A stretch of 49,339 nt of DNA from Patescibacteria group bacterium (GTDB taxonomy: Bacteria > Patescibacteriota > Minisyncoccia > UBA6257 > Colwellbacteraceae), in contig JAKJEF010000003.1 in assembly GCA_022705565.1 (NCBI GenBank), positions 1 to 49,339 of the forward strand. The letters run 5' to 3'. Position numbers and translations under genes: made by a program. Position 1 is the first letter of the stretch; each line of letters opens with the position of its first letter. The notes beneath the pieces were generated by a model. It worked only from the letters and a program-made list of their open reading frames with translations. It searched no databases and was not told the origin of the DNA. Shown here piece by piece: positions 1 to 49,339 of the stretch.

Positions 1-143
1 AGAATTTCAAAGGACCGGAGGAATATCTGCATTCTCGCGGAGTCGAAGTGACGAATCTTGATCTCGAAGAATGCAAAAAAATAATGAGGGATTTCATAAA
101 AGAAAAGCCCGAGTTGTGGAACGAAGATATCAGCGAAGAATAA
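1..143 (+). CDS. Cytosine deaminase-like protein, C-terminal end (partial)
   Basis: Only the last 46 codons are present, in the frame that starts at base 3; the gene is cut by the window edge. The visible tail reads EYLHSRGVEV, then EECKKIMRDFI, then ELWNEDISEE. This closely resembles the C-terminus I recall for yeast cytosine deaminase (Fcy1) and related CDA-fold deaminases, which convert cytosine to uracil. The zinc-binding HAE and PCxxC motifs would lie upstream and cannot be seen. Assignment to the deaminase family is fairly secure; the exact substrate (cytosine, a nucleoside or guanine) is not. A small membrane protein follows 15 bases later on the same strand. Confidence 0.65.
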   Translation, partial: NFKGPEEYLHSRGVEVTNLDLEECKKIMRDFIKEKPELWNEDISEE

Positions 144-158
144 TCATCGTTTATAAAT

Positions 159-359
159 ATGAATAAAAAACAATCGAAAATAATTTTGATCGTCTTGATC
201 GTCATTCTCGTTGCCGCCGCGATCTTCGCCTATTATTCCTGTCGCCGGAAAAACGAGGCGGTTTTCTGCACCCTGGACGCCAAACTTTGTTCGGACGGCA
301 GTTATGTCGGTCGGGTGGCGCCGGATTGCGAATTCGCGTCCTGCCCCGGAGAAGAATAA
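159..359 (+). CDS. Small membrane-anchored Cys-rich protein
   Basis: This 66-residue protein has a short basic N-terminus, one hydrophobic segment at about residues 8-26 and a short outside domain with four cysteines in the pattern FCTLDAKLC...DCEFASC. I recall similar CTxDAKxCPDG segments from small surface proteins of Parcubacteria and related phyla; their function is unknown. The cysteines could form two disulfides outside the membrane. The ATG start sits directly after an AT-rich stretch with no Shine-Dalgarno sequence, as in most genes here. It is most likely a lipid-independent membrane-anchored envelope protein. Confidence 0.6.
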   Translation: MNKKQSKIILIVLIVILVAAAIFAYYSCRRKNEAVFCTLDAKLCSDGSYVGRVAPDCEFASCPGEE

Positions 360-406
360 GTTTGTCCGTTTCCGTCTTTGTCACGACGGAGGCTTTTAGG
401 AAAAAA

Positions 407-415
407 TGATATAAT
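407..415 (+). promoter_or_regulatory. Extended -10 promoter, leaderless type
   Basis: TGATATAAT matches the extended -10 consensus (TGnTATAAT). Its end is 6 bases from the ATG at 422, so transcription would begin at or next to the start codon. No good -35 box is seen. Confidence 0.6.
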
Positions 416-421
416 TGAAAT

Positions 422-676
422 ATGACTAGATTAACAATCATCCAGCTCGTCGTCCTGGTCGCCGGAACGATTTTTGCCTGGGGTAATTTTATAAAAGAAT
501 TTGTCGCTTGGCGTAATAAAAAAAGTTGCGAAGCGGGTTGCGCTCCCGGAGTCAATCCCTTTAAAACACCCTGTTTTTACGGAGCTTTGGTTTTTGCGAT
601 CGCCTTGGTCCTACATTTGCTCATAATATGGACTTTTAATGAGTGGGCTTCTGGTTTCTGGCCGTGGGCTATCTAG
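422..676 (+). CDS. Small two-helix membrane protein, function unknown
   Basis: The 84-residue product has a hydrophobic segment near residues 4-25 and a second near 55-75, with a short loop containing CEAGCAPG between them. I do not recognise a named family. The ATG at 422 is preceded by a strong extended -10 box 6 bases upstream and lacks a Shine-Dalgarno sequence, so the mRNA is probably leaderless. The conserved-looking CxxGC loop could bind a metal or form a disulfide, but that is speculation. Confidence 0.55.
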   Translation: MTRLTIIQLVVLVAGTIFAWGNFIKEFVAWRNKKSCEAGCAPGVNPFKTPCFYGALVFAIALVLHLLIIWTFNEWASGFWPWAI

Positions 677-743
677 GCAATAGAAAGAAAGGCTTTATTA
701 ATAAAGAAGCAAAATAGATTTACGATAGTGTTTTCAGTCGTTC

Positions 744-1010
744 GTGCGAAAAGACTTTAAATTAAAAGTTTTTGAAGTCGTTAAAGCCATTCCGAAAGGC
801 GAGACTTTGAGCTACAAGCGGGTGGCCGAACTCGCCGGAAGGCCGAAGGCCTATCGGGCCGTTGGAAATATTTTGAGCCGCAATTACGATCCGTCGATTC
901 CTTGCCACCGGGTGATAAGAAGCGACGAGGCTCCGGGAGGATACAATCGGGGATCGGTTGCCAAAATAAGGAAACTACGCGAAGAAGGCGTCAATCAGTT
1001 TCGAGGCTGA
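744..1010 (+). CDS. Methylated-DNA-cysteine methyltransferase, catalytic domain
   Basis: The 88-residue protein is the MGMT/Ogt DNA-binding catalytic domain alone, without the N-terminal ribonuclease-like domain. It contains the active-site motif PCHRVI with the acceptor Cys at residue 54, the segment GETLSYKRVAELAG of the winged helix, and the Arg-finger region AYRAVG. Because the Cys is present rather than Trp, it can in principle accept an alkyl group from O6-alkylguanine, unlike ATL proteins. The only in-frame start I see is GTG at 744. The 3' end overlaps the convergent queH gene by 16 bases. Confidence 0.85.
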   Translation: MRKDFKLKVFEVVKAIPKGETLSYKRVAELAGRPKAYRAVGNILSRNYDPSIPCHRVIRSDEAPGGYNRGSVAKIRKLREEGVNQFRG

Positions 1011-1552
1011 TTGCTGAATTCGCAGCCGCAGTATTTTTGGCGGTAGAATCCGGCTTTGCGGCTCATTTCCGACGTTTTTCTCCAAGAATCTTTTTTATCC
1101 GAACAGATTTCGGAAAAGGCGACGAATTCCGTCCCGGTTTCTTCGGCGATCATTTTTCCCAGTCGATCGATATCATGCTCGTTTTTATGCGGGCTGGCGC
1201 TCAAGGTGGTCGTAAAAAATCGGATATCGAGGCGCTTGGCTTCGGCTGCGGTTTTTCCGAGCCGCAAGGCGAAGCAAACCGGACATCTTTTTCCTCCTTC
1301 GGGTTCTTTTTCCAGTCCGGAAACCGCTTCGTACCACGCCGGTGGATCGTATCGGTCTTCGATAAACTCCGTTTGATTCTCCGAAGCGAGCTTTTTTACC
1401 GCTTCCAGGCGTTTCCGGTATTCTTCTTCCGGATGGATGTTGGAATTGGAATAAAAGACGATCGGCTCGAATCGTTCGCGGAGGATTTTTACCATCAAGG
1501 TTCCGCAAACGGCGCAGCAAACATGGAGGAGGATTTTCGGTTTTAAAGCCAT
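995..1552 (-). CDS. queH: Epoxyqueuosine reductase QueH
   Basis: This 185-residue protein belongs to the QueH (former DUF208) family, which reduces epoxyqueuosine to queuosine in tRNA wobble position 34, a job done by the unrelated QueG in other bacteria. The N-terminal motif HVCCAVC, the central RCPVCF and the C-terminal YCGCEF supply the conserved cysteines for the iron-sulfur cluster and metal site. The segment FTTTLSASPHKN is also typical. I place the start at the ATG at 1552 (MALKPK) rather than further upstream because the protein alignment begins there. tgt and queA, the preceding pathway steps, lie about 3 kb away. Confidence 0.9.
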   Translation of the reverse strand: MALKPKILLHVCCAVCGTLMVKILRERFEPIVFYSNSNIHPEEEYRKRLEAVKKLASENQTEFIEDRYDPPAWYEAVSGLEKEPEGGKRCPVCFALRLGKTAAEAKRLDIRFFTTTLSASPHKNEHDIDRLGKMIAEETGTEFVAFSEICSDKKDSWRKTSEMSRKAGFYRQKYCGCEFSNQPRN

Positions 1553-1606
1553 ATTATTAACGCTTACTCTATTCTTTATGATAAGATTAAGCAATTATAT
1601 CCATCG

Positions 1607-2395
1607 ATGGATTTCCGACAAACGCGATTTCTTAGCATAGTTTCTGTTTTTATGATGGCGGCCGCCGCCTTTTTTTTGGTTTCGGAGAACAACCGACAAG
1701 CCTCGAAAATCAAATTCGGTTTTTCCGGATTCAAGGAAACGATTCCGCCGGATATTATTCTCTCCGAAGAAAAAACAATAGCTTTACCTTTGGTCGTTCC
1801 CGAATATATACAAAAATACAGGGCTTCTTGCGAAGTGGCGGCCACCCGGGCGGCTTTACTTTATTTCGGGGTTGTTTTTTCCGAAGAGGACATGATCGAG
1901 GAAATCGGCTGGGAGATCCTTCCCCGATATTACGATAAAAACGGCGATCTCGTTTGGGGAAATCCGCAGTCGAAGTACGTGGGCCATTACGATCCCGAGA
2001 GGATTTATATCGACGGCTACGGAGTCTACAACCAGCCGATTTACGGTTTTCTTTCCGAACACGGATTCGGAAAAAGCATTTCCAAAACAAACTGGAGCAT
2101 AGACGAGATTATTTCTTATGTTCGCCAAGGTTATCCGGTGATCGCCTGGACCTCCGGAGATTTCAAGAAACGGGTTCCGGGTGTGATGATCAGCCCGGAC
2201 GGCGCCAAAAATCCGTGGATTTTCTCGGAACACGCCGTGGTGGTGAGAGGATTCGACGAAAAAAGAGTTTATCTTATGGACCCGGCTCCGAGAGCGGGGT
2301 ATCGTCAGGTGACCTGGAAAGAGTTCGAAGACGGGTTCGGCAGCCTGAACAACATGGCGATCGCGATCATGCCCGGAGAAATGGCGGAATTGTAA
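1607..2395 (+). CDS. Secreted or anchored C39-family cysteine peptidase-like protein
   Basis: The 262-residue protein has an N-terminal hydrophobic segment (about residues 8-25), then a papain-like domain of the Peptidase_C39_2 type. The likely catalytic residues are Cys75 in YRASCEVAA, His209 in SEHAVVV and Asp225 in LMDPAP. The spacing and the motif before the Cys match the family. It probably acts outside the membrane on peptides or the cell wall; its substrate is unknown. The gene stands alone, with the divergent queH upstream. It is GC-typical for the window and has no Shine-Dalgarno sequence. Confidence 0.75.
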   Translation: MDFRQTRFLSIVSVFMMAAAAFFLVSENNRQASKIKFGFSGFKETIPPDIILSEEKTIALPLVVPEYIQKYRASCEVAATRAALLYFGVVFSEEDMIEEIGWEILPRYYDKNGDLVWGNPQSKYVGHYDPERIYIDGYGVYNQPIYGFLSEHGFGKSISKTNWSIDEIISYVRQGYPVIAWTSGDFKKRVPGVMISPDGAKNPWIFSEHAVVVRGFDEKRVYLMDPAPRAGYRQVTWKEFEDGFGSLNNMAIAIMPGEMAEL

Positions 2396-2489
2396 AGGTT
2401 TTTAGCCCTATTTTTTATCCACAATAGTCGGTTGCGAACTTAACCTGTTGATGTAAACTAAAAGTCCACGAAATCTGGTCCTTGAAAGG

Positions 2490-3361
2490 GTGAGTGTTAT
2501 GGGTCTCGACGCTTTGTGTGTGGGCTCTGTCAATCATTATTTCTGGTGCGCCGAGTGCAATAGATCTACGTTTGCATCAGTCTTTCCAAGAGAATCTTAT
2601 GTGGAATTTGTCTTTTCTTTCCCTGGATCTCTTGACGGCAGTTTATTCGCGATTGAGCCGTACGACGCAAAGAAGCATCAGGATGCGCGGGTTGGCTTTA
2701 CTCCTCTTACGATTTGGCCGAGGCATGGCGTACCAGCCCGTTTACTTCGTAGAGACAACAATGGCTTGGTTGGAGGTACCCTCTATCTTTGCCCTGATTG
2801 TGTCGCCAAGGGAGATCTACGAAAACAGGAAGATAAGTTTATGGAACGAGTAAGATCTCTTCTGATGATAGAGATCTGTGAACTGGCCTGGGCCGGTGTT
2901 CTGGCGCCTACGGGCGCTCTTGATTCCTTGGGGCTTTCCGAAGAGGAAAGCAATGTCGGATCAATAGCATCCAGACGGTCATCGAGCATTTCGAGGCCAT
3001 CGATCCAGAATACACTCCTTATCATCCTAGGTTTGTGTCCATTTTACAGAAATGCCGGAAGCTTCTGGGAGGCACCTCCTATCACGCAAAAGGTCCACGA
3101 ACTAAGGAGAAGGAGTTTCAGGATCGAGCGAGATCTCTTCTTATAGAAGAAGTCTGCGAGTTGACCTGGGCTGGTGTCCTCACGCCAACAGGCATCCCGC
3201 TCTATTTGAGGCTTTTCAAAAAAAAGAGACAGCCTCGGATAGAGAAGATCCAGATGGTTATCGACAATGTCGAAGCCATCAACCCGAAAGATGTTCCTTA
3301 TCACCCGAAAGCCATATCCGTTTTAAAGGAGTGTTTAGCACTCCTGAAACGTGCTTTCTAA
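2490..3361 (+). pseudogene. Zn-ribbon protein with tandem duplicated domain, frameshifted
   Basis: Two overlapping open frames form one damaged gene. The first, from GTG 2490 or more likely ATG 2499 (AAAGGG Shine-Dalgarno 8 bases upstream), encodes a CAEC...LCPDC zinc-ribbon-like domain and one copy of a helical repeat. The second copy lies in another frame. Reading across with one extra T in the CTTT run near 2934-2937 gives a continuous 287-residue protein in which LFRRGKQCRINSIQTVIEHF of copy 1 aligns with LFKKKRQPRIEKIQMVIDNV of copy 2. I see no classical slippery heptamer, so a one-base deletion or assembly error is more likely than programmed frameshifting. I do not recognise the family. 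A private terminator follows. Confidence 0.7.
2829..3358 (+). repeat. Internal tandem duplication of an about 80-residue unit
   Basis: Unit 1 (about 2829-3071) and unit 2 (about 3107-3358) encode matching segments: VRSLLMIEICELAWAGV with ARSLLIEEVCELTWAGV, and YTPYHPRFVSIL with DVPYHPKAISVL. Similarity is also visible in the DNA (for example AGATCTCTTCT in both). The two copies are in different frames because of the one-base loss near 2935. Confidence 0.8.
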
Positions 3362-3374
3362 CGGTTAGGTCCGG

Positions 3375-4432
<1,058 letters not shown>

Positions 4433-4454
4433 ACCGGCCGTTTGTTGGCCGGCG

Positions 4455-4463
4455 TGCTATAAT
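4455..4463 (+). promoter_or_regulatory. Extended -10 promoter
   Basis: TGCTATAAT is an exact extended -10 box. The predicted start of transcription is near 4470, giving a leader of about 24 bases that begins with an AAAGGTCG element also found before three other genes in the window. Confidence 0.65.
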
Positions 4464-4493
4464 GCGGGAAAGGTCGTCAACGTCAATTTCGAC

Positions 4494-4610
4494 ATGTGCC
4501 AGACTTGCGGATGTTCTCCCTGCAAAAAGTGCGGCAGGGAAATAAAAAACGGCGTCTGCAGCGGTTGCGGCAAGAGATCTGACGAGTGCGAATGCAAGAG
4601 GGAAGGATAA
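4494..4610 (+). CDS. Tiny Cys-rich zinc-ribbon-like protein
   Basis: This 38-residue product contains nine cysteines: MCQTCGCSPCKKCG near the start, then CSGCG and CEC. The spacing suggests one or two small zinc-binding knuckles. I recall similar CxxCGCxPCKKCG peptides in CPR bacteria and archaea, with no known function. It has its own extended -10 promoter and is followed by a strong terminator, so it is a stand-alone transcription unit between trpS and tgt. Confidence 0.65.
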   Translation: MCQTCGCSPCKKCGREIKNGVCSGCGKRSDECECKREG

Positions 4611-4622
4611 GCGGGCGTTTCA

Positions 4623-4650
4623 ATCCCGCGGTCAAGCCGCGGGATTTTTG
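4623..4650 (+). terminator. Intrinsic terminator
   Basis: ATCCCGCGG and CCGCGGGAT form a 9-bp stem around TCAAG, followed by a T-rich tail. It ends the tiny Cys-rich gene just before tgt. Confidence 0.85.
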
Positions 4651-4671
4651 TTTCCCGAAGATTTTCGTGTT

Positions 4672-5823
4672 ATGACTTATGGCGAAATGATTGATTTCCG
4701 AGTTTTGAAAGAATCTCCGAAAAGCCGGGCCAGGCTCGGTATTTTGAAGACGCCGCACGGCGAAATCGAAACCCCGGCTTTGGTCGGAGTAGCCACCCAG
4801 GCGACGGTAAAAACCTTGACTTCCGAAGAAGCGCGAGAGGCGAAATTAAGGCTCCTGATTTGTAACACTTATCATCTTCATCTCCGGCCGGGAGAGAAAA
4901 TCGTCAAAGCTAACGGAGGACTTCATAAGTTCATGAATTGGCATTCGGGGCTGATGACCGACTCCGGCGGTTTCCAGGTATTCAGTCTGGGATTCGGCCG
5001 GGATTTCGGATTGAGCAAGGTCTCCAAATCCGGTTTAAAAGAAACGCTCGAAGAAGGCAGTCAACCGAAAAGCCTGAAAATCACCGACGACGGCGTGTTT
5101 TTCAAATCCCATCTCGACGGACGAGAAATGTTTTTGGGGCCGAAAGAATCGATCAAAATCCAAGAAGACCTGGGAGCCGACATTATTCTCGCTTTCGACG
5201 AATGCCCTCCACCCATCGCCAACCGCGAATACGTCTTAAAATCCCTGGAACGCACCCATCGCTGGGCCAAGGAGTGCCTGCGCGTCAAAAAATCCAAACA
5301 AGCCCTTTACGGGATCGTTCAGGGAAGTAGATTCAAAGATCTGCGGAAGGAATCGGCGCGATTCATCGATTCTTTAGGGTTCGACGGCTACGCCATTGGC
5401 GGAGAATTCGGAAGCGACAAATCGTCCATGGTGAAAATGCTCGAAACGGTGAACGCCGAACTCGATTCGTCGAAACCGAGACATCTTTTGGGAATCGGCT
5501 ATCTCGAAGACATTCCGAAAATCGTCAAATCCGGCGTGGATACTTTCGACTGCACCGCGCCGACGCATTACGGCCGTCGAGGCATCACCTTTGTCTCTTC
5601 GGGAAAACTGGATCTGAACAAGGCGATATTTCTGAAAGACCGAAAACCAATCGACCGAAATTGCGGCTGCCCGGTCTGCGGAAATTATTCCCGAAGTTAT
5701 CTCAGTCATTTGATCCGCGCCAAAGAAATTTCCGGCTTGAAGCTTCTTACCGTCCACAATCTTTTTTTCTTCAACACTTTGATCGAAAACATCAGGAAAG
5801 AAATCAAAAAAGGGAAGTTTTGA
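4672..5823 (+). CDS. tgt: tRNA-guanine transglycosylase
   Basis: The protein (about 383 residues from ATG 4672) exchanges guanine-34 for a 7-deazaguanine in tRNAs with GUN anticodons. Visible motifs are DSGGFQVFSLG, DECPPP, YGIVQGS, the nucleophile region VDTFDCTAPTHYGRRG and the zinc site CGCPVC with a downstream His in LTVHNL. The base-recognition loop reads IGGEFGSD where well-studied bacterial enzymes have IGGLAVGE, so substrate choice may differ. An ATG at 4687 (MIDFRV) is an equally possible start; the TTG further upstream lies in the terminator and is unlikely. queA follows 22 bases downstream in the same transcription unit. Confidence 0.92.
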   Translation: MTYGEMIDFRVLKESPKSRARLGILKTPHGEIETPALVGVATQATVKTLTSEEAREAKLRLLICNTYHLHLRPGEKIVKANGGLHKFMNWHSGLMTDSGGFQVFSLGFGRDFGLSKVSKSGLKETLEEGSQPKSLKITDDGVFFKSHLDGREMFLGPKESIKIQEDLGADIILAFDECPPPIANREYVLKSLERTHRWAKECLRVKKSKQALYGIVQGSRFKDLRKESARFIDSLGFDGYAIGGEFGSDKSSMVKMLETVNAELDSSKPRHLLGIGYLEDIPKIVKSGVDTFDCTAPTHYGRRGITFVSSGKLDLNKAIFLKDRKPIDRNCGCPVCGNYSRSYLSHLIRAKEISGLKLLTVHNLFFFNTLIENIRKEIKKGKF

Positions 5824-5845
5824 TTTCTCGGATTTGGAAAAAATA

Positions 5846-6880
5846 ATGCAATTCGAAAAACTTCTGGAATTATACGATTACCGCTTTCCCGAAAAAGCTA
5901 TTGCCCAATGTCCGGCGAGCCCCAGGGACAGCGCCAAGCTTTTGATCTACGACCGGAAAACAGAAAAAGTTTTTCTCGACGTTTTCCGGAATCTCGGCGA
6001 TCATCTTCCTCCGAAAGCGGTTTTGGTTCTCAACGAAACCAAGGTGATTCCGGCGCGGATCCGGGCCAAGAAATCGACCGGAGGGAAAGTGGAATTGCTT
6101 TATGTCGGAGAAGAAAAAGGAAATCTTCGATTCATGGTTAACCGCAAAATCCGTCCGGGAGAAAAAATATTCCTGGATAGCCGGAACTTTTTGACTCTTG
6201 TCGATCAAAAAGAGGGGATCGGTCTTTTCGAGCCGTCTTTTCCGGCGCGAAACATTTTCGGCGTTTTGGAGAAATTCGGAGAAACGCCGATTCCTCCGTA
6301 TATCAAACATTCGCCTTTGAAAGAGCCCGAACTCAAAGAAAAATACCAGGCGGTTTTCGCGAGAGTCCGGGGTTCGGTTGCCGCGCCCACCGCCTCGCTC
6401 CATTTTACGAAGAGGTTGATGGCAAAGCTTCAAAAATCCGGATTTGATCTGAAGTTCGTCATTCTCCACGTCAATCTGGGGACTTTCGCCAAGCTGACGC
6501 CGGAACAAATAAAGCGTTCCAAGCTCCACGAAGAATTCTATGAAATAGATCCGGGAATGGCGGCATTCCTGAATAAAGCCAAAAATCAAGGCCGGCCGAT
6601 CGTCGCCGTCGGCACGACCGTTGTCCGGACCCTCGAATCGGCGAGCGACGCCAAGGGAAATCTTACGAAACTGTCCGGGGAAACGAGTCTTTTCATCAAA
6701 GAAGGATATCGATTCAGATTCGTCGATAGCCTGATCACCAATTTTCACGTTCCGAAGTCGAGCCTTTTGATGCTTGTTTCCGCTTTCGCCGGCAGAAAGC
6801 AAATCCTCGATCTCTATCGGAAAGCGATCGCCAAAGACTTCAGGATATTTTCTTTCGGAGACGGGATGCTCTTGAAATAA
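5846..6880 (+). CDS. queA: S-adenosylmethionine:tRNA ribosyltransferase-isomerase
   Basis: QueA transfers and isomerises the ribosyl part of SAM onto preQ1-34 in tRNA, giving epoxyqueuosine. The 344-residue product from ATG 5846 shows YDYRFPEKAIAQ at the start, RDSAKLLIYD, VLNETKVIPARI, GSVAAPTASLHFT, VGTTVVRTLES, LITNFHVPKSSLLMLVSAFAG and the C-terminal FSFGDGMLL, all hallmarks of the family. The upstream TTG at 5834 is less likely. It lies directly behind tgt; together with queH the last three steps of queuosine formation are present. SAM for the reaction is made by MetK, also in this window. Confidence 0.95.
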   Translation: MQFEKLLELYDYRFPEKAIAQCPASPRDSAKLLIYDRKTEKVFLDVFRNLGDHLPPKAVLVLNETKVIPARIRAKKSTGGKVELLYVGEEKGNLRFMVNRKIRPGEKIFLDSRNFLTLVDQKEGIGLFEPSFPARNIFGVLEKFGETPIPPYIKHSPLKEPELKEKYQAVFARVRGSVAAPTASLHFTKRLMAKLQKSGFDLKFVILHVNLGTFAKLTPEQIKRSKLHEEFYEIDPGMAAFLNKAKNQGRPIVAVGTTVVRTLESASDAKGNLTKLSGETSLFIKEGYRFRFVDSLITNFHVPKSSLLMLVSAFAGRKQILDLYRKAIAKDFRIFSFGDGMLLK

Positions 6881-6942
6881 CTTGATTCCCGTTGATTTTG
6901 ATGATAATGATTCGTTAGTTCTTGATAAAGGAGGAGTAATAT

Positions 6943-7275
6943 TTGCGGTTATTCTTTGCCTTGATGCTCTTTACGGGAACGCTCGGGGGCGTCGCGGAAA
7001 AATGCGTGGAGCTCAAAAATAGAGAGTTCCTGAAAACAATCGCCGCGATGGCCATTGTTTTCCCGCTTGTGATTGCGCTAGTCAAGATTTTCCCGGAGGT
7101 GGCGGCCGATGCGGCCATACCCGATACTTGGCCGGGATTGATCGCCTCCCTTGCCGTCAATCTCTTGGGCAACTTTTGGGCAAGCCGTGTTTGTCCCGAA
7201 TGGCATTTTGCTCCAATTGGTTTGGTGAAGGAGTTGTCGAGACGCGTCAAATCGAGAATATCCCGCAAGCGTTGA
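6943..7275 (+). CDS. Small membrane protein, function unknown
   Basis: The 110-residue product has hydrophobic stretches at about residues 2-17, 30-47 and 60-80 and a basic C-terminal tail, so it is probably a membrane protein with two or three helices. I do not recognise it. The start is TTG, chosen because a strong Shine-Dalgarno sequence (AAAGGAGG, 6927-6934) lies 8 bases upstream and there is no better codon. A private terminator follows at once. The strong Shine-Dalgarno sequence, alternative start and own terminator set it apart from the neighbouring housekeeping genes. Confidence 0.7.
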   Translation: MRLFFALMLFTGTLGGVAEKCVELKNREFLKTIAAMAIVFPLVIALVKIFPEVAADAAIPDTWPGLIASLAVNLLGNFWASRVCPEWHFAPIGLVKELSRRVKSRISRKR

Positions 7276-7278
7276 TAC

Positions 7279-7306
7279 GGACGGAGTCGGAACTCCGTCC
7301 TTTTTA
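7279..7306 (+). terminator. Intrinsic terminator
   Basis: GGACGGAG and CTCCGTCC form an 8-bp stem with a TCGGAA loop, followed by TTTTTATT. It lies 4 bases after the stop of the small membrane protein gene. Confidence 0.9.
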
Positions 7307-7359
7307 TTATGATTGCCGTCTACATGAAGACGCGTTAAGCTTAAAATATCCTCGCTTAT

Positions 7360-8067
7360 ATGAAACAGCATCGATTCATCGGCGATTTCGCGCCGGAAGG
7401 AAATTATCTGGAAATCCGGGACGAAGAACTCGTAAACCAGTTTAAAAACGTCCTCAAACTAAAGCCCGGAGAAGAGATAATCTTGGCTGACGGCCAAGGT
7501 TCGGAATTTACGGGAGCAATCAAATCTTTCCATCCGAAGTTCGTCGCTTTGACGGTCGGAGAAAAAAGACGAAATTCGAACGACCCGGCGACGGCCGTTA
7601 TTTTGTATTGCTCTTTGCTCAAAAAAGAGAATTTCGAATGGGTGGCGGAAAAAGCGACCGAAACCGGCGCGCGGGCAATCGTTCCGGTGATTTCCGACCG
7701 GACGGTCAAATTGAACCTGAACATTGGCCGTTTGCGGAAAATAGTCAAAGAAGCGGCCGAACAGTCGGGCCGCGGATTCTTGCCCGAAGTTTCGGAAATA
7801 ATCGATTTCGACGAAGCGGTGGAACAGGCCAAAGATAACGAGCTCAATATTTTTTTCGATCCCAAGGGAAAGGTATTCGAAAAACCCCAGTGGTTTTCGA
7901 TGTACGGAGACAAACGGATAGGCGTTTTCATCGGTCCGGAAGGAGGCTGGACCGACAGGGAGATCGCGGCCGCCGAAGCCGCTGGTTTCCAAATCGTTTC
8001 TTTGGGCAAACTTGTCCTGCGGGCGGAAACAGCGGCCATCGTCGCCGTTTATCTTGCGGCTCACTGA
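7360..8067 (+). CDS. rsmE: 16S rRNA (uracil-1498-N3)-methyltransferase
   Basis: RsmE is a SPOUT methyltransferase that methylates U1498 of 16S rRNA using SAM. The 235-residue protein begins with a PUA-like domain (QHRFIGDF, VLKLKPGEEI) and ends with the knotted SAM-binding domain: EKATETGARAIVPV, the loop FIGPEGGWTDREI and SLGKLVLRAETAAI. The GPEGG and LRAETA motifs are diagnostic. Length is normal. The ATG is preceded by TAAAAT 12 bases upstream and no Shine-Dalgarno sequence. The convergent HNH-like gene lies downstream, separated by a shared hairpin. Confidence 0.95.
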   Translation: MKQHRFIGDFAPEGNYLEIRDEELVNQFKNVLKLKPGEEIILADGQGSEFTGAIKSFHPKFVALTVGEKRRNSNDPATAVILYCSLLKKENFEWVAEKATETGARAIVPVISDRTVKLNLNIGRLRKIVKEAAEQSGRGFLPEVSEIIDFDEAVEQAKDNELNIFFDPKGKVFEKPQWFSMYGDKRIGVFIGPEGGWTDREIAAAEAAGFQIVSLGKLVLRAETAAIVAVYLAAH

Positions 8068-8082
8068 TTTTATAAAAAGAGA

Positions 8083-8102
8083 AGAGCGGTCAAAGCCGCT
8101 CT
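8083..8102 (-). terminator. Intrinsic terminator of the HNH-like gene
   Basis: AGAGCGG and CCGCTCT flank TCAAAG. Read on the minus strand, the stem is followed by TCTCTTTTT, so it best serves the minus-strand gene; it may also stop rsmE transcription. Confidence 0.75.
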
Positions 8103-8106
8103 TGAA

Positions 8107-8469
8107 TCAACCATCGTCTCCCGCCACCAAAACGTCTATCCGGAAAGATTTTTGGTAGCACGATGGATCGATGGTGTAGCCGTTTTCTTCGAGCCAAGAA
8201 AGGACGCGCTCCTGCTCTTCGGGAGAATTGCCCCAGATATAGCCGGGGTTTTTCTTGTGCGCTTTTCTTTCGCATTCCGGACATCGGAGCCGACAAAAAT
8301 CCACGAGGTCCGTTATATTGAGCTGCGGCTTTCCCTCGAGGGCCCGAAGCAATTTGATTTCTCCTAAGGCGTCGCGGGGAATAACGTGGTGGCCGTAAAG
8401 TTCTTTATCGGTCGCTCCGCAATCTTCGCAGCGATGGCCCTTCAGGGAAATTCTCTTGTCGACTACCAA
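8107..8469 (-). CDS. HNH-like zinc-finger protein
   Basis: The protein has a zinc-ribbon/HNH-like arrangement: CEDCG, then YGHHVIPRD, then CRLRCPECERKAH. This resembles the HNH endonuclease fold, where the His pair sits in the beta-beta-alpha metal site, but I cannot prove nuclease activity. I report the conservative TTG start at 8469 (120 residues). However, a strong Shine-Dalgarno sequence (GGGAGG, 8505-8510) sits about 35 bases upstream and the frame stays open to it, so the true start may be a rare codon (ATT at 8502 or ACG at 8496), adding about ten residues. The gene has its own -10 box and terminator. Confidence 0.65.
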   Translation of the reverse strand: MVVDKRISLKGHRCEDCGATDKELYGHHVIPRDALGEIKLLRALEGKPQLNITDLVDFCRLRCPECERKAHKKNPGYIWGNSPEEQERVLSWLEENGYTIDPSCYQKSFRIDVLVAGDDG

Positions 8470-8504
8470 ACCCCAGATGAATCTCGAGATGTCCGTGGTA
8501 ATCG

Positions 8505-8542
8505 CCTCCCTGCAAGATGATTAAAGTTCTGTTTTCATTATA
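8505..8542 (-). promoter_or_regulatory. -10 box and Shine-Dalgarno of the HNH-like gene
   Basis: On the minus strand GCTATAATG contains TATAAT (plus 8537-8542), followed by GGGAGG (plus 8505-8510). No ATG, GTG or TTG lies at normal distance after GGGAGG in any frame. Confidence 0.55.
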
Positions 8543-8585
8543 GCTTGATTATCGGTTGGGCCGCACAAGTGGATAACTCCGGGAC

Positions 8586-8614
8586 TTGCCGTATCGGAAA
8601 ACAAAAAGTAAAAT
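8586..8614 (+). promoter_or_regulatory. Promoter of the metK leader
   Basis: TTGCCG (8586-8591) and TAAAAT (8609-8614) are separated by exactly 17 bases. Transcription would start near 8621, about 11 bases before the riboswitch. Confidence 0.5.
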
Positions 8615-8631
8615 AAATGGCAAATCACATA

Positions 8632-8724
8632 TTTATCAAGAGAACGGCGAGAGTCCTGGCTCTGCGACCCGTCGGCAACTTGCTTCGCAAAGTGCCAAAT
8701 CCAGCCCTTTCGAGGGAAGATAAA
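8632..8724 (+). ncRNA. SAM-I (S-box) riboswitch
   Basis: The metK leader carries the conserved S-box core. P1 pairs TTTATC (8632-8637) with GATAAA (8719-8724). In order the core shows ATCAAGAG, a central P2 arm, TCGGCAACTTGC, a TTCG-capped P3, AAGTGCCAAATCCAGCC, a short P4 and GGGAAGATAA. These match the S-box consensus (CGGCAACC, GTGCTAATTCC, AAGATRAG). It should bind SAM, the product of metK, and switch the gene off. The family call is from recalled consensus; a covariance search would confirm it. Confidence 0.88.
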
Positions 8725-8734
8725 CTTTAACCAA

Positions 8735-8758
8735 AGCCTTCTCGCGAGGCTGTTTTTT
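8735..8758 (+). terminator. Riboswitch-controlled terminator (expression platform)
   Basis: AGCCT and AGGCT form a short stem around TCTCGCG, followed by GTTTTTT. It sits between the riboswitch and the metK ATG at 8766, so SAM binding could favour premature termination. The T-run lies only 8 bases before the start codon. Confidence 0.7.
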
Positions 8759-8765
8759 ATTAATC

Positions 8766-9821
8766 ATGCCCAAAGAATTTTCTGTTTATTCGGTCGAAAG
8801 CGTCACCTCCGGTCATCCGGACAAAATTTGCGACCAGATATCTGACGCCATTTTGGACGAATGCCTTAAAGAAGATCCGGAAAGCCGCGTGGCCGTCGAA
8901 TCTTTCGGCGGGCACGGACTGATCGTTGTCGGCGGAGAAGTGACGAGTAAAGCCAAAGTCGATTACAAAAGAATCGCGTTCGAAGTGTATCGCGGCATAG
9001 GCTATGAAGATGATTTGGAAGTGATCGTGAATATCGTCACCCAGTCTCCGGATATCGCTTTGGGAGTGGATACGGGTGGCGCCGGAGACCAGGGGATAAT
9101 GTACGGCTACGCCACCGACGAAACCCCGGAATTCTTGCCGAAAGGAGTGGTTTTGGCCCATAAACTCACCGCCGGTTTGGAAAGAATGAGAAGGTCCGCG
9201 GAAGTCGAATGGCTTTTACCCGACGGCAAAGCCCAGGTGACGATCGACTCCGGAAAGACCGCGGCTGTTTTGGTGAGTGCGAGCCACCGAGAAGGAATTT
9301 CCTACGAAAAAATCCGCCAAACCCTTAAAGACCAATTGATCATTCCGATTGTCGGCGACCTTGCCGATGAGAACATATTGGTCAATCCGACCGGGAAATT
9401 CGTCAAAGCCGGATTCGAAGCCGACACCGGACTGACCGGCCGGAAGATCATGGTCGACACTTATGGCGGCATCATGCCTCACGGCGGAGGATGCTTTTCC
9501 GGAAAAGACGCGACCAAAGTCGATAGATCGGCCGCTTACATGTGCCGTTTCGCCGCCAAAAACATAGTCGCCGCCGGTCTTTCCCGAAACTGCGTCGTTG
9601 CCGTGGCTTACGCCATCGGCCGGGCCGAACCCTTGATGCTCGAAGCGATCGGCGAGAACGGTAAAGATTTGACCGAAGTTTTGAAACGTAATTTCGATTT
9701 CCGTCCGAGGGCGATCATCGAGAGGCTCGGCCTCAGAAAGCCGATCTACCGCGAGACATCGGTCTACGGCCATTTCGGAAAAGAAAATCTGCCTTGGGAG
9801 CGAATGGTCGATATGATATAA
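8766..9821 (+). CDS. metK: S-adenosylmethionine synthetase
   Basis: MetK joins methionine and ATP to form SAM, the methyl donor for RsmE and substrate of QueA in this window. The 351-residue protein shows VTSGHPDKICDQISDAILD, GAGDQGIMYGYATDET, NPTGKFVKAGFEADTGLTGR, GGGCFSGKDATKVDRSAAY and the C-terminal fold. It is somewhat shorter than the usual 380-400 residues but all signature motifs are present. A SAM-I riboswitch with a terminator precedes the gene, so it is feedback-controlled. An extended -10 box (TGATATAAT) overlaps its 3' end and may drive the next gene. Confidence 0.96.
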   Translation: MPKEFSVYSVESVTSGHPDKICDQISDAILDECLKEDPESRVAVESFGGHGLIVVGGEVTSKAKVDYKRIAFEVYRGIGYEDDLEVIVNIVTQSPDIALGVDTGGAGDQGIMYGYATDETPEFLPKGVVLAHKLTAGLERMRRSAEVEWLLPDGKAQVTIDSGKTAAVLVSASHREGISYEKIRQTLKDQLIIPIVGDLADENILVNPTGKFVKAGFEADTGLTGRKIMVDTYGGIMPHGGGCFSGKDATKVDRSAAYMCRFAAKNIVAAGLSRNCVVAVAYAIGRAEPLMLEAIGENGKDLTEVLKRNFDFRPRAIIERLGLRKPIYRETSVYGHFGKENLPWERMVDMI

Positions 9822-9922
9822 TTGTTCCATAGAGCCTCCTTGATTTTTCCGCGATGACTTTCTCGAGCGGCGATTGGTCCACCGGCTCGCTTTATCAAAG
9901 GTCGCAATAAAAAAATCAATAA

Positions 9923-10183
9923 ATGGCAGTTGTCAAAAAGAAAATCTGGCCGCGGTATTTCGAGTTGGTTAATTCCGGCAAGAAAAAATTCGAGCTCCGC
10001 TTGGCCGATTTCAAGATTAAAGAAGGCGACACCCTGGTGCTCGAAGAGTGGGATAACGAGAAAAAGAGATTGACCGGACGGAAAATCACCAGGAAGGTGA
10101 GTTATATCCTGAAGTTCGATTTGGACGATTTCGGGCAGAAAAAAGAGATTCTGAAAGACGGATTGTACGTGATCCAGTTTTGA
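9923..10183 (+). CDS. DUF3850/ASCH-type small protein
   Basis: This 86-residue protein contains IWPRYFELVNSGKKKFELR, ADFKIKEGDTLVLEEWD and GRKITRKVSYI, matching the DUF3850 branch of the ASCH/PUA-like fold, which is thought to bind RNA or modified nucleotides. No catalytic role is known to me. An AAAGGTCG element lies 24 bases upstream of the ATG, the same arrangement as before three other genes here. The metK 3' end carries a possible extended -10 about 100 bases upstream. Confidence 0.75.
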   Translation: MAVVKKKIWPRYFELVNSGKKKFELRLADFKIKEGDTLVLEEWDNEKKRLTGRKITRKVSYILKFDLDDFGQKKEILKDGLYVIQF

Positions 10184-10229
10184 CGCCTGCTTTGCCGCAA
10201 GCAAGAGTTCGCTTTCGGCTTTGTGATCC

Positions 10230-10592
10230 ATGCAGAAAAATATCATTTGGATAATCGTCGTCATTGTCGCGGTTATCGGAATCTATTACGCTTACGGATT
10301 CATGAAAAAAGGATCGCCGACGGAAACGCCTTCGGGTTCCGGAAACGCTTCCGAGGTACTCATATCTAATTTCTCTTTCGCACCGAAAGAGCTTACGATC
10401 AAAAGAGGAACGACCGTCAAATGGACGAACCGAGACAATGTCGATCATCCGATCGTAAGCGACGCCGGCGTGTTCCAGAGCGGCGCCATCGTGCCGGGAG
10501 GAACATTCGAATTCGCCTTCGACTCGATCGGAGAGTTTTCTTATCATTGCTCCGCTCATCCGTGGATGACCGGGAAAATCATCGTCGAATAA
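10230..10592 (+). CDS. Membrane-anchored cupredoxin (blue copper protein)
   Basis: The 120-residue protein has an N-terminal membrane anchor (residues 5-23), a Ser/Gly/Pro linker and a plastocyanin-like domain. The type 1 copper ligands are visible: His73 in VDHPIV, Cys107 in YHC, His110 in CSAHP and Met113 in HPWM. FSFAPKELTIKRGTTVKW is the typical first half of the fold. It should sit on the outer face of the membrane and carry single electrons. A PQQ-dehydrogenase-like protein is encoded 18 bases downstream, so the two may be electron-transfer partners. Confidence 0.9.
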   Translation: MQKNIIWIIVVIVAVIGIYYAYGFMKKGSPTETPSGSGNASEVLISNFSFAPKELTIKRGTTVKWTNRDNVDHPIVSDAGVFQSGAIVPGGTFEFAFDSIGEFSYHCSAHPWMTGKIIVE

Positions 10593-10610
10593 TCAGCCTT
10601 TAAAAAAAAG

Positions 10611-11810
10611 ATGCAAAAAAACATCACCGCGGTCGCCATCATCGTTCTCGCGATCGTCCTGGTGCTCATGGTCGGCTCGTATTATCGGAGCAGGCTTAGC
10701 CTCGAGAATCCGTCAGGGAATGTTTCGGCGGCTCCGGAAGGAATTGATCTACCGGAGGGATTTACTATGTCGGTTTTCGCCGAGAATCTCACCGCTCCGC
10801 GAGTTCTCGCTTTCGACCCGAACGGCGTTCTTGTGGCGAGCATCACTTCGACCGGAGAAATAGTCGCTTTGCCCTCCGACAATCCGGACAATCCCGTGGC
10901 GGAAAAAACCGTTATCTTGGCTTCGGGCCTGAACAGGCCTCATGGTTTGGCGTTTTATTGTAAAGACTCCTGCAAGCTTTATGTGGCCGAGACAGACAAT
11001 GTTTCCGTTTTCGATTACGACGCGGACAATCTCAAGCTGTCCAACAAGAAAAAGATCATCGATCTGCCGGAAGGAGGCCAGCATTTCACGAGGACTTTGC
11101 TTATTCTAGCTTCGGACGACGGAGACAGGCTTCTTGTCGCTTTGGGGTCGGATTGCAACGTTTGCGTCGAATCCGACTGGCGCCGAGCGAGCATCCTGTC
11201 GGCCGACATGGACGGGAAAGATTTGAAGACTTTCGCTTCCGGGCTTCGCAATTCCGTTTTTATGGCCTTGGAGCCGCAAAGCGGCAAGGTTTTTGCTACC
11301 GAGAACGGACGCGATCTTTTGGGAGACGATATCCCGCCCGACGAGATCAACATCATCGAAGAAGGGAAGAATTACGGCTGGCCGATCTGCTACGGAAATA
11401 ATATCCATGATGGAGATTTCGACAAAAACGTCTATATCGCCGATCCTTGCCGCGACAAAACAGCGAGCCATATCGATATCCAGGCGCATTCCGCTCCTTT
11501 GGGACTCGCTTTTGTTCCGGACAATTGGCCGAGCGAGTATCGGAACGATTTATTCGTCTCTCTCCACGGATCGTGGAACAGATCGGTTCCGACCGGCTAC
11601 AAAGTCACGAGATTTTCTTTGGATGCCGGCGGCCTTTATTCGGGAAGCGGGCCGGAACAAGTCGATTTTATCACCGGCTGGCTCGATTCAGACGGAAAAA
11701 TTTCTGGAAGACCCACGGGAATCGCCTTCGATTCTTACGGCAATATGTTTGTCGCCGACGACCGGGCCGGAGCGATTTACAAGATCGTTCCTCCGGTTTT
11801 GGGTAGTTGA
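10611..11810 (+). CDS. PQQ-dependent sugar dehydrogenase-like protein, anchored
   Basis: The 399-residue protein has an N-terminal transmembrane segment (about residues 5-24) and a six-bladed beta-propeller of the soluble glucose/sorbosone dehydrogenase type. Family marks include LPEGFTMSVFAENLTAPR, GLNRPHGLAF, GGQHFTRTL (candidate catalytic His), SGLRNS, ATENGRD, NYGWPICYG, AHSAPLGLAF and SLHGSWNR. Cys pairs such as CKDSC and CNVC suggest disulfides outside the cell. The family oxidises sugars and needs PQQ; no PQQ synthesis genes are in the window, so the cofactor would have to be scavenged, or the protein may have another role. It forms a pair with the cupredoxin. Confidence 0.82.
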   Translation: MQKNITAVAIIVLAIVLVLMVGSYYRSRLSLENPSGNVSAAPEGIDLPEGFTMSVFAENLTAPRVLAFDPNGVLVASITSTGEIVALPSDNPDNPVAEKTVILASGLNRPHGLAFYCKDSCKLYVAETDNVSVFDYDADNLKLSNKKKIIDLPEGGQHFTRTLLILASDDGDRLLVALGSDCNVCVESDWRRASILSADMDGKDLKTFASGLRNSVFMALEPQSGKVFATENGRDLLGDDIPPDEINIIEEGKNYGWPICYGNNIHDGDFDKNVYIADPCRDKTASHIDIQAHSAPLGLAFVPDNWPSEYRNDLFVSLHGSWNRSVPTGYKVTRFSLDAGGLYSGSGPEQVDFITGWLDSDGKISGRPTGIAFDSYGNMFVADDRAGAIYKIVPPVLGS

Positions 11811-11832
11811 TCCGTCGTTCGGAACCTCTTTA

Positions 11833-11841
11833 TGCTATAAT
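11833..11841 (+). promoter_or_regulatory. Extended -10 promoter
   Basis: TGCTATAAT is an exact extended -10. The predicted transcript begins near the AAAGGTCG element (11851-11858) and has a leader of about 28 bases before the ATG at 11877. Confidence 0.6.
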
Positions 11842-11876
11842 TTGATCAATAAAGGTCGCTTAATAAACTTTATGTC

Positions 11877-12068
11877 ATGAAAACTTTAAGTTGGATTGCC
11901 TGGATTCTGGTGGTCATTGGCGCTATCAACTGGGGATTGTATGGCCTCTTTGGGATGAATCTGGTAATGGCGATTTTCGGCTCCATGCCGATGGTGGAAA
12001 AGGTTGTCTATGTCTTGGTCGGAATCTCCGGTATCTGGATGATTTTCGACAAGATGCAAAAGTCGTAA
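11877..12068 (+). CDS. DUF378 family small membrane protein
   Basis: The 63-residue protein has two hydrophobic helices and the signature IAWILVVIGAINWGLYGLFG followed by YVLVGISGIWMIFD, which matches the DUF378 family. The function of that family is unknown. It has its own extended -10 promoter and a terminator just after the stop. The leader contains the AAAGGTCG element 23-24 bases before the ATG. Confidence 0.85.
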   Translation: MKTLSWIAWILVVIGAINWGLYGLFGMNLVMAIFGSMPMVEKVVYVLVGISGIWMIFDKMQKS

Positions 12069-12083
12069 TTTTGCGACTTCTTC

Positions 12084-12110
12084 AAATCCCTCGCTTCGGC
12101 GGGGGATTTT
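12084..12110 (+). terminator. Intrinsic terminator
   Basis: AAATCCCTCGC and GCGGGGGATTT form an 11-bp stem (one G-T pair) around a TTCG tetraloop, followed by TTT. It ends the DUF378 gene. Confidence 0.9.
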
Positions 12111-12132
12111 TTGACGTTATAATGAGACAAAG

Positions 12133-12354
12133 ATGATCGTTAAAGTAAAAGTCCTGCCAAACTCTTCCAAATCCGGAATCGAACACCGATCCGACGTTTT
12201 GGTCATCAAGACGAGATCCAAGGCCGAAGCGGGTAAAGCCAATGCCGAGGCCTTGGAGCTTCTCGCCCGGCATTTCAAGGTTCTCGTATCCAAACTGAAA
12301 ATCCTCAAAGGATCGCGGTCCAAAAATAAGATTATCAAGATTGGAGAAGGTTAA
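12133..12354 (+). CDS. DUF167/YggU family protein
   Basis: The 73-residue protein shows VKVLPNSSKSGI, KTRSKAEAGKANAEALELLA and LKILKGSRSKNKIIKI, which match the YggU/DUF167 family. These are small conserved alpha/beta proteins of unknown function. A TATAAT at 12118-12123 ends 9 bases before the ATG, giving at most a 2-3 base leader. It is otherwise an isolated gene. Confidence 0.88.
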   Translation: MIVKVKVLPNSSKSGIEHRSDVLVIKTRSKAEAGKANAEALELLARHFKVLVSKLKILKGSRSKNKIIKIGEG

Positions 12355-12377
12355 GTTGTCGAACCCGGCCGCGGATT

Positions 12378-12406
12378 TTGACTCCGTGACCTTTTGACTC
12401 TATAAA
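12378..12406 (+). promoter_or_regulatory. Sigma70-type promoter with both boxes
   Basis: TTGACT (12378-12383) and TATAAA (12401-12406) are separated by 17 bases. The transcript would carry a leader of about 40 bases ending in AAAGGAGG before the gene at 12452. Confidence 0.7.
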
Positions 12407-12451
12407 TAACTGTCGCCAGGTGTTTGAAAACCGAAGAAAGGAGGCGGCAAT

Positions 12452-13396
12452 ATGGCGCGGGGTCTTGCGGCCACGGTTGCGGCCGATGTGGCCAAAGTTA
12501 GAAAAGCGGCCACTGTCTTGATCGAAGAGGATGGGGGGCAATTTGGCTATCAGGTAACCAACGAGGCGAACATGCTTTCTCCCCAGTCGGGTTTGATCAC
12601 AGTTATTGGCCCGACACCGGATTTCGACAAGGCGGTTCTCGCGGAAGTGGGAATCGGCCACACAAGGCCGTATGGAGAAATGGAGCATATTCGTCTTGAA
12701 AACGGCTCCAAGGTCAGTGTCGAGCGTCGGCAGACTCGTTTCCAAATGAGTGTCGATCAGTATTTGGAGGTAGCCGCTCTTATCTTTATCGGGATGGGCC
12801 AAGTGGCGTATGAGCGAACTAAAAAATGGCGGTTCACCACTTGGACCAACGAGAAGATGCCTCATACCCGTTCGAGTAAATCGGGACGCAAAACGGTCCG
12901 GTACAATAAAGATTATGAAATGATCAAAGGTATCCGTTTCAGCGTCTCGATCGGGTTTGCACCGCTCATCGCTGATCTGTTCTGGGCCGAGAAAAGATCA
13001 TTCCGGGATTACTATGTTGGTCTCGGCAAGATGATCGATATGAGGTTGGCACCATATCGGCGGAACGGATACCACCGTCTCTTCAATACGCTACTCGGAG
13101 CAAAGGATTTGATCGATATCGTCGAGTCCCGCGACTTCCTTAAGCCGGCTTATCGTCGCTTCGAAGCGCTCGAATTCCTTCCGAAGGGCGACCAGCATCC
13201 TCTTTACTATGAAGTCGCCAAAGATGTCTTTGGTCATGATTTCTTCAAAGTCCCGGAGGAAATCCAGATCATGAAATCCTCTCTTCCGGATCCCGAAGAG
13301 AGGATTCCTCGAGAGATCTATTGCCGCGGCATAAATACTCTTGCCGAGGCCAAAGAAAAGGGACATATGGTGTTTGAGGTTTCATGGCGTTCTTGA
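12452..13396 (+). CDS. Unrecognised 314-residue protein
   Basis: I do not recognise this protein. It starts MARGLAATVAADVAKVRK, has few cysteines and no clear signal peptide. A mildly hydrophobic stretch (YLEVAALIFIGMGQVAY, about residues 108-124) and a second near 170-185 could be buried helices. The middle is rich in Lys, Arg and Thr. The ATG is well supported: AAAGGAGG (12437-12444) lies 7 bases upstream and a promoter with 17-base spacing precedes it. A perfect hairpin terminator overlaps the stop. Its codon choice is less GC-skewed than tsaC next to it. It belongs to the set of strongly signalled accessory genes in this window. Confidence 0.8.
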   Translation: MARGLAATVAADVAKVRKAATVLIEEDGGQFGYQVTNEANMLSPQSGLITVIGPTPDFDKAVLAEVGIGHTRPYGEMEHIRLENGSKVSVERRQTRFQMSVDQYLEVAALIFIGMGQVAYERTKKWRFTTWTNEKMPHTRSSKSGRKTVRYNKDYEMIKGIRFSVSIGFAPLIADLFWAEKRSFRDYYVGLGKMIDMRLAPYRRNGYHRLFNTLLGAKDLIDIVESRDFLKPAYRRFEALEFLPKGDQHPLYYEVAKDVFGHDFFKVPEEIQIMKSSLPDPEERIPREIYCRGINTLAEAKEKGHMVFEVSWRS

Positions 13397-13424
13397 GCGC
13401 CCGACAACATTGTTGCCGGGCGCT
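13396..13424 (+). terminator. Intrinsic terminator
   Basis: AGCGCCCG and CGGGCGCT plus inner CAAC/GTTG form a long stem with an ATT loop, followed by TATTGTAT. It begins at the last base of the preceding stop codon. Confidence 0.8.
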
Positions 13425-13433
13425 TATTGTATC

Positions 13434-13439
13434 TATAAT
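13434..13439 (+). promoter_or_regulatory. -10 box of leaderless tsaC promoter
   Basis: TATAAT ends 6 bases before the ATG at 13446, directly after the preceding terminator. Confidence 0.7.
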
Positions 13440-13445
13440 CATTCC

Positions 13446-14024
13446 ATGGAAGTTCATAAGACCTTGAACGATAAAATCGCCGTGGCCGTGGCGGCCGGCC
13501 GGATCGCCGTCATTCCGACGGACACGATTTATGGCATCGTCGGCTCGGCGCTTCGACCGGAGACCGTGGAAAAAATCTATCGTCTGCGGAAGAGAAACAG
13601 GACAAAGCCGATGATCATTTTGATCGGCGAATTGAAACAACTTTCGTTTTTCGGAATAAAAATTGATTTGAAAACAAAGAAAAAACTCGATCGTTTCTGG
13701 CCGGGAAAAACGAGTATTATTCTTCCTTGCCGTTCTCCGAAGTTCCGGTATCTTCACCGGGGCAAACATACTTTGGCCTTCCGTTTGCCCGCTTTAAAAT
13801 CCCTGTCGAAATTTTTGCTTAAAACCGGACCACTGGTCGCTCCGAGCGCGAACATCGAAGGAATGCCTCCGGCCCGAAACATCAGCGAAGCCAAAAGATA
13901 TTTTGGAACCAAAGTCGATCTTTACGTCGATCAAGGCCCGAGGCAGGGCGAGCCTTCGGCTTTGATAGACTTGTCCGGTAAAACCATTAAAGTTCTAAGA
14001 CCCGGGTCAATGAGAACATCATGA
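13446..14024 (+). CDS. tsaC: Threonylcarbamoyl-AMP synthase (TsaC/YrdC)
   Basis: TsaC makes threonylcarbamoyl-AMP, used for the t6A37 modification of ANN-decoding tRNAs. The 192-residue protein shows GRIAVIPTDTIYGIVGSA, the KxRxR region YRLRKRNRTKPM, FWPGKTSIIL, FRLP and GPLVAPSANIEGMPPA, all typical of the YrdC fold; the extra SUA5 domain is absent. I place the start at ATG 13446 because a -10 box sits 6 bases upstream and the frame before it runs through the previous terminator. The stop overlaps the truB ATG by 4 bases. Confidence 0.92.
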   Translation: MEVHKTLNDKIAVAVAAGRIAVIPTDTIYGIVGSALRPETVEKIYRLRKRNRTKPMIILIGELKQLSFFGIKIDLKTKKKLDRFWPGKTSIILPCRSPKFRYLHRGKHTLAFRLPALKSLSKFLLKTGPLVAPSANIEGMPPARNISEAKRYFGTKVDLYVDQGPRQGEPSALIDLSGKTIKVLRPGSMRTS

Positions 14025-14692
14025 TCGAAGGCATTTTCCCGATTTACAAAGAAAAAGGTCTGACTTCGAACAGGACGATCCAGGAACTGAAAAAGATCGT
14101 CGGAAAAAACAAAATCGGCCACGCCGGGACTCTGGATCCGCTGGCCGAGGGTGTGTTGGTGGTCGGGATCGGCCGTAAATTTACCAAAGAACTCCACAAG
14201 GAAGAAGCCAAAGAAAAAGAATACTTGGCTGTTATCCATCTCGGTGCGACGAGCTCGACCGATGACGAAGAAGGGACAAAGACCTTGCGCGAGATAAAGC
14301 AAAGGCCGTCGATTCTCGAGATCCGCCGGGTGATCGGGAAATTCGTCGGCGAGATCGAACAAAAGCCGCCGGTATTCTCGGCGATCAAAATCAAAGGCAG
14401 AGAAGCCTACAAATTGGCGAGACGGGGAGAATATCCGGAAATGAAAGCCCGCAAAGTGGAAATCAAGAAAATAAAAATCGTTTCTTACGCTTGGCCGGAC
14501 TTGAAAATCCGGGTGATAACGGCTCCCGGCGTCTATATCCGATCGCTCGCGAGGGACTTGGGCGAGGCGCTCGGCACGGGCGGCTATCTTCGATCCCTTA
14601 TTCGGACAAGAGTCGGAAATTTTTCCGCCGAAAAATCGTTCACCCTTTCCGAATTCAAAGAGAAGCTGGAAAGTGGTAAAATCAAACAATAA
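14021..14692 (+). CDS. truB: tRNA pseudouridine-55 synthase
   Basis: TruB converts U55 to pseudouridine in the T-loop of tRNAs. The 223-residue protein has the family start GIFPIYKEKGLTSNRTIQELK and the catalytic motif GHAGTLDPLAEGVLVVGIG with the nucleophilic Asp, then KPPVFSAIKIKGREAYKLAR and GVYIRSLARDLGEALGTGGYL. Length fits the short bacterial form without an extra PUA domain. It overlaps tsaC by 4 bases (ATGA), so the two tRNA-modification genes are translationally coupled. Confidence 0.95.
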   Translation: MIEGIFPIYKEKGLTSNRTIQELKKIVGKNKIGHAGTLDPLAEGVLVVGIGRKFTKELHKEEAKEKEYLAVIHLGATSSTDDEEGTKTLREIKQRPSILEIRRVIGKFVGEIEQKPPVFSAIKIKGREAYKLARRGEYPEMKARKVEIKKIKIVSYAWPDLKIRVITAPGVYIRSLARDLGEALGTGGYLRSLIRTRVGNFSAEKSFTLSEFKEKLESGKIKQ

Positions 14693-14716
14693 AGGCCGTC
14701 AATAAAAACCATCTTC

Positions 14717-15625
14717 ATGGAACAAATCACCATTATCGGCGCCGGCCAAATCGGCCAAGCAGTCGGCAGAGTCCTGATCAATAAAGAATACCACGTGGAA
14801 TTCTGGGACAGCGCTCCCGGAAAAGTAAAAAACCAATCCCAGCTCGAGGATATTGTTCCGGATTCGGAATTGATATTCCTCTGCGTGCCTTCGCGGGCCT
14901 TGCGGCAGGCGATCGCTTCGGTCAGGCCCTATTTATCTTCGAAAAACATTCTGGTTTGCTTTTCCAAAGGCATGGAGGCGGACACTTCCAATTTTTCGCA
15001 CGAGACAATAGAGGGAACGGCGAGCGTAACGCCTTACGCTCTTTTCGGCGGTCCGATGATCGCCGAAACATTGGATCGGGGAGGCGCCGGATGCGTCGCC
15101 TCGAAATCCGAAGACGTCTTCAAGAAAATAAGCATGGCTTTCGACAGGTCTCCGGTACGCGTCGATTATTCGAGGGATGTTTTGGGCGTCGCCGCCTGCG
15201 GTGTTCTTAAAAACATCTACGCTTTGGGGCTGGGTATCTCCGACGGCCTGGGTTTGGGAGAAAACATCAGGGGTTGGCTCGCTTCGGCGGCCATCAAGGA
15301 AATGGAAGGAATCGTCACCCTTTTGGGAGGAGAGGCGAAAACAAGCCAAAGTATCGCCGGAACCGGAGATTTTTTGGCCACGGCCTATTCTTTGAATTCC
15401 GACAATCGCCAAACCGGCGAAGCGCTCGTCAAAACCGGAAAATTGAACGCCGCTTCGGAAAGCGTGGCCTCGATCGGTCCGATGACGAGAAGAATCGGCA
15501 ACAAGGTGGCGGATTTCAAGTTTTTCCACAAGATTAGCGAGATAAGCCTGGCCGGAGAAAAACCCGAAATCGGAATCAAGGAGTTCTTGGCCGTGGCCTC
15601 GGAATATTCGATCGACAATGATTAG
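14717..15625 (+). CDS. gpsA: NAD(P)-dependent glycerol-3-phosphate dehydrogenase
   Basis: GpsA reduces dihydroxyacetone phosphate to sn-glycerol-3-phosphate for phospholipids. The 302-residue protein begins with the dinucleotide-binding motif ITIIGAGQIGQAVGRVL and shows VPSRALRQ, VCFSKGME, ALFGGPMIAE, and the catalytic segment AACGVLKNIYALGLGISDGLG with the conserved Lys. TAAAAT with a TG upstream lies about 35 bases before the ATG, and an AAAGGCCG element 24 bases before it. The 3' end overlaps the next gene by 8 bases. Confidence 0.92.
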   Translation: MEQITIIGAGQIGQAVGRVLINKEYHVEFWDSAPGKVKNQSQLEDIVPDSELIFLCVPSRALRQAIASVRPYLSSKNILVCFSKGMEADTSNFSHETIEGTASVTPYALFGGPMIAETLDRGGAGCVASKSEDVFKKISMAFDRSPVRVDYSRDVLGVAACGVLKNIYALGLGISDGLGLGENIRGWLASAAIKEMEGIVTLLGGEAKTSQSIAGTGDFLATAYSLNSDNRQTGEALVKTGKLNAASESVASIGPMTRRIGNKVADFKFFHKISEISLAGEKPEIGIKEFLAVASEYSIDND

Positions 15626-15944
15626 CATCGACGATTTCAAAAAAATCGAATTGAAAACGGCGAAAATAATCCAAGCCGAGCACGTGGAAGGATCGGAAAA
15701 ATTGTTGAAGCTCCGGGTAACGCTCGGCGACGAAGAAAGGCAAATAATCGCCGGAATCGGGAAGTATTACGAGCCCGATGATCTGGTTTCCAAAAATATC
15801 GTCGTTGTCGCGAATCTCGAACCGAAAACCCTGGCCGGAGAAGAAAGCCAAGGAATGCTTTTGGCGGCCACGGATCTAGTTGGCGGAGAACCGGTGATCA
15901 TTTCGCCGATCAAGGAAACAGCGGCCGGGTCGATCATCAAATAA
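15618..15944 (+). CDS. Free-standing tRNA-binding domain protein (OB fold)
   Basis: The 108-residue protein is an EMAP-II/Trbp111-like OB fold as found at the C-terminus of MetRS: FKKIELKTAKIIQAEHVEGS, LKLRVTLGDEERQIIAGIGKYY, NIVVVANLEPKTLAGEESQG and MLLAATD. It likely binds tRNA in trans, perhaps for a MetRS lacking the domain. It could also be a CsaA-like chaperone, which has the same fold. It overlaps gpsA by 8 bases. Confidence 0.88.
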   Translation: MISIDDFKKIELKTAKIIQAEHVEGSEKLLKLRVTLGDEERQIIAGIGKYYEPDDLVSKNIVVVANLEPKTLAGEESQGMLLAATDLVGGEPVIISPIKETAAGSIIK

Positions 15945-15949
15945 ACGCC

Positions 15950-16477
15950 ATGGTTCTTCTGCCCCATGCCGTTGTCGGAGCCGCCATCGGCGTCGCCGTC
16001 AAAAATCCTCTTTGGAGCTTTTTGATCGGTATCGTGAGTCACCATCTGATGGACTCTTTCCCGCATCTCGATTACGGCAGTCGGCTGATCAAAAAGTCCG
16101 GTCCGAGATTCCTGGGACACAAACCGAAAATCAAATCCGATTCTCCGCGGAAATTCGACGAAACCTTCTGGAAGATTCTTTTCGTCGATTTTTCCGTGGC
16201 CTGGACAATTTTCTTGTGGATTTTTTACCGTTTGCCGGAAGACTTGTGGCTGTCGGTTTTTTTCGGAGCTTTGGGAGCGTTGTTCCCGGATGTTCTCTCT
16301 TTTTATCCGCCGTTCGTCAAGGCGGTGACGCGGAAATACAAATGGGCGGCCCGCATCGCGGAAATACATTCGGTTTTCCATTGGGCTTTGCCCGTCAAAC
16401 CGCTTTTCTGGGGGCTTTTCTGGCAGATCGCTTTCACGGCATCGGCCTTAGTGTACCTGTCTCGGTTTTTACAATGA
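15950..16477 (+). CDS. Multi-helix membrane protein, unknown function
   Basis: The 175-residue protein has about four hydrophobic segments and His/Asp motifs near the N-terminus (LLPHAVVGAAIG and VSHHLMDSFPHLD). These recall the YdjM/metal-dependent membrane hydrolase group, in which such His and Asp residues bind a metal, but the match is weak. It starts 5 bases after the tRNA-binding domain gene, so it is likely in the same operon. Confidence 0.6.
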   Translation: MVLLPHAVVGAAIGVAVKNPLWSFLIGIVSHHLMDSFPHLDYGSRLIKKSGPRFLGHKPKIKSDSPRKFDETFWKILFVDFSVAWTIFLWIFYRLPEDLWLSVFFGALGALFPDVLSFYPPFVKAVTRKYKWAARIAEIHSVFHWALPVKPLFWGLFWQIAFTASALVYLSRFLQ

Positions 16478-16519
16478 TCGATCGCCCCTCGGGGAAATAA
16501 ATGTTAGAATAAAAGCATC

Positions 16520-17353
16520 ATGAAAAAGATCCTTCCCATTGTCCTTAAAATCATCATCGCTATTGCCGTTTTCAGTTTGGCGGTCGTTTATGTCCCCAAA
16601 CTCTTCGGTCAAGGCGGATTGAACATCTTCGCTCCGAGAAAAAGCGAAAGCGGAAACGTCATCGTGCGCGAGCCCGTGGCCAATGGCCTGAAATCCCTTC
16701 CTTTTTCCGTCAAAGGAGAGGCTCGGGTTTTCGAGAACATGATTGCCTACGAGCTCCGGGACGCTGCCGACGGCTTTGTTTTGAGCGAAGGCAACGCTTA
16801 TGCCAATGCGCCCGATGTCGGCCGATTCGGTCCGTTTTCCGTGGAAATCAAAAGCTTGAGGCGTTTGCCGATGGACGGCGGCGTCATTCTCGAGGTTTTC
16901 AATTATTCGGCCAAAGACGGTTCGCGGGAAAATCAGGTGGTCGTGCCTTTAACATTGGCCAAGCAGGATTTCCAGACGCTCCAGGTGTTTTTCGGGAAAC
17001 AGGGGATTTCCGAAGCGGATTGCATGACCATGGCGGCGGTCCCGAGGATCGTCCCGAAAACTTCGGCTCCGGGACGGGAAAGTCTGGAACTCTTGTTGGA
17101 AGGGCCGACGAGAACCGAAGCTGCCGAAGGCTATTACACCAATCTTAATCCGGACGTTAAAATCCAGCGCCTCGCGATCGAGAACGGCCTGGCCGAAGTC
17201 GATTTCGACGAAACGCTTCAAAGAAGCGTCGGCGGTTCTTGCCGGGTGACGGCCATCAGATCGCAGATCATCAAAACCTTGAAGCAATTTTCGACCGTCG
17301 AGAACGTAGTCATTTCCATCGACGGTAGAACCGAAGACATTCTCCAACCGTAA
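16520..17353 (+). CDS. Anchored Gmad2-GerMN domain protein
   Basis: The 277-residue protein has an N-terminal transmembrane segment (about residues 7-26). A Gmad2 immunoglobulin-like domain follows (about 60-150; PFSVKGEARVFENMIAYEL, VEIKSLRRLP, SAKDGSRENQVVVPL) and then a GerMN domain (about 155-275; LELLLEGPTRTEAAEGYYT, GLAEVDFDETL, VTAIRSQIIKTL). These domains were named from spore germination proteins but are widespread in non-spore-formers; the function is unclear, probably peptidoglycan- or surface-related. TGTTAGAAT lies 9 bases before the ATG. Confidence 0.88.
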   Translation: MKKILPIVLKIIIAIAVFSLAVVYVPKLFGQGGLNIFAPRKSESGNVIVREPVANGLKSLPFSVKGEARVFENMIAYELRDAADGFVLSEGNAYANAPDVGRFGPFSVEIKSLRRLPMDGGVILEVFNYSAKDGSRENQVVVPLTLAKQDFQTLQVFFGKQGISEADCMTMAAVPRIVPKTSAPGRESLELLLEGPTRTEAAEGYYTNLNPDVKIQRLAIENGLAEVDFDETLQRSVGGSCRVTAIRSQIIKTLKQFSTVENVVISIDGRTEDILQP

Positions 17354-17387
17354 TCGGTCGAAACCGCTTGGTCGAATGTCGATATGA

Positions 17388-17393
17388 TATAAT
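17388..17393 (+). promoter_or_regulatory. Extended -10 promoter
   Basis: TGATATAAT (TATAAT at 17388-17393) precedes the ATG at 17413 by 19 bases, giving a leader of about 12 bases. Confidence 0.55.
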
Positions 17394-17412
17394 AGAAAAA
17401 AACAAAACAAAC

Positions 17413-17955
17413 ATGGCACAAAAAGAAAAAGTCGTTGTTTTAAACAAACCGGAAACAAGGCGGAAGATTCTCGTCGGAGTCATCATCGCGCTTGTGGTCA
17501 TTATTCCGTTCGTCTATTGGAAGGGTTGGAGCCGGCTTCAGACGGCTTTCGACCAAATAATGGTGGAGCGGACGGTCAAGAATTTCTACCGGGATTTCGC
17601 CGAACAGATAAACACGAACGAAGCTTGGGAAGATTTTATCGAGAAGTATCTTTCGAAAAGCGCCGAAACCCTGATGACCAGACGGGCTTCGAGATTGGTT
17701 TACGACGCCGAACACGGCAGCCAGCACGTTTTCAAGTTCACTTCTCCGGTGGAAACCAAAGTCTATAAGCTCGAGGATTTGATGGCTTACGTCTTGGCCG
17801 ACGCCGCTTACGAAGAGAGCCTGATCGGCGGAGAGCCGTATGATTTTGTCATGGAGAAATTCCTTACCCTCGAAAAAATCAACAACGAGTGGAAAATAAC
17901 CGCCGATGCGGATCGAACGGCGAGTTTCAACGAATATATCGAAAGCTTAAATTAA
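17413..17955 (+). CDS. Single-pass membrane protein, unknown function
   Basis: From the ATG at 17413 the product has 180 residues: a basic cytoplasmic tail, one transmembrane helix (about residues 19-36) and an external domain rich in acidic and aromatic residues that looks like a small alpha/beta fold (NTF2-like is possible). I prefer this start because an extended -10 box lies 19 bases upstream, inside the longer open frame. The gene is followed after 1 base by a secreted protein gene, so they are co-transcribed. Confidence 0.7.
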   Translation: MAQKEKVVVLNKPETRRKILVGVIIALVVIIPFVYWKGWSRLQTAFDQIMVERTVKNFYRDFAEQINTNEAWEDFIEKYLSKSAETLMTRRASRLVYDAEHGSQHVFKFTSPVETKVYKLEDLMAYVLADAAYEESLIGGEPYDFVMEKFLTLEKINNEWKITADADRTASFNEYIESLN

Positions 17956-17956
17956 C

Positions 17957-18991
17957 ATGACCAAGTACAAAATATATTTCGCGGCCGGGCTTCTATTCGC
18001 TTTGACTTTTGCCGGCGCGGACTTGAAAACCGCCAAAGCCGATTATGTCACCATGATAAATGGTGAACCAGCAGAAGTTAAATACAATGAGAGTACTGGA
18101 AAACTGGATGTATACCGTGTGGGAGAAGATGAACCATTCGCCGAGGGCGTGTCTTTCAAACAAGACGAAAGTACCAATAATCGCGGTGTGCTGGATATGG
18201 ATGATTTAGCGGATAAAGCATCCAAAAATAACGTTACAATTCAAGACACCGAAGTTAAAGCTCCGACAAGGCAAGAACAGGGGGGGGTGATGGATTCTAC
18301 GGAAGAAGCAGATGATTATTCTTGTAGACAAGTTAGTTCTTGCGGTAATAACGTAATTGGTTACGGTTCGGAAAACCCAAAAGATCCGAATTACGCTTTG
18401 TACAGCAGCACAGATGTGCAGGAAATATGGACGGTTTATCTCAGAAACTCCGGACAATATACAGGTAATGATGCTTGGGACCAAGCAGGAAAAGACGCGT
18501 CTAAATATCTACAAGAGCACCCTGAACTTAATAAAGCTACTTTAACAGCTGAAGAAGCAAACAATCTTTTAACGGACCTTGGTGCTAATTTTCAAGTAGA
18601 TAAAAATATTGAGAATGTCTCTCGTCTCGATTTGCTAAAGGCTATTGATCAAGCCGGCAGAGCGGCGGAAGAGCAGGAGCCAGGAGAAGAGGAGGGAGAG
18701 CCGTGGACTCCGCCGGAAACCGGACCTTTTGTTTCAGTTTTGGATTGTTCATTCACGGCCACACCAGCGGAAATCCTTTACAGCAAATCAAGCCGGTTGA
18801 GATGGAATTGTAATCGAGCCGACACTTGCTCGATCAGCGATGAAACGGGTGTGGTTATAAGATCGTCGATTGTGACAATGTCCGGAGAAGTTCAGGTTAC
18901 TCCGCTTAAAACCACTCGTTATTTCCTGAATTGTTCCGATAACAAATCTTGGGAAACTTTGGTAAGAGTCTTCAGTAGCGGAATACAGTAA
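17957..18991 (+). CDS. Secreted protein with C-terminal Ig-like domain
   Basis: The 344-residue protein has a signal peptide (hydrophobic residues 8-20, then AGADLKTAKA). A long acidic, low-hydrophobic middle follows, and a C-terminal domain has four cysteines in DCSFTATPAEILYSKSSRLRWNC, DTCSISD and YFLNCS. I recall this last block as a common immunoglobulin-like surface module of Parcubacteria. The middle part (about 18050-18660) is clearly more AT-rich than both ends, which suggests a recombined or fast-evolving insert between a conserved signal and a conserved anchor-side domain. Confidence 0.7.
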   Translation: MTKYKIYFAAGLLFALTFAGADLKTAKADYVTMINGEPAEVKYNESTGKLDVYRVGEDEPFAEGVSFKQDESTNNRGVLDMDDLADKASKNNVTIQDTEVKAPTRQEQGGVMDSTEEADDYSCRQVSSCGNNVIGYGSENPKDPNYALYSSTDVQEIWTVYLRNSGQYTGNDAWDQAGKDASKYLQEHPELNKATLTAEEANNLLTDLGANFQVDKNIENVSRLDLLKAIDQAGRAAEEQEPGEEEGEPWTPPETGPFVSVLDCSFTATPAEILYSKSSRLRWNCNRADTCSISDETGVVIRSSIVTMSGEVQVTPLKTTRYFLNCSDNKSWETLVRVFSSGIQ

Positions 18992-19006
18992 GATAAATGT
19001 AAAGCG

Positions 19007-19036
19007 AAAACCCCGTGCTCATAGTACGGGGTTTTT
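19007..19036 (+). terminator. Intrinsic terminator
   Basis: AAAACCCCGT and ACGGGGTTTTT form a stem around GCTCATAGT with a built-in T-run. It ends the envelope gene run. Confidence 0.9.
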
Positions 19037-19045
19037 GAATAAAAA

Positions 19046-19068
19046 TAGAACGCTCTAAGAGCGTTCTA
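19046..19068 (-). terminator. Perfect palindromic terminator
   Basis: TAGAACGCTCT and AGAGCGTTCTA form an 11-bp perfect stem with a one-base spacer. On the minus strand it is followed by TTTTTATT. It overlaps the stop codon of the 76-residue minus-strand gene; it may also act on the plus strand. Confidence 0.85.
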
Positions 19069-19296
19069 AAAAGTGCTGTCGATAAATCTCTGTACTTCTG
19101 GCCAGGTTTTCCTCCAGGTAACTAGGAGCAAAACAGGCCCGGTTCCCATCATTGTCGGCGTCGGCATAAACTGACCGATGCCGACATAACGTGTTTGGAA
19201 CATAGCCTGACCTAGGGCGCTGAAAACCGCCCAAGCCACCAATTCGACAGTCAGCCAGACTCCTATGACGAATAAGACTCTTCGTATTATTCTCAA
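19066..19296 (-). CDS. Small membrane protein, function unknown
   Basis: The 76-residue product has a basic start (MRIIRR), a hydrophobic helix at about residues 7-30 and a second near 45-60. I do not recognise it. The start is TTG, placed by a strong Shine-Dalgarno sequence (AAGGAGGAGG, plus 19301-19310). It has a consensus sigma70 promoter and a perfect terminator overlapping its stop codon. It resembles the TTG-started membrane protein gene at 6943 in expression signals, though not obviously in sequence. Confidence 0.7.
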   Translation of the reverse strand: MRIIRRVLFVIGVWLTVELVAWAVFSALGQAMFQTRYVGIGQFMPTPTMMGTGPVLLLVTWRKTWPEVQRFIDSTF

Positions 19297-19327
19297 AGTA
19301 CCTCCTCCTTTCTAATCTTATATTATA

Positions 19328-19356
19328 ATTATAACATATTTTGGCAATCTTGTCAA
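19328..19356 (-). promoter_or_regulatory. Consensus sigma70 promoter
   Basis: On the minus strand TTGACA (plus 19351-19356) and TATAAT (plus 19328-19333) are separated by exactly 17 bases. This is the textbook optimum and contrasts with the -10-only promoters of housekeeping genes here. Confidence 0.88.
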
Positions 19357-19398
19357 ACATCAAAAACATAGGAATTATGCTATTATTTAACACAATAC

Positions 19399-20703
19399 AT
19401 GCCTCAAAAATTCATTATCAAAGGCGGAAATCCGCTTAAAGGTGAAGTTAGGGTCCGCGGCGCCAAAAACTCCATCAGTAAGCTTTTGATCGCCAGTCTT
19501 TTGACCGAAGACGAGGTGAAATTGACGAACGTTCCCTTGAACCAGGAAACGGAAATCTCTTTGGAGCTTTGCGAAAACATCGGTTCGATCGTGAAGCGCG
19601 AAGCGGACACGATCGTCATCAGAACTCCGGATATCAAGAATTATCGCGTCAAAGAATTGTCGAGAAAAAACCGCATTCCTATTTTGGCTTTGGGACCGCT
19701 TCTCGTCAGAGTCGGAGAAGCCGAAGTGCCGATGGTCGGCGGAGATAAGATCGGCCCCCGGCCCATAGATTTCCATATCGCCTCTTTGGAAAAACTCGGA
19801 GCGAAAATCGAATTGAACGAATCGACCATCGTCGCCAAGGCCAAAACCTGTCTCTGCGGAGCGGACATCGTTTTGCCGTATCCGAGCGTGGGTGCCACGG
19901 AAAACTCTATTTTGGCCGCGGTTCTTGCCAAAGGCAGGACGACGATCGTGAACGCCGCCACCGAGCCGGAAATCATCGATATGATAAAAATGCTCCAGAA
20001 CATGGGAGCGATCATCGAACTTGGAGCGAACCGGACGGTCTATATCGACGGCGTCGAGCGCCTCCACGGAGTGGAGCATCGGCTCATACCCGACAGGTTG
20101 GAAGCGGTTTCTTTCGCGGTCATGGCTTTGGCGACAAACGGCGACATCCTGGTCAAGGATGCGGTCCAGGAGCATTTGATCGCTTTTTTGAACGCCTGCC
20201 GGAGAATGGGAGCGAAATACGTTGTCGAACCCGAAGACGGCATCAGATTTTACCGGAACGGAGAATTGAAAGCGGCGAATATCGAAACCGACACTTATCC
20301 CGGATTCGCCACCGATTGGCAGCAGCCGACGGCCGTGCTTCTGACGCAGGCAAGAGGAACGTCCGTCATCCACGAAACGGTTTACGAAGACCGGTTCGGC
20401 TACACCGAAGATTTGAACAAAATGGGCGCGAAAATCAACGTGGAGACAAAGTGCCTCGGAATCTTGCCTTGCCGTTTCCAGGGCAAGAATTACAAGCACA
20501 GCGCCGTCATCCAAGGGCCGACGCCACTCAAAGCAGCCGACATTTCCATGCGGGACATCAGGGCCGGGATGGCCCAGGTGATCGCCGCTCTGATCGCCGA
20601 CGGCGTGTCCGAAGTTTCCGGAGTGGAGCACATCGACCGGGGTTACGAAAAAATAGACGAAAGGATAAAGGAGCTCGGAGGCGATATTAAAAGAATCGAT
20701 TAG
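19399..20703 (+). CDS. murA: UDP-N-acetylglucosamine 1-carboxyvinyltransferase
   Basis: MurA performs the first committed step of peptidoglycan synthesis, adding enolpyruvate to UDP-GlcNAc. The 434-residue protein has RGAKNSISKLLIASLL (conserved Lys-Asn), LPYPSVGATEN, and ATDWQQPTAVLLTQA with the catalytic Asp. The loop that normally carries the fosfomycin-reactive Cys reads VGGDKIGPRPIDFH, so Asp116 replaces Cys, as in mycobacterial and chlamydial MurA. This predicts a functional enzyme with intrinsic fosfomycin resistance. ligA follows 7 bases downstream. Confidence 0.95.
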   Translation: MPQKFIIKGGNPLKGEVRVRGAKNSISKLLIASLLTEDEVKLTNVPLNQETEISLELCENIGSIVKREADTIVIRTPDIKNYRVKELSRKNRIPILALGPLLVRVGEAEVPMVGGDKIGPRPIDFHIASLEKLGAKIELNESTIVAKAKTCLCGADIVLPYPSVGATENSILAAVLAKGRTTIVNAATEPEIIDMIKMLQNMGAIIELGANRTVYIDGVERLHGVEHRLIPDRLEAVSFAVMALATNGDILVKDAVQEHLIAFLNACRRMGAKYVVEPEDGIRFYRNGELKAANIETDTYPGFATDWQQPTAVLLTQARGTSVIHETVYEDRFGYTEDLNKMGAKINVETKCLGILPCRFQGKNYKHSAVIQGPTPLKAADISMRDIRAGMAQVIAALIADGVSEVSGVEHIDRGYEKIDERIKELGGDIKRID

Positions 20704-20710
20704 ACTCAAG

Positions 20711-22738
20711 ATGACGAAGCAAGAAGTCAAAGAGCGCATCGAAAAGCTTAAAAAAGAGATCAATCGGGATCGCTACGCCTATCATGTCCTCGACAAATCT
20801 TTGATTCCGGACGAGGTTTTGGACTCCCTGAAAAAAGAACTTTTTGATCTGGAGCTCCAATATCCGGAATTCGTCACGCCGGATTCGCCGACGCAGAGAG
20901 TGGCCGGAGAACCTCTTAAGGAATTCAAGAAAGTTCCGCACGAGCGGCCGATGATTTCTTTCAACGACGCTTTTTCCGAGAAAGACATGGAAGATTGGAT
21001 CGACAGACTCGAGAATTACCTGAAAAAGAAAATCGACAAAGAATTTTTCTGCGAACTGAAGCTCGACGGGTTATCGGTGGAGCTTGTCTACGACAACGGG
21101 GTTTTTGTCCGGGGATCGACAAGAGGCGACGGCCTGGTCGGCGAAGACGTCACCCAGAACTTGAGAACCATCGAAGACATTCCTTTGAAGCTCGAAGGTG
21201 ATTACCCGAAACATTTGGTTGTCCGCGGGGAAGTGATTTTGAGCAAAAAAGAATTCGAACGGATCAACAAGGAGCAGAAAAAGAAAGGCGAGAAGCTTTA
21301 CGCCAATCCGCGGAACATCGCCTCGGGTTCGGTCCGCCAGCTCGATCCGAAGATCACCGCCTCAAGAAACCTGAATTCTTTCCAGTACGACGTCGTGGTG
21401 GGCCGGGAAACCGAGACCCACGAGGAAGAACACTCGCTTTTGAAAAAATGGGGATTCAAGGTTAATCCGGAAAGCAAACTCGTCCATTCACTCGAAGAAA
21501 TTTTCGATTTCCATCGGCGCTGGGGCGATCCGGAACGCCGGGAAAAACTGGATTACGAAATCGACGGCGTCGTCGTTATCGTGAACCAAAACAAGGTTTT
21601 TGAAGAGGCCGGAGTCATCGGCAAGGCTTCGCGGGCGACCATCGCCTACAAGTTTTCTCCGAAAGAGGCGACGACCGTCGTCGAAGACATTAAAGTCCAG
21701 GTCGGCCGTACCGGAAACCTGACACCGGTCGCGGTGATGAAACCGGTTTCGGTTGGCGGAACGACCATTACCCACGCCACGCTCCACAACATGGATCAGA
21801 TCGAAAAAATCGATCTGAAAATCGGGGACACGGTGGTGGTGAGCCGGGCCGGAGACGTCATCCCCCAAATCACCAAGGTTTTCAAGGATTTGCGGACCGG
21901 AAAGGAGAAATCTTTCAAAATGCCCAAAACTTGTCCGGTGGACGGCTCGCCCGTCGTCAAAACCGGAGTTTTTTACCGATGTTCCAATCCGAAATGCGGC
22001 GCCAGAAATATGCGGGAAATCAGGCATTTCGTTTCCAAGGCGGCTTTCAATATCGAAGGCCTTGGCCCGAAAATCATCGACCGGTTTATGGACGAAGGCT
22101 TGATCTCGGATGCGGCCGATATCTTCAGTCTCCAAAAAGGCGACATCGCCTCGCTTGAGAAATTCGGGGAAAAATCGGCCGACAATCTGATCAACGAAAT
22201 CGAGACCAGAAAAAAAACGAGTTTGGCGAGATTTATTTATTCTTTGGGAATCCTCCACATAGGCGAGGAAACGGCGAACACCTTGGCTAAAGACGTGTCG
22301 AAAAGAAGCGGAAAAAAGACATTCAGACCCAAAGAAGCGGCCGGGCTTTTGGAATCTCTGTCGAAAGAAGAACTCGAGGAATTGCCGGATATCGGTCCCA
22401 AAGTGGCGGAAAGCTTTTATTCCTGGTTCAAAGACAAAAGGAATATTCATCTGTTGGAAAAACTGGACAAATCGGGAGTAGAGATCCGGGCGGAGATCCC
22501 GGCTTCTGGAAAATTGAGCGGCAAGACTTTTGTCTTGACCGGAACGCTCGAGACGATGTCTCGGGAACAAGCCAAAGAAAAAATCCGCGCTTTGGGAGGA
22601 GACATATCGGAGTCAATCGGCTCGAAAACGGATTATCTTGTCGCGGGCGTCGATCCGGGTTCGAAATACGACAAAGCGAAAGAGATCGGTACGGAAGTTT
22701 TGGACGAGAAAGAGTTCTTAGAGATATTGAGAAATTAA
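20711..22738 (+). CDS. ligA: NAD-dependent DNA ligase
   Basis: LigA seals nicks during replication and repair using NAD. The 675-residue protein has the full order of domains: Ia, the adenylation domain with Lys117 in CELKLDGLSVEL, the OB fold (VQVGRTGNLTPVA), a zinc finger, the helix-hairpin-helix region (SLGILHIGEETA, LPDIGPKVAES) and a C-terminal BRCT domain (SGKTFVLTGTLETMS). The zinc finger reads CPVDG...YRCSNPKC, so the second Cys is Asp411; Asp may still bind zinc. It starts 7 bases after murA. Confidence 0.96.
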   Translation: MTKQEVKERIEKLKKEINRDRYAYHVLDKSLIPDEVLDSLKKELFDLELQYPEFVTPDSPTQRVAGEPLKEFKKVPHERPMISFNDAFSEKDMEDWIDRLENYLKKKIDKEFFCELKLDGLSVELVYDNGVFVRGSTRGDGLVGEDVTQNLRTIEDIPLKLEGDYPKHLVVRGEVILSKKEFERINKEQKKKGEKLYANPRNIASGSVRQLDPKITASRNLNSFQYDVVVGRETETHEEEHSLLKKWGFKVNPESKLVHSLEEIFDFHRRWGDPERREKLDYEIDGVVVIVNQNKVFEEAGVIGKASRATIAYKFSPKEATTVVEDIKVQVGRTGNLTPVAVMKPVSVGGTTITHATLHNMDQIEKIDLKIGDTVVVSRAGDVIPQITKVFKDLRTGKEKSFKMPKTCPVDGSPVVKTGVFYRCSNPKCGARNMREIRHFVSKAAFNIEGLGPKIIDRFMDEGLISDAADIFSLQKGDIASLEKFGEKSADNLINEIETRKKTSLARFIYSLGILHIGEETANTLAKDVSKRSGKKTFRPKEAAGLLESLSKEELEELPDIGPKVAESFYSWFKDKRNIHLLEKLDKSGVEIRAEIPASGKLSGKTFVLTGTLETMSREQAKEKIRALGGDISESIGSKTDYLVAGVDPGSKYDKAKEIGTEVLDEKEFLEILRN

Positions 22739-22741
22739 TTT

Positions 22742-22750
22742 TGCTATCAT
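22742..22750 (+). promoter_or_regulatory. Possible extended -10 promoter of the GNAT gene
   Basis: TGCTATCAT resembles an extended -10. The following leader carries AAGGAGGT (22800-22807), a full Shine-Dalgarno match, just before the GTG at 22811. Confidence 0.45.
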
Positions 22751-22810
22751 ATAGTAAAGTTATAAGAGAGCTCTTTTCCATAAGAATATCGCAGAAAGGA
22801 AGGAGGTCCG

Positions 22811-23386
22811 GTGTTTGATCTGGAAGGTAAGCGAGTTTTGGTCCGACCTGCTGAAACGAAGGATCTAAGATTGCTATATACCTGGCGGAATCAAGCTGAT
22901 TTTATAGAATTGTGTTCAGCGCGCCGCCGAATTGTCGGATATGAAGAGTTCGTCGAAGAATTCCATCGGGATCTAGATGGAGATCGTCATATTCAATGCG
23001 TGATTGAACGCCTGAAAGATCAGACAACCATCGGGACGGTTTTCTCCTACAATCTGAATCTTGTAGATGGATTCGTCTTTGTCACAATCTTTGTAGACGA
23101 ACATTATCGACGTTTAGGATATAGCGTTGAAGCAATGGCGCTCTTCTTGGATTATCTGTTTACGACACTGCCTCTCCATAAGATTTATATGGAGGTATAT
23201 GGCTATAACGACGCTTCGTTATCCGTTGTCCGAAGAGCCGGGTTTGCTCAGGAGGCATGTTTTAAGGAGCATCGATATCTAGACGGGAAAAGACATGACC
23301 TTTTCCGTTTCGCTCTATTCAGAGACAAATCGCAAGTCGTTAAAGACTTTTTGGCACGCTTGCGATTAAGAAAAGAAGGGGGGTGA
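22811..23386 (+). CDS. GNAT family acetyltransferase (RimJ/RimL-like)
   Basis: The 191-residue protein has the RimJ/RimL layout: VLVRPAETKDLRLLYTWRN at the start, a central beta-rich part, the acetyl-CoA loop region VDEHYRRLGYSVEAMAL and the C-terminal NDASLSVVRRAGFAQEA. The family acetylates protein N-termini, amino-sugars or small amines; the substrate here is unknown. The GTG start is fixed by a perfect Shine-Dalgarno sequence 4 bases upstream. It precedes a small Gly/Ser/His-rich peptide gene by 6 bases, so the two are one operon; the peptide is a possible substrate. Confidence 0.85.
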   Translation: MFDLEGKRVLVRPAETKDLRLLYTWRNQADFIELCSARRRIVGYEEFVEEFHRDLDGDRHIQCVIERLKDQTTIGTVFSYNLNLVDGFVFVTIFVDEHYRRLGYSVEAMALFLDYLFTTLPLHKIYMEVYGYNDASLSVVRRAGFAQEACFKEHRYLDGKRHDLFRFALFRDKSQVVKDFLARLRLRKEGG

Positions 23387-23392
23387 GATTAA

Positions 23393-23620
23393 GTGTCTAA
23401 AGGTGGTGGAGGCGGTGGCGATGATTCTCAAAAAGACGGAGTCTATCTTGAGGGCCGTGCTAGCCATTCTCACCAACATAGAGATGGATTATATGGTAGA
23501 GACATCGAAGCTTATCGCAATACCTATGATCATGGTAAGTTAGTGAGTAGCGACAAGGCTAGCGATTGGGGCAAGGTTCATACCGACGATCGCAGCGGTG
23601 GTAGTAGCAGCGGGAAATAA
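23393..23620 (+). CDS. Small Gly/Ser/His-rich peptide
   Basis: The 75-residue product begins MSKGGGGGGDDSQKDG, contains SHSHQHRDGLYGRD in the middle and ends DDRSGGSSSGK. It is hydrophilic, without a signal peptide, cysteines or predicted helices, so probably unstructured. The GTG start has a GGGGGGTGAG-type Shine-Dalgarno region 10 bases upstream. It is translated right after the GNAT gene and followed by a terminator. It could be a modified peptide substrate, a metal-binding peptide or a small regulator; I cannot tell which. Confidence 0.6.
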   Translation: MSKGGGGGGDDSQKDGVYLEGRASHSHQHRDGLYGRDIEAYRNTYDHGKLVSSDKASDWGKVHTDDRSGGSSSGK

Positions 23621-23631
23621 GTGATTTCTAA

Positions 23632-23661
23632 AAGGGGCGCGTATGTTCGCCCCTTCTTTCT
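23632..23661 (+). terminator. Intrinsic terminator
   Basis: AAGGGGCG and CGCCCCTT form an 8-bp stem, followed by CTTTCTTT. It ends the GNAT-peptide operon. Confidence 0.88.
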
Positions 23662-23691
23662 TTGGTTTTTTACGCTATTATTAGATAGTCC

Positions 23692-24906
23692 ATGTATTCA
23701 CGAATCACTTCAAATATTTTTTGGGCATTTTTACCGCAAAAAACAGATTACACCTTTTTGAGTATTAGATTCAATCTTGATAAAACGCAATCGCAGAAAG
23801 ATTTTCTGGCGATCGCGCATCTTCTGGAGCATTATTTGGTTAACGATGTTAGAGTTAAAGATGGGCCGGATTTATACGAAGTCCAAGGAGATGTGTCGGC
23901 GGATTGTTTGACGATCCATTTCCGCTTCTATAAAAAAGATGCGATAAAATCGTTGAAAGATATCTTTAATATCTTCCAATATCAAAGTTTTGATAACGAA
24001 GATTTATTCGTTCAAGAAAAAAAGCGAGTGATATCGGAGTTGGCGGCTAAAAACGACGATTTGTTCGAAAAGCTTTACCAAATATCAAGCGCGGAAAGAT
24101 TTATAGGATTCAATCCGTATAAAGAGGATTATAATAGCGCTATCGAAGCGATAAAAAGTATTAAAATCGATGATATTAAAAAGTTATTTTCGAAGATCAA
24201 CAAAAATAAAATTACCGTATTCAGCGCTTATAAGCCCAATATTGTTTTTCGATTGAAAACAGCCGGATTATTGAAGTCGAATCTATCCGGTCTTAATTAC
24301 GAAGTTTTTGACGCGAGTCAAAAAATGACTTTATCCGATAAATCGGAAAGAAAAATTGAGTTCCCCGGTTTATCTAATGCGTACGCGCTTATTGTTTTAC
24401 CCGGTATTTCGACAAAAGAGGATTTTAAAACCGAGGTTTTATTTCAAGAACTGATCTCTTGGACTTTTTACCGCCGCAAAGACAATATTTCAGATAAGCT
24501 TCAAAAATACGGAATATATGATTTGCGCCTAAAAAACTTTTCATACGGAAGAGGAGGGTTTATAATGATTTACTTCGGGGTATTGCGGGAAGATCAAAAC
24601 AAAGCGGTTGATCTGATTCTCGATCGCGTTAAAACCGCCATCGGTGATTTGGAGAATAACGAAAAAGATCTTAACGCGCTTAGGAGAAATATAGAAGCCG
24701 GTATAAAAAAAGAACTCGGCGACAACAATACCTATCGCGAAATTCTTTTGGATTATTTATTTTATAGAGGCGGTTTCGATAAAAAGCATGAGATTTCGTC
24801 ATCCGATATGCTGAAAAATATTAAAAAAATAAAAGAAGAATTGTTTAGAAACGATAAAGCCAATATCTTTTTCTGCGGCAATTTAAGCAAGCTAAGCAAA
24901 ATTTGA
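23692..24906 (+). CDS. M16 family zinc peptidase (insulinase-like)
   Basis: The 404-residue protein has the inverted zinc motif HxxEH as AHLLEHYLV (His43, Glu46, His47) and a downstream Glu in RVISELAAKNDD as the third ligand candidate, followed by a second M16-type half (about residues 215-404). Spacing to the third Glu is a little shorter than in well-studied members. No signal peptide is seen, so it probably acts in the cytoplasm. The gene is notably more AT-rich than ligA and the ABC gene beside it, suggesting transfer. Its stop is only 4 bases before the ABC exporter ATG, so the two are co-expressed. Confidence 0.8.
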   Translation: MYSRITSNIFWAFLPQKTDYTFLSIRFNLDKTQSQKDFLAIAHLLEHYLVNDVRVKDGPDLYEVQGDVSADCLTIHFRFYKKDAIKSLKDIFNIFQYQSFDNEDLFVQEKKRVISELAAKNDDLFEKLYQISSAERFIGFNPYKEDYNSAIEAIKSIKIDDIKKLFSKINKNKITVFSAYKPNIVFRLKTAGLLKSNLSGLNYEVFDASQKMTLSDKSERKIEFPGLSNAYALIVLPGISTKEDFKTEVLFQELISWTFYRRKDNISDKLQKYGIYDLRLKNFSYGRGGFIMIYFGVLREDQNKAVDLILDRVKTAIGDLENNEKDLNALRRNIEAGIKKELGDNNTYREILLDYLFYRGGFDKKHEISSSDMLKNIKKIKEELFRNDKANIFFCGNLSKLSKI

Positions 24907-24910
24907 TTTT

Positions 24911-26656
24911 ATGTTTTCCAAAGATCCCCATATCCAAAAAACGATCGCGCTCCTGAAAGAGCCGCAAAAGCTTTATCGGGGCATGTTCGCCGCCGTTCTC
25001 GCCGCCGGGATGACCGCCGTCATTCCTTTAATTTACGGACGCTCGATCGACATCGCCGTCCAGCCGGAGTCCGATCTTTTGGTTATCGTCGGACTGCTTG
25101 TTTTGTGGTTTGTTCTGTCTCTTGTCGCCGACGGGCTTTCTAGATACAGCGTCAGACAATCTTACGAAGTGGCCATGGATTTGACGAACAGGCTTCTCGT
25201 GAAAATTTTCCGTCATTTGAACGATTTGCCGATCAGGTTCCACAAGGAAATGAAAATGGGAAAGATCATGCGCCGGGTGGACCGGGGAGTGGAAGATCTT
25301 TCCAACATGATAGAAAAATCGCTCTTCGCCTTTTTCCCGTCGGTCATCTCCTGCGTCGTCGCCATCGCCATTCTCTTTTTCGTCGAGTGGCGTCTGGCTT
25401 CGATCCTCACGGTCTCGAGCCTGGTCTACGTCTGGATCACCTTCGTCTACACGAAAAACATCGTCAAAAAGCAGAAAGAAATGCACCGCGGCTGGGAAAA
25501 AGCCTACGGAGATTTGTGGGATTCGGTTTTGAACGTCCAGGCGGTCAAAGCGTCCGTGGCCGAGGAGTTCGAGGAAAAGAGGAATCTGAAAAACTTCATC
25601 GCCGCCGGAGGAGTTTACATCAAGTGGAGGAATATCTGGCAGGAAATGGCCATGTGGCAAAAGATAGTTTTTTCTTTGGGTTTTGTTTTGGTTTTCGGAT
25701 TGGGAATAATCATGCTCCGGTCCGGAGAGCTTTCCGCGGGCAATTTGGTGATGTTTTTTGGATATATCAATTTGCTGACCGTGCCTTTGACCCAGCTCGC
25801 CGACCAGTACCGGATGATAAAAAGCGGCATGTTTTCTTTCCGCCGAGCCATGAAATATTACGATTATCCTGAAGAAAAAGATGTAGCCCGTCCGATCGTC
25901 ATCAAAGACCTTAAGGGATCGGTGGAGTTCGAGAACGTCGATTTCGGCTACAAGAAAAACAAGCTTGTTCTGCGCGACATCAGCTTCAAAGTCGAACCCG
26001 GAGAATCCGTGGCTTTTGTCGGAGAATCCGGAGTGGGCAAGAGCACGGTCGTCGACATGATCGGCCGATATTATCTGCCGGTTAAGGGCCGGATCCTTAT
26101 CGACGGAGTGGATATTAAAAGACTCCAATTGAGGGCGTTGCGTGAACAGATGGCGATCGTGCCCCAGGAAATATTGCTTTTCAATGACACCATCAAAAAC
26201 AATATCCGCTATGGAAACCCGAAAGCGACCGACGAAGAAATCGAAACGGCGTCCAAGGCGGCGAGTGCCGACGAGTTCATCGAAACTTTTCCCCGGAAAT
26301 ACAACCAGATGGTCGGAGAAAGGGGTATCAAGCTTTCCGGAGGACAGAAACAGCGGTTGGCCATCGCCAGGGCGATTTTGAGGAACCCGAAGATCCTTAT
26401 TTTGGACGAAGCCACTTCGGCCTTGGATTCGGCTTCGGAAAAAATGGTCCAGGCCGCATTGGCCGATTTGATCAAGGGTCGGACGACCTTTATCATCGCC
26501 CACCGCTTGAGCACCATCCAGAAAGCGGACAAAATCATTGTTTTAGAAAAAGGCAAGATCGCCGAGATGGGAACGCACGAAAAACTGATGCGGGATCCGG
26601 ACGGCATTTACCGCAATTTCTGGGAACTCCAAACCGCCATCGGCAAAGTGAGTTGA
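24911..26656 (+). CDS. ABC exporter, fused membrane and ATPase domains
   Basis: This 581-residue half-transporter of the ABCB/MsbA type has an N-terminal membrane domain with about six helices (residues 20-310) and a C-terminal nucleotide-binding domain. The Walker A motif GESGVGKST lies near residue 371, the Q-loop in VPQEILLFN, the signature LSGGQKQRLAIARAIL near 475, Walker B ILILDEATSALD near 495 and the H-loop in IIAHRLSTI. It would work as a homodimer exporting lipids, drugs or peptides. There is no C39 leader-peptidase domain, but an M16 peptidase gene lies directly upstream. Confidence 0.92.
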   Translation: MFSKDPHIQKTIALLKEPQKLYRGMFAAVLAAGMTAVIPLIYGRSIDIAVQPESDLLVIVGLLVLWFVLSLVADGLSRYSVRQSYEVAMDLTNRLLVKIFRHLNDLPIRFHKEMKMGKIMRRVDRGVEDLSNMIEKSLFAFFPSVISCVVAIAILFFVEWRLASILTVSSLVYVWITFVYTKNIVKKQKEMHRGWEKAYGDLWDSVLNVQAVKASVAEEFEEKRNLKNFIAAGGVYIKWRNIWQEMAMWQKIVFSLGFVLVFGLGIIMLRSGELSAGNLVMFFGYINLLTVPLTQLADQYRMIKSGMFSFRRAMKYYDYPEEKDVARPIVIKDLKGSVEFENVDFGYKKNKLVLRDISFKVEPGESVAFVGESGVGKSTVVDMIGRYYLPVKGRILIDGVDIKRLQLRALREQMAIVPQEILLFNDTIKNNIRYGNPKATDEEIETASKAASADEFIETFPRKYNQMVGERGIKLSGGQKQRLAIARAILRNPKILILDEATSALDSASEKMVQAALADLIKGRTTFIIAHRLSTIQKADKIIVLEKGKIAEMGTHEKLMRDPDGIYRNFWELQTAIGKVS

Positions 26657-26698
26657 TTTGTGGAGAGCGGAGGTTTTGTTTAAGATAAGTGAAGAATC

Positions 26699-26998
26699 AT
26701 GGCGATCAACAAAGAGACAATCGAACATCTGGCCGAGCTCGCCAGGGTGAAAATAAGCGATAAACAGAAAGAAAAGCTCGCTTTTGATCTCGAGGGGATT
26801 CTCGGCCATTTCCAAGAATTGACCGAACTCGACACCCGAGACGTTTCGCCCGTTACCGGCGGCACGGATTTAATGAATGTTTTTAAAGACGACGAGGAAA
26901 ACGACGAATTGCTTTCCAAAGGCAAGGACGCTTTCCCGGAAAAGGAAAAAGGGTTTCTGAAAGTTCCGGCCGTGTTCGACAAAAGCGATCATGAATAA
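26699..26998 (+). CDS. gatC: Asp/Glu-tRNA amidotransferase subunit C
   Basis: GatC is the small belt subunit of the amidotransferase that converts Glu-tRNA-Gln and Asp-tRNA-Asn to the correct amidated forms. The 99-residue protein has ETIEHLAELARVKISDKQKE, LGHFQELTELDT and DVSPVTG, typical of GatC. It overlaps gatA by 8 bases, the usual GatCA arrangement; gatB is elsewhere in this window (38851). Confidence 0.93.
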   Translation: MAINKETIEHLAELARVKISDKQKEKLAFDLEGILGHFQELTELDTRDVSPVTGGTDLMNVFKDDEENDELLSKGKDAFPEKEKGFLKVPAVFDKSDHE

Positions 26999-28421
26999 CG
27001 AGAAGAGTTTAAGCGTTTCCGAGATCAGAGACGGATTGCGGTCCGGAAAGTTTTCGGCCGCGGAGATCGCCGAGGATTATTTTAAAAAAATAGAAAAAAA
27101 AGATAAAAGCATCCACGCGTATTTGAACCTCAACAAGAAATCCGGGCTCGAAGCGGCTTCGTGGGTTGACAGCCGTTTGAAGTCCGGAGAGGATCTGCCG
27201 GATTTGGCCGGCGTCCCGATCGCCTTGAAAGACGTCATCATGTCCGAAGGCCTGCCCTGCACCGCTTCTTCGAAGATTTTGGAAAATTACATCTCTTCCT
27301 ACGACGCAACCGTTGTCAAAAAACTTAAAGAACAGGGGGCGATAATTTTGGGGAAGACCAACACCGACGAGTTCGCCATGGGTTCGTCCACCGAGACTTC
27401 GGCCTACGGCCCGACCAAAAACCCCCATGATCTGGAGCGGGTGCCCGGAGGTTCGTCCGGAGGCTCGGCGGCGGCGGTCGCGGCCGACATGGCCGTGGTC
27501 GCCTTGGGATCGGATACCGGAGGCTCGATCAGGCAGCCGGCCGGATTCTGCGGCACAGTCGGATTCAAACCGACTTACGGCGCGGTTTCGCGTTTCGGGC
27601 TTTTGGCCATGTGTTCGAGTCTGGATCAGATCGGGCCTTTTGCGAGATCGGTCAAAGACGCCGAAATGGTTTTCGAAGAGATCAAAGGCGAAGACCGCTA
27701 CGACGCCACTTCTTTCGATTTGCCGGACAGGAGGCTTTGGGAAAAAGAAGATTTGAAAAATATCGTCATCGGTCTTCCCAAAGAATACCTGGAAGGAGGG
27801 TTGTCGAAAGAAGTCGAAACGACGATCAAAAACGTCATCCACGAGTTCACGGATATGGGGGCGGTTTTCAAGGACATCAGCTTGCCGCACACCAAATACG
27901 CCCTGCCTTGCTATTACATCATTATGCCGGCCGAGGCCTCGACCAATTTGGCTCGTTACGACGGCATACGTTACGGCCGATCGAAAGACGCGAAAAGCCT
28001 TCTCGAGATTTACGAGAAAACCAAAGGCGAAAGATTCGGCGAAGAAGTCAAACGCCGGATACTCCTCGGAACTTTCGTGCTTTCTTCCGGCTACTATGAT
28101 GCCTATTACGCCAAAGCCCAAAGAGTGAGAAGATTGATCAGAGAGGATTTCGAAAAAGCTTTCGACAGCGACAAAGTGGACGCAATTCTCGCTCCGGTTT
28201 CGCCGTCTCCGGCTTTCAAAATCGGAGAAAAGACGCAAAATCCGATGGAGATGTATCTTTCCGACATTTTCACCATTCCGGCGAATCTGGCCGGAATCCC
28301 CGGGCTCGCTATTCCGGCCAAAAACAAAGAAGGAGATTTGCCAATTGGATTTCAATTGATGGGGAAGTGGGGAGACGACAAGAATCTTTTCTCCTTGGGG
28401 AAACTTTACGAAAGTATATAA
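26991..28421 (+). CDS. gatA: Asp/Glu-tRNA amidotransferase subunit A
   Basis: GatA is the glutaminase subunit that supplies ammonia for tRNA-dependent amidation. The 476-residue protein has the amidase signature with Ser-cisSer-Lys: VPIALKDVI (Lys), GGSSGGSAAAVAADM and GSDTGGSIRQPAGFCG. The C-terminal half shows PVSPSPAFKIGE and FTIPANLAGIPGLAIPA. Length is normal. It is translationally coupled to gatC. A hairpin shared with the convergent downstream gene ends the unit. Confidence 0.96.
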   Translation: MNNEKSLSVSEIRDGLRSGKFSAAEIAEDYFKKIEKKDKSIHAYLNLNKKSGLEAASWVDSRLKSGEDLPDLAGVPIALKDVIMSEGLPCTASSKILENYISSYDATVVKKLKEQGAIILGKTNTDEFAMGSSTETSAYGPTKNPHDLERVPGGSSGGSAAAVAADMAVVALGSDTGGSIRQPAGFCGTVGFKPTYGAVSRFGLLAMCSSLDQIGPFARSVKDAEMVFEEIKGEDRYDATSFDLPDRRLWEKEDLKNIVIGLPKEYLEGGLSKEVETTIKNVIHEFTDMGAVFKDISLPHTKYALPCYYIIMPAEASTNLARYDGIRYGRSKDAKSLLEIYEKTKGERFGEEVKRRILLGTFVLSSGYYDAYYAKAQRVRRLIREDFEKAFDSDKVDAILAPVSPSPAFKIGEKTQNPMEMYLSDIFTIPANLAGIPGLAIPAKNKEGDLPIGFQLMGKWGDDKNLFSLGKLYESI

Positions 28422-28431
28422 AATAAATATG

Positions 28432-28456
28432 AAAAACCCGCACATCCTTGTGCGGG
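28432..28456 (-). terminator. Intrinsic terminator between convergent genes
   Basis: CCCGCAC and GTGCGGG flank ATCCTT. On the minus strand the stem is followed by GTTTTTC, so it chiefly ends the minus-strand gene; gatA may use it too. Confidence 0.8.
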
Positions 28457-28472
28457 GGTCCCAATAGGTCCG

Positions 28473-28871
28473 TTATAAGGGATCGGTAATGAAGATGTTT
28501 AGTTCGAGCCATTCCCGAACTTCACCTTCACCTTTTCCGATGCATCTTATACGGCCGTAAAGAACTGCCTCTTTGCCATTGAGAAGATCGAAATCTTCTC
28601 GATCTACTTTCCGATTGATAACCGTGACTTTCGTTGCTGCGGTAATGGCACCGAATTGAGCCCAGTAGCTGTGTCCACCCGAATAGATTTCATATTCCCA
28701 ATTATCCAACCGGGAAGCGAAGTATCCTCGTTCGGGGTCAGCCACAATTTCAATCTTCCCTGTATCGCCAACTTGACGAATGATAGGTTTCTCTTGGGCA
28801 GCAGCATTGGCTGGCGTTGTTGCCACAAAGAAAAGCACTAAGCACAGAAAGATAACAGAAGCCTTCTTCAC
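28473..28871 (-). CDS. Small secreted protein, unknown function
   Basis: The 132-residue product has a clear signal peptide: MKKASVIFLCLVLFFVA followed by a probable cleavage region at PANAAAQ. The mature part is a likely beta-rich domain of about 105 residues with one Cys and no recognised motif. The GTG start is supported by GGGAGG (plus 28879-28884) 7 bases upstream and a TTGACA -35 box. It has its own terminator. It belongs to the set of strongly signalled accessory genes. Confidence 0.72.
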   Translation of the reverse strand: MKKASVIFLCLVLFFVATTPANAAAQEKPIIRQVGDTGKIEIVADPERGYFASRLDNWEYEIYSGGHSYWAQFGAITAATKVTVINRKVDREDFDLLNGKEAVLYGRIRCIGKGEGEVREWLELNIFITDPL

Positions 28872-28903
28872 AACAATTCCTCCCTATTATCAATCTATAA
28901 AAT

Positions 28904-28932
28904 AGATTATCATAAAGAGCAGCTTTTGTCAA
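28904..28932 (-). promoter_or_regulatory. Probable sigma70 promoter
   Basis: On the minus strand TTGACA (plus 28927-28932) is exact. The -10 is either TAATCT with 17-base spacing or GATAAT with 15-base spacing. Confidence 0.6.
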
Positions 28933-29046
28933 GAGGACGAGAGAACTCAATATATTCTATTTTAAAAATTTTCCGCCAAAGGACGGATTTATTTTATTAA
29001 TAAAATCGCCTTGAGCCGACAAGGAGATTTTATATAAAACTTCAAG

Positions 29047-29118
29047 TTGCGGGGGCAGGAATTGAACCTGCTATCTAGAGCTTATGAGGCTCCCGACTTA
29101 CCGTCCGTCTCCCCCGCG
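29047..29118 (-). tRNA. tRNA-Met (CAT), probable initiator
   Basis: A 72-base cloverleaf is visible with a CTCATAA anticodon loop and TTCAATT T-loop. The acceptor starts CGCGGGG and ends CCCCGCAA, leaving the unpaired C1-A72 that marks bacterial initiator tRNA. The anticodon stem is GGAGC/GCTCT and lacks the usual three G-C pairs next to the loop. No 3' CCA is encoded. Confidence 0.88.
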
Positions 29119-29160
29119 ATAACGCTTAATAAAACTTGATATATATATTACTATGAAATC

Positions 29161-30429
29161 ATGAAATTGGCAATTTTGGGATTCGGCCGCGAGGGAAAAG
29201 CCTTGAAGGCTTATCTTCGGAAAAAATATCCCAAAGAAAAAATAACGATTCTCGACCGGGAAATCGATCCGGATTATCTCCGGCGACTCGACGACTTTGA
29301 TATCGTTTTCCGTTCTCCCGGAGTTCCGTACAACCTCCCCGAAATCCAAAATGCTCTGAGAAAAGGAACCGAGTTTTCTAGCGCCACCAAAGTCTTTTTC
29401 GACGAGGTGAGAAAGAACAAAAAGGGATTGATCATCGGCATCACTGGCACCAAAGGCAAAGGCACTACTTCGACATTGCTCTACGATATCCTGAAAGCCG
29501 CCAAAAAAGACGCTTATCTCGCGGGAAATATCGGCACGCCGGCTCTCACCATTCTTTCGAAGCTCAAAAAGGATTCCATGTCCGTCATCGAGCTTTCGAG
29601 CTTCCAGCTCCAAGGACTCGGATTGTCGCCCGATATCGCCGTGGTGCTCGATGTTTTTCCGGATCACTTAGACGTTCACCGGTCGGTTAAGGAATATCTG
29701 GAAGCCAAATCGGAAATCGCGAAACATCAGAAGAAATCCGACGTTGTTTTTTACAACAAAGACAACAAAAATTCTTTTTTGATCGCCAAAAAAAGCAAAG
29801 GAAAAAAGATTCCGGTTTCGGAAAAGAAATTCGATCTTTTTTCTCCGGCCGATCTCAAAATCGCCGGTCCGCACAATTTCAAAAACGCGGTCATGGCCGC
29901 GGAAATCGGCCTTTATTTGGGAATCGACCCCGGGACCATCAAAGCGACGGTCAAAAAATACAAAGGTTTGCCTTACCGTTTGGAACTGGTGGCCAAAAAG
30001 AATGTGGGCGGGAAATCGATAGAAATCTACAACGATTCCGCCTCCACCAATCCGGAGACGACCGCGGCGGCGGTCAAATCGTTCAAAGAGCCGATTTTCC
30101 TTATTGCCGGAGGTAAAGACAAGAATTTGGATTACGGATCGCTTGGCGCGACGCTCCAAAAATCTTCGGTTCGAGAGGCGATTCTTTTCGGGGAAAACAA
30201 AGAGAAAATAAAAAAAGCCATCGGAAAAAGCAAAGTCAAAATCATTCTCACCGATAACTTGATAAAAGCCTTGGCCGCGGCGTTCGAGGATGCCAAAAAA
30301 TATCTGCGATTCGCTCCGGACGAAAAAGCGATCATCGTCTTTTCCCCGGGAGCGACCAGTTTCGACATGTTTAAGGATTACATCGGCCGAGGAAAAAAGT
30401 TCAGCAAACTCGCGAAAAGCTTGGATTGA
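29161..30429 (+). CDS. murD: UDP-N-acetylmuramoyl-alanine--D-glutamate ligase
   Basis: MurD adds D-glutamate to UDP-MurNAc-L-Ala in peptidoglycan synthesis, the same pathway as MurA here. The 422-residue protein has a Rossmann-type N-terminal domain (LAILGFGREGKAL, RSPGVPYNLPE), the ATP loop GITGTKGKGTTSTLL, VIELSSFQLQGL, VFPDHLDVH, and the C-terminal domain with NDSASTNPETTAAAV and AGGKDKNLDY. Length is slightly below average. The ATG follows the divergent tRNA-Met gene; no Shine-Dalgarno sequence is seen. Confidence 0.95.
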   Translation: MKLAILGFGREGKALKAYLRKKYPKEKITILDREIDPDYLRRLDDFDIVFRSPGVPYNLPEIQNALRKGTEFSSATKVFFDEVRKNKKGLIIGITGTKGKGTTSTLLYDILKAAKKDAYLAGNIGTPALTILSKLKKDSMSVIELSSFQLQGLGLSPDIAVVLDVFPDHLDVHRSVKEYLEAKSEIAKHQKKSDVVFYNKDNKNSFLIAKKSKGKKIPVSEKKFDLFSPADLKIAGPHNFKNAVMAAEIGLYLGIDPGTIKATVKKYKGLPYRLELVAKKNVGGKSIEIYNDSASTNPETTAAAVKSFKEPIFLIAGGKDKNLDYGSLGATLQKSSVREAILFGENKEKIKKAIGKSKVKIILTDNLIKALAAAFEDAKKYLRFAPDEKAIIVFSPGATSFDMFKDYIGRGKKFSKLAKSLD

Positions 30430-30472
30430 TTTATTTGAAAATCGGCTTTAAAATACGTCAGTAATCGCGTTT

Positions 30473-30547
30473 GCAGCGGTAGCTTAGTTGGCTTAAAGCG
30501 CTGCCCTGTCACGGCAGAGATCGCGGGTTCGAATCCCGTCCGCTGCG
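30473..30547 (+). tRNA. tRNA-Asp (GTC)
   Basis: A 75-base cloverleaf: acceptor GCAGCGG/CCGCTGC with discriminator G, anticodon stem CTGCC/GGCAG around CTGTCAC (anticodon GTC), and T-loop TTCGAAT. No CCA is encoded. The GUC anticodon is a substrate for the Tgt/QueA/QueH pathway encoded in this window. Confidence 0.96.
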
Positions 30548-30597
30548 CATTTTACGAAAAGGCTGTTTGCCTTCTAATTTCGGTTATATTAGCCTAA

Positions 30598-30603
30598 TAT
30601 AAT
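30598..30603 (+). promoter_or_regulatory. -10 box for tRNA-pheS-pheT unit
   Basis: TATAAT lies about 20 bases before the tRNA at 30624. No promoter is seen between that tRNA and pheS, so all three genes probably share this start. Confidence 0.5.
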
Positions 30604-30623
30604 AAAGCAGGCGGATATTCGCT

Positions 30624-30696
30624 GCCGGCGTAGCTCAGTGGTTAGAGCGAAGCACTCATAACGCTTAGGTCGGTGGTCCGATTCCACCCGCCGGCA
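30624..30696 (+). tRNA. tRNA with CAT anticodon (elongator Met or Ile2)
   Basis: A 73-base cloverleaf: acceptor GCCGGCG/CGCCGGC with discriminator A, D-arm GCTC/GAGC, anticodon loop CTCATAA, T-arm GGTGG/CCACC. The anticodon stem AAGCA/CGCTT has an A-C mismatch at the loop end. A CAT anticodon could be elongator Met or, if modified to lysidine, Ile for AUA; I cannot decide. No CCA is encoded. Confidence 0.93.
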
Positions 30697-30701
30697 CTTT
30701 T

Positions 30702-31703
30702 ATGAATAAAGACATAGACACAATCCAATCTGAAGCCGCAGAAGCGATCAATCGCGCCAAAACTTCCGAGGAAGTCGAGGCGATCAGGGTGCGTTACCTG
30801 GGCAGGAAAGAAGGTTTGTTGAATAATGTATTGAAATCGTTAAAGGATCTTCCGCTCGAGGAAAAACGGCGGATCGGGCCTTTGGCCCAGCAGGCGAGGA
30901 AAGAAATCGAAGAGGCGATCGATTTCAAACTCAAATCTTTAGTCGAATTCGAAATCCCCGAAGAAGACATCACTCTTCCGGGAAAGCGTTCCGAAACCGG
31001 CCATCTTCATCCTTTAACGAAAACAGAAAACGAGATCTTGAGGATTTTCACTTCGCTCAATTTTTCCGTGATCGACGGACCGGAGCTCGAATCCGAATAT
31101 TACAATTTCGACGTCTTGAACATTCCGGCCGACCATCCGGCGCGGGAAATGTGGGACACTTTTTGGATCAAACAGGACAAAAAACCCAAGAACTCCAAAG
31201 ATCATTATCTTTTACGGACCCACACTTCGCCGATGCAGGTTCGATATATGGAAACGCACGAGCCGCCTTTCCAAATCATCGTCCCCGGACGGACCTTCCG
31301 CTACGAGGCACTCGACGCTTCGCACGAAGCGAATTTTTCGCAAGTCGAGGGATTGATGGTCGGCAAGGATGTTTCTTTCGCCAATTTCAAGTTTGTCATC
31401 GAGCAGTTTCTCAAAAGTTTCTTTAAAGGTAAAAAAATAGAGTTCCGATTCCGTTCCAGTTATTTTCCGTTTGTCGAGCCCGGAGTCGAGGTGGACATCA
31501 AATTCAAAAATTCGAAGTGGCTCGAGGTGATGGGCGCCGGCATGGTGCATCCGCGGGTCTTCGAATTCGCCGGATACAATCCTCGCGACTGGCAAGGATT
31601 CGCCTTCGGCTGCGGCATCGAAAGGCTTGCGATGATCAAATACAATATTCCGGATATCCGCATGTTCTACAACGGAGATTTGAGATTCATCAAACAATTC
31701 TAG
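30702..31703 (+). CDS. pheS: Phenylalanyl-tRNA synthetase alpha subunit
   Basis: PheS is the catalytic subunit of the alpha2-beta2 class II synthetase. The 333-residue protein has an N-terminal coiled-coil (residues 1-80), then motif 2 region TFRYEALDASHEANFSQVEG, SYFPFVEPGVEVD and the motif 3 segment GFAFGCGIERLAMI. The ATG lies only 5 bases after the tRNA gene, so maturation of the tRNA 3' end would leave an almost leaderless pheS mRNA. pheT follows after 3 bases. Confidence 0.97.
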   Translation: MNKDIDTIQSEAAEAINRAKTSEEVEAIRVRYLGRKEGLLNNVLKSLKDLPLEEKRRIGPLAQQARKEIEEAIDFKLKSLVEFEIPEEDITLPGKRSETGHLHPLTKTENEILRIFTSLNFSVIDGPELESEYYNFDVLNIPADHPAREMWDTFWIKQDKKPKNSKDHYLLRTHTSPMQVRYMETHEPPFQIIVPGRTFRYEALDASHEANFSQVEGLMVGKDVSFANFKFVIEQFLKSFFKGKKIEFRFRSSYFPFVEPGVEVDIKFKNSKWLEVMGAGMVHPRVFEFAGYNPRDWQGFAFGCGIERLAMIKYNIPDIRMFYNGDLRFIKQF

Positions 31704-31706
31704 ATC

Positions 31707-33605
31707 ATGAAGTTTTCCTATTATTTGCTCAAAAAAATGGTTCCGGGGATTCCGGACAAAAAGAAATTGGCCGATGTTTTGAGCGTTAAATCCTTTGAGG
31801 TAGAAGAGGTTAAAGCCGACGCCATGGAAATCAAGATCATGCCGAACCGCTGGTCGGACGCCGCTTCCCATTGGGGAATGGCGAGGGAAGCCGCGGCCGC
31901 GACCGGCCGAAAGCTTTCTTTCGCTCCAAAGATCATCGTCAATCAACCGCAGAACAAAGGCTTTTTGGAACAAATCAAGATCGAAGATCCGAAGTTATGT
32001 CCGAGATATATGGCTTATTATCTCGAGCTTCCGAAAATCGGACAGTCTCCGGTTTGGATGCGGAAAACGCTTCAAACCTGCGGTTTGCGGCCGGTGAACG
32101 CTGTTGTCGACATTTTGAATTACGTTATGATCGAAACCGGCCAGCCGCTCCATGCTTTCGACGCCTCGAAAATCAAAGGCGGGATCCGAGTCCGCCGAGC
32201 CAAAACGAACGAAACAATCGAGACGATCGACAACCAGAAGATCAAACTCGACAAGTCGATTTTGGTCATCGCCGACCGCGAAAAACTTTTGGCCATCGCC
32301 GGTATCAAAGGAGGGGAAAGCTCGAAGGTGGATTCCAAAACCAAAACGATTGTCATCGAGTCGGCCAATTTCGACCCGGTTTCGATTTACAGGGCTTCCA
32401 AAACGATCAAACTCGCGACCGACGCTTCACAAAGATTCGGCCACGGCTTGTCTCCGGAGCTTTGCAAGATCGGCATCGACCGAGCAATCGTGCTGCTCAA
32501 GGAAATCTGCAAAGCGACTTTTCTCGATTCCAAGGATGTTTATCCGAAACGCCAACCGAAAAAGATTTTGAAATTTGATGAGGAAAAGCTTCAAAGCGTT
32601 CTCGGAGCGGATATCGATTCCAAGACTGTTTCGATTATTTTGAAATCTTTGGGATTCCGTCTCCTTCCGAAAAATATGATCGAGGTTCCGGCTTTGAGGC
32701 TCGACATAAATATCATCGAGGACTTGATCGAGGAAGTCGGTCGGATGTACGACCTGAACAAGATTCCCGGGAAAAATCCGGCTGTTTTGCTCGCCCCGCC
32801 GGAAATGGACGAATATTTCTTGGCCGCGGAAAAAGCCAAGAATAGTCTCATGGAAATGGGATTTTCCGAAGTCCGCAACTCCAGCTTTATTCCGGCTAAA
32901 GCGGACGGAGACGTCGAAATGGAAAATCCTCTGTCCGACGACAAGCGATTCCTCCGGAACAGCCTTGTTTACCATCTTCGGGAGAACGTCAAAACCAATC
33001 ATCGGTTTTCCGGAAACGTGAGAATATTCGAAATCGGCAAAGTTTTCCTCAAGGGCTTCAAGGAAGAATATCATTTGGCCATGGCCGTCAGTCTGAAATC
33101 CGGCGACTATGTTTTCCGCGAACTTCGCGGACCGGCCGAGAATCTGCTGCGGAGTCTCGGACTTACGGATTACGCTTTTGTGCCGGAAGGAAGCAAACTG
33201 CGGCTGGAATCCGATCATGAAGTTTTGGGGTATCTTTTCCCCGATCCGAAAAACAAAGCCGCTTTTCTCGAAATCGATTTCGACAAAACGCGTCATCTGA
33301 TGGAAGGGGAAAGGGAATATCTCGAGATCTCGCCGTATCCTTCGATCATCCGCGACATTTCCTTTACGGTTCCGGCTTCCGTGAGAATGAATCTTATTCT
33401 CGAAGCGATCGCCGATTTGAGGATCGAGAATCTCGACGACGTCGATTTGATCGATTATCTGAATATCGCCGACGACCGGATCAGCCTCACTTTGCGCCTG
33501 GTTTTCCAATCCATGAAAAAGACGCTTTCGGACGAGGAAGCCAACCGTTCGACAGCCAAAATCGCCGATATTTTGGCCTCTGATTTCAAGGCCGAAATCC
33601 GCTAA
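31707..33605 (+). CDS. pheT: Phenylalanyl-tRNA synthetase beta subunit, short form
   Basis: PheT is the non-catalytic partner that carries editing and tRNA-binding domains. The 632-residue protein is shorter than the usual 780-800. The N-terminal segment FEVEEVKADAMEIKIMPNRW runs straight into the B1 region, so the EMAP-II-like tRNA-binding domain normally inserted there is missing. The B3/4 editing region (VDILNYVMIETGQPLHAFD) and the C-terminal anticodon-binding FDX-ACB domain (YPSIIRDISFTVPASV) are present. It is directly behind pheS. Confidence 0.95.
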   Translation: MKFSYYLLKKMVPGIPDKKKLADVLSVKSFEVEEVKADAMEIKIMPNRWSDAASHWGMAREAAAATGRKLSFAPKIIVNQPQNKGFLEQIKIEDPKLCPRYMAYYLELPKIGQSPVWMRKTLQTCGLRPVNAVVDILNYVMIETGQPLHAFDASKIKGGIRVRRAKTNETIETIDNQKIKLDKSILVIADREKLLAIAGIKGGESSKVDSKTKTIVIESANFDPVSIYRASKTIKLATDASQRFGHGLSPELCKIGIDRAIVLLKEICKATFLDSKDVYPKRQPKKILKFDEEKLQSVLGADIDSKTVSIILKSLGFRLLPKNMIEVPALRLDINIIEDLIEEVGRMYDLNKIPGKNPAVLLAPPEMDEYFLAAEKAKNSLMEMGFSEVRNSSFIPAKADGDVEMENPLSDDKRFLRNSLVYHLRENVKTNHRFSGNVRIFEIGKVFLKGFKEEYHLAMAVSLKSGDYVFRELRGPAENLLRSLGLTDYAFVPEGSKLRLESDHEVLGYLFPDPKNKAAFLEIDFDKTRHLMEGEREYLEISPYPSIIRDISFTVPASVRMNLILEAIADLRIENLDDVDLIDYLNIADDRISLTLRLVFQSMKKTLSDEEANRSTAKIADILASDFKAEIR

Positions 33606-33686
33606 GACGAGAGGCCTGAAGGGTTGTCTAAAGCCCTGATTTTTGTTAGAATAAAAAGACTTTTTGAAGTTTTAAACATCTGGAAA

Positions 33687-35621
33687 ATGGCCAAAAAAAG
33701 CGAGGAAAAATCCGTTAAAAAAGAGCAGTCGTACAGCGCCAAAGACATCGAGGTTCTGGAGGGTTTGGAACCGGTCAGAAAAAGGCCTGGAATGTACATC
33801 GGTTCCACCGGCGTCGACGGCTTGCATCACTTGGTTTGGGAGATCGTCGACAACTCGGTCGACGAAGCCATGGGCGGATACGCCAATAATATCCGCGTGG
33901 AATTGAATAAAGACGGCAGCGTAACGGTTCAGGACGACGGCCGCGGCATTCCGGTCGATGTCCACGCCGTGACCAAAAAGTCCGCGCTCGAGACCGTGAT
34001 GACCACGCTCCACGCCGGCGGCAAATTCGGCGGAGCCGGATACAAGGTTTCCGGTGGTCTGCACGGAGTCGGAGCTTCGGTCGTAAACGCTTTATCCGAA
34101 CACATGAAAGTCGAAGTCCGGCAGAACGGTTTTCTTTACAGTCAGGAATACGAGCGAGGCAAGCCCAAGCACGCCGTGAAAAAAATCGGCAAATCCGTCG
34201 GTCGCGGCACCACTTCTATTTTTTATCCGGACAAGCAGGTGTTTTCCGAAACGATTTTCGACCGGAAAAGAATCTTAGACCATCTGCGGGAGCAGGCTTA
34301 TCTCACCAAAGGCTTGAGGATCGTTTTTATCGACCGTCGGGAAGAGACTCCGTTTTATTACGCCTTCCGGTTCGCCGGCGGACTCAGATCGTTCATCGAT
34401 TATCTTAACGAAGACGGTGATCCGCTCATCCAGCAGGAAGTCTTTTACGTCAACAAGGAATATAACGGCATGGATATCGAAGCGGCTTTGGCTTACACCG
34501 AAGGTTTCGAAGTCGAAGAATACAGCTTTGCTAACAATATCCATACTTCGGACGGCGGCATGCATTTGACCGGACTCCGGACAGCCATCACGAGGACTTT
34601 GAACGATTTCAGCCGTTCGTCCGGATATTTGAAAGAAACGGACGACAACTTGACCGGAGAAGACGTGCGCGAGGGACTGATCGCCGTTGTCTCGGTCAAG
34701 CTCAAAAACCCGCAGTTCGAAGGCCAGACCAAGGCCAGGTTGGGCAATCCCGAGGCGAGAAGCGCCGTGGATACGGTCGTTTCCGAAGCCTTCAAGGAGT
34801 TTTTGGAAAAATACGGGAGCGACGGCCGAAGAATGATCGAAAAATGCGTCTTGGCGGCCAAGGCGAGAAAAGCCGCCAAAGCGGCCAAAGACACGGTTTT
34901 GCGTAAAGGCGCCTTGGAAGGGTTGACCTTGCCGGGAAAACTGGCCGACTGCCAGACGAAAAAGACCGAAGAAGCCGAGATGTTCATTGTCGAGGGAGAA
35001 TCGGCCGGAGGCTCGGCCAAACAAGGCCGGGATCGACGGTTCCAGGCCATTCTGCCGCTTCGGGGAAAGATCCTGAACGTCGAGAAGGCGCAGATCCACC
35101 GCATGCTTGCCAACAACGAAATCAAATCATTGATCGTCGCTCTGGGGACGGCTTTCGGCGAGGACTTCAATTTGGAGAAATTGAGATACGGCAAGGTGAT
35201 TATCATGACCGATGCCGACGTCGACGGCGCCCATATCCGGACTTTGCTTCTGACGCTTTTCTACCGTTATTTCGAAAAACTGATCGAGAACGGGCATATT
35301 TTCATCGCCCAGCCGCCGCTTTATAAAGTCCAAAAAGGCAAAGAATTCCATTATGGTTATACCGACGCCGAAAAAGACGCCTTACTCAAGAAAATGGGCG
35401 AACAGTCGGTGGTCAGCCGCTATAAAGGTTTGGGAGAGATGAATCCGGAACAGCTTTGGGAAACGACCATGAATCCGGAAACGAGGATGATGAAAGTGGT
35501 GACCGTAGACGATGCCAAGGAAGCGGATCGGCTTTTCGACATTTTCATGGGAAGCGAGGTTGAGCCGAGAAAAAGATATATCCAGATCCACGGTGCTTCG
35601 GTCAAAAATCTTGACATCTAG
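33687..35621 (+). CDS. gyrB: DNA gyrase subunit B
   Basis: GyrB is the ATPase subunit of DNA gyrase. From ATG 33687 it has 644 residues: GHKL ATPase domain (LEPVRKRPGMYIGST, EIVDNSVDEAMGG, GRGIPVD, VSGGLHGVGASVVNALS), transducer, TOPRIM domain (EGESAGGSAKQGRDR, MTDADVDGAHIRTLLLTLF) and C-terminal tail (YKGLGEMNPEQLWETTM). The longer open frame upstream is rejected because TGTTAGAAT, a likely promoter, lies there. gyrA is not in the window. With the C-terminal part this short it lacks the insert of enterobacterial GyrB. Confidence 0.96.
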   Translation: MAKKSEEKSVKKEQSYSAKDIEVLEGLEPVRKRPGMYIGSTGVDGLHHLVWEIVDNSVDEAMGGYANNIRVELNKDGSVTVQDDGRGIPVDVHAVTKKSALETVMTTLHAGGKFGGAGYKVSGGLHGVGASVVNALSEHMKVEVRQNGFLYSQEYERGKPKHAVKKIGKSVGRGTTSIFYPDKQVFSETIFDRKRILDHLREQAYLTKGLRIVFIDRREETPFYYAFRFAGGLRSFIDYLNEDGDPLIQQEVFYVNKEYNGMDIEAALAYTEGFEVEEYSFANNIHTSDGGMHLTGLRTAITRTLNDFSRSSGYLKETDDNLTGEDVREGLIAVVSVKLKNPQFEGQTKARLGNPEARSAVDTVVSEAFKEFLEKYGSDGRRMIEKCVLAAKARKAAKAAKDTVLRKGALEGLTLPGKLADCQTKKTEEAEMFIVEGESAGGSAKQGRDRRFQAILPLRGKILNVEKAQIHRMLANNEIKSLIVALGTAFGEDFNLEKLRYGKVIIMTDADVDGAHIRTLLLTLFYRYFEKLIENGHIFIAQPPLYKVQKGKEFHYGYTDAEKDALLKKMGEQSVVSRYKGLGEMNPEQLWETTMNPETRMMKVVTVDDAKEADRLFDIFMGSEVEPRKRYIQIHGASVKNLDI

Positions 35622-35651
35622 CTTTAAAAATTATAACCTTACAAAGCTTAC

Positions 35652-35837
35652 ATGGCACTCAAAAAATTCATCAAAGATTCCTACGAAGAACTCCGCAAGG
35701 TCAACTGGCCGAGCAGAAAAGACACCTTCCGCATGGTGCTTCTCGTTATTGTTTTCGCCGTGATCGTGTCTTTGCTTCTTTTTTCCGCAGATTCGTTTTT
35801 CACTTTTCTGATGAAGAAATTCATTTTGAAGATTTAA
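35652..35837 (+). CDS. secE: Preprotein translocase subunit SecE
   Basis: SecE clamps the SecY channel in the membrane. The 61-residue protein has the single-helix form: an amphipathic segment DSYEELRKVNWPSRKDTFR, which holds the family signature, then one transmembrane helix (about residues 32-52). It is in the usual order secE-nusG-rplK. Confidence 0.94.
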   Translation: MALKKFIKDSYEELRKVNWPSRKDTFRMVLLVIVFAVIVSLLLFSADSFFTFLMKKFILKI

Positions 35838-35843
35838 AATTTT

Positions 35844-36398
35844 ATGGAAAAAACCACTCCGGAACAGACTGAAACTCGGCACTGGTACGCGGTGCACACT
35901 TATTCGGGATACGAAGACGCCGTCAGCCGTTATTTGAAGCAGCGTATCGAATCGTTGGGCGTCGAAGACAAAATTTTCAACGTTATCGTTCCCAAGGAAA
36001 AGAAAGTCAAGATCAAAAACGGGCGCCGGACCGTCGTCGACGAAAAGATATACCCGGGATACGTGCTCGTCGACATGGTCATGGGGCCGGATACCTGGTA
36101 TATCGTCCGCAACACCCCGCGCGTCACCGGATTTGTCGGCGCCGACACCACCACGCCGACCCCGCTCTCCAAAGCCGAAGTCGATTCCCTGATGGCGAAA
36201 ATGACCGGTGAGGAACCGAGCTTCCGGATCGATTACAAAGCGGGAGACTTGGTCCGCATCACCGACGGTCCGTTCAAGGACGCCGACGCCAAAATCTCGG
36301 AAGTGGACGAAGCCAGGGGTCGGGTCAAAGTTTTGGTTTCCATTTTCGGACGCGACACGGCTGTGGAAATCGACGCTTTGCAAGTCAAAAAGATTTAG
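35844..36398 (+). CDS. nusG: Transcription elongation/antitermination factor NusG
   Basis: NusG couples RNA polymerase to ribosomes. The 184-residue protein has the NGN domain (HWYAVHTYSGYEDAVSRYL, VDEKIYPGYVLVDMVM, VRNTPRVTGFVG) and a C-terminal KOW domain (KAGDLVRITDGPFKDADAK, VSIFGRDTAVEID). It starts 6 bases after secE. Confidence 0.96.
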   Translation: MEKTTPEQTETRHWYAVHTYSGYEDAVSRYLKQRIESLGVEDKIFNVIVPKEKKVKIKNGRRTVVDEKIYPGYVLVDMVMGPDTWYIVRNTPRVTGFVGADTTTPTPLSKAEVDSLMAKMTGEEPSFRIDYKAGDLVRITDGPFKDADAKISEVDEARGRVKVLVSIFGRDTAVEIDALQVKKI

Positions 36399-36419
36399 TT
36401 TAAGATATTTCCTGCTAAT

Positions 36420-36845
36420 ATGGCCAAACCAATCAAAACAACTTTGAAACTCCAAATAAAAGCCGGCGCCGCCAACCCGGCTTCTCCGGTGGGCCCGGCA
36501 TTGGGCCAGCACGGCGTGAATATCCAGGAATTCGTCAAACAGTTCAACGACGCCACCAAGGATATGGGCAGCGACATCATTCCGGCCGAAATCACCATTT
36601 ACGAGGATCGGAGCTTCACCTTCAAGCTGAAAACTCCGCCGGCTTCGGATTTGCTCCGCAAAGCCGCCGGTATTGAAAAAGGATCGGCTGTTCCGAACAA
36701 GAACAAAGTGGGAAAAGTGAGTAAGGAGGATTTGCGGAAAATCGCCGAGAAAAAAGCGGTTGATTTGAACGCGAACGACGTGGAGGCCGCCGAGAAGATC
36801 ATTGCCGGCACCGCGCGCTCGATGGGGATAGAGGTTGTGGATTAA
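36420..36845 (+). CDS. rplK: Ribosomal protein L11 (uL11)
   Basis: L11 binds the GTPase-associated region of 23S rRNA. The 141-residue protein has [32 protein letters not shown], and the C-terminal rRNA-binding domain ([27 protein letters not shown]). A terminator follows directly; the usual downstream rplA (L1) gene is absent. Confidence 0.97.
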
Positions 36846-36872
36846 CCTCGCGAACATAATACTGTAACCGCT

Positions 36873-36898
36873 AAAAGCGACCCAAAAGGTCGCTTTTT
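36873..36898 (+). terminator. Intrinsic terminator after rplK
   Basis: AAAAGCGACC and GGTCGCTTTT form a 10-bp stem around CAAAA with a built-in T-run. Confidence 0.92.
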
Positions 36899-36910
36899 GT
36901 TAAACAAAAA

Positions 36911-37003
36911 ATGAAGAAAATCGTGAAAGGCATTGCCGCCGGGATACTGATTGCCGCTATTTTAGACCTTCTTATTCTCTTGGGGATAGAAATCGTCGAC
37001 TAA
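36911..37003 (+). CDS. Possible 30-residue membrane peptide
   Basis: An ATG at 36911 opens a 30-residue frame with a basic start (MKKIVKG) and one hydrophobic helix, ending in two stop codons in a row (TAATAG). It has no Shine-Dalgarno sequence and lies directly after a terminator, so its expression is uncertain. It may be a real small membrane peptide. Confidence 0.35.
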   Translation: MKKIVKGIAAGILIAAILDLLILLGIEIVD

Positions 37004-37110
37004 TAGCTATTTTCGCCGTGAAAAACCTTTTATTTGGCTTTACGTTTGCGGCCTAGAGGCTAAAGAGGCAGGATTTGGCGTAGTTGTATTCCCAAAATTA
37101 CCAGTTCGTT

Positions 37111-37116
37111 TATAAT
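37111..37116 (+). promoter_or_regulatory. -10 box of leaderless MazG-like gene
   Basis: TATAAT ends 7 bases before the GTG at 37124, predicting a leaderless mRNA with a GTG start. Confidence 0.65.
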
Positions 37117-37123
37117 AAGTCCG

Positions 37124-37462
37124 GTGAATATCAACGACATCCAAAAGTGGGAAAGGGAGTTTTCTGCCAAAAAGGGCATAGCCCAAGACGAGGAAAAAGC
37201 CACCAAGATCGCCGTTCTGAAATTGGTTGAAGAGGTCGGCGAAGCGTGCAAGGCTATCTTGGAGAAAAAGTGGGAAGAGATCCCGGCCGAGGTTACCGAT
37301 GTGATCGTTTTTGCCTGTAAAGTCGCCAATATAGCCGAGGACTTTCATGGAACGGAAAAATTGGAACAAGTCATGAAAAAGAAACTGGAATATTGTGAAA
37401 CCAGAACCTATAATCCGGAAATAAATAAAATGGACAAGCCCGAAAACAGGGAATTTAACTAA
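37124..37462 (+). CDS. MazG-like nucleotide pyrophosphohydrolase
   Basis: The 112-residue all-alpha NTP-PPase protein shows the metal-binding motif KLVEEVGEACKAI (Glu36, Glu37, Glu40) and EVTDVIVFACKV (Glu56, Asp59). Such enzymes hydrolyse (d)NTPs to monophosphates and pyrophosphate and clean the nucleotide pool. The GTG start follows a TATAAT by 7 bases. dcd and tmk follow on the same strand, so this is a nucleotide-metabolism group. Confidence 0.85.
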   Translation: MNINDIQKWEREFSAKKGIAQDEEKATKIAVLKLVEEVGEACKAILEKKWEEIPAEVTDVIVFACKVANIAEDFHGTEKLEQVMKKKLEYCETRTYNPEINKMDKPENREFN

Positions 37463-37492
37463 TGTCGTCGAATAACAAATAAACCGAGCTTA

Positions 37493-38056
37493 ATGGTTCT
37501 CTCCGACAGGGATATCAAAAAAGTCATCAAGCAAAAGAGGCTGGTTTTTCTTCCGAAACTTTCTCCGGATCAGATCGGTCCGGCCTCGATCGATCTCAAG
37601 CTCGGACAGCAATTTAAAGTCTTCCATATCAGCGAGACCAGTTTGCTCGACACCAAAAAGGGCATTCCTTTGAAGGTTATGAGGAATTACGACAATCGCG
37701 AGTCGTTTATTTTGCATCCCGGAAAATTCATTTTGGCGAGCACGGCCGAATATATGAAGGTGCCGTCCGATATGGTCCTTCGGGTCGAGGGCAAGAGCAC
37801 TTTGGCTCGGATGGGAATCCTCGTCCATACGGCCGGGTTTGTCGATCCCGGATTCGAAGGAGCGATCACTTTGGAAATCAGCAACCAATCGGATCTGCCG
37901 GTAAAGCTCTATCCCGGAATGTATATATGCCAGGTGGCGGTGGAATATCTTTCGAGCCCGGCGGAAAGACCTTACAATCTCCGCAAGAAATCCCTTTACA
38001 ACAAGCAAAAAGGTCCGACCGCGGCTAATCCGAAGAATCTTTTCGGGAAACTTTGA
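37493..38056 (+). CDS. dcd: dCTP deaminase (possibly bifunctional DCD-DUT)
   Basis: Dcd deaminates dCTP to dUTP, leading to dTMP. The 187-residue trimeric dUTPase-fold protein shows GPASIDLKLGQQF, VEGKSTLARMGILVHT and AGFVDPGFEGAITLEISN with catalytic Glu128, then LYPGMYICQ. Some members also remove pyrophosphate to give dUMP; the sequence does not settle this. tmk follows 7 bases downstream, consistent with a pyrimidine path to dTTP. Confidence 0.92.
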   Translation: MVLSDRDIKKVIKQKRLVFLPKLSPDQIGPASIDLKLGQQFKVFHISETSLLDTKKGIPLKVMRNYDNRESFILHPGKFILASTAEYMKVPSDMVLRVEGKSTLARMGILVHTAGFVDPGFEGAITLEISNQSDLPVKLYPGMYICQVAVEYLSSPAERPYNLRKKSLYNKQKGPTAANPKNLFGKL

Positions 38057-38063
38057 TTTATCT

Positions 38064-38786
38064 ATGATGGAAAAGAAAATACCCGGAGGATTGATGATCG
38101 TTTTCGGCGGCACCGACGGCACGGGTAAAAATACCGAGTCGCAATTCGCCGAAAAGTGGTTTAAGGGCCAAGGCTACGCGGTAGCCAAATTCGCTTTTCC
38201 CCGATACGGATCTCCGGCCGGTTGGTTTGTGGCCGCCTATCTCGGCAAGCTGCCGGACCATACGCCGCCGCGTTACGGACCGCCGAACGACGTTCCTCCG
38301 AAAATCGCTTCGGAATTTTACGCTCTCGATCGGTACGATGCGAGTTTCGAAATCAGACAGGCGCTCCAAGATGGCAAGGTGGTTATTTGCGACCGCTATG
38401 TCGAGTCGAATGCCGGGCATCAAGGAGGAAAGATCAGCGATTCGGAAGAACGCAAAAAATACGTCGACGAGCTTTTCGATCGGGAATACGGATTTTACGG
38501 AATCCCGAGGCCGGACATAAATATTATTCTTTGGCTGCCGCCGGAACTGGTGGAGCAGAGGATCGTCCATCGGGGAACTCCCCAGGGCCACGAAGTCGAT
38601 CCGAAACACATGATAAACGCCGGCCGATCCTATCGTTGGCTTACCGAAACTTATCCGGATTTTATTCTCGTCGAATGTTCCGACAAAAACGGCGAAAATC
38701 TGTCCGTGGAAGCGGTCGACGCCAAAGTCGAGGCGATTTTGCGGAGAGTCCTCGACTCCAAACTCGAGAATGTCAAAAACAGCTGA
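38064..38786 (+). CDS. tmk: Thymidylate kinase-like P-loop kinase
   Basis: The 240-residue protein has the P-loop GGTDGTGKNT (Asn in place of the common Ser or Thr), a Phe-Pro-Arg segment (FAFPRYGS), and the DR(Y/H) motif ICDRYVESNAGHQG, placing it with dTMP kinases. It would phosphorylate dTMP to dTDP. It is a little longer than average. It starts 7 bases after dcd and ends before a terminator. Confidence 0.88.
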   Translation: MMEKKIPGGLMIVFGGTDGTGKNTESQFAEKWFKGQGYAVAKFAFPRYGSPAGWFVAAYLGKLPDHTPPRYGPPNDVPPKIASEFYALDRYDASFEIRQALQDGKVVICDRYVESNAGHQGGKISDSEERKKYVDELFDREYGFYGIPRPDINIILWLPPELVEQRIVHRGTPQGHEVDPKHMINAGRSYRWLTETYPDFILVECSDKNGENLSVEAVDAKVEAILRRVLDSKLENVKNS

Positions 38787-38792
38787 TCAAAA

Positions 38793-38814
38793 GCCCTTGA
38801 AAAAGGGCGTTTTT
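38793..38814 (+). terminator. Intrinsic terminator
   Basis: GCCCTT and AAGGGC form a stem capped by GAAA, followed by GTTTTT. It ends the mazG-like/dcd/tmk unit. Confidence 0.88.
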
Positions 38815-38850
38815 ATTAGTCTCCGAAACCTGATAAAATAAGATTATTCA

Positions 38851-40329
38851 ATGAAATATTCACCGACCATCGGCCTCGAGATCCACGTCGAGCTCAACAC
38901 CAAAACCAAAATGTTCTGCGGCTGCAGAAATAACAGCCTGGAGACCAAGCCGAATACCAACGTCTGTCCGATCTGTCTCGGCCATCCGGGAACTTTGCCT
39001 GTGCCGAATATCGAAGCCGTCAAATCCGTCTTAAAACTTGGTTTGGCGCTCGGATCCGATATTTCCGAGAAATCGAAATTCGACCGCAAAAGCTATTTTT
39101 ATCCCGATCTTCCGAAAGGCTACCAGATTTCCCAATACGACGAACCTTTGGTTAAAAACGGCGAGCTTCTTGGTGTCCGTGTGAGAAGGATCCATTTGGA
39201 AGAGGACGTCGGCCGGCTGCTACACGAAATTCCGGCGGAAAACGGAAACCGACCGAAAGAAACGGACAAAGCCACCTATGTCGATTTCAACCGGGCCGGG
39301 GTTCCTTTGATGGAACTCGTGACCGAACCGGATATAGAAAGCGGGGAACAGGCCGTCGCTTTCGGGAAAATGCTTCAATTGATCCTCCGCTATCTTCGGA
39401 TTTCCGCGGCCGACATGGAAAAAGGACAGATGCGGGTGGAGGCCAATGTTTCCGTGCGTCCGGAAAAACAAAGAGAATACGGAACCAAGGTTGAGGTAAA
39501 AAACCTGAATTCTTTCAGGTCCGTCGGAGACGCCGTCAATTTCGAAATCAAACGCCAGACAGAAGTTCTGGAGTCCGGAGGAAAAGTGGCCCAGGAAACC
39601 CGCGGTTGGGATAAGAATAAAAAAGAAACCTTTAGCCAGCGGAGCAAAGAGGAAGCCAAAGACTATCGCTATTTTCCGGAACCGGACATTCCAGCGATCG
39701 ATTTCAGGGAGACTTCACTTGTCGATTTCGAGGAATTGAGGCGATCCATTCCGGAATTGCCGCTCCAAAAACGGTCAAGGCTGATGAGCGAATACGGGCT
39801 CCGGCCAATCCAAGCCGATTTGATGATCGAAGACCGGGAATCGACCGATTTTTTCGAGGCCACGCTTTCCGAAGCCTTGGGAGACAAGAATATCCAGGCT
39901 CCGGAAAGACAAAGATTCATCGACCTTGTTTTCAATTACCTGACGAGCGACCTCAAGGGCTTCATGAACGCCAAAGGAATCGCTTTCAGCGATCTCAAAA
40001 TCGATCCGGAGAATTTCGCGGATTTCATCGATTTGATTTTCGACGGCGACATATCGAGCCGGATCGCCAAGGATTTGCTTCCGGAAATGCAGCGTTCGGG
40101 ACTCGATCCGAAGCAGATCATAAAAGAAAAAGGAATGGAGCAGGTTTTGGACGAAGAAATCATCAAATCCGCGGTCCAGAAAGTCATCAAAGACAATCCC
40201 AGCGCGGTCAGTGATTACAAAGCCGGAAAGAAAACCGCTTTCCAGTTCCTGATCGGCAAAGCCATGGCCGAACTGCAAGGTAAAGGCCACCCCGGGAAAA
40301 TCAGCGAATTGCTCGAAAAAGAGCTTTAA
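38851..40329 (+). CDS. gatB: Asp/Glu-tRNA amidotransferase subunit B
   Basis: GatB is the kinase/amidotransferase and tRNA-binding subunit that works with GatC and GatA. The 492-residue protein shows IGLEIHVELNTKTKMFCGC, CPICLGHPGTLPV, KSYFYPDLPKGYQISQYDEP, DFNRAGVPLMELVTEPD and a C-terminal YqeY-like domain. TGATAAAAT lies 11 bases before the ATG. Its 3' end overlaps the convergent miaA gene by 4 bases. Confidence 0.96.
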   Translation: MKYSPTIGLEIHVELNTKTKMFCGCRNNSLETKPNTNVCPICLGHPGTLPVPNIEAVKSVLKLGLALGSDISEKSKFDRKSYFYPDLPKGYQISQYDEPLVKNGELLGVRVRRIHLEEDVGRLLHEIPAENGNRPKETDKATYVDFNRAGVPLMELVTEPDIESGEQAVAFGKMLQLILRYLRISAADMEKGQMRVEANVSVRPEKQREYGTKVEVKNLNSFRSVGDAVNFEIKRQTEVLESGGKVAQETRGWDKNKKETFSQRSKEEAKDYRYFPEPDIPAIDFRETSLVDFEELRRSIPELPLQKRSRLMSEYGLRPIQADLMIEDRESTDFFEATLSEALGDKNIQAPERQRFIDLVFNYLTSDLKGFMNAKGIAFSDLKIDPENFADFIDLIFDGDISSRIAKDLLPEMQRSGLDPKQIIKEKGMEQVLDEEIIKSAVQKVIKDNPSAVSDYKAGKKTAFQFLIGKAMAELQGKGHPGKISELLEKEL

Positions 40330-41240
40330 AGTTTTGCGGAAATATCCGTTTTCAGGAATTCTTCGAGAAGCCGATCGGCTTCCGATTTATCTTTAATCCA
40401 TTTGATCGTCTGATCTTTCTTGAACCAGGTCATTTGGCGCCTCGCGTATTGCCGGATGGCCTTCAAAAGCTCTTGCCGCATTTCTTCACAGCTTAACTGT
40501 CCGCGAAGATAGAGCGAGATGTATCGGTATTCGAGTCCGAGATCGAAAAGACGTTTCCAGGAAAGGCCGTTTTTATAAAGCCGCTTCACCTCGTCCACCA
40601 TGCCCGATTGAAGGCGCTTGTCTAGACGAACCTCGATCCGTTCGTCGAGCTTTTCCATCGGATAAGAAATGCCGATTTTCAAGGTATCGTAGCGAGCCCG
40701 GCGTTTCGGTTTCGGGACGGGTTTTCCGGATGCCATCACGATCTCGAGAGCCCGAATAAGCCGAACCCTGTTTTTTCGATCGATCGAAGCGAAACGGTCC
40801 GGATCAATATCCGATAATTTTGCGGCCAGTTTCTCGGTTGAAAGTTTCTCGAGAGTTTTTCTTATTTTAGGATTCGGCGGAATCGGAGCGATTGCGTCGT
40901 CGTAGAGTAAAGCGTCGATATAAAATCCCGTGCCGCCGCAAACAATCGGGAGTTTGCCGCGACGCAAAATATCATCGATCGCTTTTTTACTAAGCTGACC
41001 ATAATCCGATGCCGTAAAGATTCTTCTGGGAGAAGCCACATCCAAAAGATGATGGGGAATGCCCCTCATTTCTTTTTCGGAGATTTTTCCCGAACCGATG
41101 TCCAAACCTTTGTAAACCTGTCTTGAATCGGCGGAAACAATCTCTCCATTGTGTTTTATGGCTAGTTCGACCGCCAGATCGGATTTACCCGAAGCGGTTG
41201 GCCCCAAGACGACGATGATTTTTTTGTCGGTTTTAATCAC
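40326..41240 (-). CDS. miaA: tRNA dimethylallyltransferase
   Basis: MiaA attaches a dimethylallyl group to A37 of tRNAs reading UNN codons. The 304-residue protein has the P-loop VVLGPTASGKSDLAVELA, SADSRQVYKGLDIGSGK, GIPHHLLD, VCGGTGFYIDALL and RYARRQMTWFKK. The ATG is at 41240. thrS lies upstream on the same strand, with a terminator between. Confidence 0.95.
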   Translation of the reverse strand: MIKTDKKIIVVLGPTASGKSDLAVELAIKHNGEIVSADSRQVYKGLDIGSGKISEKEMRGIPHHLLDVASPRRIFTASDYGQLSKKAIDDILRRGKLPIVCGGTGFYIDALLYDDAIAPIPPNPKIRKTLEKLSTEKLAAKLSDIDPDRFASIDRKNRVRLIRALEIVMASGKPVPKPKRRARYDTLKIGISYPMEKLDERIEVRLDKRLQSGMVDEVKRLYKNGLSWKRLFDLGLEYRYISLYLRGQLSCEEMRQELLKAIRQYARRQMTWFKKDQTIKWIKDKSEADRLLEEFLKTDISAKL

Positions 41241-41273
41241 TATTTTAATTTATACGAGTTTTACCGGGTTAAC

Positions 41274-41300
41274 AAAACCCCTTCATTTTGAAGGGGTTTT
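41274..41300 (-). terminator. Intrinsic terminator after thrS
   Basis: AAAACCCCTTC and GAAGGGGTTTT form an 11-bp stem with a short T/A loop and a T-run on either strand. It lies 13 bases after the thrS stop. Confidence 0.9.
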
Positions 41301-41313
41301 GGATGGGGTCTGA

Positions 41314-43107
41314 TTATTTCTTGTCTTTGATCTCTTGTTTCAGGTCGGCGATAAACGAGTCGAGCGGTTTTTGGCCGAGATCCCCTTCGGAGCGTTTTCT
41401 CACCGAGACCGTATGCGTTTTGGTCTCCGCGTCTCCGACGATAAGAAGATAAGGGATTTTCTGCATTTCCGCGTTTCGAATGCGGCGTCCCAAAGTTTCG
41501 GCGGCCGAATGGAGTTCGACACGGATATCTTCGGATTCCAATTTTATTTTGACCTCTTCGGCGTAGCGATTGAACTTCTCGGAGACCGGAATGATCGCCA
41601 CCTGGACCGGAGAAAGCCATGTCGGGAAAGCGCCGGCGAAGTGCTCTATGAGAATACCCATAAATCTTTCGAGCGAGCCGTAGATTACCCGGTGGATGAC
41701 CGCCGGAGTCTTTTCTTTTCCGTCTTTATCGGTGTATTTGAGGTCGAATTTTCTGGGCAGTTGGAAATCCAGCTGGATTGTTCCGGTTTGCCATTGCCGT
41801 CCCAGAGAATCCTGCATCAAGATATCGAGCTTCGGACCGTAGAAAGCGCCTTCGCCCTGACCGATGAAATAATCGAACTTGTTTTTCTTCAAGATGGCCT
41901 CCAATTCTTTTTCGGCGCGCGCCCAAGTTTTGTCGTCGCCCATATAATCGTCCGGTTTTGTTCCGAGTCTGATCTTGAATTTGATGTCGAAGATCGAATA
42001 GAAAAGATTGGCGATTTCCAGGATTCTCTTGAATTCGTCGCTGATTTGCTCTTCGGTGACAAAGATATGGGCGTCGTCTTGGGCGAATTTTTGGACGCGA
42101 AAAAGGCCGTTCAGTTCTCCGGACTTCTCGTGGCGGTGAAGGGTGTCGCAATCGGAAAGACGCAACGGCAATTCCCGATAGCTATGAGTCTCCTGCTTGA
42201 AAATAGTCATCGCGTTCGGGCAATTCATCGGTTTCAGACAGTAAACGCCGTCCTCGCCCATGTCGCTTATGAACATATTTTCCCGATAATGGTCCCAATG
42301 CCCCGAAGTCTCGTACAGCTGCTTTTTATTGAGCAAAGGAGTGATGGTTTCGAGATAGCCTCTTTTTTTGTGCTCCTCGCGCCAGAACTTCAGGAGCTCG
42401 TTCACCATGATCGTTCCTTTGGGAAGCCAGTAAGGCATCCCCGGAGCCGTCTCGTCAATGAAGAATATTCCGAGTTCTTTGCCGAGCTTTTTGTGATCGC
42501 GTTTTTCCGCCTCTTCCAGCAGCCGGAGATAATCATCGAGCTCTTTCTTGTTTGAGAAGGCCAATCCATAGATGCGTTGGAGCATGGGATTTTTTTCGTT
42601 TCCTCTCCAGTAAGCTCCGGCGATCGAAGTGAGCTTGAAAGCTTCGGGATCGATCTCCGCAGTCGATTTGACGTGAGGTCCGGCGCAAAGATCGATAAAA
42701 AGAGGATTTTTCAAACTCTTGTCGTAGGTTTTGTAGACGCTCAAGGGTTTTTTCGCTTTCCGGAGTTCATCCACCAGTTCCAGCTTGAACGGCTGGTCTT
42801 TGAAGATTTTTCTCGCTTCGGTCGGAGTAACGATCTCTTTTTTGAATTTCAGTCCCTGTTTCAGAAGCTCTCTTACGCGGCCTTCGATGGCTTTCAAGTT
42901 GTCTTCGGAAATCTCCTTGATTCCGAAGTCGTAATAAAAGCCGTTTTCGATCGTGGGACCGATGCCGAGTTTGGCCTTGGGAAATCTTTCGAGGGTCGCC
43001 AAGGCGACGATGTGGGAAATCGAGTGTCTGATCGCCTCGAGATCCGGTTTTCCGGCGGCTTTTTTCGAGCCGGCCGGTTTCTTTATATTATTTTTGCTGA
43101 TTCGCAT
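41314..43107 (-). CDS. thrS: Threonyl-tRNA synthetase without TGS domain
   Basis: From ATG 43107 the protein has 597 residues. It begins with a Lys-rich tail and then the N2 editing domain (AIRHSISHIVALATLERFPK, GIGPTIENGFYYDF), so the N-terminal TGS domain is absent. The catalytic core is present (MNCPNAMTIFKQETHSYREL, FRVQKFAQDDAHIF, HRVIYGSLERFMGILIEH) and the anticodon-binding domain ends the protein (VSEKFNRYAEEV, VSVRKRSEGDLG). I choose 43107 because it overlaps the upstream dnaE by only 25 bases; the open frame itself extends to 43176. Confidence 0.94.
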   Translation of the reverse strand: MRISKNNIKKPAGSKKAAGKPDLEAIRHSISHIVALATLERFPKAKLGIGPTIENGFYYDFGIKEISEDNLKAIEGRVRELLKQGLKFKKEIVTPTEARKIFKDQPFKLELVDELRKAKKPLSVYKTYDKSLKNPLFIDLCAGPHVKSTAEIDPEAFKLTSIAGAYWRGNEKNPMLQRIYGLAFSNKKELDDYLRLLEEAEKRDHKKLGKELGIFFIDETAPGMPYWLPKGTIMVNELLKFWREEHKKRGYLETITPLLNKKQLYETSGHWDHYRENMFISDMGEDGVYCLKPMNCPNAMTIFKQETHSYRELPLRLSDCDTLHRHEKSGELNGLFRVQKFAQDDAHIFVTEEQISDEFKRILEIANLFYSIFDIKFKIRLGTKPDDYMGDDKTWARAEKELEAILKKNKFDYFIGQGEGAFYGPKLDILMQDSLGRQWQTGTIQLDFQLPRKFDLKYTDKDGKEKTPAVIHRVIYGSLERFMGILIEHFAGAFPTWLSPVQVAIIPVSEKFNRYAEEVKIKLESEDIRVELHSAAETLGRRIRNAEMQKIPYLLIVGDAETKTHTVSVRKRSEGDLGQKPLDSFIADLKQEIKDKK

Positions 43108-46100
43108 ATTATTTTTGGTTCTCCGTTTTTTCTGGATACTCGTCCTTTTACTTGCAGTATCGTGTTTTCTCTCCAAATGTCGGGATGCTTTTGGATGGTG
43201 TCGTTGAAGACCAATATTTCCACATTATTACTCAAATCTTCCAGTTTTACAAACAGCATCGGCTGTCCGTTTTTGGTGTTGATTTTTTGGATTTTGGAAA
43301 CAAGACCCGTCACCGTCACATTGTATCCGTCGCGGATGTTTTTGACATCCTTTAAGGGAGTGACGCCGTCGTTGTTGTGCTTGAATCCGTTCAAGGGGTG
43401 GTCCGAAACGAACAATCCCAAAAGCTCTTTTTCCCAATTAAGTTTTTCCATATTCGTCGCCGGGGCGACCGGCGTCAGCTTGATCGTCATCTTCGGCGCT
43501 CCTCCGAAAAGACTGGTCTGGCTCACGGCCAAACTCCGACGATATGCGCTCAAGGTTCTAATGATGTCGTCGAGGTTCATTAAAAGTGTTTTTCTCTCGA
43601 CGCTCAAAGAATCCATGGCGCCGCATTTGATGAGACTTTCCAAAGATTTCTTGTTCAGATCTTTGTGGTTGATCCTCGAAACAAAATCTTCAAGGTTGGA
43701 AAAAGGTCCGCCGCGGAGCCGTTCGTCGACAATGGCCTGGGTGATGCCGACACCGACGTTTTTGACGGCCGACAATCCGAAACGGATATTCTGGTTCTCC
43801 GGAGCGAAATCCGAATAGCTCTTGTTCACATCCGGCGGCAGAACCTGGATTTTCATGCGGCGGCAATCGGCGACGAGAACGGCGATACGCTCCACGTCCG
43901 AAGAATCGTTATTTAAAAGGCTCGTCATGAATTCCTGCGGATAATGGGCTTTCAAGTAAGCGGTTTCGTATCCGATCAGGGCATAGCAGACCGAATGGGC
44001 TTTGTTGAATCCGTACCTGGCGAAAGGCTCGGCCAGTTTCCAGAGGTCTTCTCCGAGCTTTTTGTCTCCCAGGGTTTTCTCCACGCCGGAAACGAATTTG
44101 CCGGCCTGCTCGTCGAGCAAGGATTTGATCTTTTTGCCGACGGCTTTTCTCAAAACATCGGCTTCGCCGTAGGTGAATCCCGCCATTTCGCGGGCGATCA
44201 TGAGGAGTTGCTCCTGGTAGATCATGATACCGTAGGTACCGCTCAAAATCGGCTCGAGCTTCGGATGGAGATAGGTTATCGGTTCGCGACCCTGCTTTCT
44301 CGCGATATACGAAGGAATAAGCTCCATCGGTCCCGGACGGAACAGCGCGACCATGGCCACCAGGTCTTCGAAACGGTCGGCTTTCATGGCCATGAGCCAG
44401 CGCGTCATTCCCGCGCCTTCAAATTGGAAAACGCCGATGTTTTCGCCGCGCTGGAGCAGGTTGAAAGTGTCTTGGTCGTTCAGAGGGAGCTTATTGATGT
44501 CGATCGAATCTCCTTTTTCTTTGACAAGCCTGAGGCAGCCCTCGATGATGGTCAGGTTTCGGAGCCCCAAAAAGTCCATTTTAAGGAGGCCCAGGTCTTC
44601 GATGGCGTGCATCTCGAACTGGGTGATATAGGCGGTTTCGTCCTGCGGCGATCGCTGGAGAGGCGCGTATTCGGTGATCGGCTTATCGGTGATGACGACT
44701 CCGGCGGCGTGGACCGAGGCGTGCCTGGCCACGCCCTCGAGCTTCGAAGCGGCGTCGATTATTTTTTTGGCGTCCGGATCGGCTTCGTATTCTTTCCGGA
44801 ATTCGGCGTTCGATTCAAGCAGATCTTCGAGCTGGTGGCTCGACCTCGACTGGTTCGGTTCGAAAGGAATCAGTTTGGCGATATGGTCGACGAAAGAATA
44901 AGGATAGCCAAGCGCCCGGCCCGAATCCCTGATGGCGGCCCGGGCCGCCAAAGTCCCGAAAGTGATTATCTGGGCCACGTGATCGTCCCCGTATTTTTCT
45001 TTAACATAGCCGATGACTTCTTCCCTTCTCGTATCGGCGAAATCCATGTCGATATCCGGCATTTGGATCCTCGCCGGATTAAGGAATCTCTCGAAAAGCA
45101 ATCCGTAAGGCAAGGGATTGACGTCGGTGATCCCAAGGATATAAACGATAATGCTCGAAGCGGCCGAACCTCTGCCCGGACCAACGACAATGCCGTGGCT
45201 TTTGGCCCAGCGCACAAAGTCCTGGACAATCAGCAAGTAGCTTGCGAAGCCGGTTTGTTCGATGACCGAGAATTCGTAATCAAGCCTTTCTTTTATTTCC
45301 GGCGTGATCTCCGCAAACCGTTCGCCGATTCTCTCGTCGATCAGCTTTTTCAAATAAGAAAGACTGGTTTCTCCTTCGGGAATGGGATAAGCCGGCAGCT
45401 TATTTTTTCCAAGCTCGAATTCAAAAACGCATTTTTCGGCGATTTTAACGGTATTTTCCAGGGCTTCGGGAATGTCCGCGAAAAGTTCGGCCATTTTGTC
45501 CGGCGAGGTTAAAGAAAGATCGAATTCCTTCATCGTCAATCTTTTTTCGTCGTCGAAATGGTTCTGGGTTTGGATGGCGAGAAGCACTTCGTGGGTGGCC
45601 TTGTCTTCGGGCCGGAGATAGTGGGAATCCTGGGTGGCGACCAGGGGAATTTGAAGTTCGTTCGCCAGTTTGATGAGTTTCGGCCGAATCTCGCCCGAAT
45701 GCTGCTGGACTTCGATGTAAAAATCTTCGGCGAAAAGGTTCTTGTAGAACATGGCCACGGTTTTGGCCTCTTCGGTTCGACCGAGCTCGAGTAGCCTCGG
45801 GATTTCTCCGTTGAAGCATCCGGAAAGGCAAACCAGCCCTTCATGGTGTTTCTCGATCAATTCGTGGTCGATGCGCGGTTTGTAATAAAACCCTTCGATG
45901 TTCGCCGCCGTGACCAGCTTCACGAGGTTTTTGTATCCGATTTCGTTCTTGACGAGCAGGGTGAGGTGATAGCGGATATTGTCCACTTTGGGGTTTTTGG
46001 AGAATCTCGATCCGAAGGCGACGTAGAGCTCCGAGCCGATAATCGGCTTTACGCCTGCGGCTTTGGCTTTTTTGTAGAACTCCACGGCTCCGTACATGTT

Positions 46101-46226
46101 GCCGTGGTCGGTGACGGCCAAAGCCTCCATCCCCAGTTCTTTGGCGTAGTTCACGAGATCGTCGATTTTCGACAATCCGTCCAATAGCGAGTAATGGCTG
46201 TGGGTATGAAGGTGGACGAATTTCAT
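43083..46226 (-). CDS. dnaE: DNA polymerase III alpha subunit
   Basis: DnaE is the replicative polymerase. The 1047-residue protein from ATG 46226 has an N-terminal PHP domain (FVHLHTHSHYSLLDGL, VTDHGNMYG, SELYVAF, QDSHYL), in which the metal-binding His, Asp, Glu and Cys residues appear intact. It continues with the catalytic segment PDIDMDFADTRREEV, GPGRGSAASSIIVYILGI, the helix-hairpin-helix region and a C-terminal OB fold (VTVTGLVSKIQKINTKNGQP). TATAAT lies 7 bases before the ATG, so the mRNA is probably leaderless. The 3' end overlaps thrS by 25 bases. Confidence 0.96.
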   Translation of the reverse strand: MKFVHLHTHSHYSLLDGLSKIDDLVNYAKELGMEALAVTDHGNMYGAVEFYKKAKAAGVKPIIGSELYVAFGSRFSKNPKVDNIRYHLTLLVKNEIGYKNLVKLVTAANIEGFYYKPRIDHELIEKHHEGLVCLSGCFNGEIPRLLELGRTEEAKTVAMFYKNLFAEDFYIEVQQHSGEIRPKLIKLANELQIPLVATQDSHYLRPEDKATHEVLLAIQTQNHFDDEKRLTMKEFDLSLTSPDKMAELFADIPEALENTVKIAEKCVFEFELGKNKLPAYPIPEGETSLSYLKKLIDERIGERFAEITPEIKERLDYEFSVIEQTGFASYLLIVQDFVRWAKSHGIVVGPGRGSAASSIIVYILGITDVNPLPYGLLFERFLNPARIQMPDIDMDFADTRREEVIGYVKEKYGDDHVAQIITFGTLAARAAIRDSGRALGYPYSFVDHIAKLIPFEPNQSRSSHQLEDLLESNAEFRKEYEADPDAKKIIDAASKLEGVARHASVHAAGVVITDKPITEYAPLQRSPQDETAYITQFEMHAIEDLGLLKMDFLGLRNLTIIEGCLRLVKEKGDSIDINKLPLNDQDTFNLLQRGENIGVFQFEGAGMTRWLMAMKADRFEDLVAMVALFRPGPMELIPSYIARKQGREPITYLHPKLEPILSGTYGIMIYQEQLLMIAREMAGFTYGEADVLRKAVGKKIKSLLDEQAGKFVSGVEKTLGDKKLGEDLWKLAEPFARYGFNKAHSVCYALIGYETAYLKAHYPQEFMTSLLNNDSSDVERIAVLVADCRRMKIQVLPPDVNKSYSDFAPENQNIRFGLSAVKNVGVGITQAIVDERLRGGPFSNLEDFVSRINHKDLNKKSLESLIKCGAMDSLSVERKTLLMNLDDIIRTLSAYRRSLAVSQTSLFGGAPKMTIKLTPVAPATNMEKLNWEKELLGLFVSDHPLNGFKHNNDGVTPLKDVKNIRDGYNVTVTGLVSKIQKINTKNGQPMLFVKLEDLSNNVEILVFNDTIQKHPDIWRENTILQVKGRVSRKNGEPKIICESAKII

Positions 46227-46233
46227 TGGTATA

Positions 46234-46239
46234 ATTATA
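46234..46239 (-). promoter_or_regulatory. -10 box of leaderless dnaE promoter
   Basis: On the minus strand TATAAT is followed by 7 bases and then the dnaE ATG at 46226. A weak TTTGGA -35 lies 18 bases upstream. Confidence 0.7.
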
Positions 46240-46283
46240 AAGCGATTGACTATAGGCTCCAAACTGGGAGATTTGTCCGGGTG

Positions 46284-46312
46284 TTGACAAGAAGATAAAC
46301 AATGCTTATCAT
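46284..46312 (+). promoter_or_regulatory. Strong promoter leading straight into a terminator
   Basis: TTGACA (46284-46289) and TATCAT (46307-46312) are separated by 17 bases. Transcription would start near 46319 and meet a terminator at 46329-46359. Confidence 0.6.
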
Positions 46313-46328
46313 ATATTTAATATGATCA

Positions 46329-46359
46329 CTGCTCCTGCCTATCGGCAAGGGCAGTTTTT
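46329..46359 (+). terminator. Intrinsic terminator or attenuator
   Basis: CTGCTCCTGCC and GGCAAGGGCAG form an 11-bp stem (one mismatch, one G-T) around TATC, followed by TTTTT. It lies between a consensus-like promoter and the NYN gene. Confidence 0.8.
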
Positions 46360-46375
46360 GTTATAGAATTTCTGT

Positions 46376-46936
46376 ATGGCGCACTCGCTCGGTCAAAAAC
46401 AAAGAACCGCTGTTTATATAGACGGTAGTAATTTTTATCACTACCTTAAAAATAAACAGATAGGATTTCACAAAGGAGGTTTTTTCGATTTCGAGGAGTT
46501 CGTTTCTTATTTGGTCGGTGCCGGAAGAGAATGCGTTTCCAAAAGATATTACACGGGGATTTTTAGGAATATTGATAATTCCGATAAAAGTATTTCTCTT
46601 GTTTCGGGACAGCAGAAATTTCTGGCTAAATTAGAAAATGCCGGTTTCATTATTAAAAGAGGAAATATTATGTATGACGCGGGTAAACCGCGAGAAAAAG
46701 GAACCGATGTCAAAATAGCAGTGGATTTGATCGTGGGTGCGGTCGATGACGAATACGATACGGCTATATTGATCAGCTCCGATACCGATTTAATACCGGC
46801 TTTGAAATATATTAGATATAAAAACAAGAGAATCGAATATGTTGGGTTTTCTCACGCACCCTCTTTTGGAATTCAAAAGAACGTTGATTTTTCTAGGTTA
46901 TTTTTACCCGAAGAAATTCATAAATTTATTAAATAA
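46376..46936 (+). CDS. NYN domain protein (LabA/DUF88-type nuclease fold)
   Basis: The 186-residue protein has the PIN-like NYN fold with acidic residues placed as in RNases of this class: YIDGSNFYHY (Asp16, Asn19), KGTDVKIAVDL (Asp111, Asp117) and LISSDTDLIPAL (Asp136, Asp138). It probably cuts or binds RNA. The gene is clearly more AT-rich than its neighbours, hinting at transfer. TGTTATAGAAT-like sequence places a -10 (TAGAAT, 46364-46369) 6 bases before the ATG, so it too may be leaderless. Confidence 0.88.
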   Translation: MAHSLGQKQRTAVYIDGSNFYHYLKNKQIGFHKGGFFDFEEFVSYLVGAGRECVSKRYYTGIFRNIDNSDKSISLVSGQQKFLAKLENAGFIIKRGNIMYDAGKPREKGTDVKIAVDLIVGAVDDEYDTAILISSDTDLIPALKYIRYKNKRIEYVGFSHAPSFGIQKNVDFSRLFLPEEIHKFIK

Positions 46937-46957
46937 TCGTTCCCAACGCTTCTTTTT

Positions 46958-47665
46958 ATGCGCTATATTATCGGCATCGACGAAGTCGGACGCGGGCCTT
47001 TGGCCGGTCCGGTTTGCGTCGCCGCTTGTCTTTTGCCGGCCGACTTCAAAATAAAATCCGGGCCGTCGAAACTCAAAGACTCGAAACAACTTTCGGCCGC
47101 AAACAGGAAAAAATGGCGCGACTGGCTCTGCCGCGAATCCGCGAAAAGCAAAGAAAATAAAGCGGCGCCTTTGATTTACGCGATGAGCAGGGTCTATCCC
47201 CGGCGGATCGACGAGACGAACATCAATCGCGCGGCCAACGCGGCGGCCTTGAGATCATGCAGAAAAGTCTTGTTTGAACTCGGCCGGATCTCGCCGCAAG
47301 AAGCGGAAGCGCGGGTTTATCTCGACGGCGGACTGTATCTAGAAAGCCGATCGGATCAAGAGGCGATGGTCGGCCGGGATTTGGAAAAGATCTTTATAAA
47401 ATCGATCAGGACGATCGTCGCCGGAGACGAGAAATTCGTAGCCATCAAACTGGCTTCGATCGTCGCCAAAGTTTCTCGGGATAAATACATGGATCGGGAG
47501 CACAAGAAATATCCGGAATACAATTTCGCGAAACACAAAGGATACGGTACAAGAGAGCATCTCGAGGTCGTCCGGAGAGCCGGTCCTTGTCCTATTCATC
47601 GATTGACGTTTCTGAAAAAATACCGTAACATAAGGCCTGAAAAAGGCCCGTTTTCGGGTCAATAA
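46958..47665 (+). CDS. rnhB: Ribonuclease HII
   Basis: RNase HII removes RNA from RNA-DNA hybrids, including single ribonucleotides. The 235-residue protein shows YIIGIDEVGRGPLAGPV with the paired Asp-Glu, an Asp in YLDGGLYL, and IKLASIVAKVSRDKYM near the C-terminal catalytic Asp, then KGYGTREH. It is a little longer than usual because of an insertion around residues 40-75. rpmF lies just downstream. Confidence 0.94.
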   Translation: MRYIIGIDEVGRGPLAGPVCVAACLLPADFKIKSGPSKLKDSKQLSAANRKKWRDWLCRESAKSKENKAAPLIYAMSRVYPRRIDETNINRAANAAALRSCRKVLFELGRISPQEAEARVYLDGGLYLESRSDQEAMVGRDLEKIFIKSIRTIVAGDEKFVAIKLASIVAKVSRDKYMDREHKKYPEYNFAKHKGYGTREHLEVVRRAGPCPIHRLTFLKKYRNIRPEKGPFSGQ

Positions 47666-47684
47666 ACACCGTAATCATAAAAAC

Positions 47685-47834
47685 ATGCCTCCGGTAAAAC
47701 ATCATTCGAAATCCAAAGTCGGCCGCCGGCGCTCGCATCTCGCGAAGACCAAAACCGCCATGGTCGCCTGCAAGAAATGCGGAGCTCCGACAATGCCCCA
47801 TCGGGCTTGCCCCAGTTGCGGGTATTACAGATAA
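47685..47834 (+). CDS. rpmF: Ribosomal protein L32 (bL32)
   Basis: This 49-residue gene encodes L32: MPPVKHHSKSKVGRRRSHL, then CKKCG and CPSCGYY, a four-cysteine zinc ribbon. It is too short for many gene finders but the whole sequence fits the family. It lies 19 bases after rnhB and upstream of nusB. Confidence 0.93.
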   Translation: MPPVKHHSKSKVGRRRSHLAKTKTAMVACKKCGAPTMPHRACPSCGYYR

Positions 47835-47865
47835 CCGGCCTTTTCTTTTTTAATTTTTAACCAAC

Positions 47866-48357
47866 GTGTCCGCCCGCCAAATAGGAAGATCAGTCGCTCT
47901 ACAATCGCTCTACGAATGGGATTTCGGCGGCCAGAAAGCCGATCTCGACGCCATCCTTGATAGGAATATCAAGGAGTTTTTTCCTGATTCCGACGACAAA
48001 GATTTTATTAAGAAGCTAGTATCGGGCGTGGTCCATAAAATGCCGGATATCGACGCCATCATTGAGAAAGCCGCTCCGGAATGGCCGATCAACCAGATCG
48101 CTCCCATTGACCGTAATGTTTTGAGAATGGGTTTGTACGAACTTCTTTTCGCCGACCGGAGCGAAGTGCCGCCGAGGGTGGCCATTAACGAAGCGATCGA
48201 GCTTGCCAAAGCTTACGGCGGTCCGAATTCCGGAAAATTCATCAACGGTGTTTTGGGAACCATTTACCGGGAGATCGGTGAACCAGACAAGGGCGAGCCG
48301 ACCAAAAAAGAAAGGGAAGCCGCCGGCGAAGACAAAAGATCCGCGGAAGAAAAATAA
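47866..48357 (+). CDS. nusB: Transcription antitermination protein NusB
   Basis: NusB acts with NusE and boxA RNA in rRNA antitermination. The 163-residue protein shows [50 protein letters not shown] and [15 protein letters not shown]. The start is GTG at 47866. An extra charged tail follows the domain. rnc begins 6 bases downstream. Confidence 0.94.
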
Positions 48358-48363
48358 CCGCAC

Positions 48364-49059
48364 GTGGACATCATTTCTTTGGAAAATAAAATCGGAGTTT
48401 TCTTCAAAAACGAGAATATTCTGAAAGAAGCCCTGACTCACCGTTCCTATCTCAACGAGAATCCTTCGTGGAAACTTCCCCATAACGAAAGGCTGGAATT
48501 TTTAGGAGACGCTGTTTTGGAGCTTGTCTCCACCGAATATCTTTGGAGAGTGCGGCCGAAATTCGAAGAAGGATTGCTTACTCTTCTTCGGGCCGCTTTG
48601 GTGAACACCAAAATGCTTTCCAAAATCGCCGAAGAAGAAATCGGACTCCAAAAATACCTTCTGGTTTCCAAAGGCGAATCCCAAATGTCCGGCCGGGCCA
48701 TGGAAACGATCTTGGCCGACGCTTTCGAAGCCTTGACCGGCGCTATTTACGTGGATCAGGGTTTTGAGGCGGCCAAAGAATTCGTTTCCCGATTCGTACT
48801 CTCCCGTCTCGAGGAAATCGAAAAAGGACAGCTTTACAAAGATCCGAAAAGCCTGCTCCAGGAGATAAGCCAGGCCGACTTCAAGGTGACGCCGGAATAC
48901 AGGATTTTATCCGAATCCGGGCCGGATCACGCGCGGATCTTTACGGTCGGCGTTTATTTCGGAAACGAACTGAAAGGAGAAGGTTCCGGCGCCTCGAAAC
49001 AGGAAGCCGAAACCGACGCGGCTAAAAAAGCGCTGGAAAAATTGGAGGCCGGAAAATAA
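48364..49059 (+). CDS. rnc: Ribonuclease III
   Basis: RNase III cuts double-stranded RNA in rRNA and mRNA processing. The 231-residue protein shows ALTHRSYLNEN, the signature HNERLEFLGDAVLELV, ILADAFEALTGAIYVD with the catalytic acidic residues, and a C-terminal dsRNA-binding domain (PKSLLQEISQADFKVTPEY, GEGSGASKQEAETDAAKKAL). The start is GTG at 48364, 6 bases after nusB. Confidence 0.96.
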   Translation: MDIISLENKIGVFFKNENILKEALTHRSYLNENPSWKLPHNERLEFLGDAVLELVSTEYLWRVRPKFEEGLLTLLRAALVNTKMLSKIAEEEIGLQKYLLVSKGESQMSGRAMETILADAFEALTGAIYVDQGFEAAKEFVSRFVLSRLEEIEKGQLYKDPKSLLQEISQADFKVTPEYRILSESGPDHARIFTVGVYFGNELKGEGSGASKQEAETDAAKKALEKLEAGK

Positions 49060-49106
49060 ACTTACGGGAACGTACTTATCCCCACGCTGTGGTTGGGTTT
49101 TTGGTG

Positions 49107-49112
49107 TATAAT
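49107..49112 (+). promoter_or_regulatory. -10 box of the surface protein gene
   Basis: TATAAT lies 34 bases before the ATG at 49147, giving a leader of about 28 bases. Confidence 0.45.
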
Positions 49113-49146
49113 TTATTCAAGAATTCGTCTTTATATAAATAAAGAT

Positions 49147-49339
49147 ATGAACAAAAAAATCATCTCCGCGGCTGTCTTAACCGCTTTGTTTACAGGAGTT
49201 TTTAACCCACCGCTGGCTCTCGCCTGGCAAAACCCCACTCAAAACCCTCCAGGTGGCGGAGGAGCTTTTGTGATCGAGTCCGGCGCTCCGGCAAACTCCA
49301 TCTACATCAAAGCCGATGGAAACGTCGGCATCGGAGCGA
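49147..49339 (+). CDS. Secreted surface protein, N-terminal part (partial)
   Basis: The frame starts at ATG 49147 with a signal peptide (MNKKIISAAVLTALFTGV, then a probable cleavage after LALA) and runs off the window. The visible mature start is Gly/Pro-rich and continues FVIESGAPANSIYIKADGNV followed by GIGA. I recall YI-ADGNVGIG-type repeats from large tail-fibre-like surface proteins of Patescibacteria and phages. The rest of the protein is not visible. Confidence 0.7.
   Translation, partial: MNKKIISAAVLTALFTGVFNPPLALAWQNPTQNPPGGGGAFVIESGAPANSIYIKADGNVGIGA

Follow-up and report, generated by a model that had tools for sequence, protein, structure and literature searches.

A predicted AA12-type PQQ sugar dehydrogenase beside a membrane-anchored cupredoxin in a patescibacterium, likely at the cell surface and outside a respiratory chain

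The locus studied here raises the question of why a bacterium of the CPR should carry, side by side, the genes for a blue copper protein and for a propeller protein resembling PQQ dehydrogenases. It lies in a window of 49,339 nucleotides (contig JAKJEF010000003.1 of assembly GCA_022705565.1, Patescibacteria, Colwellbacteraceae). A preliminary description made from the sequence had proposed that the two proteins form a surface sugar-oxidising electron chain using scavenged PQQ, and had regarded such respiratory-type parts as unexpected in a CPR cell. The results described below make it likely that the propeller oxidizes sugars at the cell surface and has a copper protein as its electron acceptor, and that it is not a part of a respiratory chain.

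The description of the gene arrangement was accurate, in that both open reading frames were found exactly at the positions given below, both on the plus strand and separated by 18 bases from stop to start. Each of the two proteins has one N-terminal hydrophobic stretch, in agreement with the proposed anchors, and in the structural model of the propeller this stretch forms a helix. The features of the upstream gene are as follows.

10230 to 10592, plus strand: membrane-anchored cupredoxin of the plastocyanin/amicyanin type, 120 aa (PF00127; PDB matches)
10446 to 10568, plus strand: type 1 copper ligands His73 (10446-10448), Cys107 (10548-10550), His110 (10557-10559) and Met113 (10566-10568), from the amicyanin alignment

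The upstream reading frame matched the Pfam families Copper-bind (PF00127, E 9.8e-10) and Cupredoxin_1 (PF13473, E 2.2e-8), both above the curated cut-offs, and among its PDB matches are amicyanin (E ~1e-11) and, at E 4.9e-18, a Cu nitrite reductase with a cupredoxin domain (9cck). No part of the copper site is missing, as had been stated: the His, Cys, His and Met that characterize a type 1 cupredoxin are all present inside the Copper-bind domain and align with those of amicyanin and of the NirK-fused cupredoxin, and we take these four positions to be the copper ligands. The protein thus shares all four ligands and the Cys loop with amicyanin and plastocyanin, but differs from them in having its own membrane anchor and in scoring below both equivalog cut-offs, i.e., that of amicyanin (TIGR02657, 46.3 bits versus a cut-off of 110.2) and the NCBIfam cut-off for plastocyanin. 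The gene is under purifying selection (dN/dS 0.16 versus the congener G002), and the same is true for the downstream gene (dN/dS 0.09), the features of which are listed here together with the conservation of its residues in an alignment of 69 sequences.

10611 to 11810, plus strand: six-bladed propeller of 399 aa with a membrane anchor, predicted PQQ-dependent sugar dehydrogenase of the AA12 type (PF07995, PF22807; model; structural matches 6jt5 and 6i1t)
10623 to 10697, plus strand: N-terminal membrane anchor helix, residues 5-29 (DSSP of the model)
10800 to 10802, plus strand: Arg64, equivalent to CcPDH Arg273 and TrAA12 Arg57, PQQ carboxylate (residue mapping; 69/69)
11082 to 11084, plus strand: His158, equivalent to CcPDH His363, TrAA12 His153 and sGDH His144, catalytic base (residue mapping; 69/69)
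11154 to 11165, plus strand: CxxC motif, Cys182 and Cys185 (68/69 and 67/69), not in the fungal structures (alignment to the fungal enzymes)
11247 to 11252, plus strand: Arg213-Asn214, equivalent to CcPDH Arg430-Asn431, PQQ quinone oxygens (residue mapping; both 69/69)
11307 to 11315, plus strand: Gly233 to Asp235, equivalent to TrAA12 Ser240 and Asp242, catalytic Ca2+ site (residue mapping; 67/69 and 68/69)
11487 to 11489, plus strand: His293, equivalent to CcPDH His539, PQQ C-7 carboxylate (residue mapping; 67/69)
11565 to 11579, plus strand: HGSWN loop with His319, Trp322 and Asn323, equivalent to CcPDH His560, Trp563 and Asn564 (69/69, 66/69, 69/69)
11709 to 11711, plus strand: Arg367, equivalent to CcPDH Arg621, PQQ C-9 carboxylate (residue mapping; 69/69)

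The propeller matched the Pfam families GSDH (PF07995, E 3.3e-13) and TrAA12 (PF22807, E 4.6e-9; 35.6 bits versus a cut-off of 30.9), both above the curated cut-offs, and fungal AA12 enzymes were at the top of a phmmer search against PDB sequences. An AlphaFold2 model was built from the 69 sequences, i.e., the window protein and 68 of 80 AA12 loci from other genomes (11 loci with overlong open frames and L112 were left out), and it had a pLDDT of 91.0 and a pTM of 0.87. AA12 chains ranked first for this model with both Foldseek and VIA-align 2. With the latter, CcPDH of Coprinopsis cinerea (6jt5) reached a Z of 42.5 over 344 residues at an rmsd of 2.3, and the TrAA12 chains of Trichoderma reesei reached 41.6-41.8 (6i1t, 41.8), followed by the PQQ enzymes of the sGDH/Asd type at 33-37 and, after a gap, by HHIP at 25.9.

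According to the available part of PMC6881789, PQQ is held in CcPDH by Arg273, His363, Arg430, Asn431, His539, His560, Trp563, Asn564 and Arg621. All nine are identical in the window propeller, so that the absence of PQQ-contacting residues, which would have spoken against the proposal, was not observed, and seven of the nine are invariant among the 69 sequences, including His319, the counterpart of the AA12-specific His560. The Ca2+ ligands of TrAA12, the side chain of Asp242 and the backbone carbonyl of Ser240 (PMC6881810, in the part available), map to Asp235 and to the backbone carbonyl of Gly233. Because AA12 structures are the best matches of the predicted structure and all nine PQQ residues of CcPDH are present, the propeller is assigned, on the basis of model and alignment, to the CAZy family AA12 as a prokaryotic member.

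The window protein shares with the two fungal enzymes (6jt5 and 6jwf; 6h7t and 6i1t) the six-bladed propeller, the PQQ and Ca2+ residues and the catalytic histidine. In contrast to them, it has only about 24% sequence identity, is anchored by its own helix, is devoid of the AA8 cytochrome b domain, has a Gly in place of the Ser that binds Ca2+ via its backbone carbonyl, and contains the nearly invariant CxxC motif, which is situated in a loop at the end of the strand next to the catalytic histidine on its C-terminal side. The fold, the histidine base and the Arg-Asn pair at the quinone oxygens are also common to sGDH/Asd, the structural rank of which is lower, and the PQQ carboxylates are bound by the HGSWN loop in AA12 versus Lys377 in sGDH (PMC6881789, as far as available).

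An alternative would be that the propeller is non-catalytic and that the fold has been kept for the binding of carbohydrates or of a host surface. To our knowledge, propellers of the HHIP type bind ligands and have no known use for PQQ, and a second propeller encoded in the same genome resembles HHIP (E 1e-46 for its best PDB match) and seems to be devoid of residues for the binding of the PQQ carboxylates, as no basic residues were found at the C-terminal carboxylate positions when it was aligned with one comparator of the Asd type. That neither a PqqE-level gene nor an electron sink was found in the genome would also fit a non-catalytic role. An HHIP-type identity of the window propeller itself was ruled out by the structural rank (25.9 versus about 42 for AA12), and the conservation of the nine PQQ contacts together with the Ca2+-binding Asp makes loss of catalysis quite unlikely.

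If the propeller is a PQQ enzyme, the source of the cofactor and the destination of the electrons have to be considered. The assembly comprises 555,587 bases and is 98% complete. Its best match to the PqqE profile TIGR02109 reached 62 bits versus a cut-off of 381, which represents only sub-threshold radical-SAM proteins, in a search in which no control genome exceeded the cut-off either, and which was thus without a positive control. PQQ would therefore have to be scavenged, as had been suggested. It should be noted that the sub-threshold matches include tandem radical-SAM genes (contig C47, 2834-11265), and that similar runs exist in other genomes (G001:C5, G002:C9 and G005:C3).

No match was found in the genome for COX1-type haem-copper oxidases (PF00115), bd oxidase (PF01654), the multicopper oxidase/NirK family Cu-oxidase_3 (PF07732), Cytochrome_CBB3 (PF13442, the cytochrome c family searched for) or UbiA (PF01040, quinone), and a respiratory chain was therefore rejected for these five families. 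The absence of an electron acceptor had been named beforehand as an outcome that would speak against the proposal, and for these families it is the outcome obtained. The first three were also without a match in both congeners, G001 and G002. The bacterium probably cannot respire, and the electrons would have to exit via an unrecognized or external acceptor because all five acceptor and quinone families were without a match. The proposal of an electron chain is thus upheld in part: a dehydrogenase with all named PQQ residues is encoded and an electron transfer to the cupredoxin is plausible, but the respiratory character of the chain is not borne out. A coupling of AA12 with LPMO, as for CcPDH in fungi, was also rejected, as PF03067 had no match in any of 101 genomes, including this one.

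It could still be argued that a true respiratory chain receives the electrons of the pair, and that the oxidase of this chain is too divergent for the searches or is encoded in the 2% of the genome that the assembly lacks. COX1-family genes were found in 2 of the 101 genomes and PF07732 in 10, and the accessible text of earlier reports describes CPR bacteria with NirK and a cupredoxin (PMC5581439, PMC12931201) or with cytochrome bo3 (PMC8407418). Nevertheless, the lack of matches to all five families in the genome, and to the three that were searched for in its congeners, renders this explanation highly unlikely.

The next question is whether the cupredoxin is the partner of the dehydrogenase. 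The genome contains only one further PF00127 gene, and each of the two cupredoxin genes is located directly upstream of one of the two PF07995 propeller genes, the second pair being on one strand of contig C22 (L001:1285-2894). Assuming roughly 600 genes, both pairings would be expected by random placement in about one of a million genomes, as an estimate, and the existence of the second pair therefore indicates that the pairing in the window is beyond chance. The chemistry of the first pair is probably not shared by the second, because the propeller of the latter is the HHIP-like protein that seems to be devoid of basic C-terminal PQQ residues. In the congener G002 the window pair is kept, and the HHIP-like propeller has no cupredoxin beside it. 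The genes that flank the window pair are as follows.

9923 to 10183, plus strand: DUF3850/ASCH-domain gene, upstream syntenic flank, outside the redox pair (Pfam; same neighbour in congener G001)
11877 to 12068, plus strand: gene for a small membrane protein with DUF378, syntenic flank on the downstream side, outside the redox pair (Pfam; same neighbour in congener G001)

The gene order DUF3850, cupredoxin, X, DUF378 is common to the three genomes, and X is AA12 in the window genome and in G002, and a PF03358 FMN reductase without an evident anchor in G001 (L035:906-1881, contig C8). In G001 the AA12 gene has thus been replaced or has not yet arrived. Because an anchorless flavin reductase can occupy this slot, adjacency to the cupredoxin need not mean partnership. 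The pairing of cupredoxin and AA12 is real, but local to the genus.

A genome-collection scan with a profile of eight sequences led to 206 relatives, of which 80 were kept as AA12 loci. Judged from the record titles, 57 of the 80 belong to CPR lineages, 18 to other bacteria or archaea, and 5 are named 'bacterium' only, a census that is biased towards CPR because the profile had been built from CPR sequences. A cupredoxin is present within the fetched flank of 4 of the 80 loci, including the congener, and of 3 of the 79 outside the genus (L069, L088 and L096), where it never directly adjoins AA12. A general cupredoxin-AA12 operon was therefore rejected. No recurrent electron carrier was found in the 25 families shown for the 142 nearest neighbours of AA12, a set picked from 155 that leaves out some long or dubious reading frames and the neighbours of the congener.

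Several of these neighbourhoods have features of their own. In L088 (Nomurabacteria, 4000-7089), a reading of the open frames gives a cupredoxin, a small membrane protein, a thioredoxin-like protein (CPHC), a DsbB-like membrane protein and then AA12, all on one strand. DsbA-like genes are found near AA12 in 6 of the 80 loci, four Wolfebacteria loci (L057, L062, L070 and L117, at about 5140-5810) have an Fe/Mn superoxide dismutase gene as the immediate upstream neighbour of AA12, and two loci titled Azambacteria (L069:3830-5224 and L096:3140-4579) encode, near AA12, proteins that combine Kazal domains with a C-terminal cupredoxin domain, together with DUF5667 in L069.

Throughout the order, PF07995 matches were found in 36 of 244 genomes and PF00127 matches in 70, so that both genes are within what can be expected in CPR. 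The view that such parts are unexpected was thus overstated, all the more so as most of the AA12 loci carry CPR names and as cupredoxins, NirK and cytochrome bo3 in CPR had already been published, in the reports cited above as far as available. The parts are known and ordinary, and the unusual point is the pairing of AA12 with a cupredoxin in a cell without a detected electron sink. No report of AA12, PQQ dehydrogenase or sorbosone dehydrogenase in CPR was found in the open-licence PMC literature.

These distributions bear on the most serious alternative, namely that AA12 is a working PQQ dehydrogenase and the cupredoxin has another role at the surface, e.g., in copper handling or with a different redox partner, the two genes merely sharing a locus. 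This would explain the FMN reductase behind the same cupredoxin in G001, the rarity of cupredoxins in the flanks of AA12 genes outside the genus, and the finding that 51 of the 70 PF00127-positive genomes have no PF07995 match. It would not explain why both cupredoxin genes of this genome directly precede propeller genes of the GSDH family, or why the two families co-occur in the order more often than expected by chance: a cupredoxin is present in 12 of 20 genomes with AA12-type propellers, a class that was assigned partly by PF07995 score alone and only some members of which were aligned, and in 58 of the 224 other genomes (p 0.003 in Fisher's test), and counted by genus the values are 10 of 16 as compared with 51 of 157 (p 0.026). 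A cupredoxin unconnected with the dehydrogenase is a real possibility, though on balance it is not what we would expect.

As to the origin of the AA12 gene, the copies of the window and of G002 group with four copies from Actinomycetota in a quick tree of 69 rows (SH-aLRT 97) and in a careful tree of 31 rows selected from these (support 92/94, not starred). A clade with the Colwellbacteria copy of the same family was weakly rejected (p-AU 0.04) and a clade with the Colwellbacteria and Harrisonbacteria copies was rejected (p-AU 0.005), both clades having been named after the tree had been seen. Leaving aside the direction of transfer between the phyla, the AA12 gene was probably acquired by lateral transfer at a place where the genus already had its cupredoxin gene, which is the simplest account of the grouping with Actinomycetota and of the syntenic swap.

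The following mechanism is proposed, in which the pair would be a small extracytoplasmic redox module. A single helix would attach the AA12-type quinoprotein to the outside of the membrane, and its propeller would bind Ca2+ and PQQ scavenged from neighbouring cells. With His158 as the base, a hydride would be taken from a sugar or a similar polyol, yielding a lactone or an acid, and the reduced PQQ would be reoxidized in single-electron steps by the anchored cupredoxin next to it, which would thus take the role that cytochrome b (AA8) has in fungi. From the cupredoxin the electrons would go to an acceptor that the genome does not reveal, most likely an extracellular one such as a partner cell, a metal or O2, and the module would stand outside any recognizable respiratory chain. 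For this reading as a whole, including the lateral arrival of the AA12 gene next to the resident cupredoxin gene, the chances appear to be a little short of even. In a bolder version, a reduced CPR cell that has no haem oxidase and neither quinone nor cytochrome c would oxidize sugars by way of an all-copper extracellular line, leading from AA12 with community PQQ via the cupredoxin to a mineral or a partner cell. The CxxC motif would then be an electron relay beside PQQ, and the cupredoxin locus a plug-in slot in which AA12, an HHIP-like propeller and a flavin reductase have been exchanged; taken together, this is improbable.

An extracytoplasmic cupredoxin as electron carrier in a CPR cell has been proposed before, in the available text of the two reports on cupredoxin and NirK (PMC5581439, PMC12931201), in which the cupredoxin feeds NirK, whereas PF07732 is missing here and the neighbour is predicted to be an electron donor enzyme. 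The portions at hand of other reports describe CPR bacteria with cytochrome bo3 (PMC8407418) and with NO reductase (PMC5220378). For marine heterotrophic Thaumarchaeota, either quinone or a blue copper protein has been proposed as the electron acceptor of PQQ dehydrogenases (PMC7300363, as far as available), similar to the proposed module, but these archaea possess a PQQ synthase and a haem-copper oxidase in addition to complex I, in contrast to the present genome with neither an oxidase nor a PqqE-level match.

If the proposed mechanism is correct, some CPR bacteria oxidize sugars at their surface and export the electrons without a conventional respiratory chain. The supply of both the cofactor and the electron sink by others would then be a concrete metabolic tie of an episymbiont to its partners. 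In addition, a copper-protein version would be added to AA12, a family of which the structurally characterized members are fungal.

Two further observations concern other parts of the window. The genes tgt and queA for queuosine modification of tRNA adjoin each other at 4648-6880 in this reduced genome. At 41335-45512, three large reading frames on the plus strand (406, 413 and 522 aa) have no Pfam match, and an open frame of 1059 aa runs antisense to them.
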